Of a DNA stretch of 64,000 nucleotides, positions 1 through 64,000 are shown in pieces. The number at the start of each line of letters is the position of its first letter. The first letter of the stretch is position 1. The notes beneath the pieces were generated by a model that made no database searches, was not told the DNA's origin, and was given only the letters and a program-made list of their open reading frames with translations. Source of the DNA: Phycisphaerales bacterium (GTDB taxonomy: Bacteria; Planctomycetota; Phycisphaerae; Phycisphaerales; UBA1924); assembly GCA_023382935.1 (NCBI GenBank), contig JAHDXL010000001.1, positions 221,003 to 285,002 of the forward strand. Direction: 5' to 3'. The position numbers were made by a program, and so were the translations under genes.

Positions 1-146
1 CCTTCGAGAGAGTGTTTGAGGCCTTCGAGAGAGTGTTTGAGGCCTTCGAGAGAGTGTTTGAGGCCTTCGAGAGAGTATTTGAGGCCTTCGAGAGAATGTT
101 TGAGGCCTTCGAGAGAATGTTTGAGGCCTTCAAGATCGTGTCGAAG
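1..146. repeat. 21-bp tandem repeat, about six copies plus a decayed one
   Basis: The unit GCCTTCGAGAGAGTGTTTGAG is repeated head to tail from the left edge. The first copy lacks only its leading G, so the array may begin outside the window. Copies at 21-41 and 42-62 are identical, 63-83 has one change (GTATTT), 84-104 and 105-125 share another (GAATGT), and 126-146 is decayed. The period is a multiple of three, so several frames stay open across it (for example FEAFERV heptads on the plus strand), but no start signal or recognisable protein is attached. It lies downstream of the cytochrome gene on the minus strand and looks like an intergenic minisatellite. Confidence 0.85.
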
Positions 147-403
147 GCCGGTTTTCAAAGAGAAAAGCGGCCAAAGCGGACCTTGCCGGTCGCTCCGCGT
201 CGCGCACAGGCCGCCGACACCGCCGGTGCGCGGCCCCCCAACCCCTTTTTTATCGGCGCTGCGCCGATCCTGCGCGTCGCGCCCCCACCACCGCGCCCGA
301 TCGCCCCGCCTGCTCTCTCCTCCGGCCGGCCTCCGCCTCTGCGGCGCATGGTCCGCAGCGGCGTTCTCCGTGCCGCCCGGCCGCCGTTGCGGACCGCCTC
401 CGC
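147..403. other. intergenic stretch, no gene seen
   Basis: This stretch runs from the tandem repeat to the end of the cytochrome gene. Long open frames cross it, but they have low-complexity Pro/Arg/Ala composition and no ribosome binding site. A perfect 7-bp stem with a 3-nt loop (ATCGGCG at 252-258 and CGCCGAT at 262-268) is present. It lacks a T-tract after the stem on either strand, so it is not a convincing terminator. Confidence 0.5.
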
Positions 404-2248
404 TCACGGGCACCCGGCGCTGAACGCGGCCAGGAAGGCCTGCACGTCGAAGAAGTCAAAGAGCCCCTCGCCGGTCAGGTCGGCCGACGGGTCGTGCATC
501 GAGAAGGCCTGCAGGAAGGCCTGCACGTCGAAGAAGTCCAGCGTGCCCCAGGGCTCGGCGAAGTCGGCGTCGTTGCACGGCCCGCCCGCCTCGACCGCCA
601 GCGTCATCGAGTCCATGAGCACCGGCGCGCTGCGCCCGGTGGCGATCCACTGCTGGTAGAAGATCAGGCCGGTGTCGTTGGTGACGTTCTCGCTCAGCAG
701 GAACTCGGCGTACTCGCGCGAAACCGACTGGTAGTAGACGCGCACCAGCGCTTCGGTCGCGCCGGCGGGCACGGCGAACTCGGTGTCGTCCCAGTATTGC
801 CCGTCGAGATAGGAAGAGGCGACCGGGGCGGCCTGCACGGCGGCAAACCCGGCGTTGGTGAACCCGCGCGGGGGGATGCGGTTGTCCTTGTACCAGGTGT
901 TGTTGAGCGCAAAGTGGAAACTCGGGCCCTCGGGCACGCCGGTCAGGGCGGACACCGCCGCGTCGACGCCGATCTTGGCCTCGTACACCTTGGTCGAGTC
1001 AACGTCGAGCAGGGCCGTGGCCGCGTCGTAGTGCCCGTGCTCGCGCACGATGTTGCCCTGCGCGTCGCGGAAGACCACGTTCACCCAGGCGCGGCGGCCC
1101 TCGGGATACCCCGTCGGGAGTTTGTGCCCGCTCTGGTTGATGACGCGGACGACCAGATGTGTGCCGTCCTGCCATGCGTCCAGGTCGGAGGCGTTCTGGA
1201 GCATGGTCACCGTGCGCGCGATCGAGGCGTTCACGCTGGCCGCGTCGAGCAGCGAGACCGAGTCGGGGTAGAGATTGCGGACGGCGTGGAGCAGCCAGGT
1301 GTTGCCGCCGTTGAACTGGTGCGTCGGCAGATTGCCGCGGATGGGCCTGCTGCCGTTGCTGCACCCGCGGCCGGTGGTGTCGGGCATGTGGCAGTCCTGG
1401 CAGGAACTCACGGCGGTGAGGTTGCCGCCGAAACGCCCGCCCATCTCGATCGGGCCCTGGGCAAAGGCGGACTGCATCCACTCGCTGCCGGTGCGCTCGA
1501 CGGGGAACTGGTCGTACTTGTCGTGCGAGGGGGCCGGCTGCCCGAACTCGTTGGGGGCATAGGTGCCGTCCACCTGCCGGCTGTAGACCGGGTTGGACAC
1601 GTCGTGGCAGGTGATGCACATGGACGACTGGGCAAAGAAGGGCGCCTGCCGCCACTGGTGCTGGTTGAAGTTGTCGAGGTTGAACGGCCCGCGGCGGATG
1701 TCCGACGGGTCGATCACGTACTGGCCCGAGTGCGGGTTGACGGGCAGATCGGGCGTGCCCGCGAGGATGCCCACGTCATCGGGCGGATTCTGCGAGGGCA
1801 CGCCGAAGGGGTCCACCATGCGGTGGCACGTGCTGCACGAGACGCCTTGAAAATCGTCGGGCAGCATGGCCGAGCCGTCGGTCGGGACGCTGCGGCCTTG
1901 AATCCACCCCTGCGGCATGTGGCAGCGCAAACACAGGTCGCCGGCAAAGGGGGCGTCCTGGTTGGCAATGGTCATCGCGGCGTGGAAGGCGGGGTCGCGG
2001 GCGGCCTGACCCATGGGACTGGCGGCCCAGGGACGGTACGGCTCGGCGTTGAAGTCGTAGTTCCCGTGGCAGGTGCCGCAGCGCGTGGCGGTGTCCAACA
2101 CCTCCTCGACGCTGCCGGGCTGCGATCCGGGCCCAAAAAAGTCCTCCAGCGCCGTCGGAGGGGGCGTGGCGCCGGCCAGGGAAATCGAAATGGCGAGCCA
2201 AAGGACACCGGGAACGGCCCGGACGCGGCGGGAGCGCAACGACGGCAT
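404..2248 (-). CDS. secreted five-heme cytochrome c with C-terminal GC-type dockerin repeats
   Basis: This is a 614-residue exported multiheme protein. It has five CxxCH heme motifs in order: CGTCH, CLRCH, CSTCH, CITCH and CQDCH. All lie in the N-terminal two thirds, followed by a beta-rich region and a tail with two DFFDVQAFL repeats separated by DPSADL and ending in GCP. That tail matches the GC-type dockerin domain found on Phycisphaerae surface proteins. The start is placed at 2248 because AAGGAGG lies 6 nt upstream and the N-terminus then reads as a signal peptide; an upstream in-frame start would give 663 residues. The family (cytochrome c554/multiheme type) usually acts in periplasmic or extracellular electron transfer. 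The donor, acceptor and any enzymatic activity cannot be told from sequence. The gene is divergent from the DUF438 gene. Confidence 0.85.
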   Translation of the reverse strand: MPSLRSRRVRAVPGVLWLAISISLAGATPPPTALEDFFGPGSQPGSVEEVLDTATRCGTCHGNYDFNAEPYRPWAASPMGQAARDPAFHAAMTIANQDAPFAGDLCLRCHMPQGWIQGRSVPTDGSAMLPDDFQGVSCSTCHRMVDPFGVPSQNPPDDVGILAGTPDLPVNPHSGQYVIDPSDIRRGPFNLDNFNQHQWRQAPFFAQSSMCITCHDVSNPVYSRQVDGTYAPNEFGQPAPSHDKYDQFPVERTGSEWMQSAFAQGPIEMGGRFGGNLTAVSSCQDCHMPDTTGRGCSNGSRPIRGNLPTHQFNGGNTWLLHAVRNLYPDSVSLLDAASVNASIARTVTMLQNASDLDAWQDGTHLVVRVINQSGHKLPTGYPEGRRAWVNVVFRDAQGNIVREHGHYDAATALLDVDSTKVYEAKIGVDAAVSALTGVPEGPSFHFALNNTWYKDNRIPPRGFTNAGFAAVQAAPVASSYLDGQYWDDTEFAVPAGATEALVRVYYQSVSREYAEFLLSENVTNDTGLIFYQQWIATGRSAPVLMDSMTLAVEAGGPCNDADFAEPWGTLDFFDVQAFLQAFSMHDPSADLTGEGLFDFFDVQAFLAAFSAGCP

Positions 2249-2381
2249 GGCAGGCCTCCTTGACATGAGGGCCTCTCCGGCACAACACAGCCGGAGGCGC
2301 CCGCGGCGGCCCCCGGAAACCTGCCCAGCGTAACGGACCGACGCGATGGGTGCAAGAGTGAGGATGCGGAAGATAGTGGAC

Positions 2382-2401
2382 ATATTGATCCGCATGAATA
2401 T
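2382..2401. promoter_or_regulatory. FNR/CRP-family-like palindrome between divergent genes
   Basis: The 20-bp sequence ATATTGAT-CCGC-ATGAATAT is an inverted repeat with one mismatch per arm pair. Its core TTGAT-N4-ATGAA differs from the FNR consensus TTGAT-N4-ATCAA at one position. It is strikingly AT-rich for this DNA. It lies about 44 bp before the DUF438 start and about 134 bp before the cytochrome start. Binding is inferred, and no clear -10 element was found on either side. Confidence 0.5.
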
Positions 2402-2444
2402 TATGGAGGCGTCGGTCCACTTGGGACCGGTTCAGGAGACCCTC

Positions 2445-3731
2445 ATGAGCGAACTGCTCGACAACCCGGCCGCCCGGGTGGCCGCCTTGACCCGGATCAT
2501 CGAACGACTGCACCAGGGGGCCCGCCCGGAGGAGGTTGGCCCCGAACTGGCCCGGCTGGTGAAAGTGTGCGAGGCGCACGAGATCGCGGCGATGGAGCAG
2601 CAGTTGATCGCGCGGGGAATGCCGATCGAGCAGATCATGGGCATGTGCGACCTGCACGCGCAGGTGGTGCGTGAGACGATGGTCAACAGCGCCCACCCGG
2701 CGGTGCCCGGCGGACACCCGGTGGACGTGTTCCTGCGCGAGAACGCGGCCCTGCGCGCCACGATGGAGGGGCTGCGGGCGGCGCTGGCGGCCGGCGACCG
2801 CGAGACGGCGCGGGCCCGGTTCAACGAACTGATGGACATCGACAAGCACTACGCGCGCAAGGAGAACCTGCTGTTCGCCTGCCTCGAGCGGCACGGCATC
2901 ACCGGGCCGTCGCGCGTGATGTGGGGCAAGGACGACGAGGTGCGCGCGATGCTGCGCCAACTCGGCCAAGCCATCGCGTGCGAGGACCATTGCCCGTGTT
3001 CGGCCCGCAAACTGGCCGAGCAGACCCTGCACGGGATCGAAGAGATGATGTTCAAGGAAGAGAACATCCTGCTGCCGATGGCCCTGTCGCACCTGAGCGA
3101 AGGCGAGTGGGGCGAGATCCACGATCAGTCGCCGCGGTTCGGCTGGTGCCTGATCGAGCCGGGCGGGACGTACGAGTCGCCGGCGCAGAAGAAATCAAGA
3201 GCGGGTTCGACGAAGAGTGCGCCGGCAACCGGCGCAGACGCGCTGATTCAGACGCAGCCGGACGGCACGGTGTCGCTGGCGGTCAGTCGCGGGCCGCGCA
3301 CCGGGCCGGAAGTGGCGCTGCCAGCGTCGATCATGTTCCCCACCGGCTCGCTGTCGATCGAGCAGTTGATCGCCGTCTTCACGACCATGCCGATCGACCT
3401 GACCTTCGTCGACGCCGACGATCGCGTGCGGTTCTTCAGCGAAGGCCCGCACCGCGTGTTCGTGCGGCCCAAGGCGGTGATCGGGCGCAAGGTGCAGTTC
3501 TGCCATCCGCCCGGGAGCGTGGACACGGTCAACCGGATTCTCGATGACTTCAAGAGCGGGCGACAGTACACCGCCGACTTCTGGATTTCGCACCGGGGGC
3601 GCTTCGTGCAGATCCGCTACTTCGCGGTGCGCGACCAGGCCGGGAAGTACCTCGGCACGCTCGAGTTCACGCAGGACCTGACGCGCGAACGCGCGCTCGA
3701 GGGCGAGCGGCGCCTGCTGCAGTATGACTGA
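2445..3731 (+). CDS. DUF438 domain protein with hemerythrin-like and PAS domains
   Basis: This is a 428-residue soluble protein. Residues 1-70 (starting MSELLDNPAARVAALTRII) match the DUF438 N-terminal domain. Residues of about 75-225 are His/Glu-rich and hemerythrin-like, with H-x3-E type helices and the segment EDHCPCSARK. The C-terminal part (about 310-425) is a PAS-type sensor domain ending in QDLTRERALEGERR. Such proteins are thought to bind iron and sense or repair nitrosative or redox stress; the exact role is not established. The start at 2445 is chosen because CAGGAG lies 6 nt upstream and it matches the usual family N-terminus. Longer in-frame starts at 2346 and 2403 run across the palindrome. 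Pairing with a divergent multiheme cytochrome suggests joint redox control. Confidence 0.85.
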   Translation: MSELLDNPAARVAALTRIIERLHQGARPEEVGPELARLVKVCEAHEIAAMEQQLIARGMPIEQIMGMCDLHAQVVRETMVNSAHPAVPGGHPVDVFLRENAALRATMEGLRAALAAGDRETARARFNELMDIDKHYARKENLLFACLERHGITGPSRVMWGKDDEVRAMLRQLGQAIACEDHCPCSARKLAEQTLHGIEEMMFKEENILLPMALSHLSEGEWGEIHDQSPRFGWCLIEPGGTYESPAQKKSRAGSTKSAPATGADALIQTQPDGTVSLAVSRGPRTGPEVALPASIMFPTGSLSIEQLIAVFTTMPIDLTFVDADDRVRFFSEGPHRVFVRPKAVIGRKVQFCHPPGSVDTVNRILDDFKSGRQYTADFWISHRGRFVQIRYFAVRDQAGKYLGTLEFTQDLTRERALEGERRLLQYD

Positions 3732-3847
3732 GCGCCGATCCTCGAGACAGGATCAGGCCGGAGGGCGACCTGCCCCGCGGCAGGACGTGTGCGGTGCATG
3801 CCCTGGCCGCATTTCCAGACCCCGTTGAGCCTCCCCGTGGGCCGGTT

Positions 3848-3865
3848 CTCCCGCTGGCGCGGGAG
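3848..3865. repeat. intergenic hairpin CTCCCGC-N4-GCGGGAG, copy 1
   Basis: A perfect 7-bp stem with loop TGGC is followed by GCC. A second copy with loop TTGC sits at 19677-19694, also between convergent genes. The shared arms and partly shared flank suggest a dispersed element or bidirectional terminator. Two copies are too few to prove a repeat family. Confidence 0.45.
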
Positions 3866-3961
3866 GCCTTGCATGATTCCGGTTCGGGGCACCCGCGATG
3901 AACCGGCCCCGGAACGCCCGGCGTGCGTCATGATGCGCCTGCGCGCAGTCGGCAGAAACAG

Positions 3962-3989
3962 CCAGCCCCGAGCCAGGGCCCGGGGCTGG
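3962..3989 (-). terminator. candidate rpoC terminator
   Basis: CCAGCCCCG at 3962-3970 pairs perfectly with CGGGGCTGG at 3981-3989 around a 10-nt loop. It lies about 70 bp after the rpoC stop on the minus strand. The following minus-strand bases are only moderately T-rich (TGTTTCTG), so termination strength is uncertain. Confidence 0.5.
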
Positions 3990-4057
3990 GATGGTGATTG
4001 GATTGTCAGCCTCGTGCGTTCAACACGGGCGGGACACGCGTGTCGGCGTCGGCGTGT

Positions 4058-8443
<4,386 letters not shown>

Positions 8444-8554
8444 CGCACTCTCCCGTCAGAGAGGTCATATTCGTCTTGTTCCGTCACCCACCGAGTCGAA
8501 CCAATGGAGCCCCCGGCACCGGGACCGGCCGACGGCCGGCACGCCGCAGCAGGG

Positions 8555-11500
8555 TTACAGCAGACTGCCCGCTTCTGTCCGCTTCTTCTCCAGCGTGATG
8601 TTCATGCCCAGGCCCTTTAACTCGTTGCACAACACGTCGAAGGCGACGGGCATGCCGGCCTCGAGTTTGTTGGTGCCCTTGACCATGCTCTCGTAGATCT
8701 TGGTGCGGCCTTCGACATCGTCGCTCTTGACCGTCAGCAGTTCCTGGAGGATGTAGGCCGCCCCGTAGGCCTCGAGCGCCCACACTTCCATTTCGCCGAA
8801 GCGCTGCCCGCCCGTGCGCGCCTTGCCGCCGAGCGGCTGCTGGGTGATGAGGCTGTAGGGCCCCGTCGCGCGGGCGTGGATCTTGTCGTCCACCAGGTGG
8901 TGGAGTTTGAGCAGATACATGTAGCCCACGGTGGTTTTCTGGTTGAACGGCTCGCCGGTGCGTCCGTCATACAACTGGATCTTCCCGCCCCGCGGCATGT
9001 GGGCCAGCAACTCGCGCGGATGCGCCGGCACGCCGGTCTCCTCGATCTCGCGGGCGCGATTCTCGACGTGCCTGTTGGCCTCGTCGATGGCCTTGTGGAT
9101 TTCTTCCTCGGTCGCGCCGTCAAACACGGGGGTGACGGCCTGGAAGCCCAGCACCTGCGCCGCCCAGCCCAGGTGCGTCTCGAGGATCTGCCCCACGTTC
9201 ATGCGGCTGGGCACGCCCAGCGGGTTGAGCAGCACGTCCACCGGTGTGCCGTCTTCCATGAACGGCATGTCCTCTTCGGGCACGATGCGGGCGATGACGC
9301 CCTTGTTGCCGTGGCGCCCCGCGAACTTGTCGCCCACTGACAGTTGGCGCTTGGTCGCCAGGTAGACCTTGACCATCTCCAGCACGCCGTTGGGAAGTTC
9401 GTCGCCCCGCTTCATGTGGGCGACCTTGCGCTGCTTCTCGGCCTCGATGGCCTGGATGCGGGGCCAGAACTGGCTGTGGATCAACTCGGCCGCTTCGCGG
9501 GTATCCTTGCTGCCCTTGGCCCACTTGATATCGAAGGTCTGGATCTGCTCAAGGATGACCTCGGGGATGTCGCTGGCGCCCACCTTCTGGCGGGTCATCG
9601 GGTCGACCATCTCCGTGCCTACCGCGTCGTTGATCGCCTGCGTCATCTGCTTGAACAGGTTGATCGCCTGCTGATCCATCTCCGCTTCGTAGGTCTCGAT
9701 GTCCTTCTTCAACTGCTTCTTCTGCGCATCGGTCATGTGGACGCGACGGCTGAACTTCTTGGCGCCGATCACGATGCCCTCGACGCCGGCCGGCACCTCG
9801 AGCGAGTCGTTCTTGACGTCCTCGCCCGCGCGCCCGAAGATCGCGTGCAGCAGTTTCTCTTCCGGCGTCAGTTCGGTCTTGCTCTTGGGGCTGACCTTGC
9901 CGACGAGGATATCGCCCGGCCCGACGCGGGCCCCGATGCGGATGATCCCGTTGTCGTCGAGATTGCGGAGCATCTTCTCCGACACGTTCGGGATGTCGCG
10001 CGTGAACTCCTCGCGCCCGAGTTTGGTGTCGCGGATCTCGACGTCGAATGCGTCAATGTGAATCGACGTGAAGGTGTCGTCCTTGAGCAGACGCTCGCTC
10101 ATCACGATCGCGTCCTCAAAGTTGTACCCGTCGAAGGTGTTGAACGCGACCAGCACGTTCTTGCCGATCGACAGTTCGCCGCGATGGGTGCTCGCCCCGT
10201 CGGCGATCACGTCGCCGGCCTTGACCTTCTGCCCCAGTTCGACCACCGGCTTCTGGTTCAGGCAAGTGCGCTCGTTCAGTCCGACGAACTTGCGGAGCAC
10301 ATACTCGTCGGCGTTGTCGATGATGATCCGCTGGGCGTCGACGGCCGTGACCGTCCCACCGCGCCTGGCCTTGATGACCATGCCCGAGTTGCGCCCGATC
10401 TCCTTTTCCAACCCCGTGCACACGCCCGGCGGATCGACCCTCACCAGCGGCACCGCCTGGCGCTGCATGTTGGAACCCATCAGCGCGCGGTTGGCGTCGT
10501 CGTGTTCGAGGAAGGGGATCAAGCCGGCCGAGATGCCCACGATCTGCTTGGGCGAAATGTCGAGATAGTTGACCATCGACGAGTCGACTTCCGTCAGTTC
10601 CCCGTCGACGCGCGCCAGCACCGCGCCCTCCTTGAGCCGTCCTTCCGCGGTCAGCGAATCGGCGGGCGCCAGCACGGCGCGGAGTTCCTCGTCGGCCCGC
10701 AACTGAATGATCTTGCCGGTGGGCTTGCCGTTCTTGACCTCGCGGTAGGGCGTGAGCAGGAACCCGTAATCGTCAATACCCGCGAAGATGCCCAGCGAGC
10801 AGATCAGGCCGATGTTGGTGCCTTCGGGCGTCTCGATGGGGCAGACGCGCCCGTAGTGCGAGATGTGCACGTCGCGGACCTCGAAGCCGGCCCGCTTGCG
10901 GTTCAGGCCGCCCGGACCCAGGGCCGACAGGCGACGCTCATGCACCAGGCTCGAAAGCGGGTTGGTCTGATCGACCACCTGCGAGAGTTCGCTGCGCCCG
11001 AAGAAGAAGTCAATCGCGCTGGAAATGCTCTTGGAGTTGACCAGGTCGGCAATCTTGGCGACCTCTTCCGGATCTTTGACGCTCATGCGCTCTTGCACGG
11101 TACGGCGCAGTTTGAGGAATCCCTTGCGCAGTTCCTCTACCGCTAGTTCGTCCAGCGTACGCAGGCGACGGTTGCCCAGGTGGTCGATGTCATCGACCTG
11201 AGCCACCGGGCGCCCGGTCTCCGGATCCTGACGATTGGAACGCAGGTCGAGCAGGTATTGCACGACGCGCAGGAAGTCTTCCGAGCGGAGGAACATCTGG
11301 TCCTCCGGCACCTCGAGCCCGAACTTGCGGTTGATGCGAAAACGCCCGACCTTGCCCAGGCGGTAGCGGTTTTCGTCGTAGAACTTCTCGTCGAAGAGCT
11401 GCTTGGCCTTCTCCACCTGCGGCGGATTGCCCGGACGCAGTTTGGTATACACCCGCAGCAGGGCCCGCTCAAACTCGGTCCCCGCAACGTCGGCGAACAT

Positions 11501-12391
11501 GTCCAGTTTCTCTTCGGCAATCGTGTTCAAGATCAGCGTGTCCGACGGGTTCTGCACCACGCGGACGGTCTTGAGCGAACTGTTGCGGATGGCCTCGGCC
11601 TGGTCGCCGATCGGCCGACCCACGTGCACCAGTTCCTCGCCCGACTCGGTGTCGACGATCGACTGGGCCGCCCAGTGCTCGGGCTGCACTTCCTCGACCT
11701 TGATCTGGCTGACCTCATAGAAGAGGCCGATGATCGCGTCGGTCGAGGCAACCGACTCGTCCAGGCAGCGCAGGAACGTGGTGGCAGCCAGTTTGGTCGA
11801 CTGGTCGATGCGCATTGCCAGCACGTCCTTCTTGGTCACCTCCAGTTCGATCCACGAGCCGCGTTCGGGGATGATGCGGGTGGAGTGGAGCGGGCGGTCG
11901 GCCTCGCTGGAGATGATCGAGAAGTCGACGCCGGGCGAACGGTGCAACTGGCTGACGATGACGCGCTCGGCGCCGTTCACGATGAACTCGCCCCCCCCGA
12001 TCATAATCGGGAACTCGCCCAGATAGATGTCTTCCTCGGGCAGGTCGGGGTGGGTCTCGCGCTGGAGGCGCACGCGGATGCGGAACGGTCGCCCGTAGGT
12101 CAGGCGCAGTTCACGGCACTCGTCGGCCGTGTAGCGTGGCTCATCGAGCGTGTACGAGATGTACTCCAGGCGCATCGTCCCGTCGTAACTCTCGATCGGG
12201 AAGATCTCCCGCAGCAGGGCCTCGAGCCCGAAGGACGGGTCACGCCCTTCCGGGGGCTTGCCGAACTGGAGGAAGCGCTCGTACGCCACCGCCTGCACCT
12301 GAGTCAGATCAGGCACCGGCACGGCGTCGCCGCGCTTGGTGAACAGACGAATCTTCCTTTCACGGTCCACGCGCAAAGTCTTCGAGACCAT
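8555..12391 (-). CDS. rpoB: DNA-directed RNA polymerase subunit beta
   Basis: This is the second-largest RNA polymerase subunit, 1278 residues. Conserved blocks include SQLHRSPGV near the rifampicin region, the segment [25 protein letters not shown], and the C-terminal [16 protein letters not shown]. The ATG at 12391 is chosen over a TTG one codon upstream because GAGGT lies 5 nt before it. Gene order rplJ-rplL-rpoB-rpoC is the standard bacterial one. It lies behind a strong terminator at 12636-12661, so expression depends on read-through or its own promoter. Confidence 0.98.
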
Positions 12392-12552
12392 CAATTACCT
12401 CGCGCAAAATATCGCGCCGCGCAAACCCGATGGGCGTGCACACCAACGTCGCCGTTGTGTCGGTCCATTGAGCAGAACAACACCCGTCGTCGCGCCGCGG
12501 CTGATCAAAATGATACTGTTCCTGGCTGGCCCCGCACCGTGCCGAACCGCGG

Positions 12553-12558
12553 AGTATA
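12553..12558 (-). promoter_or_regulatory. candidate -10 element for rpoB
   Basis: TATACT on the minus strand (part of TTATACT) lies about 160 bp upstream of rpoB and downstream of the rplL terminator. No good -35 hexamer is visible at 16-18 bp, so this is weak evidence for a separate rpoBC promoter. Confidence 0.3.
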
Positions 12559-12635
12559 ACCACCGGTGCTCAGTGGGACCACCCGAATTCTGGAGATTTT
12601 CTTCCGGGTATTTCACCCGACCTGCACGACTTGAT

Positions 12636-12661
12636 AAAAAAGCCCCCTCAAACAGGGGGGC
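12636..12661 (-). terminator. Rho-independent terminator or attenuator after rplL
   Basis: On the minus strand GCCCCC pairs with GGGGGC around an 8-nt loop and is followed directly by six T residues. It begins about 35 bp after the rplL stop. In Escherichia coli an attenuator in the same interval sets the ratio of ribosomal protein to polymerase; the same role here is an inference. Confidence 0.85.
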
Positions 12662-12695
12662 ATTGCTCCCGGTCCATACTCAAGTCTTCGCGAAC

Positions 12696-13100
12696 TCAGG
12701 CGAGTTCGATCTCGGCGCCGGCTTCCTTGAGTTTGGCCGCCATCGCCTCGGCCTCGTCCTTGGACAAACCTTCCTTGACCTTGGCAGGCAACTTGTCGAC
12801 CAGGTCCTTGGCTTCCTTGAGGCCTAGGCCGGTCAGTTCGCGGACGACCTTGATGACGCCGATCTTCTTGCCGCCATCGCTCTTGATGATGACGTCAAAA
12901 GAGGACTTCTCCTCAGCCGCCGGAGCCGCCGCGCCGCCCGCCGGGCCGGCCATCATGACCGCGCCGCCCGCGGCCGCCTCGATTCCGTAGGTCTGCTTCA
13001 TGTAGTCGCCGAGGTCGACGGCCTCCTTGAGAGTCAGGCCGGCCAACTTGTCGCCGAGTTCCACGATCTTCGCGTCAAAAGTCTTGGTACCTTCGCTCAT
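12696..13100 (-). CDS. rplL: 50S ribosomal protein L7/L12
   Basis: This 134-residue protein is the acidic stalk protein that recruits translation GTPases. It has an N-terminal dimerisation domain, an Ala/Gly-rich hinge (about residues 45-62) and the conserved C-terminal domain with [21 protein letters not shown]. Its length is normal for the family. It follows rplJ after 178 nt. Confidence 0.97.
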
Positions 13101-13278
13101 CTTTCACGATCCTTCCAAACGCCGGTTGCCCGGCTCTCACTCGCGCCCCGAGAGGGGGTGGCCCGCTGCCACCTCTTTAACCCTGCGTGCGCGACGCCCA
13201 GGGCCAGTCGGAACGTCGGATGTCTGTCTGCGGGCACCAAGCACCGGATGATGAGGCCGGACGCCTGATGACCTCTTG
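13101..13278 (-). other. rplJ-rplL intercistronic region with small hairpins
   Basis: The spacer is unusually long for this pair. It holds a 6-bp stem (13157-13162 with 13168-13173) next to a short CCCC/GGGG stem (13146-13157). These could be a processing or regulatory structure, but nothing matches a known L10 leader. Confidence 0.3.
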
Positions 13279-13821
13279 TCACACTTTCTCGATGGTTTCG
13301 CCCTTTTCGAGTTTCTCCTCGATCGCCTTGACGATGCCCATGAGCCGTCCGCCGGGGCCCTTGACCGCCCCCAGCAGTTTGCGGCCGGGGCTGAGGATGA
13401 GGGTGACGTCCTTGGCGATGGCCTCGTCCCGGGTGGGGAACTTGGACAGGGCCTTGACCCCCTCCTCGCCCTCAAACAACTGCCCGTCCAGCACCGCGCC
13501 GCGGAGTTGGAGGTCGGGGAAGTCTTTGAGGAGGCCGACGATTTCGCGGGCGACTTCGACCACCGACTCGGCGCCATAAGCCAAGGCGTTGGCGCCGGAG
13601 AGCAGCGGGCTGAGCCCGGCGAGTTTCGTATCGCCAAACGCCTTCATGAAGAGGGAGTTGCGGATCACGGTGACCCGGATCTCTTTCTTGGCCAGCGTCT
13701 GGCGGATCTTGTTGGTGTTGTTGCTGCTCACGCCGCGGAGGCTGATGAGCATGGCGTCTTCGATGTCGCCGACGCGACCCTGGTAGTCGCGGATGATCAT
13801 TTCCTTGACGGGCTTTGACAT
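13279..13821 (-). CDS. rplJ: 50S ribosomal protein L10
   Basis: This 180-residue protein is the base of the ribosomal stalk and binds L7/L12 dimers through its C-terminal helix. The N-terminal segment MSKPVKEMIIRDYQGRVGDI and the block VTVIRNSLFMKAFGDT are typical. AGGAG lies 7 nt before the ATG. It starts 36 nt after rplA, which leaves no room for a long L10 autoregulatory leader between the two genes. Confidence 0.95.
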   Translation of the reverse strand: MSKPVKEMIIRDYQGRVGDIEDAMLISLRGVSSNNTNKIRQTLAKKEIRVTVIRNSLFMKAFGDTKLAGLSPLLSGANALAYGAESVVEVAREIVGLLKDFPDLQLRGAVLDGQLFEGEEGVKALSKFPTRDEAIAKDVTLILSPGRKLLGAVKGPGGRLMGIVKAIEEKLEKGETIEKV

Positions 13822-13857
13822 GGAGGTGCTCCTTCGCTCGTGCGTTCACAGGGCCCG

Positions 13858-14556
13858 TCAGGAGGCCGCGACCGCCGACTCGTATTTGAGTTGCAGACCG
13901 GGCGTCATCGTTCCGCTGATGGTGATCTTCTTGATGTACGTTCCCTTCACCGTCGAGGGGCGAATCTTCTCGATCGTGTGAATGAAGTGCATCAGGTTCT
14001 CCAACAAGTCCGACTCGGAGAAGGACATCTTCCCGATCACCGCCTGCACGTTCCCGCCCTTGTCAGTGCGATACTCGACCTTGCCGGCGGCGAACTCGCT
14101 GACCGCATCGGCCACGTTCGCAGTCACCGTGCCGTTCTTCGGGCTGGGCATCAGGCCCTTGGGCCCCAGCACGCGACCCAACTTGGAGATAACGCGCATC
14201 ATGTCGGGCGAGGCGACCGCAACGTCGAAGTCCATCCAGCCTGCTTCGATCTCGGCCACCAGATCTTCACCACCGGCCTTGATCGCGCCGTTCTCGATGG
14301 CTTTCTTGGCCACGTCAGATGGACAGAAGGCCACCACGCGCTTGCTCTTGCCGATGCCCTTGGGCAGCGAAACCGAGCCGCGGAGCATCTGGTCGGCCTG
14401 CTTGGTGTCCACACCGAGGTGGACGCAGATCTCGACGGTCTGATCGAACTTGGGAGCCTTGAACTTCTTGAGCAGCGACACTGCCGAGGCCGGCTCGACC
14501 GGCCCTTGCGGGCACAGGGCCAGATTGTGCTTGCGGCGCTTGTTGATCCGTGCCAT
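13858..14556 (-). CDS. rplA: 50S ribosomal protein L1
   Basis: This 232-residue protein forms the L1 stalk of the 50S subunit. The conserved motifs GRVLGPKGLMPSPKNGTVT and GNVQAVIGKMSF are present, and its length is normal. The ATG is 3 nt after the rplK stop, with the ribosome binding site GGAGGG inside the end of rplK, so the two are translationally linked. Confidence 0.97.
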   Translation of the reverse strand: MARINKRRKHNLALCPQGPVEPASAVSLLKKFKAPKFDQTVEICVHLGVDTKQADQMLRGSVSLPKGIGKSKRVVAFCPSDVAKKAIENGAIKAGGEDLVAEIEAGWMDFDVAVASPDMMRVISKLGRVLGPKGLMPSPKNGTVTANVADAVSEFAAGKVEYRTDKGGNVQAVIGKMSFSESDLLENLMHFIHTIEKIRPSTVKGTYIKKITISGTMTPGLQLKYESAVAAS

Positions 14557-14559
14557 CGC

Positions 14560-14988
14560 TCAGCCCTCCACCGTCACGCCCATCTGGCGAGCCGTGCCTT
14601 CGATCACCCGCATCGCCGCCTCGATCGTCTGCGCGTTGAGGTCGGGCATCTTCTCCTGCGCGATCTTGCGGACCTGCTCGCGCGTGATCTTTCCGACCTT
14701 CTCCTTGTTGGGAACTCCCGAGCCCTTCTCGATGCCCGCGGCCTCGAGGATCAGGACCGACGCGGGCGAACTCTTGATTTCGAGTTCGAACGAGCGGTCG
14801 CTGTAGGCACGGACGATGCAGCCGACCAGTTTCCCGTTCAACTGGGCCGTGGCCGCGTTGAACTGCTGGATGAATTGGCCGGGGTTGACGCCGTTGGCGC
14901 CCAGCACGGGTCCGAGCGGAGGCGCGGGCGTGGCCTTGCCTCCCGGCGCCATGATTTTGAACGTTTTGACAAGTTCTCTCTTGGCCAT
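14560..14988 (-). CDS. rplK: 50S ribosomal protein L11
   Basis: This 142-residue protein binds 23S rRNA at the GTPase centre. The Pro-rich N-terminal segment PAPPLGPVLGANGVNPGQF and the C-terminal rRNA-binding part ending TARQMGVTVEG are diagnostic. GGAGGT lies 8 nt before the ATG. It is first in the rplKAJL cluster; secE and nusG, often upstream, are not here. Confidence 0.97.
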   Translation of the reverse strand: MAKRELVKTFKIMAPGGKATPAPPLGPVLGANGVNPGQFIQQFNAATAQLNGKLVGCIVRAYSDRSFELEIKSSPASVLILEAAGIEKGSGVPNKEKVGKITREQVRKIAQEKMPDLNAQTIEAAMRVIEGTARQMGVTVEG

Positions 14989-15099
14989 CGGTCTCCACCT
15001 CCCACCCTCCTGGAAGGTCTGTCGGGGCCAAGCCGGCAGCCGGAGGGTGGTTCACACGGTTCGCGTTGTCCGCGCAGGACTTCCCCGCGCAGGGTCGTG

Positions 15100-15127
15100 A
15101 GTATAGACCCACGCCCTGCCCGGACAA
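15100..15127 (-). promoter_or_regulatory. sigma-70-type promoter of the rplK operon
   Basis: On the minus strand TTGTCC (15127-15122) is followed after 16 bp by TATACT (15105-15100). Transcription would begin near 15093, giving a leader of about 105 nt before rplK. Position and hexamers fit a housekeeping promoter. Confidence 0.6.
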
Positions 15128-15157
15128 GTCGAACCAATCCGGACTCGGGTTGCGGGC

Positions 15158-16228
15158 CTAGCGCTTCAGGACCGACCGGAAGGTGTCGGCCACGGGCTGC
15201 TCGAGCCCCTGCTCAGCCGCCCGCTCGATCATTTTCAACGCCTGCGCGCCCTTGTCCTGAGCCTGGAGCAGCGTCGCAAGCGTGAACCAGCCCGACGAGG
15301 TCTTCAACTGGTTGGCCGCAGGGCTGACAGTGCCCATGAGCGCGCGGGTCCGGGCCCCATCGAAACCCAGGTCGGCGAGCGGAAGCGGGGCGCGGGCCAG
15401 TTCCGGGCGATCGCGGTAGGCCTTGCGGATGGCTGCGAAACCCTCGTCCACCCTTCCCTGTTCGAGCATCACCAGCCCGAACTCGCGCAGGGCCTCGGAA
15501 TCACCGGGATTTTCCCTCAGATGAATCCGATACTGAGCCTCGGCCGACTGGAGGTCGCCCAGCACGACCCCGAGCCGGGCGATGTCGATCGGCCTGGGGG
15601 GCTCGGGCGGTGGGAGCGTCTGTTGCTGCTGCTGGCCGCTCGACGGGCTGCTCATGGTTCCCCAGCCCGAGGTTTCATAGACCGAGAATCCGCCATCGCG
15701 GTAGTAGTAGCCCGAGGGGTAGTAGCCGTAGCCATACCCGATGGGCACGTAAACCCACGAGTTCCCATTCCAGCGGGGGAAGCAGATCACGTCGTAGGTC
15801 CAGCCATAGTCAGACCCGTGCAAAACGTGAACGCGGTCGCGGAGCCAACTGGGCAGGGTCGGAAGCACGTCGTCGGCATCGGGGACGACCATGCACCCGC
15901 CGTTGCCGTACCCGTGATGGGCGTGGCCGGTTCCCCAGCGGTTGTAGGCCAGTTCATTGGCCAGGTTGCCGTTGACGTTGAGGCTCCAGCCATCGCCCTC
16001 GACTTGGAGGGACACGCCGCTCCACCCGTAGCCGGGTTGCCAGTACCGATATCCATTCATCGGCGAAGTCGTGGTGGACCGGGTGAGGGGGCTGTTGGTC
16101 ACGCGGAGTTGCTGGCCCGGAATCCCGGTCCGAACCGGGGGCCCCATCGTCGTGCGCTGCTGCTGGGCCCAAGACGTCCCGGTCAACCCGGCGATCAGCG
16201 TGACGGCCAGCCTGGTTTTCCAGTCCAT
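15158..16228 (-). CDS. exported protein with TPR-like C-terminal region
   Basis: This is a 356-residue protein of unknown role. Residues 1-22 ([20 protein letters not shown], then AQ) form a signal peptide. A Tyr/Gly-rich region (about 50-190) carries repeated [13 protein letters not shown]-like patches. A Gln/Pro linker follows, and residues 215-356 look like helical TPR repeats ([23 protein letters not shown]). The start at 16228 has GGAGGT 5 nt upstream; an ATG at 16285 would add 19 residues before the signal peptide. The family is not recognised. The gene is divergent from a lipoprotein gene. Confidence 0.75.
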
Positions 16229-16273
16229 CGCACACCTCCATGCGCCCACCCTCTTACATACTCGCAATCTCGC

Positions 16274-16326
16274 GTCCGGATTCAACTCCCATCACCCATC
16301 AGCGCCCAAAAACCGCGAATCCGGAC
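16274..16326. promoter_or_regulatory. 10-bp inverted repeat in a divergent promoter region
   Basis: GTCCGGATTC (16274-16283) and GAATCCGGAC (16317-16326) are exact reverse complements, 33 bp apart, with centres 43 bp apart, close to four helical turns. They lie between two divergent genes and could be paired operator half-sites. No regulator is identified. Confidence 0.35.
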
Positions 16327-16372
16327 ACCCACTCGGCAGAAGGGAGGGGGAGCGGCTATCTTGTCTGTTCCC

Positions 16373-17080
16373 ATGAGCCTTCGACTGCCGCTCATCAGTA
16401 CCGCCCTTCTTGCCGCCTGCCTTGTTCTGGCGGGGTGTTCAATCGTCCCCGCTTCTTTCGTGGGCTCGCGGAGTGCGGTTGAGATCGACTCGCAGGCCTT
16501 CGACGTGGGGCTGCGACCCAACCTGCCGATCCGGCTGTATCGGTTCGTGGACAAGAATACGGCCGACGTGATTCTCACCGACATTTCGATGGAGAGCCTG
16601 ACAGATCCTTCGGGCCCGCCCCCGACGGGGAACATTATTCACGTGCAGTTGTTCGTGCATCCCAAGCCGGGGCGGACGCCGATCGCGTCAACCGCGTGCA
16701 GCGCGACGGTGCAACACCTGGTGCTGGCGCGCGGGCAGGTGGGCGTGTACACGGGCGGAGGATTTCTGTATCCCGATGCGCCGCCGGGGGAGAAGTACTT
16801 CGGCGGTTCCATCAGCGCGGCTGCACTGAGGCTGACGCGCGCGACCGACCAGTTTGTCGATCAACTCGGACCGAGTCAGGGCAACATTTCGTTCGTGGCG
16901 CAGCGCGACGACGCAACTGTGGCGCGGCTGCTGACGATCATCGACCGGTTGGGCGAGGTGGGCTACCCGGCCCGGCCGCGGATGACGGAGGAGATGCGAA
17001 GACTCTCCGAGTCCACGCTGAGCGAGATTGCCGAGCCGGAGAGCGAGGGACCGGAGGAGTCTGATTCGGATGGGGAGTAG
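16373..17080 (+). CDS. putative outer-envelope lipoprotein
   Basis: This is a 235-residue protein of unknown family. A signal peptide with the lipobox LAGC (Cys near residue 22) predicts lipidation. The middle part has alternating beta-type segments ([34 protein letters not shown]), and the C-terminus is strongly acidic ([15 protein letters not shown]). The ATG at 16373 is chosen because the lipoprotein signal starts there; the open frame extends far upstream without support. Confidence 0.7.
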
Positions 17081-17202
17081 GGACTCGTGAAGGCCATGTC
17101 GGTCCTCGGGCGTTGCCGAAGTGGAAGCACAGTCCACGCGCGGGAAGCAGCCTTGCGGACAAGGTTGCTGGCACGACACAGGCTGAAAGCCTCCGCCTCC
17201 GG

Positions 17203-18357
17203 TCAACTTCGATCGCCGTACCACGCATCGAGAGTCTGTTCGGCGGCGTCGCGATAAAGGGTGCGCAGCATGGGCGCGGGCAGATGGCGGCCGAGGAGCC
17301 GCGGGGCGCTCAGGGCGTCGTACCGATCCGGCTCGACCATCATCAGGTCCGGGTCGGCAATGTTGGACTCGGCGTCGCAGTCGGTCTCCCACATGGTCCG
17401 CAGGGCCCAGTAGCGGCTGGAATAGAGGTCGAAGGCGTCGGCCTCGCTGGCGGCGAGCATGGCGCCGAATCGCGGGCTCTCGGGCTTGATCGCGGCCAGA
17501 TGCTCGTCACTGACGACGATGTCGGAGCCGAAGAGGATGCGGCCGCTGAACCGCTGAAGAAACGCGACCAGGCGCTCGCGCGGATGCCGGCTCAGTTCCC
17601 GCACCATCCACTTCGTCGCCGAGGTGTCGAGCACGAGGTTGGGGTGACGATCGAGCAGCCCGGAGAGGAAGTCAAGGTTTTCAGGCCAGCCGCCCATGTG
17701 CGCGGCCATGAGGGGGACGGGGTAGTCTTCGAGGATGCGTTCGAGACCGACGTAGTGCTGCGTCTTGGGGGGGTAGCGGCTCGTGTCGGCGTAGGTGGTG
17801 GCAAACCAGGTATCCGGATCGCCCACGTGCACCATGAGCATCATGCCCAGATCCACGGCCCGCGCGGCGACGCGCCGACGCCACGGCGCATCGAGCGGGA
17901 CGATGTCGGCCGGATCGATCCCGGCCTTGTCGGCGTAGTCGCGCATGCGCGGGGCGGCCCACATCTTCACGCAGCGGGCGCCGAATCGCCCAGCCCACTG
18001 GGGCAGGGCTTCGAGGAAGCCCTCGGTCATCGCCCACTTCATATCCCTGTGCCCATACGCGGGCACGGCGATGAAGCGAATACGGTCGCCCATGACTTCG
18101 CGCACCGCGTCGGCATGGGCAAGGGGAGTCTGGGAGTAGACCCGCTCGACGCCGAAGAGGTCCATCACGCGAAGGAAGATCTTTGCTGACTCGGGCCCGT
18201 TGACGTGCACGTGCGCGTCGATGATGGGGACGGGGGGGCGACCAAGGCGTCCGGCCTCGGCCTGATAGCACAGGCCCAAGCGATTGGCCTGGAGGCGAGC
18301 CAGGACGATCGGATCGTCGGGCAGGCGCGGCCGGGTTGGTGTACGCTCATCAGGCAC
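17203..18357 (-). CDS. amidohydrolase family 2 (TIM-barrel metal hydrolase)
   Basis: This protein of about 384 residues belongs to the amidohydrolase-2 superfamily, whose members hydrolyse or decarboxylate small molecules on a metal centre. The metal-binding motif DAHVHVN is near residue 47 of the chosen start. Later blocks MVHVGDPDTWF, MAAHMGG and LFGSDIVVSD supply the further His and Asp ligands expected in such barrels. The substrate is unknown. No ATG is available: a GTG at 18357 is preferred because a TTG at 18393 would overlap the divergent glycosyltransferase start. Neither has a good ribosome binding site. Confidence 0.8.
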   Translation of the reverse strand: MPDERTPTRPRLPDDPIVLARLQANRLGLCYQAEAGRLGRPPVPIIDAHVHVNGPESAKIFLRVMDLFGVERVYSQTPLAHADAVREVMGDRIRFIAVPAYGHRDMKWAMTEGFLEALPQWAGRFGARCVKMWAAPRMRDYADKAGIDPADIVPLDAPWRRRVAARAVDLGMMLMVHVGDPDTWFATTYADTSRYPPKTQHYVGLERILEDYPVPLMAAHMGGWPENLDFLSGLLDRHPNLVLDTSATKWMVRELSRHPRERLVAFLQRFSGRILFGSDIVVSDEHLAAIKPESPRFGAMLAASEADAFDLYSSRYWALRTMWETDCDAESNIADPDLMMVEPDRYDALSAPRLLGRHLPAPMLRTLYRDAAEQTLDAWYGDRS

Positions 18358-18380
18358 GAGCGATGGTAGACGGGCGGCAC

Positions 18381-19622
18381 ATGAGCAACCCAACGCATGA
18401 CGAACCCCAGCCGGTGCGAGGCCAGAAGGCCTTTCGCTTTGACCGACACAAGCAGCAGATCCAGCGCCAAGGGCGTGCCCGAATCGTGCTGGCCCACGAC
18501 TGGCTGGTGGGCAGACGCGGGGGCGAAGCGGTGCTCGAACGCATCGCGGCGTACGTGCGGCAGTATCACACCGCCGTGGCGCTGCTGACGCTGTTCGACC
18601 GCGGCGTGTCTATCGGCGAGCACACCGACCAGGTGCGGCGCATCGCCGCGGGCAAGAGCAGGCTGCCACTGGCCGGTCCGGCACGCAAGTGGATGCTGCC
18701 GCTGTTCCCGGGCATGGTGAGCGACCTGTCCGGCTGGGCGGCGAGCCTGCACGAGGAAGAGCCGATTCACCTGCTGATCTCGACCAGTTCGGGACTGATC
18801 AAGAACATTCGTGCGCCGGAGAGTGTTCCGCACCTATGTTACTGCCATTCGCCGGCCCGGTGGCTGTGGGAGCAGGGCGAGGAGTACCGGCGCGGCCAAG
18901 GCGGGCAGGTCCGCGGGCTCGGACTGGCGCTGTTCGGGGAGCGCCTGCGCCAGTTTGACCGCTCCGGGACGCGCGGGGTTAACGTGTTCATCGCCAACTC
19001 GAACCACACGCGCGGCTTGATCGAGAGAGTGTATTCACGCGATGCGGCGGTGATTCCTCCTCCGGTGCGGACGGAGTTTTTCACGCCGGACGCGACGGTG
19101 GTGCGCGAGGACTTCTGGCTGGTGGTCAGCGCGCTGGAGCCGTACAAGCGCGTGGAACTGGCGATCGAGGCGGCCGCGAAGGCGCGACAGCGTCTCATCA
19201 TTGCGGGCGAAGGCTCGATGCAGGGATGGCTACGGGCGCACGCGCGGCAGATGGTCAAGAGGCACGCGGGGGGAGTGAAGGGGCTGGTCGAGTTCGTGGG
19301 GCGCGTAGGCGACGAGCAGTTGCTCAGTTTGTACCGGCGTGCCCGGGTGTTGATCTTCCCCCAGATCGAGGACTTCGGCATCACCGCGGTCGAGGCGCAA
19401 GCCTGCGGATGCCCCGTGGTGGCCCGAAACCAGGGCGGCTCGCTCGACACCGTGATTTCAGGCAAGACCGGGGTGTTCTTTGACCGCCCCGAGCCCGAAG
19501 CGATCATCGATGCCGTCCGGGTGCTGCCGAACCATCCCAAACACTGCCGGATCAACGCGGAGAAGTTTTCGGAGAAGTTGTTCGATCAGAGGATGGGGAT
19601 GCAGATCGAGCAATTGCTGTGA
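18381..19622 (+). CDS. glycosyltransferase family 4 (GT-B fold)
   Basis: This 413-residue protein transfers a sugar from a nucleotide donor to an unknown acceptor, probably a surface glycan. N-terminal GT-B features are VLAHDWLVGRRGGEAVLERI and YCHSPARWLWEQGEEY. The C-terminal donor domain has VSALEPYKRVELAIEAA and the GT4 signature EDFGITAVEAQACGCPVVA with the nucleotide-binding Glu residues. An ATG at 18363 would add six residues. The gene stands alone, divergent from the amidohydrolase. Confidence 0.9.
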   Translation: MSNPTHDEPQPVRGQKAFRFDRHKQQIQRQGRARIVLAHDWLVGRRGGEAVLERIAAYVRQYHTAVALLTLFDRGVSIGEHTDQVRRIAAGKSRLPLAGPARKWMLPLFPGMVSDLSGWAASLHEEEPIHLLISTSSGLIKNIRAPESVPHLCYCHSPARWLWEQGEEYRRGQGGQVRGLGLALFGERLRQFDRSGTRGVNVFIANSNHTRGLIERVYSRDAAVIPPPVRTEFFTPDATVVREDFWLVVSALEPYKRVELAIEAAAKARQRLIIAGEGSMQGWLRAHARQMVKRHAGGVKGLVEFVGRVGDEQLLSLYRRARVLIFPQIEDFGITAVEAQACGCPVVARNQGGSLDTVISGKTGVFFDRPEPEAIIDAVRVLPNHPKHCRINAEKFSEKLFDQRMGMQIEQLL

Positions 19623-19676
19623 CGGGAAGTCACTGGAGTTGGGTACTGGGCGATCGGATTGAGGATGACGTGGTCA

Positions 19677-19694
19677 CTCCCGCTTGCGCGGGAG
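19677..19694. repeat. intergenic hairpin CTCCCGC-N4-GCGGGAG, copy 2
   Basis: This is the same perfect 7-bp stem as at 3848-3865, here with loop TTGC, between two convergent genes. It could serve as a bidirectional transcription stop, though no T-tract follows. Confidence 0.45.
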
Positions 19695-19724
19695 GCTCTG
19701 GCCCCATCCCAAGCGCAAGTTCGC

Positions 19725-20492
19725 TCAATCACTGGGCAGCGTTGGCTTCTCCGGCTCGACGCCTTGCGGCAGGATCTCGATCTCGACGTGGAAGTGCATC
19801 GGTTCGAGAAAGGTGCCCGGCAGGCTGGACTTCCAGGGGTCGCGGATGTGCTTGAACAGCGCGTAGGGCACGCGGACGTGCAAACTGATGGAGCCGTCGG
19901 GCTCGACCTGCGCCTGGCCTGAGCCGTGCCCGGGCTGCCCATCGAGCGAGCCGGGGCGTGCGTCGTACCCGGCGCGGATGCGTCCGTTGAGCGTCTCGCC
20001 CGGGTCGACGGTGTTGAACAGGTTCCACGCGTCGGAGGGCACGCGGCAAGCCTTGAGGCTGTCACGCGAGAACTTGAGGTGTTGCACGATGGTGTGCGGG
20101 CGCGGCACTGCCGGCTGGTTCATGCGGATGCCGGTGACGCGCACGTCGATGACGCTGTCGCGCTCGACCTGGTCGAAGAAGAGGAGCCCTTCCTCGACTT
20201 TGTAGAAGCCGAAGCGGACGACGGCGCCCCTGGGGTGGCTGGCGCCCTTGAGCATGCGTGTGCCACCTGCGGCCGCGTAGGCAGAGATGTTGCCACCAAT
20301 GGGCTTGCGGTCGCCGTCCCAGCCATAGGAGAGTTCAGACTCATGAATGTGCTCGATACCGTCGGCGCCGTGCCAGGAGACGCGCACGCGGGGCGGGCTG
20401 GCGTCATCAACCAGCAGCAGTGCTGGCTGGCGGGGTGCTGCCAGCACGCCGAGCACGAACACGATCCAGAATGTCAGCGCCTGGGTGAGCAT
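19725..20492 (-). CDS. exported protein of unknown function
   Basis: This 255-residue protein starts with a hydrophobic signal segment (MLTQALTFWIVFVLGVLAA). The rest is predicted to be mostly beta structure, with no motif I recognise. Its wording of charged and aromatic residues (RVRVSWHGADGIEHIHESEL, FHVEIEILP) fits an extracytoplasmic beta-sandwich. It is divergent from the choice-of-anchor B gene, with 118 bp between. Confidence 0.65.
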   Translation of the reverse strand: MLTQALTFWIVFVLGVLAAPRQPALLLVDDASPPRVRVSWHGADGIEHIHESELSYGWDGDRKPIGGNISAYAAAGGTRMLKGASHPRGAVVRFGFYKVEEGLLFFDQVERDSVIDVRVTGIRMNQPAVPRPHTIVQHLKFSRDSLKACRVPSDAWNLFNTVDPGETLNGRIRAGYDARPGSLDGQPGHGSGQAQVEPDGSISLHVRVPYALFKHIRDPWKSSLPGTFLEPMHFHVEIEILPQGVEPEKPTLPSD

Positions 20493-20539
20493 GGGCGTCG
20501 GTTCTCGAACCGGGCGGGAGGCATGTTCCCGCGTGGGAC

Positions 20540-20569
20540 TTTACACGGACGTGCATCGTCCGTTATGCT
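20540..20569 (+). promoter_or_regulatory. sigma-70-type promoter with an operator-like palindrome in its spacer
   Basis: TTTACA (20540-20545), an 18-bp spacer and TATGCT (20564-20569) form a promoter about 42 bp before the choice-of-anchor B gene. The spacer is nearly filled by the exact palindrome ACGGACG-TGCAT-CGTCCGT (20545-20563). This is where MerR-type activators or simple repressors bind. The regulator is unknown. Confidence 0.5.
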
Positions 20570-20610
20570 GCCTCGCAAATCAAGCGCGAGCGTTTGACGG
20601 GGAGAATCGG

Positions 20611-22881
20611 ATGCATCGGAACATCACGACCGGGGGCTTGGTGGTCATTCTGGGCTTGTGCGGGAGTCTGGCACGGGGCGACGAGGACGGGCGCAAACTG
20701 CTTGACCTGGAGCCAATGGTGCCGGGGCCCATCTGGCGACTGGGCGACGGCGCGCCGCGCGGGTTCAGCGCTTCCGGTGTGACGCTGATGAGTTGGCTTC
20801 CGCTGAACAACTTTTCGGGCGGGCACGGCTCGGGCAACGACTGCTGGGGCTACGTGTCGCCGTCAGGGCGCGAGTACGCGATTATCGGGCTGGAGCGCGG
20901 GTTCGGATTTGTGGAGATCACCGACCCGAGCAATCCGGTGATCGTCGCGAGCATCCCGGGGCCGACGAGTCTTTGGCACGACGTCAAGGTGATCGGGCAC
21001 TACGCCTATGGCGTGAGCGAGGGCGGTTCGGGCATCCAGGTGATGGACCTGTCCGACATCGACAACGGTGTGGTGACGCTGGTGCGCAACTGGCAGTCGG
21101 GCGGGCACTCCTCGACGCACAACATCGTCTCGAACCCCGACGCGGGAACGCTCTACCTGGCGGGAGCCAACGTCGGCAACGGCGGTCTGGTCAGCCTGAA
21201 CATGAGCGACCCGACGCGCCCGACCGTCTCCACCGGCTGGACCGACATGTATGTGCATGACGCGTGTGTGGTGTCCTATACCGAAGGGCCTTACGCCGGA
21301 CGCGAGATCGCGTTCTGCGCCAGCGGGTTCAACGGCGGATGGAACTCAACGGGCCTGCGTATCGTCGACGTCACCGACAAGAACAACATTTTCACCATTT
21401 CGACTTACTACTACACGACGCCCGCGTACAGCCACCAAGTCTGGCTGACGCCCGACAAGCGCTTCGCGTACCTCGATGACGAACTGGACGAGCAGAATGG
21501 GCTGGTGCCCACCACGACGACGCGGATCATCGACGTGTCCAATCTCTCGGCCCCCGTGCAGGTAGGCACATTCACGAGCAACTCCACTTCGATCGACCAC
21601 AATCTGTACGTGCGCGACCAGTACATCTTCGAGGCCAACTACACCTCGGGGTTGCGGGTGTTCGATGCGACGGACCCGGTGAACCCAGTGCAGATCGCCT
21701 TTTTCGACACGTATCCGGCCGGCGACAGCGCCAATTTCAACGGCGCGTGGAGTTGCTACCCTTACTTCCCCTCGGGCACGGTCATCGTCAGCGACATGAA
21801 CCGCGGACTGTTCGTGCTTCGCGTCGACGCCATCGACGGAGAGCGGCTGGACATCCAACTGGTGGGCGATCGGCCCTCGATGCTCAATCCCTTCGGCGGC
21901 ACCACGCTTGAAGTCACCATCAGCGAGGAGGGGCAGACGCTCAACCCCAGCACGGTATCGATGGTGGTGATTGACGGCAACGGGGTCGAGCACACGGCGC
22001 CGGGTGTGCCGACCGGGGCGGGAACCTACCGCTTCACTTCACCCGCGCTGGAGTGTGCCGACCAGGTCGAGTACTTCTTCAGCGCCCAAGCGACATCGGG
22101 CGAATACTTCTTTGCGCCGCTGACCGCGCCGACGCGCGGGTGGAGCGCCATCGCCGCCAGCGGGAGCAGCACCCCCTTTGCCGACGACTTCGAAGCCAGC
22201 CTCGGCTGGACCACCGCGAGCACGGCCAGCGCCGGGCAGTGGGCGCGAGGCGTGCCGGTCGGCGGTGGCACCCGCGGCGACCCGGCGACCGACTATGACG
22301 GCTCGGGCTCGTGCTACCTGACCGGCAACGCGGCCGGAGATTCCGACGTGGACAATGGCACGGTGACGCTGACATCTCCGGCCATGGACGCCAGCGGCGG
22401 GCGCGCGTTCCTGAACTACGCCCGCTGGTACTCCAACACCGCGGGGGCCGCGCCGCAGGCGGACACCTTCGTCGTCGAGGTTTCCAACAATAACGGCGGA
22501 AACTGGACCACGCTCGAGGTGGTCGGCCCCTCCGGGCCGGAGGTGTTCGGAGGGTGGGTGTACAAGTCGTTTGATCTCTCGACGGTGTTTGCGTCACCGA
22601 GCAGCCTGTTCAAGGTGAGGTTTGTCGCCTCCGACCTGGGCTCGGGCTCGGTGGTCGAAGCGGCGGTCGACGCGGTGTCCATCACGCGGTACGAGTGCGA
22701 GGCGCCGCCCGCCTGTCCGCCCGACCGCAACGCGGACGGCGTGCTCGACTTCTTTGACGTGCAGGACTTCCTGGCCGATTTTGCCGCACACGATCCGTCT
22801 GCCGACCTGACCGGCGACGGGATGCACAACTTCTTCGACGTGCAGATGTACCTGGCGACGTTCGCGGCCGGATGCCCGTGA
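20611..22881 (+). CDS. choice-of-anchor B family protein with LVIVD repeats and dockerin tail
   Basis: This is a 756-residue secreted protein. A signal peptide (MHRNITTGGLVVILGLCGSLARG) is followed by LVIVD-type beta-propeller repeats across about residues 60-410, seen as recurring 'DVSNLSAPVQVGTF' and 'VFDATDPVNPVQIAFF' phrases. An Ig-like segment (about 415-500) and a jelly-roll-like domain (about 520-690, starting DDFEASLGWTT) follow. It ends with two dockerin-type repeats (LDFFDVQDFL and HNFFDVQMYL, final GCP). The start at 20611 has GGAGA 5 nt upstream; the open frame extends to 20347 without support. Its ligand or partner is unknown. The same tail class occurs on the cytochrome at 404-2248, which suggests a shared surface-anchoring or sorting route. 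Confidence 0.85.
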   Translation: MHRNITTGGLVVILGLCGSLARGDEDGRKLLDLEPMVPGPIWRLGDGAPRGFSASGVTLMSWLPLNNFSGGHGSGNDCWGYVSPSGREYAIIGLERGFGFVEITDPSNPVIVASIPGPTSLWHDVKVIGHYAYGVSEGGSGIQVMDLSDIDNGVVTLVRNWQSGGHSSTHNIVSNPDAGTLYLAGANVGNGGLVSLNMSDPTRPTVSTGWTDMYVHDACVVSYTEGPYAGREIAFCASGFNGGWNSTGLRIVDVTDKNNIFTISTYYYTTPAYSHQVWLTPDKRFAYLDDELDEQNGLVPTTTTRIIDVSNLSAPVQVGTFTSNSTSIDHNLYVRDQYIFEANYTSGLRVFDATDPVNPVQIAFFDTYPAGDSANFNGAWSCYPYFPSGTVIVSDMNRGLFVLRVDAIDGERLDIQLVGDRPSMLNPFGGTTLEVTISEEGQTLNPSTVSMVVIDGNGVEHTAPGVPTGAGTYRFTSPALECADQVEYFFSAQATSGEYFFAPLTAPTRGWSAIAASGSSTPFADDFEASLGWTTASTASAGQWARGVPVGGGTRGDPATDYDGSGSCYLTGNAAGDSDVDNGTVTLTSPAMDASGGRAFLNYARWYSNTAGAAPQADTFVVEVSNNNGGNWTTLEVVGPSGPEVFGGWVYKSFDLSTVFASPSSLFKVRFVASDLGSGSVVEAAVDAVSITRYECEAPPACPPDRNADGVLDFFDVQDFLADFAAHDPSADLTGDGMHNFFDVQMYLATFAAGCP

Positions 22882-22912
22882 TCAGGCGGGCAGTGTGACC
22901 GAACCCAGACCA

Positions 22913-22934
22913 ACCGCCCCAGTCGGGGCGGTTT
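22913..22934 (+). terminator. Rho-independent terminator of the choice-of-anchor B gene
   Basis: ACCGCCCC (22913-22920) pairs with GGGGCGGT (22925-22932) around loop AGTC, followed by a short T run. It lies 31 bp after the stop codon. Confidence 0.75.
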
Positions 22935-22978
22935 CCCTGCGCGCTGCCTGCCATTCTGACCGGGCTTTCGAGGTCTTT

Positions 22979-22993
22979 TTGCCACTCCGGCAA
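22979..22993 (+). promoter_or_regulatory. candidate enhancer-binding-protein site upstream of hsp20
   Basis: The perfect palindrome TTGCC-ACTCC-GGCAA is centred about 86 bp before the predicted sigma-54 start site. That is the usual range for bacterial enhancer-binding proteins. The call rests on position and symmetry only. Confidence 0.4.
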
Positions 22994-23044
22994 GGGCTGG
23001 AAGGAACGCGCCATTGCGTGGTGGCGAGACGGCAGCCCCGACGC

Positions 23045-23061
23045 TTGGCACGCCGGTTGCA
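23045..23061 (+). promoter_or_regulatory. sigma-54 (-24/-12) promoter of hsp20
   Basis: TTGGCACGCCGGTTGCA matches the sigma-54 consensus TGGCACG-N4-TTGCW. The invariant GG (23047-23048) and GC (23059-23060) are separated by exactly 10 bp. Transcription would start near 23072, 67 nt before the hsp20 ATG. Confidence 0.75.
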
Positions 23062-23138
23062 AAACTCCCGGCATGACGATTTCCCGAGTTTTCTGTGTTC
23101 CCTGCAGGCCTCTCAAGGCCCAAGGAAGGAGGACTGAC

Positions 23139-23573
23139 ATGCCCGGCAACATCATCCGTCGTGACCCGTTCGAGATGTTCTCGCCCGTGGAGGGGCTCAT
23201 CAACCGCCTCTTCCAGGAGCCGTTCGGTGCAAGCCTGCCGATGATCGAGGAAGGCGCCCTGGCGCTCGACATCTCGGAGACCGATGACGCGCTGATCATT
23301 CGTGCTTCGCTGCCCGGCTTCCGCAAGGAGGATGTGAACATCGAAGTGCATGAGGGCGTGCTGACGATCAGCGCCACCCGCGAGCAGGAGACCGAGGAAC
23401 GGAACGAGAAGTTCTACCGGCGTGAGCGCCGCACCGGCTCGGTCAGCCGGCGCGTCGCGCTGCCGAGCATGGTCACCGACGATCAGGCCGACGCGGAGTT
23501 GAAGGACGGCGTGCTGACGCTGCGGCTGCCCAAGTCGAAGAAGGACTCGCCGAAGAAGATCAGCGTGAAGTAG
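23139..23573 (+). CDS. Hsp20/alpha-crystallin family small heat-shock protein
   Basis: This 144-residue ATP-independent holdase chaperone keeps unfolding proteins soluble. The alpha-crystallin domain spans about residues 40-135, with LDISETDDALIIRASLPGF at its start, EVHEGVLTISATRE in the middle and the typical A-x-x-x-n-GVLTL motif (AELKDGVLTLRLPK). The lysine-rich tail KKISVK ends the protein. AAGGAGG lies 6 nt before the ATG. It is a single-gene unit with its own sigma-54-type promoter and terminator, rather than an obvious CIRCE element. Confidence 0.95.
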   Translation: MPGNIIRRDPFEMFSPVEGLINRLFQEPFGASLPMIEEGALALDISETDDALIIRASLPGFRKEDVNIEVHEGVLTISATREQETEERNEKFYRRERRTGSVSRRVALPSMVTDDQADAELKDGVLTLRLPKSKKDSPKKISVK

Positions 23574-23605
23574 TACGCCCGGGGCGTTTGCTCAGTCGGT
23601 GTGAA

Positions 23606-23648
23606 CCGGAGAGGTGCCCCGCGAAGGGCACTTCTCCGGCGTTTTCTT
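23606..23648 (+). terminator. Rho-independent terminator of hsp20
   Basis: A 14-bp stem with one G-U pair (23606-23619 with 23626-23639) and a 6-nt loop is followed by CGTTTTCTT. It lies 32 bp after the hsp20 stop and just before the end of the convergent xylulokinase gene. Confidence 0.85.
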
Positions 23649-23669
23649 CGCTGGCCCTGCCCGATGAGT

Positions 23670-25199
23670 TCATGCCGGTGCGTGCATCGTCGCCCGCAGT
23701 GCCGGATACAGCCCGTCGTAACGGGCACGGGCCTGCTGCATGGTTCGGCGAGCCGGGCCGGGAGGCGTCCTCTCCGCGGTGTGCACGCACTTCGCGCAGG
23801 CCTGCTCGATGGAATCAAACTCCCGGACGGCGCTTCCCGCCAGCAGGGCAGCGCCGAAAGCCGGGCCTTCGTCGTTGTCCACCGTGAAGACCTCGTGTCC
23901 GATGCAGTCGGCCAGGATTTGCCGCCACAGCGGCGACCGCGCGCCACCGCCTCCGATGCGCACCTGCTGTGTCTCGATGCCCAGTGAAGTCACGAGATCG
24001 AACACCTGCGCCATGCCCAGGCAGACACCCTCGATGACCGAGCGGACGAGATGGGCACGGCTGTGGCTGCGTGTGAGCCCGATCCAGCCCCCGCGTGCCT
24101 GCGGGTCGGCGTAAGGGCAGCGCTCGCCGGTGAGATGTGGCATGAACAGCAGTCCATCGCAGCCCGGCGCCACGCGAGCGGCCTCGTTCATCAGGTCGTC
24201 GTAGGTGGCGCCGGGCGCGAGCACGGAGCGGGCCCACTCGAGCGAGCCCGCGGCCGAGAGCATGCATCCGGTGATGGTCCACGCGCCGCGTCTGGCGTCG
24301 TTGCCGGTGGCGCTGCACATGGTGTGCACGCGCCCAGGCGTGGGGCCTCCGAGATCCTTGAGCGGGTGTGAACTGTGTGCATAGACGACGCCGCTGGTGC
24401 CGAGCGTCAGGAGCAGCGTGCCGGGCTCGACGACGCCTGCGCCAACGCCGCCGCACTGGTTGTCGCCGGAGCCGGCGATGACCGGAGTACCTTCGGGGAT
24501 GCCGGTCTGCACGCTGGCCCAGGGGAGTACCTGCCCGACAACCGCGCCCGATTCAACAACCGGTGGCAGGATGGATGGATCGAGCCCGAAGGCTCGCACG
24601 AGATGGGTGCTCCATATGCGTTGATCGACATCAAGGAGCAGCGTGCCGGCCGCATCGCCCACGTCGCTACCGAGCATGCCAGTCAGGCAGAGGCGAATGA
24701 AGTCCTTGGGCATGCAGAAGGCGGCCAGGCGTGCAAAGTGCGGTGGTTCGTGCGCGCGCAGCCAGAGGATCTTGGGGAGCGTGAAACCGGTGAGCGGCGC
24801 GTTGCCAGCGATGTGAACGAGGTTCTCCACGCTTCCGACGGCCTGGGTGATCTGTTGGCACTCGGTCGCGGTGCGCTGATCGTTCCACATCAGGGCCGGG
24901 CGGATGGCGGTGACCTCGCGCCGACCCGCGTCTTCCAAGGCCGCGGCGTCGAGGAACACGCTCCCGTGCATCTGTCCCGACAACCCGACGCACTGGATCG
25001 AACGAGCGTCGATGTGAGCACAAACCTGGCGCATGGCCTGGCAGGCGGCACGCCACCAGACAGAAGGATCCTGCTCCGACCAACCCGGTTGCGGACGATC
25101 AAAGTCGTAGGTGGACGAGGCCTGGGCGACGACGCGACCGAAGCGATCGACGGCAACGACCTTAGTCGAACTGGTTCCGATGTCCGCTCCAATGAACAC
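23670..25199 (-). CDS. xylB: xylulokinase (FGGY carbohydrate kinase)
   Basis: This 509-residue cytoplasmic kinase is predicted to phosphorylate D-xylulose with ATP, feeding the pentose phosphate pathway. The N-terminal ATPase-fold motif GADIGTSSTKVVAVD, the xylulokinase-type LSGQMHGSVFLD, and the C-terminal nucleotide-binding block GGGARSPLWRQILAD support the call. The length is typical. The start is GTG with GGAG 8 nt upstream. It lies 15 nt after the LhgO-like gene, so the two are likely cotranscribed. A closely related FGGY substrate such as ribulose cannot be excluded. Confidence 0.88.
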   Translation of the reverse strand: MFIGADIGTSSTKVVAVDRFGRVVAQASSTYDFDRPQPGWSEQDPSVWWRAACQAMRQVCAHIDARSIQCVGLSGQMHGSVFLDAAALEDAGRREVTAIRPALMWNDQRTATECQQITQAVGSVENLVHIAGNAPLTGFTLPKILWLRAHEPPHFARLAAFCMPKDFIRLCLTGMLGSDVGDAAGTLLLDVDQRIWSTHLVRAFGLDPSILPPVVESGAVVGQVLPWASVQTGIPEGTPVIAGSGDNQCGGVGAGVVEPGTLLLTLGTSGVVYAHSSHPLKDLGGPTPGRVHTMCSATGNDARRGAWTITGCMLSAAGSLEWARSVLAPGATYDDLMNEAARVAPGCDGLLFMPHLTGERCPYADPQARGGWIGLTRSHSRAHLVRSVIEGVCLGMAQVFDLVTSLGIETQQVRIGGGGARSPLWRQILADCIGHEVFTVDNDEGPAFGAALLAGSAVREFDSIEQACAKCVHTAERTPPGPARRTMQQARARYDGLYPALRATMHAPA

Positions 25200-25214
25200 G
25201 AGGCGATCTCCTTT

Positions 25215-26435
25215 TCAGACACGCGCAGCGGCACGAATGGGCAGACGCCGGGTGATGCGCTGACTGATCGACAATCCGATCGACAGCGACGACGTGGCGG
25301 CGGGAGAAGGGGCGTTGCAGACGTTGATGACAGCCTCGTTCTCGATGATGGCAAAGTCGTCGAGCAGGGCGCCGTCGTGGCCGAGGGCCTGGGCGCGGAT
25401 GCCCGCGGGCGCCGGGTTGAGATGATCCGCCTGCACCTCGGGCATGAGGCGCTGCAGCGCCCGCACAAAAGCACCCTTGGAAACCGATCGCCACACTTCG
25501 CCCGCGCCGGTGCGCCAGTGTCTGCGGGCCAGTTTCCAGAACGCGGGATATGCAAGCGTCTCGGCCAAGTCGGGCACGTGCACTTGGTCCTTGGCATAGG
25601 CCTCGCGCCCCAGCGCCAGCACCGCGTTGGGCCCGCACTCGACCGAGCCGTCGATCATGCGCGTGAAGTGCACGCCCAGGAATGGAAAGGCCGGATCGGG
25701 CACGGGGTAGATGAGATTGCGGCAGAGGTGCCGTGCTTCGTGCGTCAGTTCGTAATACTCGCCGCGGAAGGGGACGATCTGCAGCGGCACGTCGCGCCCC
25801 AGGAGGCGAGCCACGCGATCGGACTGCAATCCCCCGCAGTTGACCACCAGTCGCGAGCGGAATCGCCCGGCGGGCGTGCTGAGCAACATGCCGAAACGCT
25901 CGTGCGAGGCCTCGTGCACCGCAGCACCGCACTGGACGTGCCCGCCGAGTTCTTCGATGCGCAGCGCAAGCGCTTTGCACACGGACGTGAATGAGACGAT
26001 GCCCGCGTCGCGCACATGCAGCGCGTCGATGCCGGCGGCGTGGGGTTCGAGTTCGGCCAGACCGGCTGGACCGACGCGGGCGCAGTCGACGCCGTTGGCC
26101 AGGCCTCGCTCGTGAATGCGATCGAGGGCGGGCAGTTCGCGCTCGTTGACGGCGACGATGACCTTGCCGCACAGATCGAGGGGCACGCCGTGCTCGCGGC
26201 AGAAGTCGATGAGCATGGCCCGCCCGCGGCGACAGTTGGCGCTCTTGAGCGAACCCGGCTTGTAGTAGATCCCCGAGTGAATCACACCCGAATTGTGCCC
26301 AGTCTGGTGAAAGGCGACACGGTCTTCCTTTTCAAGCACGAGCACGTCAAGCCCCGGGTGAGCCAGCAGCGCCTGGTAGGCCGAAGCCAGCCCCACGATG
26401 CCGGCCCCGATGATGGTGACGTCGTGAGTATGCAC
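25215..26435 (-). CDS. lhgO: L-2-hydroxyglutarate oxidase-like FAD enzyme
   Basis: This 406-residue member of the DAO/LhgO flavoprotein family is predicted to oxidise L-2-hydroxyglutarate to 2-oxoglutarate. The FAD-binding motif IIGAGIVGLASAYQAL is at residues 8-23, and the family segment GHNSGVIHSGIYYKPGSLK follows near residue 47. The middle block PFRGEYYELTHEA and the C-terminal block NVCNAPSPAATSSLSIG are also LhgO-like. The start is GTG with GAGG 9 nt upstream. Its pairing with a xylulokinase is unusual, so the true substrate may be another alpha-hydroxy acid. Confidence 0.85.
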   Translation of the reverse strand: MHTHDVTIIGAGIVGLASAYQALLAHPGLDVLVLEKEDRVAFHQTGHNSGVIHSGIYYKPGSLKSANCRRGRAMLIDFCREHGVPLDLCGKVIVAVNERELPALDRIHERGLANGVDCARVGPAGLAELEPHAAGIDALHVRDAGIVSFTSVCKALALRIEELGGHVQCGAAVHEASHERFGMLLSTPAGRFRSRLVVNCGGLQSDRVARLLGRDVPLQIVPFRGEYYELTHEARHLCRNLIYPVPDPAFPFLGVHFTRMIDGSVECGPNAVLALGREAYAKDQVHVPDLAETLAYPAFWKLARRHWRTGAGEVWRSVSKGAFVRALQRLMPEVQADHLNPAPAGIRAQALGHDGALLDDFAIIENEAVINVCNAPSPAATSSLSIGLSISQRITRRLPIRAAARV

Positions 26436-26483
26436 GCGCGGAATCCTCGGCGCAGTGTAGCGGGGGCGATCTCGGCACGTCTG

Positions 26484-28070
26484 CTAGCGATACCCGAGCG
26501 CGTCGACCAGCGGCTCGATCGCGGGCAGGGCCGGAGCGAGATAGTCGGCGTAATGCTCGAAGCGATGCACGGCCCGTGTGTGCACCTGCTCGCGCACGGC
26601 CGCGTAGGTCGGGCTTCGGACCGCGCGCCGGCTCGTGGACTCCTGGAAATGATCGAGCGCTTCGTGCCAGGGCAGCCCGAGCAGATCGAGCACGCGCCGG
26701 GCCTGCGCCGACGGATCGACGACGACATCTTCGTAGCGCACCTCGATCCAGCCGTGGATCATCTCCCGCAGTTTCAGCCAGCCGCCCATGTGCAGGGCAT
26801 AGAAGGCGCCGGCGCGGGCCGGGTCGAGAAATGCCAGGTTCATCGCACTGGGCTCGAAGGCCTGCATCAGATTGCTCAGCACCACGTCGCGCGGGTCGCG
26901 CAGCGCCACCACAATGGGCGCGCCCGGCACGGCCCGGCGCAGCACCGGCATCATCAGCGTGCGGATCGGGTTCTTGTCCAGCAGCCAGCGCTCGCCGAGC
27001 GATCCCTCCGCGTGGGCTGACATGGCGCGAAGGTAGTTCTCGCGGCAGCGCCGCACATCGGCCAGCGCGATGCGATCGAGCACCTGGGCCAGCGAATCAG
27101 CCCCGGGCACGGCGCGATGAAACCCCGTCACCAGTTCGGTGGAAAGGTGCTGCGATTCCTCGACACTCTCGATGAACGGATGAGCCGCGAGCACCTGCTC
27201 GAGCAGCGTCGTGCCCGATCGCGGAAAGCCCACCAGCGCGCTGACGCGGGCCGGGGCCAGGGCGGCGCTGGCCTCGATCCACTGCCGCACACGCTGCGGC
27301 GTCAGTTCCTGGACGAAACGACGCAGCGTATATTCGGCGTCTTCGGCCGCCGGCGCCAGAATGCGACCTCGCTCTGCGAGCAGCGCCTTGGCCCGCACCA
27401 GCGCGGCCGCGGCTTCGGCATAGCGCTCCTGCACATCGAGCACAGCCGCCATTTCGTACCAGAGTTGCGCGCCGGGGAAGTCGGCCGGCTCGGCCCGGGA
27501 CAACGTCGCCTCGAGCGTCTGCTCCGCCTCACCGGCCCGTCCGCTGCGCCGCTGCACACGAGCGAGCACCAGGGCGGCCTCGTGTGCACCCGGGTTGCGC
27601 CGCAGTGCTTCGCCGGCCAGCACCTCGGCCTGATCGAGGCGATGCAATCGCTCGGCGCTGGAAGCCAGCCTCACGCGAGCCTCGATGCTGCCCGCATCGG
27701 CGTCCAGCGCCCGCTCATACAGGCGGCTCGCCTGTTCAAAGAGCCCGAATCGTTCGAGCGTCTGCCCGGCCTCGATCAGCACGCTCGCATCACGCGGGGC
27801 GATCTGGGCCAGACGCTCCATCTCCGTCGCACACTCGGCGCTGCGCCCCAGCAGCCCCAGCGCGCGGGCGAGGAACAGGCGCGCCGGCGCGTGCCGCCAG
27901 TCGGCCTGTACGGCCCGAGCGAAGCACTCGCGCGCCCGATCGAACTCCTCAGCGTGCAGAGCCGCCACGCCCTCTCTCATGTGCCTTTCGGCCGGGGAGG
28001 GCCTCTCGGCCGGCGGAGCCGCGCCGGGTCGCCCGGCGGATTTCGCTGGTCTGGGTTGTTGGCGACTCAT
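26484..28070 (-). CDS. TPR-repeat protein with C-terminal sulfotransferase domain
   Basis: This 528-residue protein is a predicted PAPS-dependent sulfotransferase. TPR-type helices fill about residues 25-260 (ECFARAVQADWRHAPARLFLARALG and similar). The sulfotransferase domain follows, with the 5'-phosphosulfate loop VGFPRSGTTLLEQ near residue 283 and the 3'-phosphate motif VVALRDPRDVVLS near 385. The acceptor is unknown; a protein or glycan bound by the TPR part is an inference. It starts 11 nt after the metal ATPase gene, so they may share a transcript. Confidence 0.88.
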   Translation of the reverse strand: MSRQQPRPAKSAGRPGAAPPAERPSPAERHMREGVAALHAEEFDRARECFARAVQADWRHAPARLFLARALGLLGRSAECATEMERLAQIAPRDASVLIEAGQTLERFGLFEQASRLYERALDADAGSIEARVRLASSAERLHRLDQAEVLAGEALRRNPGAHEAALVLARVQRRSGRAGEAEQTLEATLSRAEPADFPGAQLWYEMAAVLDVQERYAEAAAALVRAKALLAERGRILAPAAEDAEYTLRRFVQELTPQRVRQWIEASAALAPARVSALVGFPRSGTTLLEQVLAAHPFIESVEESQHLSTELVTGFHRAVPGADSLAQVLDRIALADVRRCRENYLRAMSAHAEGSLGERWLLDKNPIRTLMMPVLRRAVPGAPIVVALRDPRDVVLSNLMQAFEPSAMNLAFLDPARAGAFYALHMGGWLKLREMIHGWIEVRYEDVVVDPSAQARRVLDLLGLPWHEALDHFQESTSRRAVRSPTYAAVREQVHTRAVHRFEHYADYLAPALPAIEPLVDALGYR

Positions 28071-28081
28071 GCGGCTGGAGT

Positions 28082-30025
28082 TTATCGCGCCGCCCGCGTC
28101 GAGCGCAACAGCCGCAACGCGTTGAGCACCACCACCACCGTTGAACCCTCGTGCAGTACGACCGCCAAGCCCAGGTCGGCCACGCCCGCGATCGCCAGCG
28201 GCGCCACAATGCAGATGACCCCCAGGGCAATCAACAGGTTCTCGCGCATGACCACACTGGACCTTCGCGCCATCTCGAAGGCCTCGACCACCGACATCAG
28301 CCGTTCGCCCATGATCGCGATGTCGGCGTTGTCCGCCGCCACGTCGGAAGCCGCGTTGCCCATCGACAGGCTGACCGTGGCGCGGGCCAGAGCCGGCGCG
28401 TCGTTGGCGCCGTCCCCCACCATCGCCACCGGGCCGAACGATTGCTCAATCTCCTCGAGGCGGACCATCTTGTCCCTGGGCGTCTGGTCGGCGTGGACCT
28501 CTTCGAGCCCGATCTGCCCGGCGATGACCGAGGCCGACTCGGCATGATCGCCGGTGATCATGAGCGTGCGCAGCCCGCGTGAGCGCATTGCCGCCACGGC
28601 AGCCGCGGCGTCGGCACGAATCTGGTCACCCACGCCGATGACGCCCAGCACCGCGCCCCCGCGCACCACGACGACGACCGAACAACTCTCTGCCGTGAAA
28701 CGATGTACCGCGTCGCGGGCTGCGGCCGCGTCACCAAGTTCATCGAGCACGCGCGGCGAGCCGGCAACCGCGGGGACACCATCGACCATGCCCTCGACAC
28801 CGATGCCGGCGTGCTGTCTGACCGCGTCGGCGGCGGGAATGTACACGCCACGCCGCGCCGCCTCGGCGCCGATCGCGTCGGCCAGCGGGTGCGAAGCCTG
28901 GGCCTCGAGCGCCGCCGCGACCGCGATCACTTCATCGTCGTCGACGGCCAGCGCGCGCACAGCGTGCACACGCGGGCGACCGGTGGTGATGGTGCCGGTC
29001 TTGTCCAGCGCGATGCCCCTGACCTTTGCGAGTGATTCCAGACTTTCCCCGCCCTTGAACACAATGCCGCGGCGAGCCCCCCCCGCCACGCCGCAGAGGT
29101 AGGTCGCCGGTGCGCCGATCGCCAGCGCGCAGGGCGAGGCGGCGGTCAGGAAGGCCATTGCGCGGTAGAACCACTCGTACCATGCCTGCCCGAGCAGCGT
29201 GGGAATTCCAAAGACCAGCAAGGCCGCCACGAGCACCAGCGGCGCATACACACGTTCGATGCGTTCGGTGAGCACCTCGACGCGGGCGCGGCGCGAGCGG
29301 GCCTCGGTGACAACGGCGATGACGCGCGCCAGCGCACTTTCCGAGGCCGGGCGGGTTACGCGCGCCGTGATGGCCGCCCCGGTGTTGAGCGTGCCGGCAA
29401 AGACCGTGTCTCCAGGATTCTTCTCCACCGGGATCGGCTCGCCGGTGAGCGTGGATTCGTCGATCGCCGTCGCGCCTTCCTCCACCACCGCATCGCAGGG
29501 CACTCGGGCAAAGCCGCGCACCCGCACCCGGTCGCCCGGGGCCAGTTCGGAGAGCGGCACCTCCAGGACAGACCCATCGGGCATGATTCGCTCGGCCGAC
29601 TCGGGCGCGAGTGCTTCCAGACCGCGGAGCGAATGTTCGGCCCGTCGCATGGCCATGTGCTCGCCAGCGGCGCCAAGCCCGAACAGGAAGAGCAGAAAGG
29701 CCCCCTCGACCGGGTGCCCGATGATGGAGGCCCCTGCCGCCGCGACGAACATCAAAACGTCGACGTCGATCTTCAACCCGCGCACCGCGTCGAGGGCGCG
29801 CCGACTGGTGCGCAAACTGGTGAGCGGCACGCTCAGGCCGCAGAGAATCCATATCGCTGCTGTTGGCAGGTCCAGCAGTTCACCCACCCACGCTCCCGCG
29901 ACCATCACGCCGCCGATGAACACGACGAGAAGTTCAAGCAGGCCGGACTGACGCCACCGGGACTCGGCCACCGGCCTCACTCCCGCAGGCTCAGCGGAGA
30001 TACGCTCGATCGTCACGGTGCTCAA
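28082..30025 (-). CDS. P1B-4-type heavy-metal exporting ATPase
   Basis: This 647-residue membrane pump uses ATP to export a transition metal. The phosphorylation motif DKTGT is near residue 338, the actuator motif TLTGEP near 187 and the hinge GDGANDAPAL near 545. The transmembrane metal motif is SPC (AASPCALAIGAP) and the last helix carries HEGST, the pair that defines the P1B-4 subgroup (cobalt, ferrous iron, sometimes zinc or nickel). No N-terminal metal-binding HMA domain is seen. The start is TTG, overlapping the stop of the DUF2231 gene, with GGAGG upstream; a GTG at 30016 is an alternative. Confidence 0.92.
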   Translation of the reverse strand: MSTVTIERISAEPAGVRPVAESRWRQSGLLELLVVFIGGVMVAGAWVGELLDLPTAAIWILCGLSVPLTSLRTSRRALDAVRGLKIDVDVLMFVAAAGASIIGHPVEGAFLLFLFGLGAAGEHMAMRRAEHSLRGLEALAPESAERIMPDGSVLEVPLSELAPGDRVRVRGFARVPCDAVVEEGATAIDESTLTGEPIPVEKNPGDTVFAGTLNTGAAITARVTRPASESALARVIAVVTEARSRRARVEVLTERIERVYAPLVLVAALLVFGIPTLLGQAWYEWFYRAMAFLTAASPCALAIGAPATYLCGVAGGARRGIVFKGGESLESLAKVRGIALDKTGTITTGRPRVHAVRALAVDDDEVIAVAAALEAQASHPLADAIGAEAARRGVYIPAADAVRQHAGIGVEGMVDGVPAVAGSPRVLDELGDAAAARDAVHRFTAESCSVVVVVRGGAVLGVIGVGDQIRADAAAAVAAMRSRGLRTLMITGDHAESASVIAGQIGLEEVHADQTPRDKMVRLEEIEQSFGPVAMVGDGANDAPALARATVSLSMGNAASDVAADNADIAIMGERLMSVVEAFEMARRSSVVMRENLLIALGVICIVAPLAIAGVADLGLAVVLHEGSTVVVVLNALRLLRSTRAAR

Positions 30026-30579
30026 TCGTCGTCATCCTCCCCGTGCCCTCGAACCGGAGTCGGCAAGGCGTCTCCAGTGTATTGGGCGATCGGCGCATGA
30101 ATGCCGAACTCATGCACGAGTCGTCCTCCCTGGTGGGCCGCGTTGGCCAGAAGCACCAGGGCCGGCGCCAGCAGCACGAGGAAGCCCAGGTGTACCCCCG
30201 CCGCCACCACTCGCCTGCCCTTCTTGTGCAAAAGCGACGCAACGAACGCCACCCCGATGTAGACCACCGCCAGGCCCGCGAACACCGTGCGCGCCAGTTC
30301 GGCCAGTTCCTCATGCCGCTCCAGCACCGCCTCGGCCTGCGGCATCGTGCCCTCGACCAACTCGCTCGCGGCCTCGCCGCTCAGCACCGCCAACATCGCC
30401 CCGCCGGCGCCGATCAACAGCAGCAGTAACGCCGAGCACGAGAACGCCCGAGACCATTGGTTCTTCGTCAGCGCCGCCAGCAGCACGAACACACCCGCCA
30501 GCGGCAAGGCGCCCAGCGGAAGGTGAATCAACACAGGGTGAACGGCGTTCCAGGCAGGGATGGGTGGAAACAACGACAT
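30022..30579 (-). CDS. DUF2231 family membrane protein
   Basis: This 185-residue protein has about four hydrophobic segments (for example LIHLPLGALPLAGVFVLLAAL and VVAAGVHLGFLVLLAPALVLL) and the DUF2231 opening HPVLIHLPLG. The C-terminus is acidic (GEDDDD). The ATG at 30579 has GGAGG 9 nt upstream. Its stop overlaps the start of the P1B-4 ATPase, so the two form an operon and a role in metal handling is likely. The molecular function of DUF2231 is not known. Confidence 0.82.
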   Translation of the reverse strand: MSLFPPIPAWNAVHPVLIHLPLGALPLAGVFVLLAALTKNQWSRAFSCSALLLLLIGAGGAMLAVLSGEAASELVEGTMPQAEAVLERHEELAELARTVFAGLAVVYIGVAFVASLLHKKGRRVVAAGVHLGFLVLLAPALVLLANAAHQGGRLVHEFGIHAPIAQYTGDALPTPVRGHGEDDDD

Positions 30580-30694
30580 GGTGCAAGGCCTCCATGTGCC
30601 CTTCCCGTCCGCTCGCTCTCGATCACAGGAGCAGACGCGGCACATCATGCTATTCGGAACGCGGTGCGCCGTTTTGCCAAAAACACGCTGCGAA

Positions 30695-31372
30695 TCAGTC
30701 TCTTTTGACCAGCAGGCGGCGCAGCGTTGAGACCAGTTCGCATTTGACGTCATCCATCGGCGGGCACGCATCTCCCAGCAGCGCGCACAGACTCGTCACC
30801 CCGCGCCCGGCCAACCCGCATGGCACGATCAGATCGAAATGATCGAGATTCGTCGTCACGTTGAGCGCCAATCCATGCATCGAAATCCAGCGGCTGACAC
30901 GCACGCCCATCGCGCAAATCTTCTTCGGCGGCGTTCCCCCGCCCCCGCGCACCCACACGCCCGTCGCCGAAGGATCGCGCTCGCCGCTAACGCCGAACCG
31001 TGCGATGGTGTCGATCGCCGCCTGCTCGAGCAGACGCATGTATTCATGCAGGCGCAGGCGCAGCAGTTGCAGGTCGATGATGGGATAGCAGACCAGTTGT
31101 CCCGGGCCGTGGTAGGTAATGTCGCCGCCGCGATCGGTCTGCACGAGTTCCACGCCGTGTCGGGCCAGCAGTTCCGGCGAGGCCAGCAAGTGCCCGATCG
31201 CGCCGGGGCGCCTGGTGACGGTGATGACGGGGTCGTGCTCGACGAGGAGGATGCGCCCGACCTCGTGTCGGCCGCGCTCGCGGGCGGTGAGCACCTCGGC
31301 GTGATGGCGTCGCTGCTCATCCCACGCCGCCCGATACGCCATGCGACCGAGATCGATCACTTCCACTGACAT
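30695..31372 (-). CDS. lipB: octanoyl-[acyl carrier protein]:protein N-octanoyltransferase
   Basis: This 225-residue enzyme transfers octanoate from acyl carrier protein to lipoyl domains, the first step of lipoate synthesis. The family block RGGDITYHGPGQLVCYPIID is present. The catalytic Lys lies in KKICAMGVRVSRWISMHG (about residue 151), and the catalytic Cys in LIVPCGLAGRG (about residue 183). No lipA is nearby. The start at 31372 gives the usual N-terminus; an in-frame start at 31405 would add 11 residues, and neither has a clear ribosome binding site. Confidence 0.93.
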   Translation of the reverse strand: MSVEVIDLGRMAYRAAWDEQRRHHAEVLTARERGRHEVGRILLVEHDPVITVTRRPGAIGHLLASPELLARHGVELVQTDRGGDITYHGPGQLVCYPIIDLQLLRLRLHEYMRLLEQAAIDTIARFGVSGERDPSATGVWVRGGGGTPPKKICAMGVRVSRWISMHGLALNVTTNLDHFDLIVPCGLAGRGVTSLCALLGDACPPMDDVKCELVSTLRRLLVKRD

Positions 31373-31484
31373 GCGGCCAAATCGTACTCGCCAACGGTTG
31401 CTCACAAAGAAGCAGACCCGATCGGGAGGGGAGGCTTCCGGCTTCCCGGGCGGAAGGATGCCCCCCTTCGATGGCGGGCGAGGC

Positions 31485-32057
31485 TCACTTCTTCGCTGCG
31501 ATGAACTCTGCGACGCTGCGCCCGATGTTCATGGCGGCCTCAGCCTGTTTGGCGTCCTTCATCGAGCCGTCGGCGTTGAAGGCCTCATGGGCCCTAGGCA
31601 GACTGAACATGTCGGGCAGCACCACCACGCCGATGTTGCCCAGCACGTAGCGCACCTGTTGCAGCCCGCGATACCCCCCGAAGTACCCGCCGGAGGCAGC
31701 GACCAGCCCGGCCACCTTGCCGCGGAAGCACTCGAGCGCCTTCTCACCCGCACGCGGACGCGAGGCCCAGTCGATGGTGTTCTTCCACAGGGGCGTGAAG
31801 GAACTGTTGTATTCGGGGCAGGCCATCAGGAAGCCGTCGGCCCACTTCATCCACTCGCGAAACTCCAGCGCCTTGTCCGGGATGCCGCTGGCGCTCTCGT
31901 CGTCCTCGTTGAAGAGCGGCATCGGGAAGTCGGCCAGGTTGATCAGTTTGACCTCAGCGCCGGCCTTGCGGGCGCCCTCGGCCACTACCTCGAGCAGTTT
32001 GCGATTCAGCGACTCCTTGCGCGTGCTGCCGGCGAATGCGAGAATCTTTGCGGACAT
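31485..32057 (-). CDS. NAD(P)H-dependent FMN reductase
   Basis: This 190-residue flavodoxin-fold protein belongs to the NADPH-dependent FMN reductase family. The FMN-phosphate loop AFAGSTRKESLNRKL is at residues 7-21, and CPEYNSSFTPLWKNTIDW forms the second flavin-binding loop near residue 80. Members reduce flavins or quinones for stress defence. The ATG at 32057 has GGAG 7 nt upstream. It precedes lipB on the same strand after 112 bp, but a functional link is not evident. Confidence 0.9.
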   Translation of the reverse strand: MSAKILAFAGSTRKESLNRKLLEVVAEGARKAGAEVKLINLADFPMPLFNEDDESASGIPDKALEFREWMKWADGFLMACPEYNSSFTPLWKNTIDWASRPRAGEKALECFRGKVAGLVAASGGYFGGYRGLQQVRYVLGNIGVVVLPDMFSLPRAHEAFNADGSMKDAKQAEAAMNIGRSVAEFIAAKK

Positions 32058-32143
32058 CTGAGTCTCCGATTTCACTTGTTGTGACAAATGATGCGGAGAG
32101 CGTAGGCACGGGTCAGGAACCGGCGGCGCGAGCGGCGGCTCTC

Positions 32144-33646
32144 TCAGTTGTTCGTCGTCGCGCCGCTGGCCCCCACGGTCAGTTCGGCCTTGCCGCCCTG
32201 CTCGACGTGCAACTTCTTGGCGCGGTGCTCGGCCCAGTTGGTCACGCGCAGGTCCGGAGCGTCGGCTCCCTGCTTGATCGAGAGCACGTCATAGTAGTTG
32301 TCGCGCTGCGCAGGAATGAACCCAGCGTCGCGCACCAGCCGGCACAACACGGCCTCGTCGAGGCAGTACGTCGTGCCCGCGGCCGAGACCACGTTCTCCT
32401 CCATCATCACCGAGCCCATGTCGTTGGCGCCGAACATCAGCCCGAGTTGACCGACGTGCGGGCCCATCGTCACCCAACTCGATCCCATCGAATAGACGTT
32501 GTCGAGGAACAGCCGCGCCGTCGCCTGCACGCGCAGGTAGTCGACCGCGCCACTCATACGCAGGCGCCGCCCAAACTCGGGATGCAGATCCTTCGTGCCG
32601 CTGCCGTCGAGCCTCGCCACCACGTCGCCCGGGAACCGCGGCCCATACTTCTCGAAGTCGCCCGCAACAGTGCCCCACTCCCTGAGATTGCCCATCGGAG
32701 TATTCTCGCGCTGGAAGGGCCAGGCGATGAAGGCCGTGTAGTGCCCGCCCGCACGCTGATGCGCGCGCAGACTGGCGGGGTAACGCTTCGAGAGATCATC
32801 ATCGCCCGCGTCGTTCGGCTCGAGTTCCAGCGCCCGCGGGACGCCGAAGTCGCGCAGCGCGCGGTCCTGCCAGCGCCGCACCTCCCACATGTGATGCACC
32901 CGGTCGGCGTACCCCTCGATATGCCCAAACATCATCGATGCACTGGTGAACATGCCCAGGCTGTGCGCCACATACATCGTCGTCAGCCAAGCCTGGTGGT
33001 CGCACTTGCCCAGTCCGATCTTGCGACGCACGGGCGGGGCGAATATTTCGCCGCCCCCGCCCGGCAGACTGTCCATCCCGGCATCTTGAAGCCGGATGAG
33101 CACCCAGCGGATCTTGTCCTCCAGCGTCGTGCCCGGCGGGCTGAAGAACTCGACGAACTCGATCATCTCCGGCGGGCTGAACGCATGCACATGCATCATC
33201 GGGAAGCGCTCCTTGATGCCGCGCAGCAGGTCCAGATACCAGTCCAGCGGCAACTCCGGATTCATCCCGCCCTGCATGAGAATCTGTGTACCCCCAATCG
33301 CCACCAGTTCGGCGATCTTCTCGTAGATCACCTCGTGCGGGAGCGTGTAGGCGTCGTGGTCGCCCACGTCGCGCCGGAAGGCGCAGAACGTGCACCGGGC
33401 CGTGCAGACGTTGGTGTAGTTGATGTTGCGGTCGATGACGTAGGTGCGGATGCGGTCGCCGTGAATCGCGCGGCACCGAGCGTCGGCCCAGCGACCCAGC
33501 GTGTAGAGCGGCTCCCGAGTCAGGAGTTCCAGGCCCTGCTCGGGCGTCAGGCGAGCCTCACCGCGTGCGACGCCCGCCAACAGTCCCGGGTCGTTCGCGT
33601 CCAGATGGGGGTGCTCAACGGGGGGCCGATAGGTGGGAGTGGACAT
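32144..33646 (-). CDS. mqnC: cyclic dehypoxanthinyl futalosine synthase, radical SAM
   Basis: This 500-residue radical SAM enzyme of the futalosine menaquinone pathway cyclises dehypoxanthinyl futalosine. The cluster motif is CTARCTFCAF, preceded by TYVIDRNINYTNV, and followed by GGTQILMQGGMNPELPLDWY and DSLPGGGGEIF; this set fits MqnC better than MqnE. Compared with the family (about 370 residues as I know it) it is long. An insertion of roughly 35-40 residues follows RRWQDRA (ending before GGHYTAF), and the C-terminus is extended. The start at 33646 has GGAG 8 nt upstream. No other mqn gene is in the window. Confidence 0.88.
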   Translation of the reverse strand: MSTPTYRPPVEHPHLDANDPGLLAGVARGEARLTPEQGLELLTREPLYTLGRWADARCRAIHGDRIRTYVIDRNINYTNVCTARCTFCAFRRDVGDHDAYTLPHEVIYEKIAELVAIGGTQILMQGGMNPELPLDWYLDLLRGIKERFPMMHVHAFSPPEMIEFVEFFSPPGTTLEDKIRWVLIRLQDAGMDSLPGGGGEIFAPPVRRKIGLGKCDHQAWLTTMYVAHSLGMFTSASMMFGHIEGYADRVHHMWEVRRWQDRALRDFGVPRALELEPNDAGDDDLSKRYPASLRAHQRAGGHYTAFIAWPFQRENTPMGNLREWGTVAGDFEKYGPRFPGDVVARLDGSGTKDLHPEFGRRLRMSGAVDYLRVQATARLFLDNVYSMGSSWVTMGPHVGQLGLMFGANDMGSVMMEENVVSAAGTTYCLDEAVLCRLVRDAGFIPAQRDNYYDVLSIKQGADAPDLRVTNWAEHRAKKLHVEQGGKAELTVGASGATTNN

Positions 33647-33773
33647 GCAGTCGCTCCGGCAGGCTTGCTCGCAGGGAGCATAGCACGGCGAGCACGAGCC
33701 CACCGGAGATTTCAATAACACTTGAAACCTCGCCCCCGTGGCCCCTCCGGTTTCTGATCACGGCCGCCTGGCG

Positions 33774-34745
33774 TCACCCCCGCGGGTGCAGGGCCTTGTG
33801 CATCTTCTTCAGACCGGCGCGGTCCACGTGGGTGTAGATCTGCGTGGTCGCAATGTCGGCGTGCCCCAGCAATTCCTGGACAACGCGCAGGTCGGCACCG
33901 CCGGCGAGCAGGTGCGTCGCGAAACTGTGCCGCAGCATGTGCGGATGGACGTGAGCAAGCCCGGCCTGCCGGGCGTAGTCGCGGACGATGGTCCACAGCC
34001 GTGCCCGGGTGAGAGGTCGGCCGGTCTTGGAGAGGAAAACACACCCCCTTTCACGCCGTTCGGCAGCCCGCTCGGCGGTGACAAGCCTCGGGCGACAATG
34101 CCGAAGGTACTCAGCCAGAGCGTCGGCTGCAGGTTCACCCATCGGCACCAGGCGCTGCCTGTCACCCTTTCCGATGACCCGCAGACACCGGGCGCGTTCA
34201 AGCACATCACCCAGTTTGAGGGTAAGCACCTCGCTGGCGCGCAGCCCGCTGGCGTACATGAGTTCCAGGATCGCCCGGTCGCGGATCCAAAGCGGGACTG
34301 TGGAATCATCCACCTGTTCTGGCGGATGCGGGGCCGTGACGAGGGCCCGCATTTGCGCCGGCGACAGGACGTCGGGGAGGTTGCGCCACTGGTGCGGGCG
34401 GTCGAGCAGTTCGGCCGGGTTGCGCTCGACGCGACCGGTGGCCAGCATCCATCGGCTGAGAACGCGGATGGTGGAGACGTGTCGGGTGCTCGACGAGGCT
34501 TCAAGTTGGCGCTGTGAGGCCAGGGTGGCGACGTGGTCGGCCAGAAGGCGTGGGCTGAAGTCGGAAGGCTCGCATACGCCGCGCTCGGCCAGGTAGTTGA
34601 GCAGGTCGCGCACGTCGCGGGCGTAACTTTCGATCGAGGCCGGGCGGAGCCCGCACTCGATGCGGAGGAAGCGGATGAAGTCTTCAAAGAGGTCTGCCAA
34701 GGCGCGTGGGACGTGCTCGTCGAGTTGTCTCCAGCGCGGGACCAT
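33774..34745 (-). CDS. xerD: tyrosine recombinase XerC/XerD
   Basis: This 323-residue site-specific recombinase probably resolves chromosome dimers at dif. It has an N-terminal SAM-like DNA-binding domain (about residues 20-110). All the catalytic residues can be found: the first Arg in SGLRASEVL, Lys in GKGDRQR, H-x-x-R in HMLRHSFATHLL, His in LGHADIATTQ and the nucleophile Tyr in IYTHV near residue 303. XerC and XerD cannot be told apart here. The ATG at 34745 is used; a TTG at 34766 is an alternative. No mobile-element context surrounds it. Confidence 0.9.
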   Translation of the reverse strand: MVPRWRQLDEHVPRALADLFEDFIRFLRIECGLRPASIESYARDVRDLLNYLAERGVCEPSDFSPRLLADHVATLASQRQLEASSSTRHVSTIRVLSRWMLATGRVERNPAELLDRPHQWRNLPDVLSPAQMRALVTAPHPPEQVDDSTVPLWIRDRAILELMYASGLRASEVLTLKLGDVLERARCLRVIGKGDRQRLVPMGEPAADALAEYLRHCRPRLVTAERAAERRERGCVFLSKTGRPLTRARLWTIVRDYARQAGLAHVHPHMLRHSFATHLLAGGADLRVVQELLGHADIATTQIYTHVDRAGLKKMHKALHPRG

Positions 34746-34789
34746 GAGTGGATGATCGGCCGACAACAGCGCGGTGGGAGAGAGGGCCG

Positions 34790-34829
34790 GAGAAAAAAAG
34801 AAGCGCCCCGGTCGGTGAACCGGGGCGCC
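34790..34829 (-). terminator. Rho-independent terminator of flagellin gene 1
   Basis: A perfect 10-bp stem (34803-34812 with 34819-34828, loop of 6) is followed on the minus strand by TTC and seven T residues. It begins 33 bp after the flagellin stop. Confidence 0.9.
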
Positions 34830-34861
34830 ATCGCGACTGCGGAGGGTGCGTCCGTCAGGAC

Positions 34862-36400
34862 TTACCCGAGCAACTGCAGCACGTTCTGGGGCTGGTTGTT
34901 GGCCAGCGCCAGGGTATTGGTCGCGGCCTGGACGAGGATCTGGCTGCGGGTCAGCGCGGCCGTTTCCTTGGCAAAGTCCGTGTCGCGGATGCTGCTCTCG
35001 GCCGCCGAGGTGTTCTCAAGGGCCACGCCGAGGCTGCGGATAGTCGATCCGACCACGTTGGTCTGGAAGGAGCCGAGGCGTCCCCGGAGCGAGGAGACCT
35101 GGCTGATGGCCTCGTCGATGATCTTCTGGGCGTTGGAGAGGCTCTGGGCGGCGGTGACGTCATAGGTCTTACCGCTGCCCAGATCGCTGAGGAAGCCGAG
35201 GACGCTGTTGCCCAACTTGCGGGCAGCGACGTCGCCGATGCCCAACGAGACCTTGCCGGCGATGTTGACGTCGGGGGCAAGCATGAAGTCGGCCCCGCCG
35301 CCCTGGATGGTCAAGGCCGCGACCGCGCCGTACGTCTGCGAAGTGCTGGTGTCCAGTGAGATGGACACGTCGAGGAAGTCGGTATTGATGGCGATGGTCT
35401 TGCCCTTGCCGGTGGCGGCCACCCCGTTGATGGTGCCGCCGATGTCCTGACCGGCGTCCTTGTACCCGTTCTTGGCGGCCGAGGAGGTGAAGGTCTGGAA
35501 TCCCGTGGACTGAATGGTGTTGTTGTCGTCCGACTCGAAGTTGTAGATGCCGATGTTGTTGGCGGTGCCGATGGAGCCGTCAGCGACGACCTTCACGGAC
35601 ACGAACTCCTGCGACCCGAAACTGCTGCTCCGCAGCGTGATGCCGCCGTCGGTGCCGCTGGTGCTCCAGGAGGCAGTGACGCCGGTGACATCGCTGAAGG
35701 TATTGATGGCGGCGGCGATCTGGGCGAGAGTCTGGCCGGACGAGAAGGTCAGTTCGCGTGAGCCGAGCGAGCCTGAGATTTCGATGGTGAACGTGCTGGT
35801 CACGTCGGTGGCACCACCGAGATTCAACTGCGGCCCGCCGAGCGAGAGATAGAGCGAGCCCTGCTGGGCGGACTGGGTGACGATAACGGAGATGTCCTGG
35901 CTCGCGCCTTCGAACTTGGCGCCGTTCACGCGAAAATCGGTCACGCCGGCGGCGACGCCGTCGACCTCGTAGTCCATGCTTCCGTTGAGCAGTTTGGTTC
36001 CCTGGAAGGAGGTGGCGCCAGCGATGCGGTCGATGGTCTGGAGGACCGAGTCGATCTGCAACTGGTTGGCGGCCAGTTCCTCGGCGCTGACGCCCGCGCT
36101 GTTGGCCGAGGCGGTGACCAGACCCTGGAGTTCGGTCAGCAGGGAGGAGATTTCCTGGAGCCCGCCTTCGGCGATGTTCACGACGGTGTCGGAACGCTCG
36201 GCGTTACCGATGGCAGCGCCGATGGCCTTGGTCTGGGCGCGGAGAGTCTCCGACGCAATCAGACCAGCGGGGTCGTCCTTTCCACGGTTGATGCGCAGGC
36301 CCGTGGACAAGCGTTGCAGCGCATTGCTGAGCGAGTAGTTGTTCTGCCCCAGCACGCGCTGGGCGACCATCGACTGGATGTTGGTGTTGATCCGACTCAT
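34862..36400 (-). CDS. fliC: flagellin 1
   Basis: This 512-residue filament subunit has the conserved N-terminal D0/D1 region (MSRINTNIQSMVAQRVLGQN, then LSTGLRINRGKDDPAGLIAS) and C-terminal region ending AATNTLALANNQPQNVLQLLG. The central about 300 residues are variable and Thr/Ser/Gly-rich. GGAGG lies 10 nt before the ATG. It is last in the flagellar cluster and separated from flagellin 2 by 326 bp that contain a terminator, so it must have its own promoter. CsrA and FliW encoded upstream probably control its translation. Confidence 0.95.
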   Translation of the reverse strand: MSRINTNIQSMVAQRVLGQNNYSLSNALQRLSTGLRINRGKDDPAGLIASETLRAQTKAIGAAIGNAERSDTVVNIAEGGLQEISSLLTELQGLVTASANSAGVSAEELAANQLQIDSVLQTIDRIAGATSFQGTKLLNGSMDYEVDGVAAGVTDFRVNGAKFEGASQDISVIVTQSAQQGSLYLSLGGPQLNLGGATDVTSTFTIEISGSLGSRELTFSSGQTLAQIAAAINTFSDVTGVTASWSTSGTDGGITLRSSSFGSQEFVSVKVVADGSIGTANNIGIYNFESDDNNTIQSTGFQTFTSSAAKNGYKDAGQDIGGTINGVAATGKGKTIAINTDFLDVSISLDTSTSQTYGAVAALTIQGGGADFMLAPDVNIAGKVSLGIGDVAARKLGNSVLGFLSDLGSGKTYDVTAAQSLSNAQKIIDEAISQVSSLRGRLGSFQTNVVGSTIRSLGVALENTSAAESSIRDTDFAKETAALTRSQILVQAATNTLALANNQPQNVLQLLG

Positions 36401-36573
36401 CGCGAGATATCCTCCGTGAACACTCCCCGGACGAGCGCGACCTCAGACGCGATCGTCCACACTTCCGGCCCGGCGAACGCACAACCGAAGCCGCTGGACG
36501 CTTATGCCTCTCGTTCGCGATCAGACTCCGTTCTGACCGCTTCGGGAAGCGACCCTCCGCTGGGCCGGATCAG

Positions 36574-36581
36574 TGATCGGC
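36574..36581 (-). promoter_or_regulatory. possible sigma-28 -10 element for flagellin 1
   Basis: GCCGATCA on the minus strand differs by one base from the sigma-28 -10 consensus GCCGATAA. The upstream -35 match is poor (TCAA at 16 bp spacing). The implied leader is about 165 nt. This is weak evidence. Confidence 0.25.
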
Positions 36582-36667
36582 GGGGGATGAAGCGCAGTTG
36601 AGTCGCGCTGAGCCAATTCCAACCCGGTTTTCGGCCCGGGTACCCCGAATGGAGGGTTGAGTGGGGG

Positions 36668-36705
36668 AAAAAGAGAAGCCAGGGGCTCGTGGCCCCTGGT
36701 TCTCG
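36668..36705 (-). terminator. Rho-independent terminator of flagellin gene 2
   Basis: CCAGGGGC (36679-36686) pairs with GCCCCTGG (36692-36699), and the stem extends through GAGAA/TTCTC with one bulge. On the minus strand it is followed by TCTTTTTCC. It starts about 27 bp after the stop of flagellin 2. Confidence 0.85.
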
Positions 36706-36726
36706 GAACTTGCACTCAGGTCAGAA

Positions 36727-38307
36727 TCACCCCAGCAACTGGAGCACCGACTGCGACTGCTGGTTGGCCAGGCCCAGGATCGTCATGCCCGACTGCTGCA
36801 GAATCTGTGCTCGTGTCAACTGGCTGGTCTCCAGAGCAAAGTCCGCGTCACGGATCTGCGACTGGCTGGCGGTGAGGTTTTCGAAGGCCGCCTGGAGGCT
36901 GCGACTGTTGGTCTCCAGCACGTTGCGCTCGAAGGCGCCCAGGCGTCCGCGCAACTTTGACACCTCGTCGATGGCGGTGTCGAGGATGTCGCTGGCCGAG
37001 GTGAAGTCGCCGTTGCGGATGTTCTCTTCGATGCTGTTGGGCTGTCCTTTCATCAGGCTGGAGAGGAAGTGGACGGTTCCGCTGGACAGGGTTCCGCCCA
37101 ACTTCTCGGCCGCGACGGAGCCAACGCCGATGCTCACCTGTTGCAGGGCGTTGATCTGCGGGCCCAGTTGGAAGAGCGATCCGCCTTCGGTGATGTTGAA
37201 GATGGTCGGGGCAGCGTTGGGACGGGTCGCCAGATCGGTGTGCAGATCAAGTTCCAGCGAGAGCGAGGTGCCGTTGACGGAGACGGTCAGCCCGCGCCCG
37301 GTCGCCAGCGTGCCATTGACCAGGGCCCGAACGTCCTGTCCGGTGTCGCGAGTGGCGGCCACCAGGTTTCCGGCCGAGATGCGAGCCGCCCAGTTGAATC
37401 CGGCGGAGTCGTCGATCCACTGCCCGTTGTTGGCGATCTTGTACAACTGCCAGCCGCTGTCACTGGCGTCGGGCGGTCCGCCCACGCGATCGACGGAGAC
37501 GAACTCGTTGGAGCCGTACTTCTCGGACCGGAACACCAGGCCCGAGCCGGCGCCGTTGGTGAGCAGTTGAGCGGTCACGCCGGTGAGGGCGGTGCGGGAG
37601 TTGACGGCGGCGACAATGTCAGCGTAGGTGGTACCGCTGGTGAAGGTCAGTTCCTGCACGCCGCGGGAGCCTTCGATGCGGATGGTGGTGGTCGACTGCA
37701 GGGCGCCGTTGCCATAGGGCGGGTTGAGACCGGGCGCCAGCCCGTTGAGGAACAGACCGGCCGTCTGAGCGGAGGCGACGGTGTCGACTTCGACCTGGAC
37801 GGCCTGGTTGTTGATGAACGAGGCCGAGAAGATCTTGGCCTTGGTGATGGCGCTGTTGGCGATGCCGCTGGTGACGTAGTCGAGGTTGCCGTTGAGCAGT
37901 TTGAGTCCGCCGAAGGAGGCGGTGTTGGAGATGCGGGTGATCGACTGGATGGCCGAGTCGATCTGCAACTGGTTGGCGTCGCGTTCTGCGGGGGAGTTGG
38001 CGCCGGTGTTGGCAGCCTCGACCATCAGGGCCTTGATGGTGTTCAGGAGGTCGGCCACTTCGGTGAGGGCGGCCTCGGTGGTCGCGATGACCGACGCAGC
38101 GCGGTCTCCGTTCTTGATTCCCTGCTCCATGCCGGCCAGGTCGGTGGTGATGCGCTCGGAGATGATCATCCCCGCCGGGTCATCCTTGCCCCGGTTGATG
38201 CGCAGCCCGGTGGAGAGTCGCTGCAGTCTGAGATCGAGTTCGCTGGAACTGCGCCGCAGATTGGCCTGCGCGACGATGCTCGAGACGTTGGTGTTGATCC
38301 TAGCCAT
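36727..38307 (-). CDS. fliC: flagellin 2
   Basis: This 526-residue flagellin has the D0/D1 ends (MARINTNVSSIVAQANLRRS, LSTGLRINRGKDDPAGMIIS, and the C-terminal GLANQQSQSVLQLLG) and a variable centre unlike that of flagellin 1. The ATG has GGAGG 6 nt upstream. A near-perfect sigma-54 promoter lies about 117 nt upstream of the start, and the gene has its own terminator. Two divergent flagellins with separate control suggest a composite filament or condition-specific use. Confidence 0.95.
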   Translation of the reverse strand: MARINTNVSSIVAQANLRRSSSELDLRLQRLSTGLRINRGKDDPAGMIISERITTDLAGMEQGIKNGDRAASVIATTEAALTEVADLLNTIKALMVEAANTGANSPAERDANQLQIDSAIQSITRISNTASFGGLKLLNGNLDYVTSGIANSAITKAKIFSASFINNQAVQVEVDTVASAQTAGLFLNGLAPGLNPPYGNGALQSTTTIRIEGSRGVQELTFTSGTTYADIVAAVNSRTALTGVTAQLLTNGAGSGLVFRSEKYGSNEFVSVDRVGGPPDASDSGWQLYKIANNGQWIDDSAGFNWAARISAGNLVAATRDTGQDVRALVNGTLATGRGLTVSVNGTSLSLELDLHTDLATRPNAAPTIFNITEGGSLFQLGPQINALQQVSIGVGSVAAEKLGGTLSSGTVHFLSSLMKGQPNSIEENIRNGDFTSASDILDTAIDEVSKLRGRLGAFERNVLETNSRSLQAAFENLTASQSQIRDADFALETSQLTRAQILQQSGMTILGLANQQSQSVLQLLG

Positions 38308-38434
38308 TGCAATCCTCCATGATTGAGGCTAAGCGAATGCGCTGAGTGCTCGTTTCCTGTGAATCCCGGGCGATGAACCGATGATCGCTCGCTGATGCCG
38401 AGCGCCACCGTGACGCCCGCGTGAAGGTGTGGTT

Positions 38435-38450
38435 CGCAATTCCCGTGCCA
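38435..38450 (-). promoter_or_regulatory. sigma-54 (-24/-12) promoter of flagellin 2
   Basis: On the minus strand TGGCACGGGAATTGCG gives a perfect TGGCACG and TTGC, with GG and GC exactly 10 bp apart. Transcription would start near 38424, giving a leader of about 117 nt. Flagellins are sigma-54 genes in several bacteria. Confidence 0.75.
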
Positions 38451-38472
38451 GACGGGGCGGGAGGCTCGACGA

Positions 38473-38778
38473 TCATGCCGAACTCCTCAGGTCGTCGCGC
38501 TTCTTCGCCGGGGCAAGGCCCTGGACGGGTATGGACTTCTTCCTAGTGCTTGGGGTTCCAGCCCGCCTGGCCAGTTCGGCAACATCTGCGCTGCCGATGC
38601 GCGAGGCGTGCTCGTTTTCCCTGGTGATGGCGTCGTACACCTCCTTGCGGTGTACGGCGATGCGTGTTGGCGCGGTGATCCCGAGGCGGACCTTGTCGCC
38701 CCGGATGTCCACGATCGTGATCTGGACCTCGTCCCCGATCATGATCGCCTCGTCGCGCTGTCTTGAAAGGACCAGCAT
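38473..38778 (-). CDS. csrA: carbon storage regulator CsrA
   Basis: This 101-residue RNA-binding protein represses translation by covering GGA motifs near ribosome binding sites. The core (residues 1-60) reads MLVLSRQRDEAIMIGDEV then RLGITAPTRIAVHRKEVYDAI, matching the family including the RNA-contacting first strand and VHR motif. About 40 extra C-terminal residues are Arg/Lys/Ala-rich. The start at 38778 matches the family N-terminus; the frame extends upstream without support. It sits between fliW and the flagellin genes, as in other bacteria where CsrA controls flagellin. Confidence 0.93.
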   Translation of the reverse strand: MLVLSRQRDEAIMIGDEVQITIVDIRGDKVRLGITAPTRIAVHRKEVYDAITRENEHASRIGSADVAELARRAGTPSTRKKSIPVQGLAPAKKRDDLRSSA

Positions 38779-38950
38779 TTCCCTCGGCTCCTTACACTCG
38801 TGAGCATCCCCCGCCCTGAAGGGCTGCATGAACGCTCGCGGGATGCCTGTGGTTGAATCGAGTCACGTTCCGACTCCCGGGCACGATGCCACTGTGACGC
38901 GCTGCTGCGCGCCCGCGCCGTGCAACTGTGCATCCACTCCAAGTGCGAGC

Positions 38951-39397
38951 CTACGCCGACGCCACGCGGGCGCCTGCTGACACACGCACCAGCGGCTCGC
39001 GGGTCGTCCACCGCTTGTCCGCCAGCACCAACTGCTCTCCCGTGCGACCCACGGTGTCGATCACCAGCGGGCCCTGCAGGTTGCCCGTCAACTGGTCATC
39101 GACCTTGTTGACGATCACGAACACCTGCGCGTCGTCCAGGCGGCTGATTCCGATGGCCTCGGCCTGCTCGGCGCGGATCGGAACCGTGTACTCACGCACG
39201 AAGAAGGACGGATCGGTCACCACGAACGCCAGGTCGGGGCGGTCCAGCGACTGAAGCCAGAAGAAGCACGCGTCCTCTCCGGGCTCCAGCAGGCAGTACC
39301 GCGTCGCCGCGGGGAAACCCAGCAGCCCCTTGGGAAACGTGATCACCCGGTCGTCGGCGACCTCAATCACTCCAAAACGAGACGTCGGCACTTCCAT
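38951..39397 (-). CDS. fliW: flagellar assembly factor FliW
   Basis: This 148-residue protein binds CsrA and flagellin in turn, so free flagellin releases FliW to block CsrA. The family pattern TSRFGVIEVADDRVITFPKGLLGF at the N-terminus and FVREYTVPIRAEQAEAIG are present. The ATG at 39397 has GGAG 6 nt upstream. It is followed by csrA after 172 bp. Confidence 0.92.
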   Translation of the reverse strand: MEVPTSRFGVIEVADDRVITFPKGLLGFPAATRYCLLEPGEDACFFWLQSLDRPDLAFVVTDPSFFVREYTVPIRAEQAEAIGISRLDDAQVFVIVNKVDDQLTGNLQGPLVIDTVGRTGEQLVLADKRWTTREPLVRVSAGARVASA

Positions 39398-39515
39398 TGT
39401 GCGCTCCGTTTCATCCGGCCCTTCCAACGTCACCGACGATCCTCGCCGGCTGACCTCCGTCCCCCTCCGCCGGCCGTGAGGCCAGAGGGGCGACTTCCAA
39501 CGTCCTGCCCCGGGG

Positions 39516-41555
39516 CTACCCGAGGAAGTCCAGCAGCGACAGGCGCGAGAGTTGCGCGGCCGTCTGCAACCCGGCCTGCAACTGGGTCTGCAACTGCGTG
39601 TACCGCGTGGCCGCTGCCGCGTAGTCCAGGTCTCGCAAGTTGCTTCTCATCTGCGTATCCAGCACCTGGCGATCCTCTTCGCGCGATGACTCGTCTGAAA
39701 CTCGCCGGGCGTACCCTGCCACCAGTGCCCGGCTGCGGACGATCCGAGACAGCGCTTCGTCCAACTTCTCTGCCGCAAGACTGATGCCAGAGGTGTCGTT
39801 GCTCGACAGCGCGTCACGCAGGTCGATCAGGTGGGCGAACACGTTGTTGGGCCTGGCGGTGGCGCGATCCTGCCCCACCAGCGTGCCGGCCGATGTATCC
39901 CACGCCGCGTTCAGCAGTCCCAACTGGTTGGCGGCGGTGCTGTTGTTATCAGACCGCACCGCCACGGCGCCGCTGATGCTCCCGTCCTGGGTCAGCGTGA
40001 TGCCGTTGGAAGTCGGATGCAGAGAGGCGGTCAACTCGGTGGGCAGGCGACCGGCCGCGGTCAGCGCTGCCGCCGCCTGCTCGTTGATGGCGCGAATCAC
40101 GCTTCCTACGGTGCGCGCGTCATCGGGGCGCAGGTCGATGGGAATCTCGAACCCGTCGCCGAGCGTGATGACGAAGTCCACGTTGCGGCGTGTGTCATAG
40201 AGACCGGTCTCCGGGTCGATCACGCCATCAACGATTTGCACGCCTCGTCCGTCGTTGAAGACACCCAGTTCGGTGTCCTCGGTCATGGAGCGGATACCCA
40301 GGGCCTGGGCCGTGGTCCCGTCCACTTCGGTGATCGAGAGTCCGGCGTTGCGTCCGCCGGCCACTTCGCTGACCACGTTGATGCCCGTGCCGTCGTCGTT
40401 AATCTCGACGCGCAGCCCCAGGTTGGTCGCCTCGATGCGGGCGCGCACGTCGGCCAGAGTCGCGGCCCCGGAAAGATCCACCAGCGCCGTCGCCCCGTTG
40501 TTGGAGATGCGGATGCGTCCAAGCGGAGCGTCGAGCGCCTGCAGTGCTTCCACAGCCGTGTTCCACGCCACCCTGGGCTGGAGATCCTCGGTGGTGACGC
40601 GCCCGGCGTCAAAGCCATCGGCCGGAGTGATGACCAGGCCCAGATCCTGCCCGGTGATGCCGCCGGGCAAGTCCTCGAAGGTCAGTTCGCCGTCGGGAAT
40701 ATCGATGGAGATGCTGCGCCCGTCGATGGAGACGCCACCGGGACCGAGCACGGTGACGCCGCTGGCCGACTCGTAGGCTCGCACCGCCGCTTCGATGGCG
40801 TCGATGACGTCGCCGATGGTGTCGGCACCGGCCAGGTCGATGGAGAGTTTCTCCCCGCCGTTGAAACTGGCCTCGATACAGCCCAGCGTCACGCCCAGCC
40901 CGCGGGCACCGCCCAGGTCGGTGATGCGCGTGTCTTCGCGCAGTTCCGGGTCCAGGTCCACCGCGCCCTTCACCTGGGCCGACATGGAGCCGATCACGTT
41001 GTCGGCGCCCAGCGTGATCGGGATGCCCCGCAGCATGCCCAGGTCGGTCGTCAGCCCCCCGCGTTCGCCCACAAAGCGATATGCCCCGTTGAATGTCTGC
41101 ACTGGCAACTTGCCGGGGCGAGAGCCGCCGAAGATGTACCCCACCATCGACCGCCGGTTGGCGATGCGCTCCATGGTCTCGAGCAGCGATTGCACCACCA
41201 GCGCCTGATTGGCGCGTTCCTCGGGCGTGGTGCCGGTGTTCACCTGTTCGAGGGCCATGCTCTTGGCGTCGTTGAGCAGGCTGGTTGCCTCGCCCAGTGC
41301 ATTGTCCAGTGTGTCCAGCGAGTCGGACGCATAGGTGAGGTTGGACTTGCGCTGCTCCGACCGCTCGAGCCGGCTGTCCAGCGCCGCGATCGCCGCTGCC
41401 TTCACGGCATCATCGCCCGGACGCGCAATGGCCATTCCGGTGGTCATCTGCTCGGTGAGCCGGTACAACGCCAGGTTGGTCTGCGTCAGGCGCGAAAGCG
41501 AGCCTTGCGATAGCAGCAGCGAAGGAGCCCGTGCGATGCCGTTGGCGTAGGACAT
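39516..41555 (-). CDS. flgL: flagellar hook-filament junction protein FlgL
   Basis: This 679-residue protein is the second junction protein between hook and filament. N-terminal D0/D1-like helices (LTQTNLALYRLTEQMTTGMAIARPGDD) and the C-terminal helix ending LQAGLQTAAQLSRLSLLDFLG match FlgL. It is about twice the length of the enterobacterial protein. The large middle region (about residues 200-560) contains repeated 'flagellin IN'-like segments such as IGDVIDAIEAAV, LADVRARIEATNLGLRVEI and VGSVIRAINEQA. The start has GAGGT 5 nt upstream, inside the end of flgK, 7 nt away. Confidence 0.92.
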   Translation of the reverse strand: MSYANGIARAPSLLLSQGSLSRLTQTNLALYRLTEQMTTGMAIARPGDDAVKAAAIAALDSRLERSEQRKSNLTYASDSLDTLDNALGEATSLLNDAKSMALEQVNTGTTPEERANQALVVQSLLETMERIANRRSMVGYIFGGSRPGKLPVQTFNGAYRFVGERGGLTTDLGMLRGIPITLGADNVIGSMSAQVKGAVDLDPELREDTRITDLGGARGLGVTLGCIEASFNGGEKLSIDLAGADTIGDVIDAIEAAVRAYESASGVTVLGPGGVSIDGRSISIDIPDGELTFEDLPGGITGQDLGLVITPADGFDAGRVTTEDLQPRVAWNTAVEALQALDAPLGRIRISNNGATALVDLSGAATLADVRARIEATNLGLRVEINDDGTGINVVSEVAGGRNAGLSITEVDGTTAQALGIRSMTEDTELGVFNDGRGVQIVDGVIDPETGLYDTRRNVDFVITLGDGFEIPIDLRPDDARTVGSVIRAINEQAAAALTAAGRLPTELTASLHPTSNGITLTQDGSISGAVAVRSDNNSTAANQLGLLNAAWDTSAGTLVGQDRATARPNNVFAHLIDLRDALSSNDTSGISLAAEKLDEALSRIVRSRALVAGYARRVSDESSREEDRQVLDTQMRSNLRDLDYAAAATRYTQLQTQLQAGLQTAAQLSRLSLLDFLG

Positions 41556-41562
41556 GGTTACC

Positions 41563-43296
41563 TCACACGATGGCGAGCAGGGTCTGGAGCATTTCGTCGG
41601 CCAGCGCGATCACGCGGGCCGCTCCCTGGTACTGCTGCTGATGATTGAGCAGGTTGATCGACTCTTCGTCGGCGCTGACCCCGCTGACCGAGGCCCGCTG
41701 GGCTTGGAGACTCTCGCGCACGACCGAGGCCGCCTCGCTGAGCGTCTGCGCCGAGCTCGAGGCCACGCCCACGCGCTGCACCGAACTGGACCAGTGTTCC
41801 TGCACCGAAAGCCCGCCCAGGGCCGTGAGGGCTACGTCCTGAAGATCCGCCATCGCCAGGGCAACGGCGTTCTCGACGTACTGGCCGCCCTGCATGGTGC
41901 CCAGCATCAACGTGGTCGGATCCTCCATGAGTTGGTCGCTGATCGCGATGTTGCGCGCGCTTGTTCCCGTGAAGTAGGCGTTGACCCCCAGCACCGCCAA
42001 CACGCCCGAGGAATCCTCGGCAAAGCGGAACTGGAGCCCGGACGCGGCGCTGACCTGCAACCGGCCGTCGGCACCGAATCGGGCCGTCAGACCGGGGACG
42101 GCATTGAGTGCATCGGCAATCTGCTGCGGCGTGGCGTCGTCGTCGGTCCCGGGCACGCCGGCGTTGGTCAATCCGTCGAGATCGACGTCGATGCGGACAC
42201 GGGACGTGGCTCCGGTCAGGGCATTGGTCACCTCGACAAAGAAGCCGCCGTTCTTGGCCGCGTAGGGCAGGCCGGAGAACGTCGTGTTGTCCCCACTGTT
42301 GAACGCGCGGGTCAGGTCGCCCGAGGCCACCTGGGTGCTGGCGCGCACCGACCGCAGCCCGCTGGAGTTGGTGCCCACGCTATGACGCTTGTTGACCTCG
42401 AAAACCAGTTGCCCGGCCAGCGAGTCGAGCCGGCTGATGGTGTCATCGACCACGCCGTTGCGCGAGCCGAGCAACCCCCCGATTGAGCCGCTGGTGATGT
42501 CGATGGGTGACTGATCCTGGCGGACGCGCACGCGGACCGAAAGGCGGTCGCCGTCGGGCACGCGCTCGATCTCCAGTCCGCGAGACAGCCCGGCGAGCAC
42601 CACCGGCACCGAGGCGACGAACACGTCGAAGTTGCCCTGGGGATCTTCGACCACGGAAACGTCCATCATGGCCGACAGTTCGTTGACCAGTTCGTCGCGC
42701 CGGTCGCGCAGCGCGTTGGCCGAGGCGTTGCCCGGCCCGGCCACGGTGATGGCAGCGTTCAACTGCGCGATTTCGTCAAGTTTGGCGTCGGCGCCGCGCA
42801 CGGCCGCGTCGATGTCGTTCTCGATGCGGTCGCGCAGGTTGGTCAGGTCGGCCCGCAACCCGCGCATGAACGACGCCAGACGGTCGCCCTGTTCGACCAC
42901 CACTGCGGAGGAGTTCACCAGGTTGGCCGCGTCCGACCAGGCGCTGAAAAACCCGTTCAGTTCGCTGGACAGGTCGTGATCGGTCAGTTCATTGAGAACG
43001 GACTCGAGTTCGCTGGCGACCTGCAGTTTCCTGGCCGCGGCCTGCTCGTCCGAAATCCCGTTGCGCAGGCGCGCCTGCAGCGCGTTGTCGATCTGGCGTT
43101 GAATCGCCCTGATCTGCACCCCGCGCCCCGGCTGGAACTTGTCCGAGGTCTGCCCGCGGATGGACTCGAGCAGCGACGTCTGCCGCGTGTACGCCGGATT
43201 GGCCAGGTTGGCCAGGTTCTGCGAGGCAACCTGCAGCCCCAACTGACTGGTCGTCAGCGCGCTGCGTGCGATCTGGATGGCTCCGGTCAGACTCAT
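41563..43296 (-). CDS. flgK: flagellar hook-associated protein FlgK
   Basis: This 577-residue protein is the first hook-filament junction protein. The N-terminus (AIQIARSALTTSQLGLQVASQNLANLANPAYTRQ) carries the rod/hook family signature, and the region DLTNLRDRIENDIDAAVRGADAKLDEIAQLNAAI is typical of FlgK. The C-terminal SGVSADEESINLLNHQQQYQGAARVI is also diagnostic. GAGG lies 7 nt before the ATG. It starts 4 nt after flgN. Confidence 0.95.
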   Translation of the reverse strand: MSLTGAIQIARSALTTSQLGLQVASQNLANLANPAYTRQTSLLESIRGQTSDKFQPGRGVQIRAIQRQIDNALQARLRNGISDEQAAARKLQVASELESVLNELTDHDLSSELNGFFSAWSDAANLVNSSAVVVEQGDRLASFMRGLRADLTNLRDRIENDIDAAVRGADAKLDEIAQLNAAITVAGPGNASANALRDRRDELVNELSAMMDVSVVEDPQGNFDVFVASVPVVLAGLSRGLEIERVPDGDRLSVRVRVRQDQSPIDITSGSIGGLLGSRNGVVDDTISRLDSLAGQLVFEVNKRHSVGTNSSGLRSVRASTQVASGDLTRAFNSGDNTTFSGLPYAAKNGGFFVEVTNALTGATSRVRIDVDLDGLTNAGVPGTDDDATPQQIADALNAVPGLTARFGADGRLQVSAASGLQFRFAEDSSGVLAVLGVNAYFTGTSARNIAISDQLMEDPTTLMLGTMQGGQYVENAVALAMADLQDVALTALGGLSVQEHWSSSVQRVGVASSSAQTLSEAASVVRESLQAQRASVSGVSADEESINLLNHQQQYQGAARVIALADEMLQTLLAIV

Positions 43297-43300
43297 GCGC

Positions 43301-43780
43301 TCACCTCGTCAGGTCGATGCCCGTCACGATCTGGGCCCCCGCTTCCACGCGACCCAAACGCCCGTACGTTCCCGAGTGATTCAACTTGGCCGCCACCTGA
43401 CGAAGCAGCCCCTCCATGTGCGTCAGCAACGAGCGGCTGGCGGCCGCCACTACCGCCTGCTCCTGACGCACCGTTTCGATCAACGCGCGAAGCCGGGCCC
43501 CGAGATCGAGCACGCGGCGCCGGCTGGCCTCGGGCAGAACCGCGGCCACCTCGTGCACCGTCAGCGTCTGCCCGAAGTGCCCGCGGCGCAGTTCGTCGAT
43601 CGCCCTGATCTTCTCGATCAGTTCGCCCTGCCGGCGCACCGCCTGTCCGATCGCATCCCGATCGGCCACTGCCAGCGCACGACGATGATCACGCACCGCC
43701 TCGAGCATCGCCTCGTGGTGCGCGATCAACTCCCTGAGCATCATGCTGACCTGCGTTTCCGTTTCAGCCGCTGACTTCAT
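43301..43780 (-). CDS. flgN: FlgN-like chaperone for FlgK/FlgL
   Basis: This 159-residue helical protein is placed exactly before flgK and flgL. It has the FlgN-type pattern of long amphipathic helices, with ELIAHHEAMLEAVRDHRRALA near the N-terminus and RRRVLDLGARLRALIETVRQEQAVVAAASRSLL in the centre. In enteric bacteria FlgN keeps FlgK and FlgL export-competent. The start at 43780 overlaps the preceding gene by 17 nt. The call rests on context as much as on sequence. Confidence 0.7.
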   Translation of the reverse strand: MKSAAETETQVSMMLRELIAHHEAMLEAVRDHRRALAVADRDAIGQAVRRQGELIEKIRAIDELRRGHFGQTLTVHEVAAVLPEASRRRVLDLGARLRALIETVRQEQAVVAAASRSLLTHMEGLLRQVAAKLNHSGTYGRLGRVEAGAQIVTGIDLTR

Positions 43781-44159
43781 GGCCGGTCGTCTCCACGGTC
43801 CGCGCTTGCTCTCGCATCTGGCGTGCCAACTGGTCCACCAGCGGCAGGTTCCACGCCTTGACCATCCGTCCGGCCGTTCGTGCATCCATCAACGCCCCGA
43901 ATTGCTTCTCCGCCTCGGTCATTCCGAAAGGCCCCTCGCTCGAGCGCGATTCCCGCGCCTGGCGCAATAACGGCTCGATCAGCGTCATGGCAACCAGCCC
44001 CTCGGCTGCCTGGCGGGCCTGGTCGGCCTCACCCGCCCGGCCCGGCGCCCGCCGGTCAATCGCGAAAATCTCGGCAAAGGACCGTTGCTCGGCCGCGCTG
44101 CGCGCCCCCGCACGCATCAGCAGGTCCGCCTGGACGCTCTGGCCCGCCTCGATCTGCAT
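43764..44159 (-). CDS. flgJ: FlgJ-like rod-binding protein (N-terminal domain only)
   Basis: This 131-residue protein resembles the N-terminal rod-binding domain of FlgJ. The segment AAEGLVAMTLIEPLLRQARESR and the following GAMDART-like part are typical of the domain. The peptidoglycan hydrolase domain found in enterobacterial FlgJ is missing, as is common outside proteobacteria. It begins 3 nt after flgI, so the cluster is tightly coupled. Confidence 0.75.
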   Translation of the reverse strand: MQIEAGQSVQADLLMRAGARSAAEQRSFAEIFAIDRRAPGRAGEADQARQAAEGLVAMTLIEPLLRQARESRSSEGPFGMTEAEKQFGALMDARTAGRMVKAWNLPLVDQLARQMREQARTVETTGHEVSG

Positions 44160-44162
44160 GAG

Positions 44163-45254
44163 TTACTCCACCACCAGGCGGGCATGCAACTTGCCCGCGC
44201 GGTGCAGCATCTGGAGGATCTCGATCTGGTCCTTCGGCGGCACGGCCAGTTGCTCAAATGCCTTGACCAGGTCTGACAAACTCGATTGCCCGGTCTTGGC
44301 GCCCTGGGTATCCACGGCCGCCCATTGACGGCGCTCGACCAGAGGCGCGTCCGGTGTCGGCACCGGTGGAGGCAGCGTCGTCGTGATCGTCAGTCCGCGG
44401 TGTGTGATGACCGCCGGGCTGATGCTCACATCGCCCGTGACCACGATTCCGCCGGTGCGAGAGTTGACCACCACCGTGGCCGGAAGCCCGAGCATGCTCA
44501 TGTTGATCTCGGTGCTCATGACGTCGCCGAGGAATGCGGCCGGGTTTTCGCGTTCGTGCTCGGGCACTTCCACCCGGATCAGTCGCTCATTGACGACCGT
44601 GGCGACGCTGCTGCCCAGTTTGCGCGTGGTCAGCAGGTATTGCTGGTTGATCTGGCTGGCGATCTGCGAGGCCGACGCCCAGCCGGCAAAGTGCTTGTGG
44701 ATGACCAGTTCGATGCTGCCGGAGACGCTTGGCGTGGTCGCGATGCGGCGAACCATGCGCGCCCCGCCACGGATGCGCCCGACCGTCGGCACGCTGGGGT
44801 CTTCGAGCGTAATCGGACCTTGGGAGAAGGCGTAGAGGTCGCCGCCGGGAATCGCGGCCGTGAGCGGCGCGACCCAGAGTTCGCCCCCGTCGAGGCTGCT
44901 GGCGCCGTTGATAACCGAGACGCGAACGTCAAACGTGTCATCAACCTCGGCGCCGGTTTCAGGGATCACACAGGTGACCATCACCAAGGCGACGGACTTG
45001 CTGTTCTTGAGATCCTCGAGATTGGGGATGGGGTTGCCAAGTCCTTCGAGCATCTGGGCGAGGGGCCGAGCGACGACCAGGTCTTTGCCGGCGTCGCCGG
45101 TGCCTCGCAGGCCCCCGACCAGCCCGATGCCGTGGAGGATGGACTCGCCCTGCCCGCGCAAACGGGCAATTTCTCGGACCGTGGTTGCCCGCGCGCTGGC
45201 CGAGAGCACCACAAGGAGGAAGAGGAACAGAAAGGTGAGCCGTCGTGGGTGCAT
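44163..45254 (-). CDS. flgI: flagellar P-ring protein FlgI
   Basis: This 363-residue periplasmic protein forms the P ring around the flagellar rod. It has a signal peptide (MHPRRLTFLFLFLLVVLSASARA), then the diagnostic start VREIARLRGQGESILHGIGLVGGLRGTGD and the motif VVVNSRTGGIVVTGDVSISPAVITHRGLTI. GAGGT lies 6 nt before the ATG. It heads the operon flgI-flgJ-flgN-flgK-flgL. flgH, usually adjacent, is not in the window. A P ring implies a peptidoglycan layer. Confidence 0.95.
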   Translation of the reverse strand: MHPRRLTFLFLFLLVVLSASARATTVREIARLRGQGESILHGIGLVGGLRGTGDAGKDLVVARPLAQMLEGLGNPIPNLEDLKNSKSVALVMVTCVIPETGAEVDDTFDVRVSVINGASSLDGGELWVAPLTAAIPGGDLYAFSQGPITLEDPSVPTVGRIRGGARMVRRIATTPSVSGSIELVIHKHFAGWASASQIASQINQQYLLTTRKLGSSVATVVNERLIRVEVPEHERENPAAFLGDVMSTEINMSMLGLPATVVVNSRTGGIVVTGDVSISPAVITHRGLTITTTLPPPVPTPDAPLVERRQWAAVDTQGAKTGQSSLSDLVKAFEQLAVPPKDQIEILQMLHRAGKLHARLVVE

Positions 45255-45286
45255 GCGTGACCTCGCGAAGTTGGCGACGAATCAAC

Positions 45287-45301
45287 GCGAACGCGGTGCC
45301 A
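45287..45301 (-). promoter_or_regulatory. candidate sigma-54 promoter of the flgI operon
   Basis: On the minus strand TGGCACC-GCGT-TCGC has a perfect -24 block (CTGGCAC) and the GG/GC spacing of 10 bp. The -12 block is TCGC instead of TTGC. The start site would be about 45275, 21 nt before the flgI ATG, leaving room for its ribosome binding site. Confidence 0.5.
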
Positions 45302-45396
45302 GTCATGCGCGGCACATGGCCTGGGCTTGACTTCATCTGACGCGCACCGTGGAAGGCGTGCTCAGATCGGAGGCGTGCTCGCCGATATGAGACCTC

Positions 45397-46896
45397 GTGC
45401 GTGAGCAGAATGCCCAGATCCAGACCGGGCCCACGGTGCCGGAAGTGCGCATTGCTCCGAAGCGCAAGGCCTTTGCGCCGGTGAACAGCCCGGGCAGCGT
45501 GATCGATGCGCTGATCGTGATCGGCGCGGGGGTCGCCACGTCCTCCCTTATATGGGTGCGTTGGCAGACGGTGTCCATTGAGGCCATGCTCGCGTGGGGC
45601 GCCGCGGCCATCCTCGTGTTGGTGGTGGGAAAGAGCGTGCGACGGCGTGTACGCGGAGTGGACGCAGTGGTGTCCTCACTGCGCGCGTATGCGGGCGGGG
45701 TGCGCCAATGCGAGCAGTTGCGCGTCGCGGAAGACTTCGGACCACTGGCGTCGGCGTACAACCGCATTCTCGATGAGCGAGGTGCGGCGATCACCCAGGC
45801 TCTCGGGGGAGAACTCGACGCCCTGACGCGAAGCGAAGTCGGGCAGGGGCTTGCGCTTCAGGGAACGCTGGACGCGCTATGGGACGGGGTGGCGGTTTTC
45901 GGACCTGACGGCTCGCTTGCCTCGATCAACGGGGCGGCGCGCGTGCTGCTGAACGTTGGGGATCAGAGCCCCGGTGAACTGAACGCCGGCGACTTGTTCG
46001 CCGGCACGGAACTGGCGCAGCGGATCGGAGAAGTAGCCTCGGGCAAGGTGCGTCGCACCGAGAGCGTGGAGATCAGACGCGACCGCGGCGAGGCGCGGAC
46101 TCACCTGCGTCTGACGCTGCGGCCGGTGGTGGGCGAGGGGCGCGGCGCGGTGGTAATCGTGGAGGACACGACGGCGCTGCACGTGGCCGATGAAGCGCGG
46201 GCGGCGTTGACGGCCCACGCGGTGCACGAGTTGCGCACGCCGCTGACGAACATTCGGCTATACGTCGAGGAAGCGCTGGAGTCGCAGGACACCGACACGG
46301 AGGTGCGCGGGCGTGCGCTCAACGTGATCAATCACGAGGCCCGTCGGCTGGAGCGTGTGGTGACGGACATGCTCTCGGCTGCGGAACTCGACTCGGGCTC
46401 GCTCAGCCTGCAGCGCGGGGATGTGCGGGTGTCGCAGATGTTCGAGGAGTTGAAGAAGGACTACAAGGTGGCGGCGGCGGAAAAGGAGATTTCACTGACA
46501 TTCGACCTGCCGCCGAAACTGCCCGTGATCACCGGGGACCGCGACAAGTTGGCGCTGCTGATGCACAACTTGATCGGGAACGCGGTGAAATACACGCCGC
46601 GAGGCGGGGCGATCGTGGTGCGGTTCGAGGAACAGGAGACGCGATATGTGATCGAAGTGACCGACACGGGCATCGGCATCGCACCGGAGGAGGTCGAGAA
46701 GGTGTTTGATCGGTTCTATCGCTCGCGTGACGCGCGCGTGGGCGAGATCACCGGAACCGGGCTGGGATTGACGCTGGCGCGCGAGGTGGCGCGTCTGCAC
46801 GGGGGCGACATCGCCGTCGATTCGAGACTGGACCAGGGGAGCACCTTCACGCTGTGGCTGCCGCGCGAGGTGCGCAGCAGCGCGGCGGCGGCGTGA
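45397..46896 (+). CDS. membrane-bound sensor histidine kinase
   Basis: This 499-residue kinase has two transmembrane helices (about residues 35-56 and 61-78), a HAMP-like linker, a PAS-like domain (about 150-250) and a complete kinase core. The phosphorylated His is in AHAVHELRTPLTNI (near residue 275); the N box LIGNAVKYTPRGG, G1 DTGIGIAPEE, F box FDRFYRS and G2 GTGLGLTLA follow. The start is GTG at 45397 with a weak ribosome binding site. No cognate response regulator is adjacent. It leads, after 15 nt, into the STAS gene and the secretion/pilus cluster, so it may control surface structures. Confidence 0.92.
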   Translation: MREQNAQIQTGPTVPEVRIAPKRKAFAPVNSPGSVIDALIVIGAGVATSSLIWVRWQTVSIEAMLAWGAAAILVLVVGKSVRRRVRGVDAVVSSLRAYAGGVRQCEQLRVAEDFGPLASAYNRILDERGAAITQALGGELDALTRSEVGQGLALQGTLDALWDGVAVFGPDGSLASINGAARVLLNVGDQSPGELNAGDLFAGTELAQRIGEVASGKVRRTESVEIRRDRGEARTHLRLTLRPVVGEGRGAVVIVEDTTALHVADEARAALTAHAVHELRTPLTNIRLYVEEALESQDTDTEVRGRALNVINHEARRLERVVTDMLSAAELDSGSLSLQRGDVRVSQMFEELKKDYKVAAAEKEISLTFDLPPKLPVITGDRDKLALLMHNLIGNAVKYTPRGGAIVVRFEEQETRYVIEVTDTGIGIAPEEVEKVFDRFYRSRDARVGEITGTGLGLTLAREVARLHGGDIAVDSRLDQGSTFTLWLPREVRSSAAAA

Positions 46897-46911
46897 GGCG
46901 AGGAGGGGGGC

Positions 46912-47247
46912 GTGAAGATCGAAGAGCGCCGTCACGGAGCCGTGCTGATTGTCAAGCCCGACGGACCTGTCAGCGGGAGCGATGCTGACGCATTCAGCAA
47001 CGCAGTGCTTGAGCAGATTTCCGCCCAGGCGGGGCGGCTGGTCATTGATGCGTCAGCCGTGGCGTTCATCGACAGCCGAGGGCTTGAGGCGCTGGTGACG
47101 CTGGGCGAGCGCGTTTCGGCGGCGGGGCGCACGCTCAAACTGAGCGGGCTGAACGAGACGGTGCGCGAGGTGCTCGAACTGACCGAGGTGGCGGACCTGT
47201 TCGAGTATTACGAGACGGCGGGCGCGGCCGCGAGGAGTTTTTCGTGA
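46912..47247 (+). CDS. STAS-domain anti-sigma factor antagonist
   Basis: This 111-residue single-domain protein belongs to the SpoIIAA/RsbV family of partner-switching regulators. The motif VAFIDSRGLEAL contains the phosphorylatable Ser at residue 55. The start is GTG with GGAGG upstream. It overlaps the start of gspE by 4 nt. No anti-sigma kinase or matching sigma factor is next to it, so its partner must be elsewhere. Confidence 0.9.
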   Translation: MKIEERRHGAVLIVKPDGPVSGSDADAFSNAVLEQISAQAGRLVIDASAVAFIDSRGLEALVTLGERVSAAGRTLKLSGLNETVREVLELTEVADLFEYYETAGAAARSFS

Positions 47248-48992
47248 GCGCGCCGCGGGCCAAGCGGGTCGGAGAGGTGCTGCTGCGGGACGGAGCCGTC
47301 TCGGAGGAGACGCTGACGCGTGCGCTGGCCGACCAGCGGCTGACGGGCAAGCGGATCGGGGAATTGCTGGTCGAGCAGGGGCACGTTTCGCCGACGGTTC
47401 TGGTGAACGCGCTGGCGGAGTGTCACGGCGTGCGGGGGTGCCGACTGCGGCACGGGCTGATCGACCCGGAACTTCTGTCGCTGATCGGGGATGAGGAGGC
47501 CGAGCGACTTCGGTGCATACCGATGTTTCGCCTGCGTGACACGCTGACGGTGGCGATGACAGACCCGCAGAGCCTGCCGACGATCGACAAGTTGCGGCAG
47601 ATGACGGGGCTGAAGATCCGCCCGGTGCTGGCGCTGGATGCGGACATCACCGAGTACCTGCGAAAGTACGCGGGCGGGAACATCGATGTGGATGAGTTTC
47701 TCACGTCGCTGTCCGAGTCGGACGTGGAGGTCATCGAGCGTGAGCGGGTGGACGAGGGCGGGCACACGACAGACCTGGACCGCATGGTCGAGGGCAGCCC
47801 GATCGTCAACCTGGTAAACATTGCGCTGCTGACGGCGGTGCGCGACAAGGCCAGCGACATCCACATCGAGCCCAGCAAGCAGGGCACGCTGATCCGCTAT
47901 CGGGTGGACGGCATGCTGCGCGACCTGATGCGTCCGCCGGCGGGGATGCACTCGGCCATCGTGTCGCGCGTCAAGGTGATCGGGAAGATGGACATTGCCG
48001 AGAAGCGTCTGCCGCAGGAAGGTCGCGTGCGCATCGTGGCCGAGAACCGCGAAATTGACCTGCGCGTCTCCAGCATGCCGACGCTGCTGGGCGAGAAACT
48101 GGTGATTCGCATCCTGGACAAGGAGAACCTCCACGTCCGGCTCGAGGATCTGGGTTTCCGCGTGGACGCGCTGACCACGTTCAAGCGTGTGCTGCGGCAG
48201 CCACACGGGCTGATCCTGGTCACCGGCCCGACGGGCAGCGGGAAGACGACCACGCTGTATTCGGCCCTCGACCTGCTGCGCAGCCCGGAGCGCAACATCG
48301 TGACGGTGGAGGATCCGGTGGAGTATCAACTGGACCTGGTCAACCAGATCCAGGTGCAGGACAACATCGGGATGACCTTCGCCCGCGCCCTGCGCAGCAT
48401 TCTGCGGCAGGATCCGGACGTGATCATGGTCGGGGAGATCCGCGACGAGGAGACGGCGCGCGTGGCCGTGCAGGCGGCGCTGACCGGGCACTCGGTGCTG
48501 GCGACGCTGCACACCAATGACGCACCGGGCGCGGTGGCACGCCTGGTGGACATGAACGTCGAGCCGTACCTGCTTTCGGCCGCACTCAACGGCGTGGTGG
48601 CGCAGCGGCTGGCTCGCACGATCTGTCCGGGCTGCGCCACCAAGTACTTCCCGTCGCCGGCTCTGATCGAGGATCTGGGTCGGCCCGAGTTGGCCGGTCG
48701 CTCGTTCCGCAAGGGTGACGGGTGCATGCAGTGCCACGATACGGGCTTCCGTGGGCGCGTGGGGGTGTATGAAGTGATGGAGGTGACGCCGACGATCCGG
48801 CGGATGATCTACCACGGGCGCTCGACGCACGAGATCCGCGAGAAACTGAGGGAGGGCGGGGCGTTGTCGCTGCGTGACGAGGGCATCGCCATTGCGCTGG
48901 AGGGCCGCACCAGTCTTGAGGAAGTCGTGCGTGTGACGCATTCGGACGAAGACGATGCGCCGACGACGCCCAGTCTGAGGAAAGTGGCATGA
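47244..48992 (+). CDS. gspE: type II secretion/type IV pilus assembly ATPase (GspE/PilB)
   Basis: This 582-residue cytoplasmic motor drives pilin or pseudopilin polymerisation. It has an N-terminal MshEN-type domain (residues 1-150), the Walker A motif GPTGSGKTTT near residue 327, an Asp box, the Walker B-like DPDVIMVGEIRDEET and the His box TGHSVLATLHTND. The zinc-binding part has two CxxC pairs (CPGC and CMQC). The start overlaps the STAS gene and the end overlaps gspF (4 nt each), so translation is coupled. Confidence 0.95.
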   Translation: MSAPRAKRVGEVLLRDGAVSEETLTRALADQRLTGKRIGELLVEQGHVSPTVLVNALAECHGVRGCRLRHGLIDPELLSLIGDEEAERLRCIPMFRLRDTLTVAMTDPQSLPTIDKLRQMTGLKIRPVLALDADITEYLRKYAGGNIDVDEFLTSLSESDVEVIERERVDEGGHTTDLDRMVEGSPIVNLVNIALLTAVRDKASDIHIEPSKQGTLIRYRVDGMLRDLMRPPAGMHSAIVSRVKVIGKMDIAEKRLPQEGRVRIVAENREIDLRVSSMPTLLGEKLVIRILDKENLHVRLEDLGFRVDALTTFKRVLRQPHGLILVTGPTGSGKTTTLYSALDLLRSPERNIVTVEDPVEYQLDLVNQIQVQDNIGMTFARALRSILRQDPDVIMVGEIRDEETARVAVQAALTGHSVLATLHTNDAPGAVARLVDMNVEPYLLSAALNGVVAQRLARTICPGCATKYFPSPALIEDLGRPELAGRSFRKGDGCMQCHDTGFRGRVGVYEVMEVTPTIRRMIYHGRSTHEIREKLREGGALSLRDEGIAIALEGRTSLEEVVRVTHSDEDDAPTTPSLRKVA

Positions 48993-50212
48993 AACTCTCG
49001 TTCCAGGCCTATGACCGCGCCGGGCGGACGGTCAGCGGGAGCGTCGAGGCGGGCTCCCTGGAGGAGGCACGGGCCAAACTGCGCCAGAATGGGATGTACG
49101 TCACGGAACTGACGACCGGCGCGATTGCCGTTGCGAGCCGGGGGCGCGGCGGGCTGCCCAGCCTCAAGCGTCTGAAGGGCATGTCGCTGCTGGCCCGGCA
49201 GTTGTCGCTGCTGATTTCGACGGGGACGCCGCTGGTCGAGGCGCTGGGCGCCATCGAGCGGCAGATGCGCGATCCGCGCTGGAAAGCGGCGCTGGCGGAC
49301 ATTCGCTCTCGCGTCGAGGACGGTGCGCCGCTGTCAGAAGCCTTTGCCGCCCACCCGACCTTGTTCAATCCCGTGGCGTGCAGCCTGGTGCGGGCAGGCG
49401 AGAGCAGCGGCGGGCTGGAGAAGATGCTCGACCGCATGGCGCGGCTGGCGCGCCAGCAGGAGAAGGTCACCAGCGCCATTCTCGGCTCGATGCTGTATCC
49501 GGCCGTGCTGATGGTCGTGTCGGTGTGCGTGCTGGTGCTCATGCTCACATTTGTGCTTCCGCGTTTTACGACGATGTTCGAGGCGCTGGACGCCCCGCTC
49601 CCGGCTACGACCGAGGCACTGCTCCTCATCGGGCAGACCATGCGTGGGTACTGGTGGGCCTTCCCGCCGGTGCTGATCGGAGGGGGCTTCGGCGCGTACC
49701 AACTCTTTCGCAGCCCGCGCGGCAGGGTGTGGCTCGAACACCTGATGCTCGACGCGCCGTTGGTCGGCAAGATCGTCAAGTCGCTGCTGGTGGCCCGCAT
49801 CGTGCGGCTGCTTGGCGTGCTGCTGGAGGCGCGTGTTCCGCTGCTCGAGGCCCTGCAACTGACTGAGCAGTCGGTGTCCAGTTCTCGTTACGCCCTTCTG
49901 CTCTCCAACGCGGGGGAAGACGTGTCCAGGGGTGAGCCGCTGAGCAAGGTATTTGCGACCGAGCCGGCCATTCCGCCCGCGATTGTCGAGTCGGTCGCCA
50001 ACGGCGAGCGCACAGGTCGGCTTGGACCGGTGCTTTCGAGCCTGGCTGAGTTCATGGATGAGGACAACGAAACGCTGGTCAAGTCCATCTCGAGCATCAT
50101 CGAGCCGGTCATTCTCGTCGGGCTGGGGGTGGTGGTGGGATTCGTGGCCATCAGCATGTTCCTCCCGCTTTTCGACCTGACCACCATGACGCAGGGGACA
50201 CCCAAGGGATGA
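48989..50212 (+). CDS. gspF: type II secretion/pilus inner-membrane platform protein (GspF/PilC)
   Basis: This 407-residue membrane protein couples the ATPase to pilus assembly. Two GspF domains are present (about residues 65-190 and 265-390), each with the pattern LLARQLSLLISTGTPLVEAL or RIVRLLGVLLEARVPLLEAL, and with three hydrophobic helices, the last being VGLGVVVGFVAISMFLPLFDL. Its length is typical. Confidence 0.95.
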   Translation: MKLSFQAYDRAGRTVSGSVEAGSLEEARAKLRQNGMYVTELTTGAIAVASRGRGGLPSLKRLKGMSLLARQLSLLISTGTPLVEALGAIERQMRDPRWKAALADIRSRVEDGAPLSEAFAAHPTLFNPVACSLVRAGESSGGLEKMLDRMARLARQQEKVTSAILGSMLYPAVLMVVSVCVLVLMLTFVLPRFTTMFEALDAPLPATTEALLLIGQTMRGYWWAFPPVLIGGGFGAYQLFRSPRGRVWLEHLMLDAPLVGKIVKSLLVARIVRLLGVLLEARVPLLEALQLTEQSVSSSRYALLLSNAGEDVSRGEPLSKVFATEPAIPPAIVESVANGERTGRLGPVLSSLAEFMDEDNETLVKSISSIIEPVILVGLGVVVGFVAISMFLPLFDLTTMTQGTPKG

Positions 50213-51234
50213 GACGCGGCGCGCGACAGATCGGGCTGGACATCGGGCGTGCGTGGGTCAAGGCCGCGCAGTGCGATCGATCTCGGCGCATCGAGCGAGT
50301 GGCGGCGTTTCCGCGGAAGGGGGAGGGCGCGGGACTGGAGGCGGAGGAGATGGTGGTGATCGCCGAGACGCTGCTGCGGCAGGGCTTCGAGCCGTCACCA
50401 GTGATCATCGGGCTGAACGCGCGCGACGTGCGAATGGAGGAACTCGAGGCTCCGCCGGTGAGCGATGAGCACGCGCTCAATCGCATCATACTCGGCGAGG
50501 TCGGACGGCTGGCTCGCTGGGAGGCTGACACCTACACCGCGCAGTGGTGGCGTGTGCCGGCTCCGACGCGAGCCAGCGCGCAGGACACATTCATGAGCGT
50601 CGCGGCGCCGATCACCACGGTGGACTCGGCCATCGAGCCGCTGGCAGCAGCAGGCTTTGACATCCAGGCGGTGGATCTGCGCGTCGGCGCCGCTGCGCGG
50701 CTGTGCGCCCGGCAGGCACAGAGCGATCAACTGGTGGTGCTGGTTGACGTGGGCTGGTCGTGCGTCGAGATTGCGGCCTACTTTGACGATCGGCTGGTTT
50801 TTGTGCGACGCCTAGAGGACTCGGGGCTGGCGCAGGTCGGCGCGTCGCTCCCGCGTGTGGCGATGGGCGAACGCCTGGTGCTCGAGAGTCTGGTCATGGA
50901 CCTGAGCGTCCAGTCGCACGCATGGAATCTGGCGCGCGCCGGTTTCTTCGCGGCGGCCCGAAGAGTCGGCGAGAACCTGGTGTCGGAACTGGACTTGACG
51001 CTGACCTATCTGGCGAGGAGATTCCCGGGGGCGCGGTGCTGCGACGTGCTCATCGCCGGCGGCGGGGCGCGCATCGAGGCGCTCATCGAACCTCTGGCAA
51101 CCTCGCCCGACGTGGGCGCTCGGCGTGCCGAGCCGGGACAAATGGTTCCCTTTCATCCGCGTGCTGCGGATCACACGGGTGAACCGATCTTCCTGCCGGC
51201 CTGCGGGCTGGCGCTGTGGGGAGAGGAGCATTGA
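50209..51234 (+). CDS. pilM: PilM-like actin-fold pilus assembly protein
   Basis: This 341-residue protein has the PilM/actin-like fold markers: IGLDIGRAWVKAAQCD at the N-terminus, the central nucleotide-site block VVLVDVGWSCVEIAAYFDDRLVFVRRL, and CCDVLIAGGGARIEALIEPLA near the C-terminus. PilM binds the N-terminus of PilN at the cytoplasmic face. It overlaps gspF by 4 nt and pilN by 1 nt. Confidence 0.8.
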   Translation: MRRGARQIGLDIGRAWVKAAQCDRSRRIERVAAFPRKGEGAGLEAEEMVVIAETLLRQGFEPSPVIIGLNARDVRMEELEAPPVSDEHALNRIILGEVGRLARWEADTYTAQWWRVPAPTRASAQDTFMSVAAPITTVDSAIEPLAAAGFDIQAVDLRVGAAARLCARQAQSDQLVVLVDVGWSCVEIAAYFDDRLVFVRRLEDSGLAQVGASLPRVAMGERLVLESLVMDLSVQSHAWNLARAGFFAAARRVGENLVSELDLTLTYLARRFPGARCCDVLIAGGGARIEALIEPLATSPDVGARRAEPGQMVPFHPRAADHTGEPIFLPACGLALWGEEH

Positions 51235-51812
51235 TGCGTCCGATCAATCTCCTTCCATTTGAGTACTCCCGCCGGCGCATGCTGGCCAGGCGCATGAACG
51301 GGTGGGCGCGCGGGCTGATCGTCGGCGCGGCCGTCACGGCCATGGGCATCGCGACCTGCCAGTCGCTGGCACCGGCGACGGCCGGGCTGGAACTGCGACG
51401 GACGCGCCTGCGCATGGATTCGAACCAGATGCTGCAGACGGCGTCGAAACAGGCCGCGGCCTTGGAGAAGCACGTTGCGGAGGTGGATCTGATGACGCGC
51501 ATCGCTCGGCAGCCCGATCTGTCGGCCCTTCTGGCGATGCTGGCCTCCTGGTGCACGGAGGGAACAAGACTGGAGAGCGTGTCGGTGCAGGCTGCCACGT
51601 CCAGCCCGGTTTTCGAGGTGCGGATCATCGGACTGTGCCCCACGCAGGATCTGGCCACGGTCTACCTTGAGTGCGCGCGCACTTCGAAGGCATTTGATTC
51701 GATCACGCTGGCCGGCACACGCCGCATCGACGGGCCCGGAGGCGCGATGTATCGATTTGAACTGCGCTGCGCGGTCGCGGGACTGCGCGAGCAGGCGGAG
51801 GCCCTGCGATGA
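51234..51812 (+). CDS. pilN: PilN-like inner-membrane protein
   Basis: This 192-residue protein opens with MRPINLLPFEYSRRRMLARR, which contains the INLLP motif that binds PilM. One transmembrane helix (about residues 25-42) is followed by a coiled coil and a ferredoxin-like periplasmic domain. It sits between pilM and a pilO-like gene, overlapping both. Confidence 0.8.
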   Translation: MRPINLLPFEYSRRRMLARRMNGWARGLIVGAAVTAMGIATCQSLAPATAGLELRRTRLRMDSNQMLQTASKQAAALEKHVAEVDLMTRIARQPDLSALLAMLASWCTEGTRLESVSVQAATSSPVFEVRIIGLCPTQDLATVYLECARTSKAFDSITLAGTRRIDGPGGAMYRFELRCAVAGLREQAEALR

Positions 51813-52363
51813 AGTCCATAAGGGCCGAGCGACTGAAGATCGACGTGGTCGGCGGGATGGTCGCACTAGGCTTGTGTGCTGCAGGCTATTTCTTCGGCCT
51901 GCACCCGGTGCTTGCCGCTCATGCGGCGACGGGCGAACTGAACACCGAGTTGCTCACGCTGTCCGAGCAGGTCGAGGCGCAGCGCATCGCGACGCAGGGC
52001 TACGAGGCCGCGTTGTCGATCATCGAGGAGCGATTGAGCGAGGGGGCGGTTACACTCGGCTCGCGCGAGGGAGTGAGCGACATTCTCGCGATGGTGGGGC
52101 AGGCGGCCGAAGCCAGAGGGCTGGTTATCGACGCGCTGACGCCTCGCCCGGTGGAGAAGGGAAAGGGATTTGATCGGATTCCCATGGAGGTGCGCGGGCG
52201 CGGCCGCTATCCAGACGTGGCCGCGTTCCTCCATGACTTGCGGGTGCGCGACATCACGATCGCGGTGCGGGTGCTCGACATCCGTTCGGACCCGGCGCGA
52301 CAGGGTTCGAGTTTCGACCTCGAACTGGTATGGTTTGTGCGGTCTGTGCCGAGCGGCGGATGA
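51809..52363 (+). CDS. pilO: PilO-like inner-membrane protein
   Basis: This 184-residue protein has a cytoplasmic stub, one transmembrane helix (about residues 12-32, VVGGMVALGLCAAGYFFGLHPVL), a coiled coil and a ferredoxin-like domain with the PilO-type ending FLHDLRVRDITIAVRVLDIRS. It is probably the partner of PilN in the alignment complex. Confidence 0.75.
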   Translation: MKSIRAERLKIDVVGGMVALGLCAAGYFFGLHPVLAAHAATGELNTELLTLSEQVEAQRIATQGYEAALSIIEERLSEGAVTLGSREGVSDILAMVGQAAEARGLVIDALTPRPVEKGKGFDRIPMEVRGRGRYPDVAAFLHDLRVRDITIAVRVLDIRSDPARQGSSFDLELVWFVRSVPSGG

Positions 52364-52416
52364 TCTGATCCCAGAAATGGGTTGGCTTTCTTCCCGGCGT
52401 TCGGCATCTCTCAAGC

Positions 52417-52959
52417 ATGGGGATGTCGAAGCGTCAAAAGGGGGCTCTGGCGGTTCTTGCCCTTGGGCTTGTTACGTTGGCGGTGGATCGGCTGGTCGTG
52501 CTGCCGGGCCCAGCGACCGCGGCCGCCGATTCGGCGCTGATCGAGTCGAGGCCGGCGCTGGACCTGAAAAAGGTGAGCGGACTGGCGGAGAAGTTGCTTG
52601 CCGCGTCGGAGCCAAGCGTGAACCCGTTGGCGGGGCTGGCTGAGCAGCCGATCTGTCTGGATGCGTTCGCGTCATTGCTGCCGAATGACGTGCCAGTACC
52701 AGGGGCATTCGAGCCGGTGATCGAGAAGGCGCGGGCGGAGACGCGTCCGATATCGCGGACGCCCACGCTGTCGGCCATCGTGCTCACCGAATCGGGCGGG
52801 TACGCGGTGCTCAACGGCCGGCCAGTGGGCCTGGGTGCCTCGCGTGACGGATTCACACTCACCGAACTGAGCGCGCGGACGGCCACGATCGAGGTGGACG
52901 GCGTGCGGGTGACGTTATCGCTCTCTGGCGAGCGGTTGGTGGAAGAAGTTTCTCATTAG
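52417..52959 (+). CDS. GspC/PilP-like pilus or secretion accessory protein
   Basis: This 180-residue protein has one N-terminal transmembrane helix (about residues 8-28), an unstructured linker and a small C-terminal beta domain. The pattern LSAIVLTESGGYAVLNGRPVGLG then FTLTELSARTATIEVDGVRVTLSL resembles the HR domain of GspC/PilP-type proteins that contact the secretin. Position after PilO supports this; identity is not certain. A start at 52423 is equally possible. Confidence 0.6.
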   Translation: MGMSKRQKGALAVLALGLVTLAVDRLVVLPGPATAAADSALIESRPALDLKKVSGLAEKLLAASEPSVNPLAGLAEQPICLDAFASLLPNDVPVPGAFEPVIEKARAETRPISRTPTLSAIVLTESGGYAVLNGRPVGLGASRDGFTLTELSARTATIEVDGVRVTLSLSGERLVEEVSH

Positions 52960-53044
52960 GAACTGAACCACCTTGGCCGACAATCCGATGGATTCCGGGG
53001 GCAACACGGCCCATTGCTCAACAGCGGAACACGGGGAGTCAGCC

Positions 53045-53521
53045 ATGCTTGCGTCGTTGCGGATGAGGAATCGCGCGTTCAGCCTGATCGAACTGGTGGT
53101 GGTGGTGGTGATCCTGGGGATCATCGGGGCCATTGCGATTCCGCGCATGAGTCGCGGTGCGTCAGGCGCGGCCGATTCGGCGCTGGTCGCCGACCTTGCC
53201 GTGCTTCGCAACGCGATCGCGCTGTACGAGACCGAGCATCAAGGGGCCTTCCCCAAACTGGCCACCTTCACGGCCCAGTTGACGCAGTATTCCGACGTCG
53301 ACGGCGCAACCAGCGCGACCAAGACCGGGGCGTACATCTACGGCCCTTACCTGCGCGCGGTTCCGAAGTTGAAGGTCGGTTCGAACAAGGGGTCGGGTGC
53401 GGTCGCGGGCACAGGCGGCGGCTCGGAAGGCTGGCTCTACAACGAGTCAACCGGCGAGATCTCGGCCAACCTGCCCAGCACCGAGACCGACGCGGCCGGC
53501 ACTCCGTATGCCGACTATTGA
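53045..53521 (+). CDS. gspG: type II secretion major pseudopilin GspG-like
   Basis: This 158-residue protein has a type III signal: short basic leader (MLASLRMRNRA), then FSLIELVVVVVILGIIGAIAIPR with the conserved Glu at position 5 of the mature protein. The residue before the cut is Ala rather than the usual Gly. GspG-type features follow (ADLAVLRNAIALYETEHQGAFPKL, and the late YIYGPYLRAVPKL). GGGGAG lies 7 nt before the ATG. Confidence 0.85.
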   Translation: MLASLRMRNRAFSLIELVVVVVILGIIGAIAIPRMSRGASGAADSALVADLAVLRNAIALYETEHQGAFPKLATFTAQLTQYSDVDGATSATKTGAYIYGPYLRAVPKLKVGSNKGSGAVAGTGGGSEGWLYNESTGEISANLPSTETDAAGTPYADY

Positions 53522-54044
53522 GTCACCCCCAGCAGTTGCGCACCAGGCCGCGGCTCCCAAGAGGAGCCGTGGCTTTTCCGTTGCTGAACTGGTGATGGTG
53601 CTGGCGATCCTGGGTGTGTTCGCCGGAATTGCCGCCCCGCGATTCAGCGCGGCGACGAATCGATCGGGCGTCGAGCAGGCCGCAGACCGTATCACGAGTT
53701 TCTACTCCGAGGCGACGCGGCTGGCCCAAGCGACCAGCGCGTCGGTGCGGGTCAGTTGCGACCCGTCACGGGATCTGATCATGCTGACGCCTCCCTCGGG
53801 CGCGGCCATTGAACTCCGACTGTCGCGTGAGCCCTATCGGGTGGACATCGTTGCCTGTGATTTCGAGGGCGCGGCGGCGGTGGTGGTCGATGGCTGGGGG
53901 CAGGCCGACGTCGACTCGACGTTCCTGATCCGGCGAGGCGGCGCCCAACTCATCGTCAAGATCGGTTCGCGGACCTCCGATACCCAGAAGGCACGGGAGG
54001 GCGATGCGCTGTGGATGGTGCTCATGGGCGTGCTGGGGCTGTAA
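53508..54044 (+). CDS. minor pseudopilin GspH-like
   Basis: This 178-residue protein has the prepilin cleavage site RSRG followed by FSVAELVMVLAILGVFAGIAAPRF. The mature part has the GspH/FimT pattern of a long helix with FYSEATRLAQATSASVRVS, then beta structure. The ATG at 53508 overlaps the end of gspG by 14 nt, giving a 22-residue leader; no strong ribosome binding site is seen. Confidence 0.75.
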   Translation: MPTIESPPAVAHQAAAPKRSRGFSVAELVMVLAILGVFAGIAAPRFSAATNRSGVEQAADRITSFYSEATRLAQATSASVRVSCDPSRDLIMLTPPSGAAIELRLSREPYRVDIVACDFEGAAAVVVDGWGQADVDSTFLIRRGGAQLIVKIGSRTSDTQKAREGDALWMVLMGVLGL

Positions 54045-55669
54045 GGCGCGCAAGTGTGCGCGGGTTTACACTGGCCGAACTGGTGATCTCGCTAGCGATT
54101 CTCGGCCTGATCCTCGTCGGGGTGTCCGCGGCCCTGGGGTTGGCCACCAGCGCGCTGCCCGACGAGCGTTCGAGGGGCCGCGACGCACTGGCGCTGGCGC
54201 TGGAGCAAGTGAGGGTTGACCTTGACGGAGCGACCCGGCTGCGCTCGATCGACTCGAAGAGCGTGGAAGTGTGCCTTCCTGACCGCAACGCGGATGGAAG
54301 GGCCGACGTGCTGCGCCACTCGTGGGACGGCACGGAGGGCTCGCCGCTCAATCGCACCCTGAACGCGGAGTCTGACCAACTGCTGGGCAAGGCTGGGAAC
54401 GTGGGCTTCACGAGTCAGACATGGACGCGGAGCACGAGCGTGCCGATAACCACACAGATAAGCGCCGCGTCGACACTGGGGACGGCGCCGGCCGACCTGG
54501 GCGCCTCGGCCACAACGCAGAACTTCCTTCCCTACACCGGGTACGCGCAGATGGTGTCGCCCGTGCTGCCGGCTGGGTCGGGGGTGTGGACCATTACGCA
54601 TTTGCGCGCGATGATTCGCAAACTGAGCAACTCGGGCACGGACAGCGAGCGGATCGTGCAGATCCGCCTGGCCGACGACTCCGGGCTGCCGACCAGCACG
54701 GTGTTGTACCAGGCCCAGATGAAGGATTTCAGTTTTTCCGGCGACCTGTCGAACTGGTCCACGCTTGCCGTGAGCGGCATGCCCTACCTGCTGCCGACGC
54801 AGCGCGTCTGCGTCTGCTTCATCAACACCGGTTCAGATTGGGTATGGCAGTTTGACTTGAAGCGGGCGACGGGCTCGGGCAGCGGCATGTCGGCGACGAG
54901 CAACAGCGGCTCGACATGGGCGGGGGTGTCGAATCGTTCACTCTTCGTCAGCGTGGACGGCACTTACGTGACCCCGACGACCAGCGTCACGCTGGAACGG
55001 ACTTACACGAGTTCGATCGGGGTGGAACTGACCGACATGCTCGGGCAGTCGCTCTCGGCCTCCATCAGTCTGCCCAACGGGTGCGAGGTGCTCGCCGACG
55101 GGTGGCGCACCGATTTCGAGCGCAACCCGACCACGCAGGATGTCAACGGCGATGGCACGCCAGACTGGAGCATGACCTCCGGGAGTTATGCCGACTCCGA
55201 TCTGAGTGGCGGATGGCTCAAGGCAAAGAAGTCGATGGCCCTGTCCTCGGCGCAGGATTTCACGCAGCCTTCCGAGTTTGCCACCCGCCTGCGCATCACT
55301 AGCAGCGGGCAGGAGTGGTACGGGACTGTCTACGCGGACAAGTCCGGCGGACTGGGCTCCAAACTCACGCTTCGGGTAGACCGGACCAGTGCGGCCGTGG
55401 TCCGGGTGCGTCTGTACGAGAACTGGCCTTTTCCAGCGACGCTGCTGATTGATCGCAGTCTCTCGCTGGACACGCTCGATCTTCGCTGTCTGGTCACACC
55501 CGACAAGGATGTGGTGACCTTGTACGTGAACGACGCTCTACTCGGGGCGAGCGGCTACACCCGATCCAGCCTTTCGCTGGCCACGCCGACGCCCTTCATC
55601 ATGTATGGCACGGCTAGCACGGTGCTGGTTGACTGGGTGGACGTGCGTGTCGGAGGGGTGACCAAGTGA
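54011..55669 (+). CDS. oversized pseudopilin with beta-sandwich domains (GspJ position)
   Basis: This 552-residue protein has a prepilin signal (cleavage after SVRG, then FTLAELVISLAILGLILVGVSAALG). It is more than twice the length of a usual minor pseudopilin. After the helix come an EF-hand-like loop (PDRNADGRAD, about residue 92), a beta domain resembling the choice-of-anchor R type (about 150-300), a second loop (DVNGDGTPDW, about 377) and a jelly-roll/LamG-like domain (about 385-550). The start is uncertain: GTG at 54011 overlaps the previous gene by 34 nt, and GTG at 54056 would leave a 3-residue leader. It may form an adhesive or substrate-binding tip. Confidence 0.75.
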   Translation: MDGAHGRAGAVRRASVRGFTLAELVISLAILGLILVGVSAALGLATSALPDERSRGRDALALALEQVRVDLDGATRLRSIDSKSVEVCLPDRNADGRADVLRHSWDGTEGSPLNRTLNAESDQLLGKAGNVGFTSQTWTRSTSVPITTQISAASTLGTAPADLGASATTQNFLPYTGYAQMVSPVLPAGSGVWTITHLRAMIRKLSNSGTDSERIVQIRLADDSGLPTSTVLYQAQMKDFSFSGDLSNWSTLAVSGMPYLLPTQRVCVCFINTGSDWVWQFDLKRATGSGSGMSATSNSGSTWAGVSNRSLFVSVDGTYVTPTTSVTLERTYTSSIGVELTDMLGQSLSASISLPNGCEVLADGWRTDFERNPTTQDVNGDGTPDWSMTSGSYADSDLSGGWLKAKKSMALSSAQDFTQPSEFATRLRITSSGQEWYGTVYADKSGGLGSKLTLRVDRTSAAVVRVRLYENWPFPATLLIDRSLSLDTLDLRCLVTPDKDVVTLYVNDALLGASGYTRSSLSLATPTPFIMYGTASTVLVDWVDVRVGGVTK

Positions 55670-56163
55670 ACCGGCGCGGCATCACGATGGTCGAGACGGT
55701 GCTGAGCACGATCGTGGTGTCGGTGCTGCTGGCCGGGGCGCTGAGTGCGTCGGTGTCGTCGCGTGGGTTGGTGAGCGTGGCCGATCAGCGGCGCCAGGCG
55801 ATGTGGCTGGCTGATGAACTGCTCGGAGAGATCCTGCAGAAGTCGCTGACCGACCCGCAGGCACCCGGGGCCCCTGCGGGCCCGGACACAGGAGAGAGCA
55901 AGCGGGCGGATTTTGATGACGTTGATGACTACAGCAACTGGAAGGAATCACCGGTTGCATACGCCTCGGGCGCGCCGATCTCCGGAGCGGCGCATCTGAC
56001 CCGCGTGGTGACGCTGTCAACCGGGGCCAAGGAAGGCCATCAGCCGGGAACTGGGATCTGGGCCGATTACACGGTGGTGCGAGTCGGGGTGTATCGCGGC
56101 GACGTGCTGCTGTGTGCGCTCGAGGGTGTGCGAACCGATGCCGGGCCGGGAGTGGGACCATGA
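55666..56163 (+). CDS. minor pseudopilin GspI-like
   Basis: This 165-residue protein starts MNRRG then ITMVETVLSTIVVSVLLAGAL, a prepilin signal with Glu at position 5. The helix continues into QRRQAMWLADELLGEILQ, the pattern of GspI proteins, followed by a beta-rich part (AHLTRVVTLSTG, YTVVRVGVYRGDVLLCAL). The start is GTG overlapping the previous stop by 4 nt. Confidence 0.75.
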   Translation: MNRRGITMVETVLSTIVVSVLLAGALSASVSSRGLVSVADQRRQAMWLADELLGEILQKSLTDPQAPGAPAGPDTGESKRADFDDVDDYSNWKESPVAYASGAPISGAAHLTRVVTLSTGAKEGHQPGTGIWADYTVVRVGVYRGDVLLCALEGVRTDAGPGVGP

Positions 56164-56621
56164 GGCGGCCCGTGCAAGCGCAGCGTCGCGGCTCGGTGTA
56201 CGTGGTGGTGCTCAGCGCGTCGGTGTTCGTGGTGGGTGCGGCCGCCGCGGCGGCGCTACTCGCGCGCGAACGCCTGTCCGGAGGTGACCTCGACCACACG
56301 ATCCGGCAGACGGCCCGGCATGCCGAGTCCGGGGTGGAAGTGATGTGGAAATCGCTGGAGAAGACCACCGGATGGCGGACGCTGCCGACCAACACCTGGT
56401 TCAACGTGTTTCGCGTGGGGAGCACCCTCGTCGAGGCGAGTCTGGACGACCCGGGTGATGGGACGCTGAGCAACACGCCGTACGGGCCGGTGAAAATCAC
56501 GGTCCGGGCGACGAACGGGCAGGTGGTTCAACTGAGGTCAATCATCCTAGAGCCGTCGTTGACGAGTTCGACGGACCTGGTCGAGCGTCCCGGATCGCGG
56601 CGGCGCGAGGTGCTGCCGTGA
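56160..56621 (+). CDS. GspK/PilX-like membrane-anchored pilin-cluster protein
   Basis: This 153-residue protein has a basic start (MRRPVQAQRRG), then one hydrophobic helix SVYVVVLSASVFVVGAAAAAALLAR. No Glu at position 5 is seen, as in GspK. It lacks the large extra domain of true GspK, so it could be PilX-like instead. The start overlaps the preceding stop (ATGA), and it is the last gene of the cluster. Confidence 0.6.
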   Translation: MRRPVQAQRRGSVYVVVLSASVFVVGAAAAAALLARERLSGGDLDHTIRQTARHAESGVEVMWKSLEKTTGWRTLPTNTWFNVFRVGSTLVEASLDDPGDGTLSNTPYGPVKITVRATNGQVVQLRSIILEPSLTSSTDLVERPGSRRREVLP

Positions 56622-56634
56622 AGGCGGCCGCGGG

Positions 56635-58245
56635 TCACGCGGCCTTGGCGCTGGAGGCCTTCTCGGCTTCGGCGAGCAGGCGGTCGTACTCCGACAGGTC
56701 AAGCGAGAGAAAGACCTCGACCAGATCAGGATCGAACTGCTGGCCCGAGCAGCGGCGGATCTCATCAAGCACGCGCTGGCGATCCTGTCCGACGCGATAG
56801 GTCCGGGTCGAACTCATCGCGTCGAAGGAGTCGGCAATGGCCAGGATGCGGGCCATCAGCGGGATCTGCTGGCCCGCCAGTCGCGCCGGATAGCCGCACC
56901 CATCCCATCGCTCGTGGTGATGCAGCACGCCGGGCAGCGCGCCGGCCAGCAACGGCACGCCGCGCAGAATCCGCTCGCCGATTTCGGGGTGAGACTTCAT
57001 GATGGCAAACTCGGCATCGGACATCTTGCCGGTGCCGCAGAGCAGCGATTCAGGCACGCCGATCTTGCCAATGTCATGCACCAAGCCGGCGATATAGACT
57101 GACTCGCACAAGTTCCCCTCGAGACCGGCGGCCTGTGCGATCATGCGTGCGACCGTCGCGACACGCTGCGAGTGACCCTGGGTGTAGCGGTCCTTGGCGT
57201 CGAGGGCGGCCGAGAACGCCCCGAGCGTGCCCACGAACGACTCGTGCTGCAGGCGATAGAGGCGCGCGATGCGCAGGTAGGCGGTGACCGAGGCCGCGAC
57301 AGCCTGCACGGGCAGGGTGTCGTGGCTGCTGACGGCCCATTCGCGCCCGGTGCGTGCCCCCAGCGCGAGCATGCCGATAGGACGCGCCTCGTCGCCGAGG
57401 GCGACCGCCACCACTTCCGGGCCCAGGTCATCGGGTAGTCCGAAGGGACGCTCGATGATGGAGGGCTGCTCGGAGAGGCGCCCGGACTTGCAAATCAGGT
57501 GGGCCCCGGCTTCGACGGCGTCCCTTGAAAATCGAGCGGAGTCAAAGCGCAGGCAGGTAACCGGCACGCCGGCGCGATCGAGGAACTCGTCTGGCAGGCG
57601 CAGCATGGCACACCAGGCGAACTCGGTGCTTTCGAACAGGTCGGTCATCACGTTCTCGATGAAATCGCCAGGCGCGGCGATTTCGCTCATCCGCTGCCCT
57701 ACGCGGAACAGCAGCGTCGATGACTCGTAACTCTGCGTCAACTGGTCGGTGAACTCGTCGATCGACCGCTCAGCGAGTGACCCCAGCACACACTGACGGT
57801 GCAAGTCGGCCAGCAGACTGGCCCGCGCCTCGGCCTGGGCAAAGTCGGCCACTGCAGCGCGGTGAAGCGCGCAGGCCAGGTCTCCGGCGATCGGCCAGAG
57901 GTCCGGGTCCAGATCGCAGAGTTCGCCTCCTGCCAGCGCGCCCGGAGTGGCGGCCAGCGTACAGGCCCAGGAATACCGCCGCGATCGCACCTGCTCGCGG
58001 ATCATGATGAGCCAGGCGCCTGGAGTCATTGGGGCAAGGACCACGCCCTCGGGCGATTGATCGAAGCGGCAGGCCGTCGATGCCACGCGCTCGACCACGG
58101 CAGGGCTGGCGGCGAAGCGGCTGACCACGCCGTCACCGGGCGAAGCCGCCTCGCGACGGATGTGGTCAACCCGCCAGGCCGGAACGCCCAGACGCCCGCA
58201 GGCACCCGAAAAGCGATCGAAAGCCTCACGCAGGATGGCGTCCAT
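56635..58245 (-). CDS. GAF/HD-GYP domain protein, probable cyclic-di-GMP phosphodiesterase
   Basis: This 536-residue protein has a poorly defined N-terminal half, a GAF-like region (about residues 170-330) and a full HD-GYP domain at the C-terminus (about 340-520). The catalytic HD lies in VHDIGKIGVP and the signature in HHERWDGCGYP. Such domains hydrolyse cyclic-di-GMP. The start follows the response regulator stop with no gap, so the two are cotranscribed and the regulator probably controls the phosphodiesterase. The gene is convergent with the pilus cluster, a classical target of cyclic-di-GMP. Confidence 0.9.
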   Translation of the reverse strand: MDAILREAFDRFSGACGRLGVPAWRVDHIRREAASPGDGVVSRFAASPAVVERVASTACRFDQSPEGVVLAPMTPGAWLIMIREQVRSRRYSWACTLAATPGALAGGELCDLDPDLWPIAGDLACALHRAAVADFAQAEARASLLADLHRQCVLGSLAERSIDEFTDQLTQSYESSTLLFRVGQRMSEIAAPGDFIENVMTDLFESTEFAWCAMLRLPDEFLDRAGVPVTCLRFDSARFSRDAVEAGAHLICKSGRLSEQPSIIERPFGLPDDLGPEVVAVALGDEARPIGMLALGARTGREWAVSSHDTLPVQAVAASVTAYLRIARLYRLQHESFVGTLGAFSAALDAKDRYTQGHSQRVATVARMIAQAAGLEGNLCESVYIAGLVHDIGKIGVPESLLCGTGKMSDAEFAIMKSHPEIGERILRGVPLLAGALPGVLHHHERWDGCGYPARLAGQQIPLMARILAIADSFDAMSSTRTYRVGQDRQRVLDEIRRCSGQQFDPDLVEVFLSLDLSEYDRLLAEAEKASSAKAA

Positions 58246-58638
58246 TCAGGCGGCCTCCGAACGGGCCGAAGGCCGCAGGATCTCATGGACCGCTTCGAGG
58301 ATCTCGCGGGCGCTGAAGGGCTTGCTCACCAACTTGCGAATGTTCGTCCGCGAGAGGACACTCTGGTCGACGTAATGCCCGCGTGCGGTGAGCATGATGA
58401 TGGGCGTGGTCGAGGTTTCCGGCAGGCGGCGCAGGGCCACGGACAGTTCCAGCCCGCTGATGTGCGGCATCTGGAGGTCGGTGACCACGGCGTCAGGACG
58501 GCGCTGGCGGGCGACGCTCAGACCCTCTTCTCCATCCCCCGCCTCGATGACCTCGTACCCATGCTGCTCGAGTTTGCGCCGCATGATCGAGGTGATAGGA
58601 CGTTCGTCATCAACCAGCAGGATGAGTGGCCTAGGCAT
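58246..58638 (-). CDS. single-domain response regulator (CheY-like receiver)
   Basis: This 130-residue receiver domain has the acidic pocket LLVDDERP, the phosphorylated Asp54 in VVTDLQMP, the conserved Thr in IIMLTARG and the Lys in LVSKPFS. There is no output domain, so it acts through protein contact, most simply with the HD-GYP protein that starts at the next base. It is divergent from the ECF sigma gene. Confidence 0.92.
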   Translation of the reverse strand: MPRPLILLVDDERPITSIMRRKLEQHGYEVIEAGDGEEGLSVARQRRPDAVVTDLQMPHISGLELSVALRRLPETSTTPIIMLTARGHYVDQSVLSRTNIRKLVSKPFSAREILEAVHEILRPSARSEAA

Positions 58639-58793
58639 GGGAATTCCTCAAGGACTTTCCGGCTCTGGAATCGACTGCATTCCCCGGCCCGCCCAAGGGC
58701 TTCCAAAGCGTCCAGCGCTTTTCCCGCACAAACAGGCCGATGTTGCGTTACACTCGCTACAGTCGCCGGGGATCGGACTATCGGACGGAACAC

Positions 58794-59393
58794 ATGGACC
58801 TGACGCGCACATCGACGGCCCTGCTGGCGGGGCTCCACGAACCGGGCAACGAGCAGGTCTGGTTTGACTTTGCCCGCCGCTACGGGGCGATCCTGGTCGG
58901 GTTTGCCCGCAAACTCGGGCTGGATGAGAACGACGCGGCCGACGTGGCTCAGGAGACGCTGGTCCGATTTGTCGAGGAATATCGGGCGGGCAAGTACGAT
59001 CGGGGGCGCGGAAAACTGCGTTCGTGGCTGCTGTCGATCGCCCGCACACGCGTCGCGGCCGTCTACCGGGCCCGGTCTGTGCGGGGCGAGCAGCAGGCGG
59101 GCACACAGGTCGTCGACCTGAGCGACGAGTACACGCTCACGCAGATCTGGCAGGTCGAGCGACGACAGGTCATCCTCCGCCAGGCAATGGAGGAACTGCG
59201 CACGGGGACGAAGACCAACGAGAAGACGATCGAGGCATTTGAACTGCTCGTGCACGGCGGGTGTCCGCCGGCGATGGTGGCCGACCAACTGGGCATGAGC
59301 ATCGAAGACGTGTACCGCGCCAAGAGCCGCGTGGCCCAGCGTCTGCGCGAAATCGTCAGCCGACTCGAGGCGATCTACGACGGCGAGGAGTAG
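58794..59393 (+). CDS. ECF-type sigma-70 family sigma factor
   Basis: This 199-residue sigma factor has region 2 (LDENDAADVAQETLVRFVEEYRAGKYDRGRGKLRSWLLSIARTR) and region 4 (GCPPAMVADQLGMSIEDVYRAKSRVAQRLREIV). No anti-sigma factor is adjacent. Instead a Ser/Thr kinase gene starts 4 nt downstream, a planctomycete arrangement in which the kinase probably controls the sigma factor. The start at 58794 is chosen over 58740 because it gives the usual N-terminal length. Confidence 0.9.
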   Translation: MDLTRTSTALLAGLHEPGNEQVWFDFARRYGAILVGFARKLGLDENDAADVAQETLVRFVEEYRAGKYDRGRGKLRSWLLSIARTRVAAVYRARSVRGEQQAGTQVVDLSDEYTLTQIWQVERRQVILRQAMEELRTGTKTNEKTIEAFELLVHGGCPPAMVADQLGMSIEDVYRAKSRVAQRLREIVSRLEAIYDGEE

Positions 59394-59397
59394 CGCC

Positions 59398-61869
59398 GTG
59401 TGCTCCGACGAGTCGATTTCGCTGCACCAACTGGAACAGATCGCGCAGGGGCTGATCGACGATCCTGATCTGCTGGCCCGCGTCCGCGCCTCTCCGGAAC
59501 TGAGCGAGCGTCTCGAGCAGATCCGCAGGGACAACGAACTGTTCGCCGAACTGCGCACCACCGACGGCAAGGCACCCGAACTGGACAGCATCGGCGGGTA
59601 CGAACTGCTCGGCGAAATCCATCGCGGCGGGCAGGGAGTAGTCTACAAGGCGCGGCAGAAGGCGACCGACCGGCTGGTGGCTGTCAAGACTCTGATCCAG
59701 GGCGCCTTTGCCACCGAGACGCAGCGGCTGCGCTTCGAGCGCGAGGTGAAACTGGCGGCGCGACTCAAGCACCCTTCGATCGTGACGGTGCACGAAAGCG
59801 GCCGCACACCGCTGGGAACGAACTACATCGCGCTGGAACTGGTCGAGGGCGAGCGCCTGGACGAGTTCACCAGGCCGCTCCGTGAGAGGGGCGACCTGCG
59901 CGCCATCGGGGCATTGTTCTCGACGATCTGCGACGCGATCCGCTACGCCCACCAGCGCGGCGTGATCCACCGCGACCTCAAGCCAGGCAACGTGCTGGTG
60001 GACGCCAAGGGGGTTCCGCACGTGCTCGACTTCGGCATCGCCAAGGCCTTTGACGAAGAGGCCGGCGGGGTCGCGACGACGCGCACCGGCGAGTTTGTCG
60101 GCACGCTGGCCTACGCCGCCCCGGAGCAACTCTCGCAGGACGCCGACTTGGTGGACGTGCGCGTGGACATCTACGCGCTGGGCGTCATGCTCTACGAGGC
60201 GTGCACGGGCGAGAGGCCGGTCAAGGGCGCCGGGGCGCTGTCGGACATCGTCGCCCGGATCACCACGCAGCCGCCCACGCAGCCGAGGACGCTGAATCCG
60301 CTGATCGATCGCGACTTGGAGACGATCATCCTGACCGCGCTGGCCAAGAAGCCGCAGGAGCGATATCAGACCGCCGGCGACCTGCGCGATGAACTGGATG
60401 CGTGGCTGCACGGGCGAGCAATCAGGGCCCGCGCCCACGATTTCTGGTACCTGGCCCGCAAGTCGCTCATCCGCCACCGCGTGGCCGCGGGGGTGGGCGT
60501 GGCGTTTCTGCTGCTCATTGTCGCCTCGTCGGTGGTCGCCATCATGCTCTCGCTGCGCGTGCAACGCGAGAACCAGACACTCATGCAGAGCGTGATGGCT
60601 ATGTCGGACTCGCTCGAGCGCATCGACGGCGAAACCTCGATGGAAAGCGTGGACTCGCTGTCGGGCTTCCTGGTGACCCTGCTGCACGAAGTCGAGGCCA
60701 ACGTGAAGGACCGGCCCGATGTGGAGGCGCCGTTGCGCGATGCGGTCGGCTCGGCATACATCTTCCAGGGGAAACTGGAGGACGCCGAGCGTGAACTGCT
60801 CAAGGCTCGGGCATTGCGAGCGGAGATGTACAAGCCGCCGCACCCGGCGCTGGCGCGTTCGCTGCAGAACCTCGGGCGGCTGCGCTTCAAGCAGGCCCGA
60901 TTTGCCGAGGCCGAGCAACTGTATCGCGCGGCGCTGGAAATGCGCACGGAGTTGTATGGTCTGGATCACGACGACGTGGCGCGCACCATGCACCACCTAG
61001 CCGCAACATTGCAGGAACTGGGCAACCTGCCCGAGGCCGGGCGGTACTGGCAGCAGGCGCTGGCGATCCGCAAGCGCATTCTGCCCCCCGACGATGCGCG
61101 CATTCTCAACACCCTCTTCGGCGTCACGACGTTCCAGATGCTGCAGGGCGACTATCGGCGGGCCCGGGAGTCGATGCAGGAGGTGCTCGCCGCCGTCGAA
61201 CGTGACCCGGGCCTGGGCCCCAACAGCCTGCCGGCCGGGCGCGTCACGCACAACCTCGGGCTGGTGCTCACGAACCTAGGTGAGTACGAGATGGCGCGCC
61301 GGCAACTCGAGCGGTCCAGGGCCATCAAGGAGAAGACCGAGCCCAACAGCGAGAGTTACGCCCGCACGCTTGCCGAACTGGGTCGCAACCGACTGCTCGA
61401 GGGATCCGATCTGCCGGGTGCGCGGCGGTGGCTCGAGCAGTCGCTGCGACTGCGCCGCGAGCGTGGCGTGTCCGGCGATCAGATCGCCGAGTCGCTGCGG
61501 CTGCTCGCCGAAGTCGACCTGGCCGATGGTCGTGCGGTCGAGGCGTTGGCGCTGGCAGACCAGGCCTTCCAGGCGCTGGGCACGTCAAGCCGTCCACCTG
61601 CTCACTGGGACTACGGGCTGCTTGGGGCTGCTCGAGCCCGCGTTCTTTCCGCCCTGCGACGCGACGAGGAGGCGTGTGCCGAGAGCGAGCGGGCCGATCA
61701 GATCATGAGCCGACATCGCACCGACGACGATCCCGACGTGCGTCGCAACATCGGCACGATGCTCATGGTGTACGAGCGTCTGGGCCGCTTGGACGACCTG
61801 GATCGCATCCGGGCTCGACTTTCCACCGCCGACTCAGCGACGGCGGCGCAGGGCAACCAGCCCGAATGA
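59398..61869 (+). CDS. transmembrane Ser/Thr protein kinase with extracytoplasmic TPR repeats
   Basis: This 823-residue Hanks-type kinase has the glycine loop GEIHRGGQGVVYKA (about residue 75), AVKTL Lys, catalytic HRDLKPGNVL near residue 190 and DFGIA near 210, all intact. One transmembrane helix (about 362-384) separates it from a long run of TPR repeats (about 450-815) such as LARSLQNLGRLRFKQARFAEAEQLYRAALEM. The start is GTG, 4 nt after the sigma factor. The pair is likely one signalling unit, with the TPR part sensing an envelope ligand. Its last 36 bp overlap the convergent gene. Confidence 0.93.
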   Translation: MCSDESISLHQLEQIAQGLIDDPDLLARVRASPELSERLEQIRRDNELFAELRTTDGKAPELDSIGGYELLGEIHRGGQGVVYKARQKATDRLVAVKTLIQGAFATETQRLRFEREVKLAARLKHPSIVTVHESGRTPLGTNYIALELVEGERLDEFTRPLRERGDLRAIGALFSTICDAIRYAHQRGVIHRDLKPGNVLVDAKGVPHVLDFGIAKAFDEEAGGVATTRTGEFVGTLAYAAPEQLSQDADLVDVRVDIYALGVMLYEACTGERPVKGAGALSDIVARITTQPPTQPRTLNPLIDRDLETIILTALAKKPQERYQTAGDLRDELDAWLHGRAIRARAHDFWYLARKSLIRHRVAAGVGVAFLLLIVASSVVAIMLSLRVQRENQTLMQSVMAMSDSLERIDGETSMESVDSLSGFLVTLLHEVEANVKDRPDVEAPLRDAVGSAYIFQGKLEDAERELLKARALRAEMYKPPHPALARSLQNLGRLRFKQARFAEAEQLYRAALEMRTELYGLDHDDVARTMHHLAATLQELGNLPEAGRYWQQALAIRKRILPPDDARILNTLFGVTTFQMLQGDYRRARESMQEVLAAVERDPGLGPNSLPAGRVTHNLGLVLTNLGEYEMARRQLERSRAIKEKTEPNSESYARTLAELGRNRLLEGSDLPGARRWLEQSLRLRRERGVSGDQIAESLRLLAEVDLADGRAVEALALADQAFQALGTSSRPPAHWDYGLLGAARARVLSALRRDEEACAESERADQIMSRHRTDDDPDVRRNIGTMLMVYERLGRLDDLDRIRARLSTADSATAAQGNQPE

Positions 61870-62514
61870 ACTCAGCAATCCAAGCACGCCGGGCGCCGGA
61901 ACGATCGTGCATACCCCCCACAGCGCGATCTCGTAGTGCCCCCATTGACCCGGACCCGACCAGCCGGTGATCGGGTTCATGCCGCCGGGCCCGTCCGGGC
62001 CTGACACTTCGCCTGGGAAGATGAAGTGGAAGATGTCGAGTCCGCCGGGGTCAGACACGGGCACGCTGCCCGCACCTGAGATCGCCAGGTAGTAAAGCCC
62101 CGGCACCAGCACGGCCGAGCCGGTCGCGTCGGTCGCCTCGTTGAGCATGAAGACGTTGGGCTCGCCCGGACCGGCATCGAGATTGGCAAGTAGACCGCTC
62201 CCGTCAGCGCTGAACAGCCACATCGAGGGGTCGAAGTCCGCAAACCCTTTGTAGGCAGGCAGTGTGGTGGCGCGGAACGCAATCGGATCGCAGATGTAGA
62301 TCAGGTACATGTCCTGGAAGTCGTCCTGCACCCGGTGAGGCATCGACGAAGGCCCGTACAGGTCGCCGATGATCTTGGTCACCGGCCCCCCGCCGCCCGT
62401 CACCGACTGGGCCGAACCGGGAACCGGGCCGGCGTCACCGGCTTCAATCCACTCCGGACCGGCCGCCGCCCATGAGCAGGCCAACCCCACCACCATGATG
62501 ATGGTCGTTTTCAT
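61834..62514 (-). CDS. secreted protein with PEP-CTERM-like tail
   Basis: This 226-residue protein has a signal peptide (MKTTIIMVVGLACSWAAA) and a C-terminal sorting signal: VPAPGVLGLLSSFGLVALRRRR, a PAPG variant of PEP-CTERM with a hydrophobic stretch and Arg cluster. The body is predicted to be beta-rich (MYLIYICDPIAFRA, VLVPGLYYLAISGAG) and resembles unnamed surface proteins of planctomycetes. AAGGAG lies before the ATG. Its last 36 bp overlap the kinase gene on the other strand. Confidence 0.75.
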   Translation of the reverse strand: MKTTIIMVVGLACSWAAAGPEWIEAGDAGPVPGSAQSVTGGGGPVTKIIGDLYGPSSMPHRVQDDFQDMYLIYICDPIAFRATTLPAYKGFADFDPSMWLFSADGSGLLANLDAGPGEPNVFMLNEATDATGSAVLVPGLYYLAISGAGSVPVSDPGGLDIFHFIFPGEVSGPDGPGGMNPITGWSGPGQWGHYEIALWGVCTIVPAPGVLGLLSSFGLVALRRRR

Positions 62515-62640
62515 CTCTGTCTCCTTCCGGGGAAATCGCCCGGCTCTCCGACACACAGGGTAGCGGCCCGGGCGTCCGCAACCAAGTGCGGAGTGGCCGA
62601 TCGCACTGCCCCATCCCTGCGAAGGTCCGAGATTCGGGCC

Positions 62641-63678
62641 CTATACGCCTCCCACCTTGACAGGAACCCCAATCCGCATGCTTTCCCGTTCGGCCAGGAT
62701 GGCTCGGGTGACGGCGCGGGCGTCGAGCAGCGAAGCCTGTGGATTGGCCGCCAGCCCCGCCGCCAGCGCCACTGCGTGGCGAATCTCCCCGTCGTACCCG
62801 TTGCCCGGCGGCAGCGGAATTGCGTCGGACGAGTCGGCCCCATGCACCAGCAGCACCGGGTCGCGCAACAGGTCAAAGTCGGCCACCGCCCGCTCAAACT
62901 CCACGATGTAGCGCATGCGGAAGGGGAACCTGGGCGAGGTGAGCCACCCACCCTCGGCCACCACCTGCCCGGGTACGTCAGCCAGGTTGAAGCAGGCGGT
63001 GACGTGCGCCGGTGTCCCCACCGCGTGCACCGACTCCGGCGGCCCGAAGAGAAAATGCACGAAGTCGACGTCATGCACATGGAGGTCGAAGAGCGCGCCG
63101 CCGCTGCGCTGCGGGTTGGCGTAGAAACCATCACCCCAGGCCGGGGCAGCGCCCAGGCGCTCAAACCGAGCCGACACCACGCGACCGTAGCGACGGTCCT
63201 GCGCGGCTTCCTTCAACCACGACCAGCCGGGCCAGAAGCGCATGCACATGGCCGGCATGCACACCTGCCCTGTGCGTGCCGACTCGGCGATCAACTCATC
63301 GACTCCATCGACCGTCAAAGCCACCGGCTTTTCCACCACGACGTGCCTGCCTGCACGCAGCGCCCGCAGCGCCAGGTCGACGTGCGTGTCGGTGTGCGTG
63401 CAGATGCTGACCAACTGCACGTCAGCGCGTGCGAGCAGCGCATCGACATCGCCCGTCGTGAAAACCTGCGCCGGATCGAACAGCCGCCCGCCGCTCGCGC
63501 CGCTGTCGAGGTTGCCGGCGCCGTCCGCGCGCGCGTTGAGTCGCTCGACGTTCTGGTCGCACACGCCCGCGACGCGGCAGGGCAGTCCGTCGGCCTGGGC
63601 CCGCTGGTAGGCCGCCACGTGGGTGCGCCCCATGAACCCAAGCCCGATGATGCCGACACCGACCGTTTGCGTGCTCAC
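62641..63678 (-). CDS. Gfo/Idh/MocA family oxidoreductase
   Basis: This 345-residue NAD(P)-dependent sugar or inositol dehydrogenase-type protein has the Rossmann motif VGIIGLGFMGRTHVAAY (residues 6-22) and the family's HVVVEKPVALT with the catalytic Lys near residue 115. The C-terminal alpha/beta domain includes GGALFDLHVHDVDFVHFLFG with the catalytic-type His residues. The start is GTG at 63678. It follows a sugar isomerase-like gene on the same strand, 25 nt away, as in carbohydrate-degradation operons. Confidence 0.9.
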   Translation of the reverse strand: MSTQTVGVGIIGLGFMGRTHVAAYQRAQADGLPCRVAGVCDQNVERLNARADGAGNLDSGASGGRLFDPAQVFTTGDVDALLARADVQLVSICTHTDTHVDLALRALRAGRHVVVEKPVALTVDGVDELIAESARTGQVCMPAMCMRFWPGWSWLKEAAQDRRYGRVVSARFERLGAAPAWGDGFYANPQRSGGALFDLHVHDVDFVHFLFGPPESVHAVGTPAHVTACFNLADVPGQVVAEGGWLTSPRFPFRMRYIVEFERAVADFDLLRDPVLLVHGADSSDAIPLPPGNGYDGEIRHAVALAAGLAANPQASLLDARAVTRAILAERESMRIGVPVKVGGV

Positions 63679-63703
63679 GCCTGGCCCCTTCCGGCTTGCC
63701 CGA

Positions 63704-64000
63704 TCACTTGGTGTTCGCCGCGATCAGTGCCAGCGCCGCGCGGATGTCACCGATGCGGTCGTCGCCGGCCTCGCGCTCGACCAACAGGTCGATCGATCGC
63801 TCGCACCGGCGGGCCGTCTCGAAAAACGCCTTCCAGTCAACCTTGCCCGTGCCCACCGGCACCTCGGTCCCCCAGTCGCCGGGCTGCCGAGCCGGCACCG
63901 CATCCTTGACGTGCGCCTGGATGATGCGCGATGACAACTTGCGCATCGCGTCGCCCGGGTCGCCCATGCCGTAGAGGATCATGTTCGCAGGGTCGAAGTT
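63704..64000 (-). CDS. sugar phosphate isomerase/epimerase-like TIM barrel (partial)
   Basis: Only the last 98 codons are in the window; the start lies beyond the right edge. The frame reads NFDPANMILYGMGDPGDAM, then QAHVKDAVPARQ and GTEVPVGTGKVDW, a pattern of the xylose isomerase-like TIM-barrel family (AP endonuclease 2 superfamily) with its metal-binding Asp, His and Glu residues. It probably works with the neighbouring oxidoreductase on a sugar or inositol derivative. Confidence 0.85.
   Translation of the reverse strand, partial: NFDPANMILYGMGDPGDAMRKLSSRIIQAHVKDAVPARQPGDWGTEVPVGTGKVDWKAFFETARRCERSIDLLVEREAGDDRIGDIRAALALIAANTK

Follow-up and report, generated by a model that had tools for sequence, protein, structure and literature searches.

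The hsp20 gene in the window (the whole stretch of 64,000 nucleotides analysed here, from the Phycisphaerales genome that we call G000) very probably belongs to a sigma-54 chaperone regulon in which one enhancer-binding protein (EBP) acts at palindromic sites, and comparisons of sequence point to the C4 orphan response regulator encoded at G000:C4:327602-329041 as the likeliest such protein. In the mechanism that we propose, sigma-54 RNA polymerase would sit in a closed complex on the promoter at 23046-23061, one EBP would bind the TGCCA-N3-TGGCA palindrome or palindromes at 22979 and 22948, and the bound EBP would loop the DNA and melt the promoter with ATP. The EBP would be the C4-type orphan response regulator (receiver, Sigma54_activat AAA+ and HTH_8), to which we attribute palindrome binding, and the presumed signal would be proteotoxic stress such as heat.

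Textbook heat-shock control relies on RpoH or HrcA/CIRCE. For planctomycetes in which neither RpoH nor HrcA is recognised, the element described here offers a possible way of switching on DnaK, GroEL and ClpB, made up of a single type of promoter, a single enhancer sequence, a rule for the spacing between them and a single candidate activator. It suggests that many planctomycetes and some Bacteroidales switch on their stress proteins by an activator in place of the customary heat-shock sigma factor or repressor. We would predict that it is the activator through which the stress signal acts, and that a similar logic operates in gut Bacteroidales.

The hsp20 locus

The features of the locus are listed in Table 1. 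The initial annotation had described a near-perfect sigma-54 promoter before hsp20, and this description holds, as all 12 consensus bases are present and the sequence is the sole exact match to TGGCACG-N4-TTGCA in the window and one of only three in the 3.7 Mb genome. Sites with up to two mismatches show no excess over chance, either in the window (9 versus a shuffle mean of 7.3) or in the genome (304 versus 323 for the reversed pattern), so only near-perfect sigma-54 sites can be regarded as meaningful.

Table 1. Features of the hsp20 locus, with positions counted from the first base of the window
Feature	Position	Strand	Remarks
Second, weaker enhancer site CTGCCATTCTGACCG	22948-22962	+	End 83 bp 5' of promoter
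Enhancer (UAS) palindrome TTGCCACTCCGGCAA	22979-22993	+	Centre 22986; end 52 bp 5' of promoter
Sigma-54 (-24/-12) promoter TGGCACGCCGGTTGCA	23046-23061	+	12/12 consensus; GG-GC gap of 10 bases
Predicted transcription start (+1)	23072	+	Promoter geometry, C at 23060 taken as -12
hsp20 ribosome-binding site AAGGAGG	23126-23132	+	Sequence
hsp20 / alpha-crystallin small heat-shock protein, 144 aa	23139-23573	+	PF00011, E 2.5e-21
Intrinsic-terminator-like hairpin, 14 pairs, 3' of hsp20	23606-23639	+	

The second element noted in the initial annotation, a TTGCC-N5-GGCAA palindrome at -86, is positioned as claimed, with the centre of TTGCCACTCCGGCAA at -86 relative to the predicted +1, but it carries no significance on its own. 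The window holds 3 such sites at up to one mismatch, which is not beyond chance (shuffle mean 2.2), and YTGCC-N5-GGCAR occurs 24 times in the genome versus 55 times for the reversed control. The palindrome was therefore rejected as a stand-alone signal, and its significance derives from the comparison with relatives. The weaker site CTGCCATTCTGACCG lies 31 bp 5' of TTGCCACTCCGGCAA, or about three helical turns, and a two-site enhancer layout, with copies at 51 and 82 bp, is also found in a genome of the same genus (G002, L045).

An in-frame ATG at 23073, one base past the predicted +1, could extend hsp20 by 22 codons; we set the start at 23139 because of the AAGGAGG ribosome-binding site. Given the terminator-like hairpin that follows it, hsp20 is probably transcribed alone. 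No E. coli-type sigma-70 promoter was found at 22850-23700.

The same element at other chaperone genes of the genome

One of the three exact sigma-54 matches in the genome precedes hsp20 and another precedes dnaK (reading frames named by eye), while the third lies in or just 5' of a recR-like reading frame near rpoN (also by eye). The groEL promoter (gene name by eye) is a sigma-54 site with one mismatch. A palindrome is present upstream of all three chaperone promoters, i.e., those of hsp20, dnaK (CTGCCAGATCGGCAG) and groEL (CTGCCAAGGTGGCAG), and at clpB (by eye) the palindrome CTGCCAATTCGGCAG lies 51 bp ahead of a weaker promoter, CGGTCCGCCGATTGCA. These four are among the genome's 24 such palindromes. 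Looking for the palindrome near other chaperone genes had been suggested in the initial annotation, and dnaK, groEL and clpB are where it was found. The palindrome-promoter distances at dnaK and groEL are 115 and 107 bp, outside the 52-82 bp range of the order-wide scan described below.

A separate near-perfect sigma-54 promoter, TGGCACGGGAATTGCG, lies on the reverse strand of the window at 38435-38450, with its first base 143 bp 5' of a flagellin start (by eye; L007); no good copy of the chaperone palindrome was found at this flagellin-like promoter.

Recurrence and helical phasing across the order

We searched for hsp20 in 61 genomes, found it in 45, and read 30 loci, that of G000 included, calling a promoter where at least 10 of the 12 consensus bases were matched within 350 bp of the chosen start. 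By this measure a sigma-54 promoter precedes 19 of the 30 hsp20 genes (own included) versus 0.65 expected, the maximum in 200 shuffle runs being 3. That an EBP drives chaperone expression is well supported at the level of sequence. The other 11 genes, including those of five f4/g38 genomes (L056, L059, L064, L067, L072), have no site of 10/12 or better.

The combined pattern of palindrome and promoter (TGCC-N5-GGCA, then 52-82 bp, then TGGCAY-N5-TTG) was scanned for in 301 genomes of the order and was found in 149, versus 7 for the reversed-pattern control. Among the matches listed, 110 loci were read (30 from the scan output and 80 picked), and these hold 111 distinct sites, of which tblastn places 99 directly 5' of a gene for a chaperone or a related protein: dnaK (55), hsp20 (19), groEL (16), clpC (3), dnaJ (3), clpB (2) and trx (1). 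The other 12 include one site that precedes tandem Hsp20-like genes, the second matching PF00011 (L235), two sites that share one promoter before an Hsp20 homologue (L247), and one where the sequence ends 154 bp downstream (L076). The sigma-54 promoter and the enhancer-like palindrome at hsp20, as the initial annotation had them, are there, and its reading is supported; what had to be widened is the scope, in that this appears to be a widespread chaperone system and not a peculiarity of hsp20.

The palindrome-promoter distances of the 99 sites fall at 52-53, 59-63, 69-75 and 79-82 bp, with none between. At a 10-bp period the Rayleigh Z is 55, versus a largest value of 12.2 in 2000 uniform simulations, and when the sites are collapsed to 39 distinct gene-distance pairs, Z is 18.8, a value reached by none of 20000 simulations. 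The overall range of 52-82 bp is imposed by the scan itself. Steps of about 10 bp are the signature expected of a looping activator bound on one face of the helix.

Two alternatives can be weighed against these results. The palindrome could be the operator of a repressor or of a classical activator, with the sigma-54 promoter incidental, and repressor operators are typically palindromes of about this size; we consider this very unlikely, since the palindrome lies well 5' of the -24 element and, within the range set by the scan, moves in steps of about 10 bp across the order, and since HrcA was not found in any of 23 genomes. The second alternative, that the match at hsp20 arose by chance and the gene is under another promoter, e.g., one for an RpoS/RpoD-like sigma factor, could appeal to the existence of such sigma factors, to the chance-level frequency of two-mismatch promoters and to the non-significance of the palindrome alone. 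It is hardly credible in view of the recurrence of the element at 19 of 30 hsp20 genes, at the genome's own dnaK and groEL, and before chaperones at 99 of 111 sites. The preferred reading remains a sigma-54 regulon with an activator at the palindrome. Against it count the 11 hsp20 genes without a site, the longer distances at dnaK and groEL of G000 and, from results given below, the lack of significant periodicity in Planctomycetota at large, the position of the candidate EBP gene away from chaperone genes, the two genomes of other groups in which no ERTLYRK-type EBP was found, and the RpoS/RpoD-like sigma factors.

Other heat-shock regulators

HrcA was found in 0 of 23 genomes, the control set being positive in 7 of 14, and the exact CIRCE consensus was present in 3 of 448 loci, all from Hydrogenophaga. 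RpoH above the curated cut-off was likewise found in 0 of the 23, with a model that was built for proteobacteria. Sub-threshold RpoH matches occur in all 23 genomes; for G000 and G166, models of RpoS and RpoD give the best of these a higher score (about 246 versus 153 and 145 bits), and we therefore regard them as RpoS/RpoD-like. It is possible that such sigma factors, kept in each genome tested, serve stress. At G000:C5:349284-350075 (L449) lies the gene for another RpoS/RpoD-like sigma factor, some 300-370 aa long and matching best with RpoS models, and matches of this size also occur in the other planctomycete genomes of the RpoH profile search.

Relation to known systems

In E. coli, the small heat-shock gene ibpB is reported to have a sigma-54 promoter, as hsp20 does here. 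There, it is one gene beside the sigma-32 regulon, whereas here a single enhancer type is common to several core chaperones, and the genomes tested yielded neither HrcA nor an RpoH above cut-off.

For Planctomycetota and Bacteroidota, sigma-54 promoters ahead of chaperone genes are already in the literature: PMC12316311 (2025) predicts them for groEL, groES, hsp20/IbpA, grpE, dnaJ and dnaK, and gives grpE and groES of B. thetaiotaomicron as sigma-54-dependent. That study is like ours in its sigma factor, its target genes and its two phyla, with Phycisphaerae mentioned as a smaller presence. Its main text does not contain the terms UAS, 'upstream activat' or bEBP, and the passages compared here do not name an enhancer common to the chaperones, its spacing or an EBP that would act there, whereas all three are proposed here.

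The hrcA-grpE operon of Chlamydia, a relative of the planctomycetes, has a sigma-54 promoter (PMC8762339) and resembles the present case in that a heat-shock operon is served by sigma-54 together with a two-component EBP. In Chlamydia, however, HrcA is present and rpoN falls on heat shock, whereas HrcA was not found here. The part of the Desulfovibrio study PMC4641369 that was compared includes no chaperone regulon. Our literature searches turned up no account of this common enhancer or of the protein acting on it; a study of Pirellula activators (Studholme and Dixon 2004) could have anticipated some of these points.

Occurrence beyond the order

A stricter pattern applied to the GTDB genome collection yielded at least 118 stretches, 9 of whose sites overlap the order's 111. 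Among the matches listed, a chaperone lies downstream by tblastn in 55 of 63 Planctomycetota stretches, in 10 of the 15 Bacteroidota stretches and in 3 of the 40 stretches of other origin. Inspection by eye adds, among the same matches listed, two Hsp20 and two HtpX genes (L280, L364) in Planctomycetota, ClpB in Bacteroidota (L294) and Lon in Latescibacterota (L349), the last being one of the 37 of 40 stretches listed from other phyla that have no chaperone downstream by tblastn. The remainder of the Planctomycetota matches listed consists of two stretches that end early and two that precede other genes. Among the matches listed, those followed by a chaperone include records named as Rhodopirellula, Gimesia, Paludibacteraceae, Alistipes and one Longimicrobiales.

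The 10 Bacteroidota chaperone sites are periodic, at 54-55, 64-66 and 75-77 bp (equalled in none of 3000 simulations). Planctomycetota at large, with 55 chaperone sites, show no significant periodicity at 10 bp (Z 4.8, equalled in 5% of simulations), for which mixed classes with different offsets may account, and the 37 sites from other phyla without a chaperone assignment are not periodic (22% of simulations).

Several Burkholderiales matches, which precede ccoG-like genes by eye, were set aside as probably reflecting another regulator or chance, and a match in Zixibacteria, with dnaK 652 bp away, was set aside as doubtful. In three Hydrogenophaga loci (L277, L312, L321), an exact CIRCE lies 62-63 bp 5' of the palindrome and a sigma-54-like site, ahead of a ccoG-like gene (by eye). 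In three loci from Paludibacteraceae and Bacteroidales (L255, L271, L346), the gene that follows the palindrome and promoter encodes a protein of 73 aa that looks identical in all three and may be a further member of the regulon.

The candidate activator

Absence of rpoN, which the initial annotation had named as evidence against its reading, is not what we found: the genome encodes a single RpoN (PF04552, E 5e-59) and has 12 matches to the sigma-54 activator domain, of which seven are strong (E 4e-62 or better); among the five weak matches, L039 appears by its position to be the clpB gene. When 20 genomes were scanned for the activator domain at E <= 1e-25, exactly one EBP was found in seven genomes, each about 2 Mb in size, six of which belong to a single genus and the seventh to a different one. 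Each of the seven has rpoN and carries the element before dnaK (6) or groEL (1), and in each the single EBP is an ortholog of the G000 protein at C4 (L037), with 58-62% identity. Sigma-54 promoters depend on an activator to fire, and since these seven genomes show just that EBP, the C4 ortholog is the candidate activator. Orthologs at E <= 1e-120 are present in 285 of the 301 genomes of the order. The C4 protein has a receiver (PF00072), a Sigma54_activat AAA+ domain (PF00158) and a Fis HTH (PF02954, HTH_8) over cut-off, and its GAFTGA-type loop reads GAYTGA.

Another of the seven EBPs, or several of them, might instead act at the palindrome while the C4 EBP runs some other regulon. G000 does have seven strong EBPs, and orthologs of two of them (L034 and L032) also occur in several relatives, but the seven genomes in which the C4 ortholog alone is found (E <= 1e-25) still carry the element before dnaK or groEL, which makes this alternative rather unlikely. 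Among these EBPs, L035, in which a receiver domain was not found, had been favoured first, on the basis of an FhlA site of the form TGTCG-N3-TGACA; it was dropped as the seven single-EBP genomes point to L037, i.e., the C4 EBP.

The gene for the C4 EBP does not lie beside chaperones (the EBPs of G000 gave no tblastn match at 1e-8 in 100 loci of relatives, 40 of them of about 10 kb), no TGYC-N5-GRCA palindrome was found within its 3.5 kb locus, and neither in G000 nor in G166 was a histidine kinase seen next to it. The regulon may be real and yet answer to something other than heat or misfolded protein, such as starvation, redox state or the cell cycle, with chaperones as one output among others; a receiver domain with no adjacent kinase seen would fit this, as would the lack of a receiver in the possible Bacteroidales counterparts described below, by which the input would not be conserved. 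We regard such a signal as a lesser but real possibility, given that 99 of the 111 sites (among the matches listed) precede chaperone, Clp or trx genes, that the GTDB matches add HtpX, ClpB and Lon by eye, and that heat induces ClpB, GroEL, DnaJ, GrpE, Hsp20 and DnaK in R. baltica (PMC2754498).

The recognition helix of the activator was compared among genomes with and without the element. In three f4/g38 genomes known to carry the C4 ortholog, G039, G043 and G055 (L183-L185), the C4 orthologs read ERTLYRL and not ERTLYRK, and hsp20 in their group lacks the element; five of the six f4 genomes in the order scan have no element match and one (G059) has one. In 16 element-bearing genomes of other groups, activators were read in part: 11 have the ERTLYRK helix, two have the variants ERSMYRK and ERSVYRK, one was lost at a contig end, and in the remaining two, G314 and G321, no ERTLYRK-type EBP was found among the activators read. 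In five Bacteroidales genomes (L376-L379, L382), the receiver-bearing activator ends without an HTH, and in four of these five a second activator, without a receiver, has an ERTLYRK-type helix (L393, L395, L396, L429). As ERTLYRK differs little from the consensus of the HTH_8 family, finding it in other phyla lends support to a shared activator and does not decide the matter.

The phage-shock regulon of PspF, also a stress regulon, likewise pairs sigma-54 with a dedicated EBP. PspF consists of AAA+ and HTH without a receiver, as does the Bacteroidales candidate; unlike in the PspF regulon, the targets here are cytoplasmic chaperones and the planctomycete EBP has a receiver domain. Taken at its broadest, the proposal is that in much of Planctomycetota the role of master regulator of heat shock falls to an EBP in place of a sigma factor or repressor, and that a homologue of this activator, sharing its recognition helix, does so at the same CTGCCA-N3-TGGCAG enhancer in Bacteroidales and perhaps Gemmatimonadota, which would amount to a third, ancient mode of bacterial heat-shock control whose sensory domain was exchanged between phyla. 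To this broader proposal we give even chances.

In the locus G000:C4:325511-329041 (L189), the gene for the C4 EBP is followed on the same strand by one for an HDOD-GGDEF-receiver protein, a possible signalling partner of the EBP. At G000:C7:135688-137477 (L019, L020, L036), a further receiver-type activator gene lies near two oppositely oriented sigma-54-like sites, one of which precedes a NapC/NirT-like cytochrome gene (by eye).
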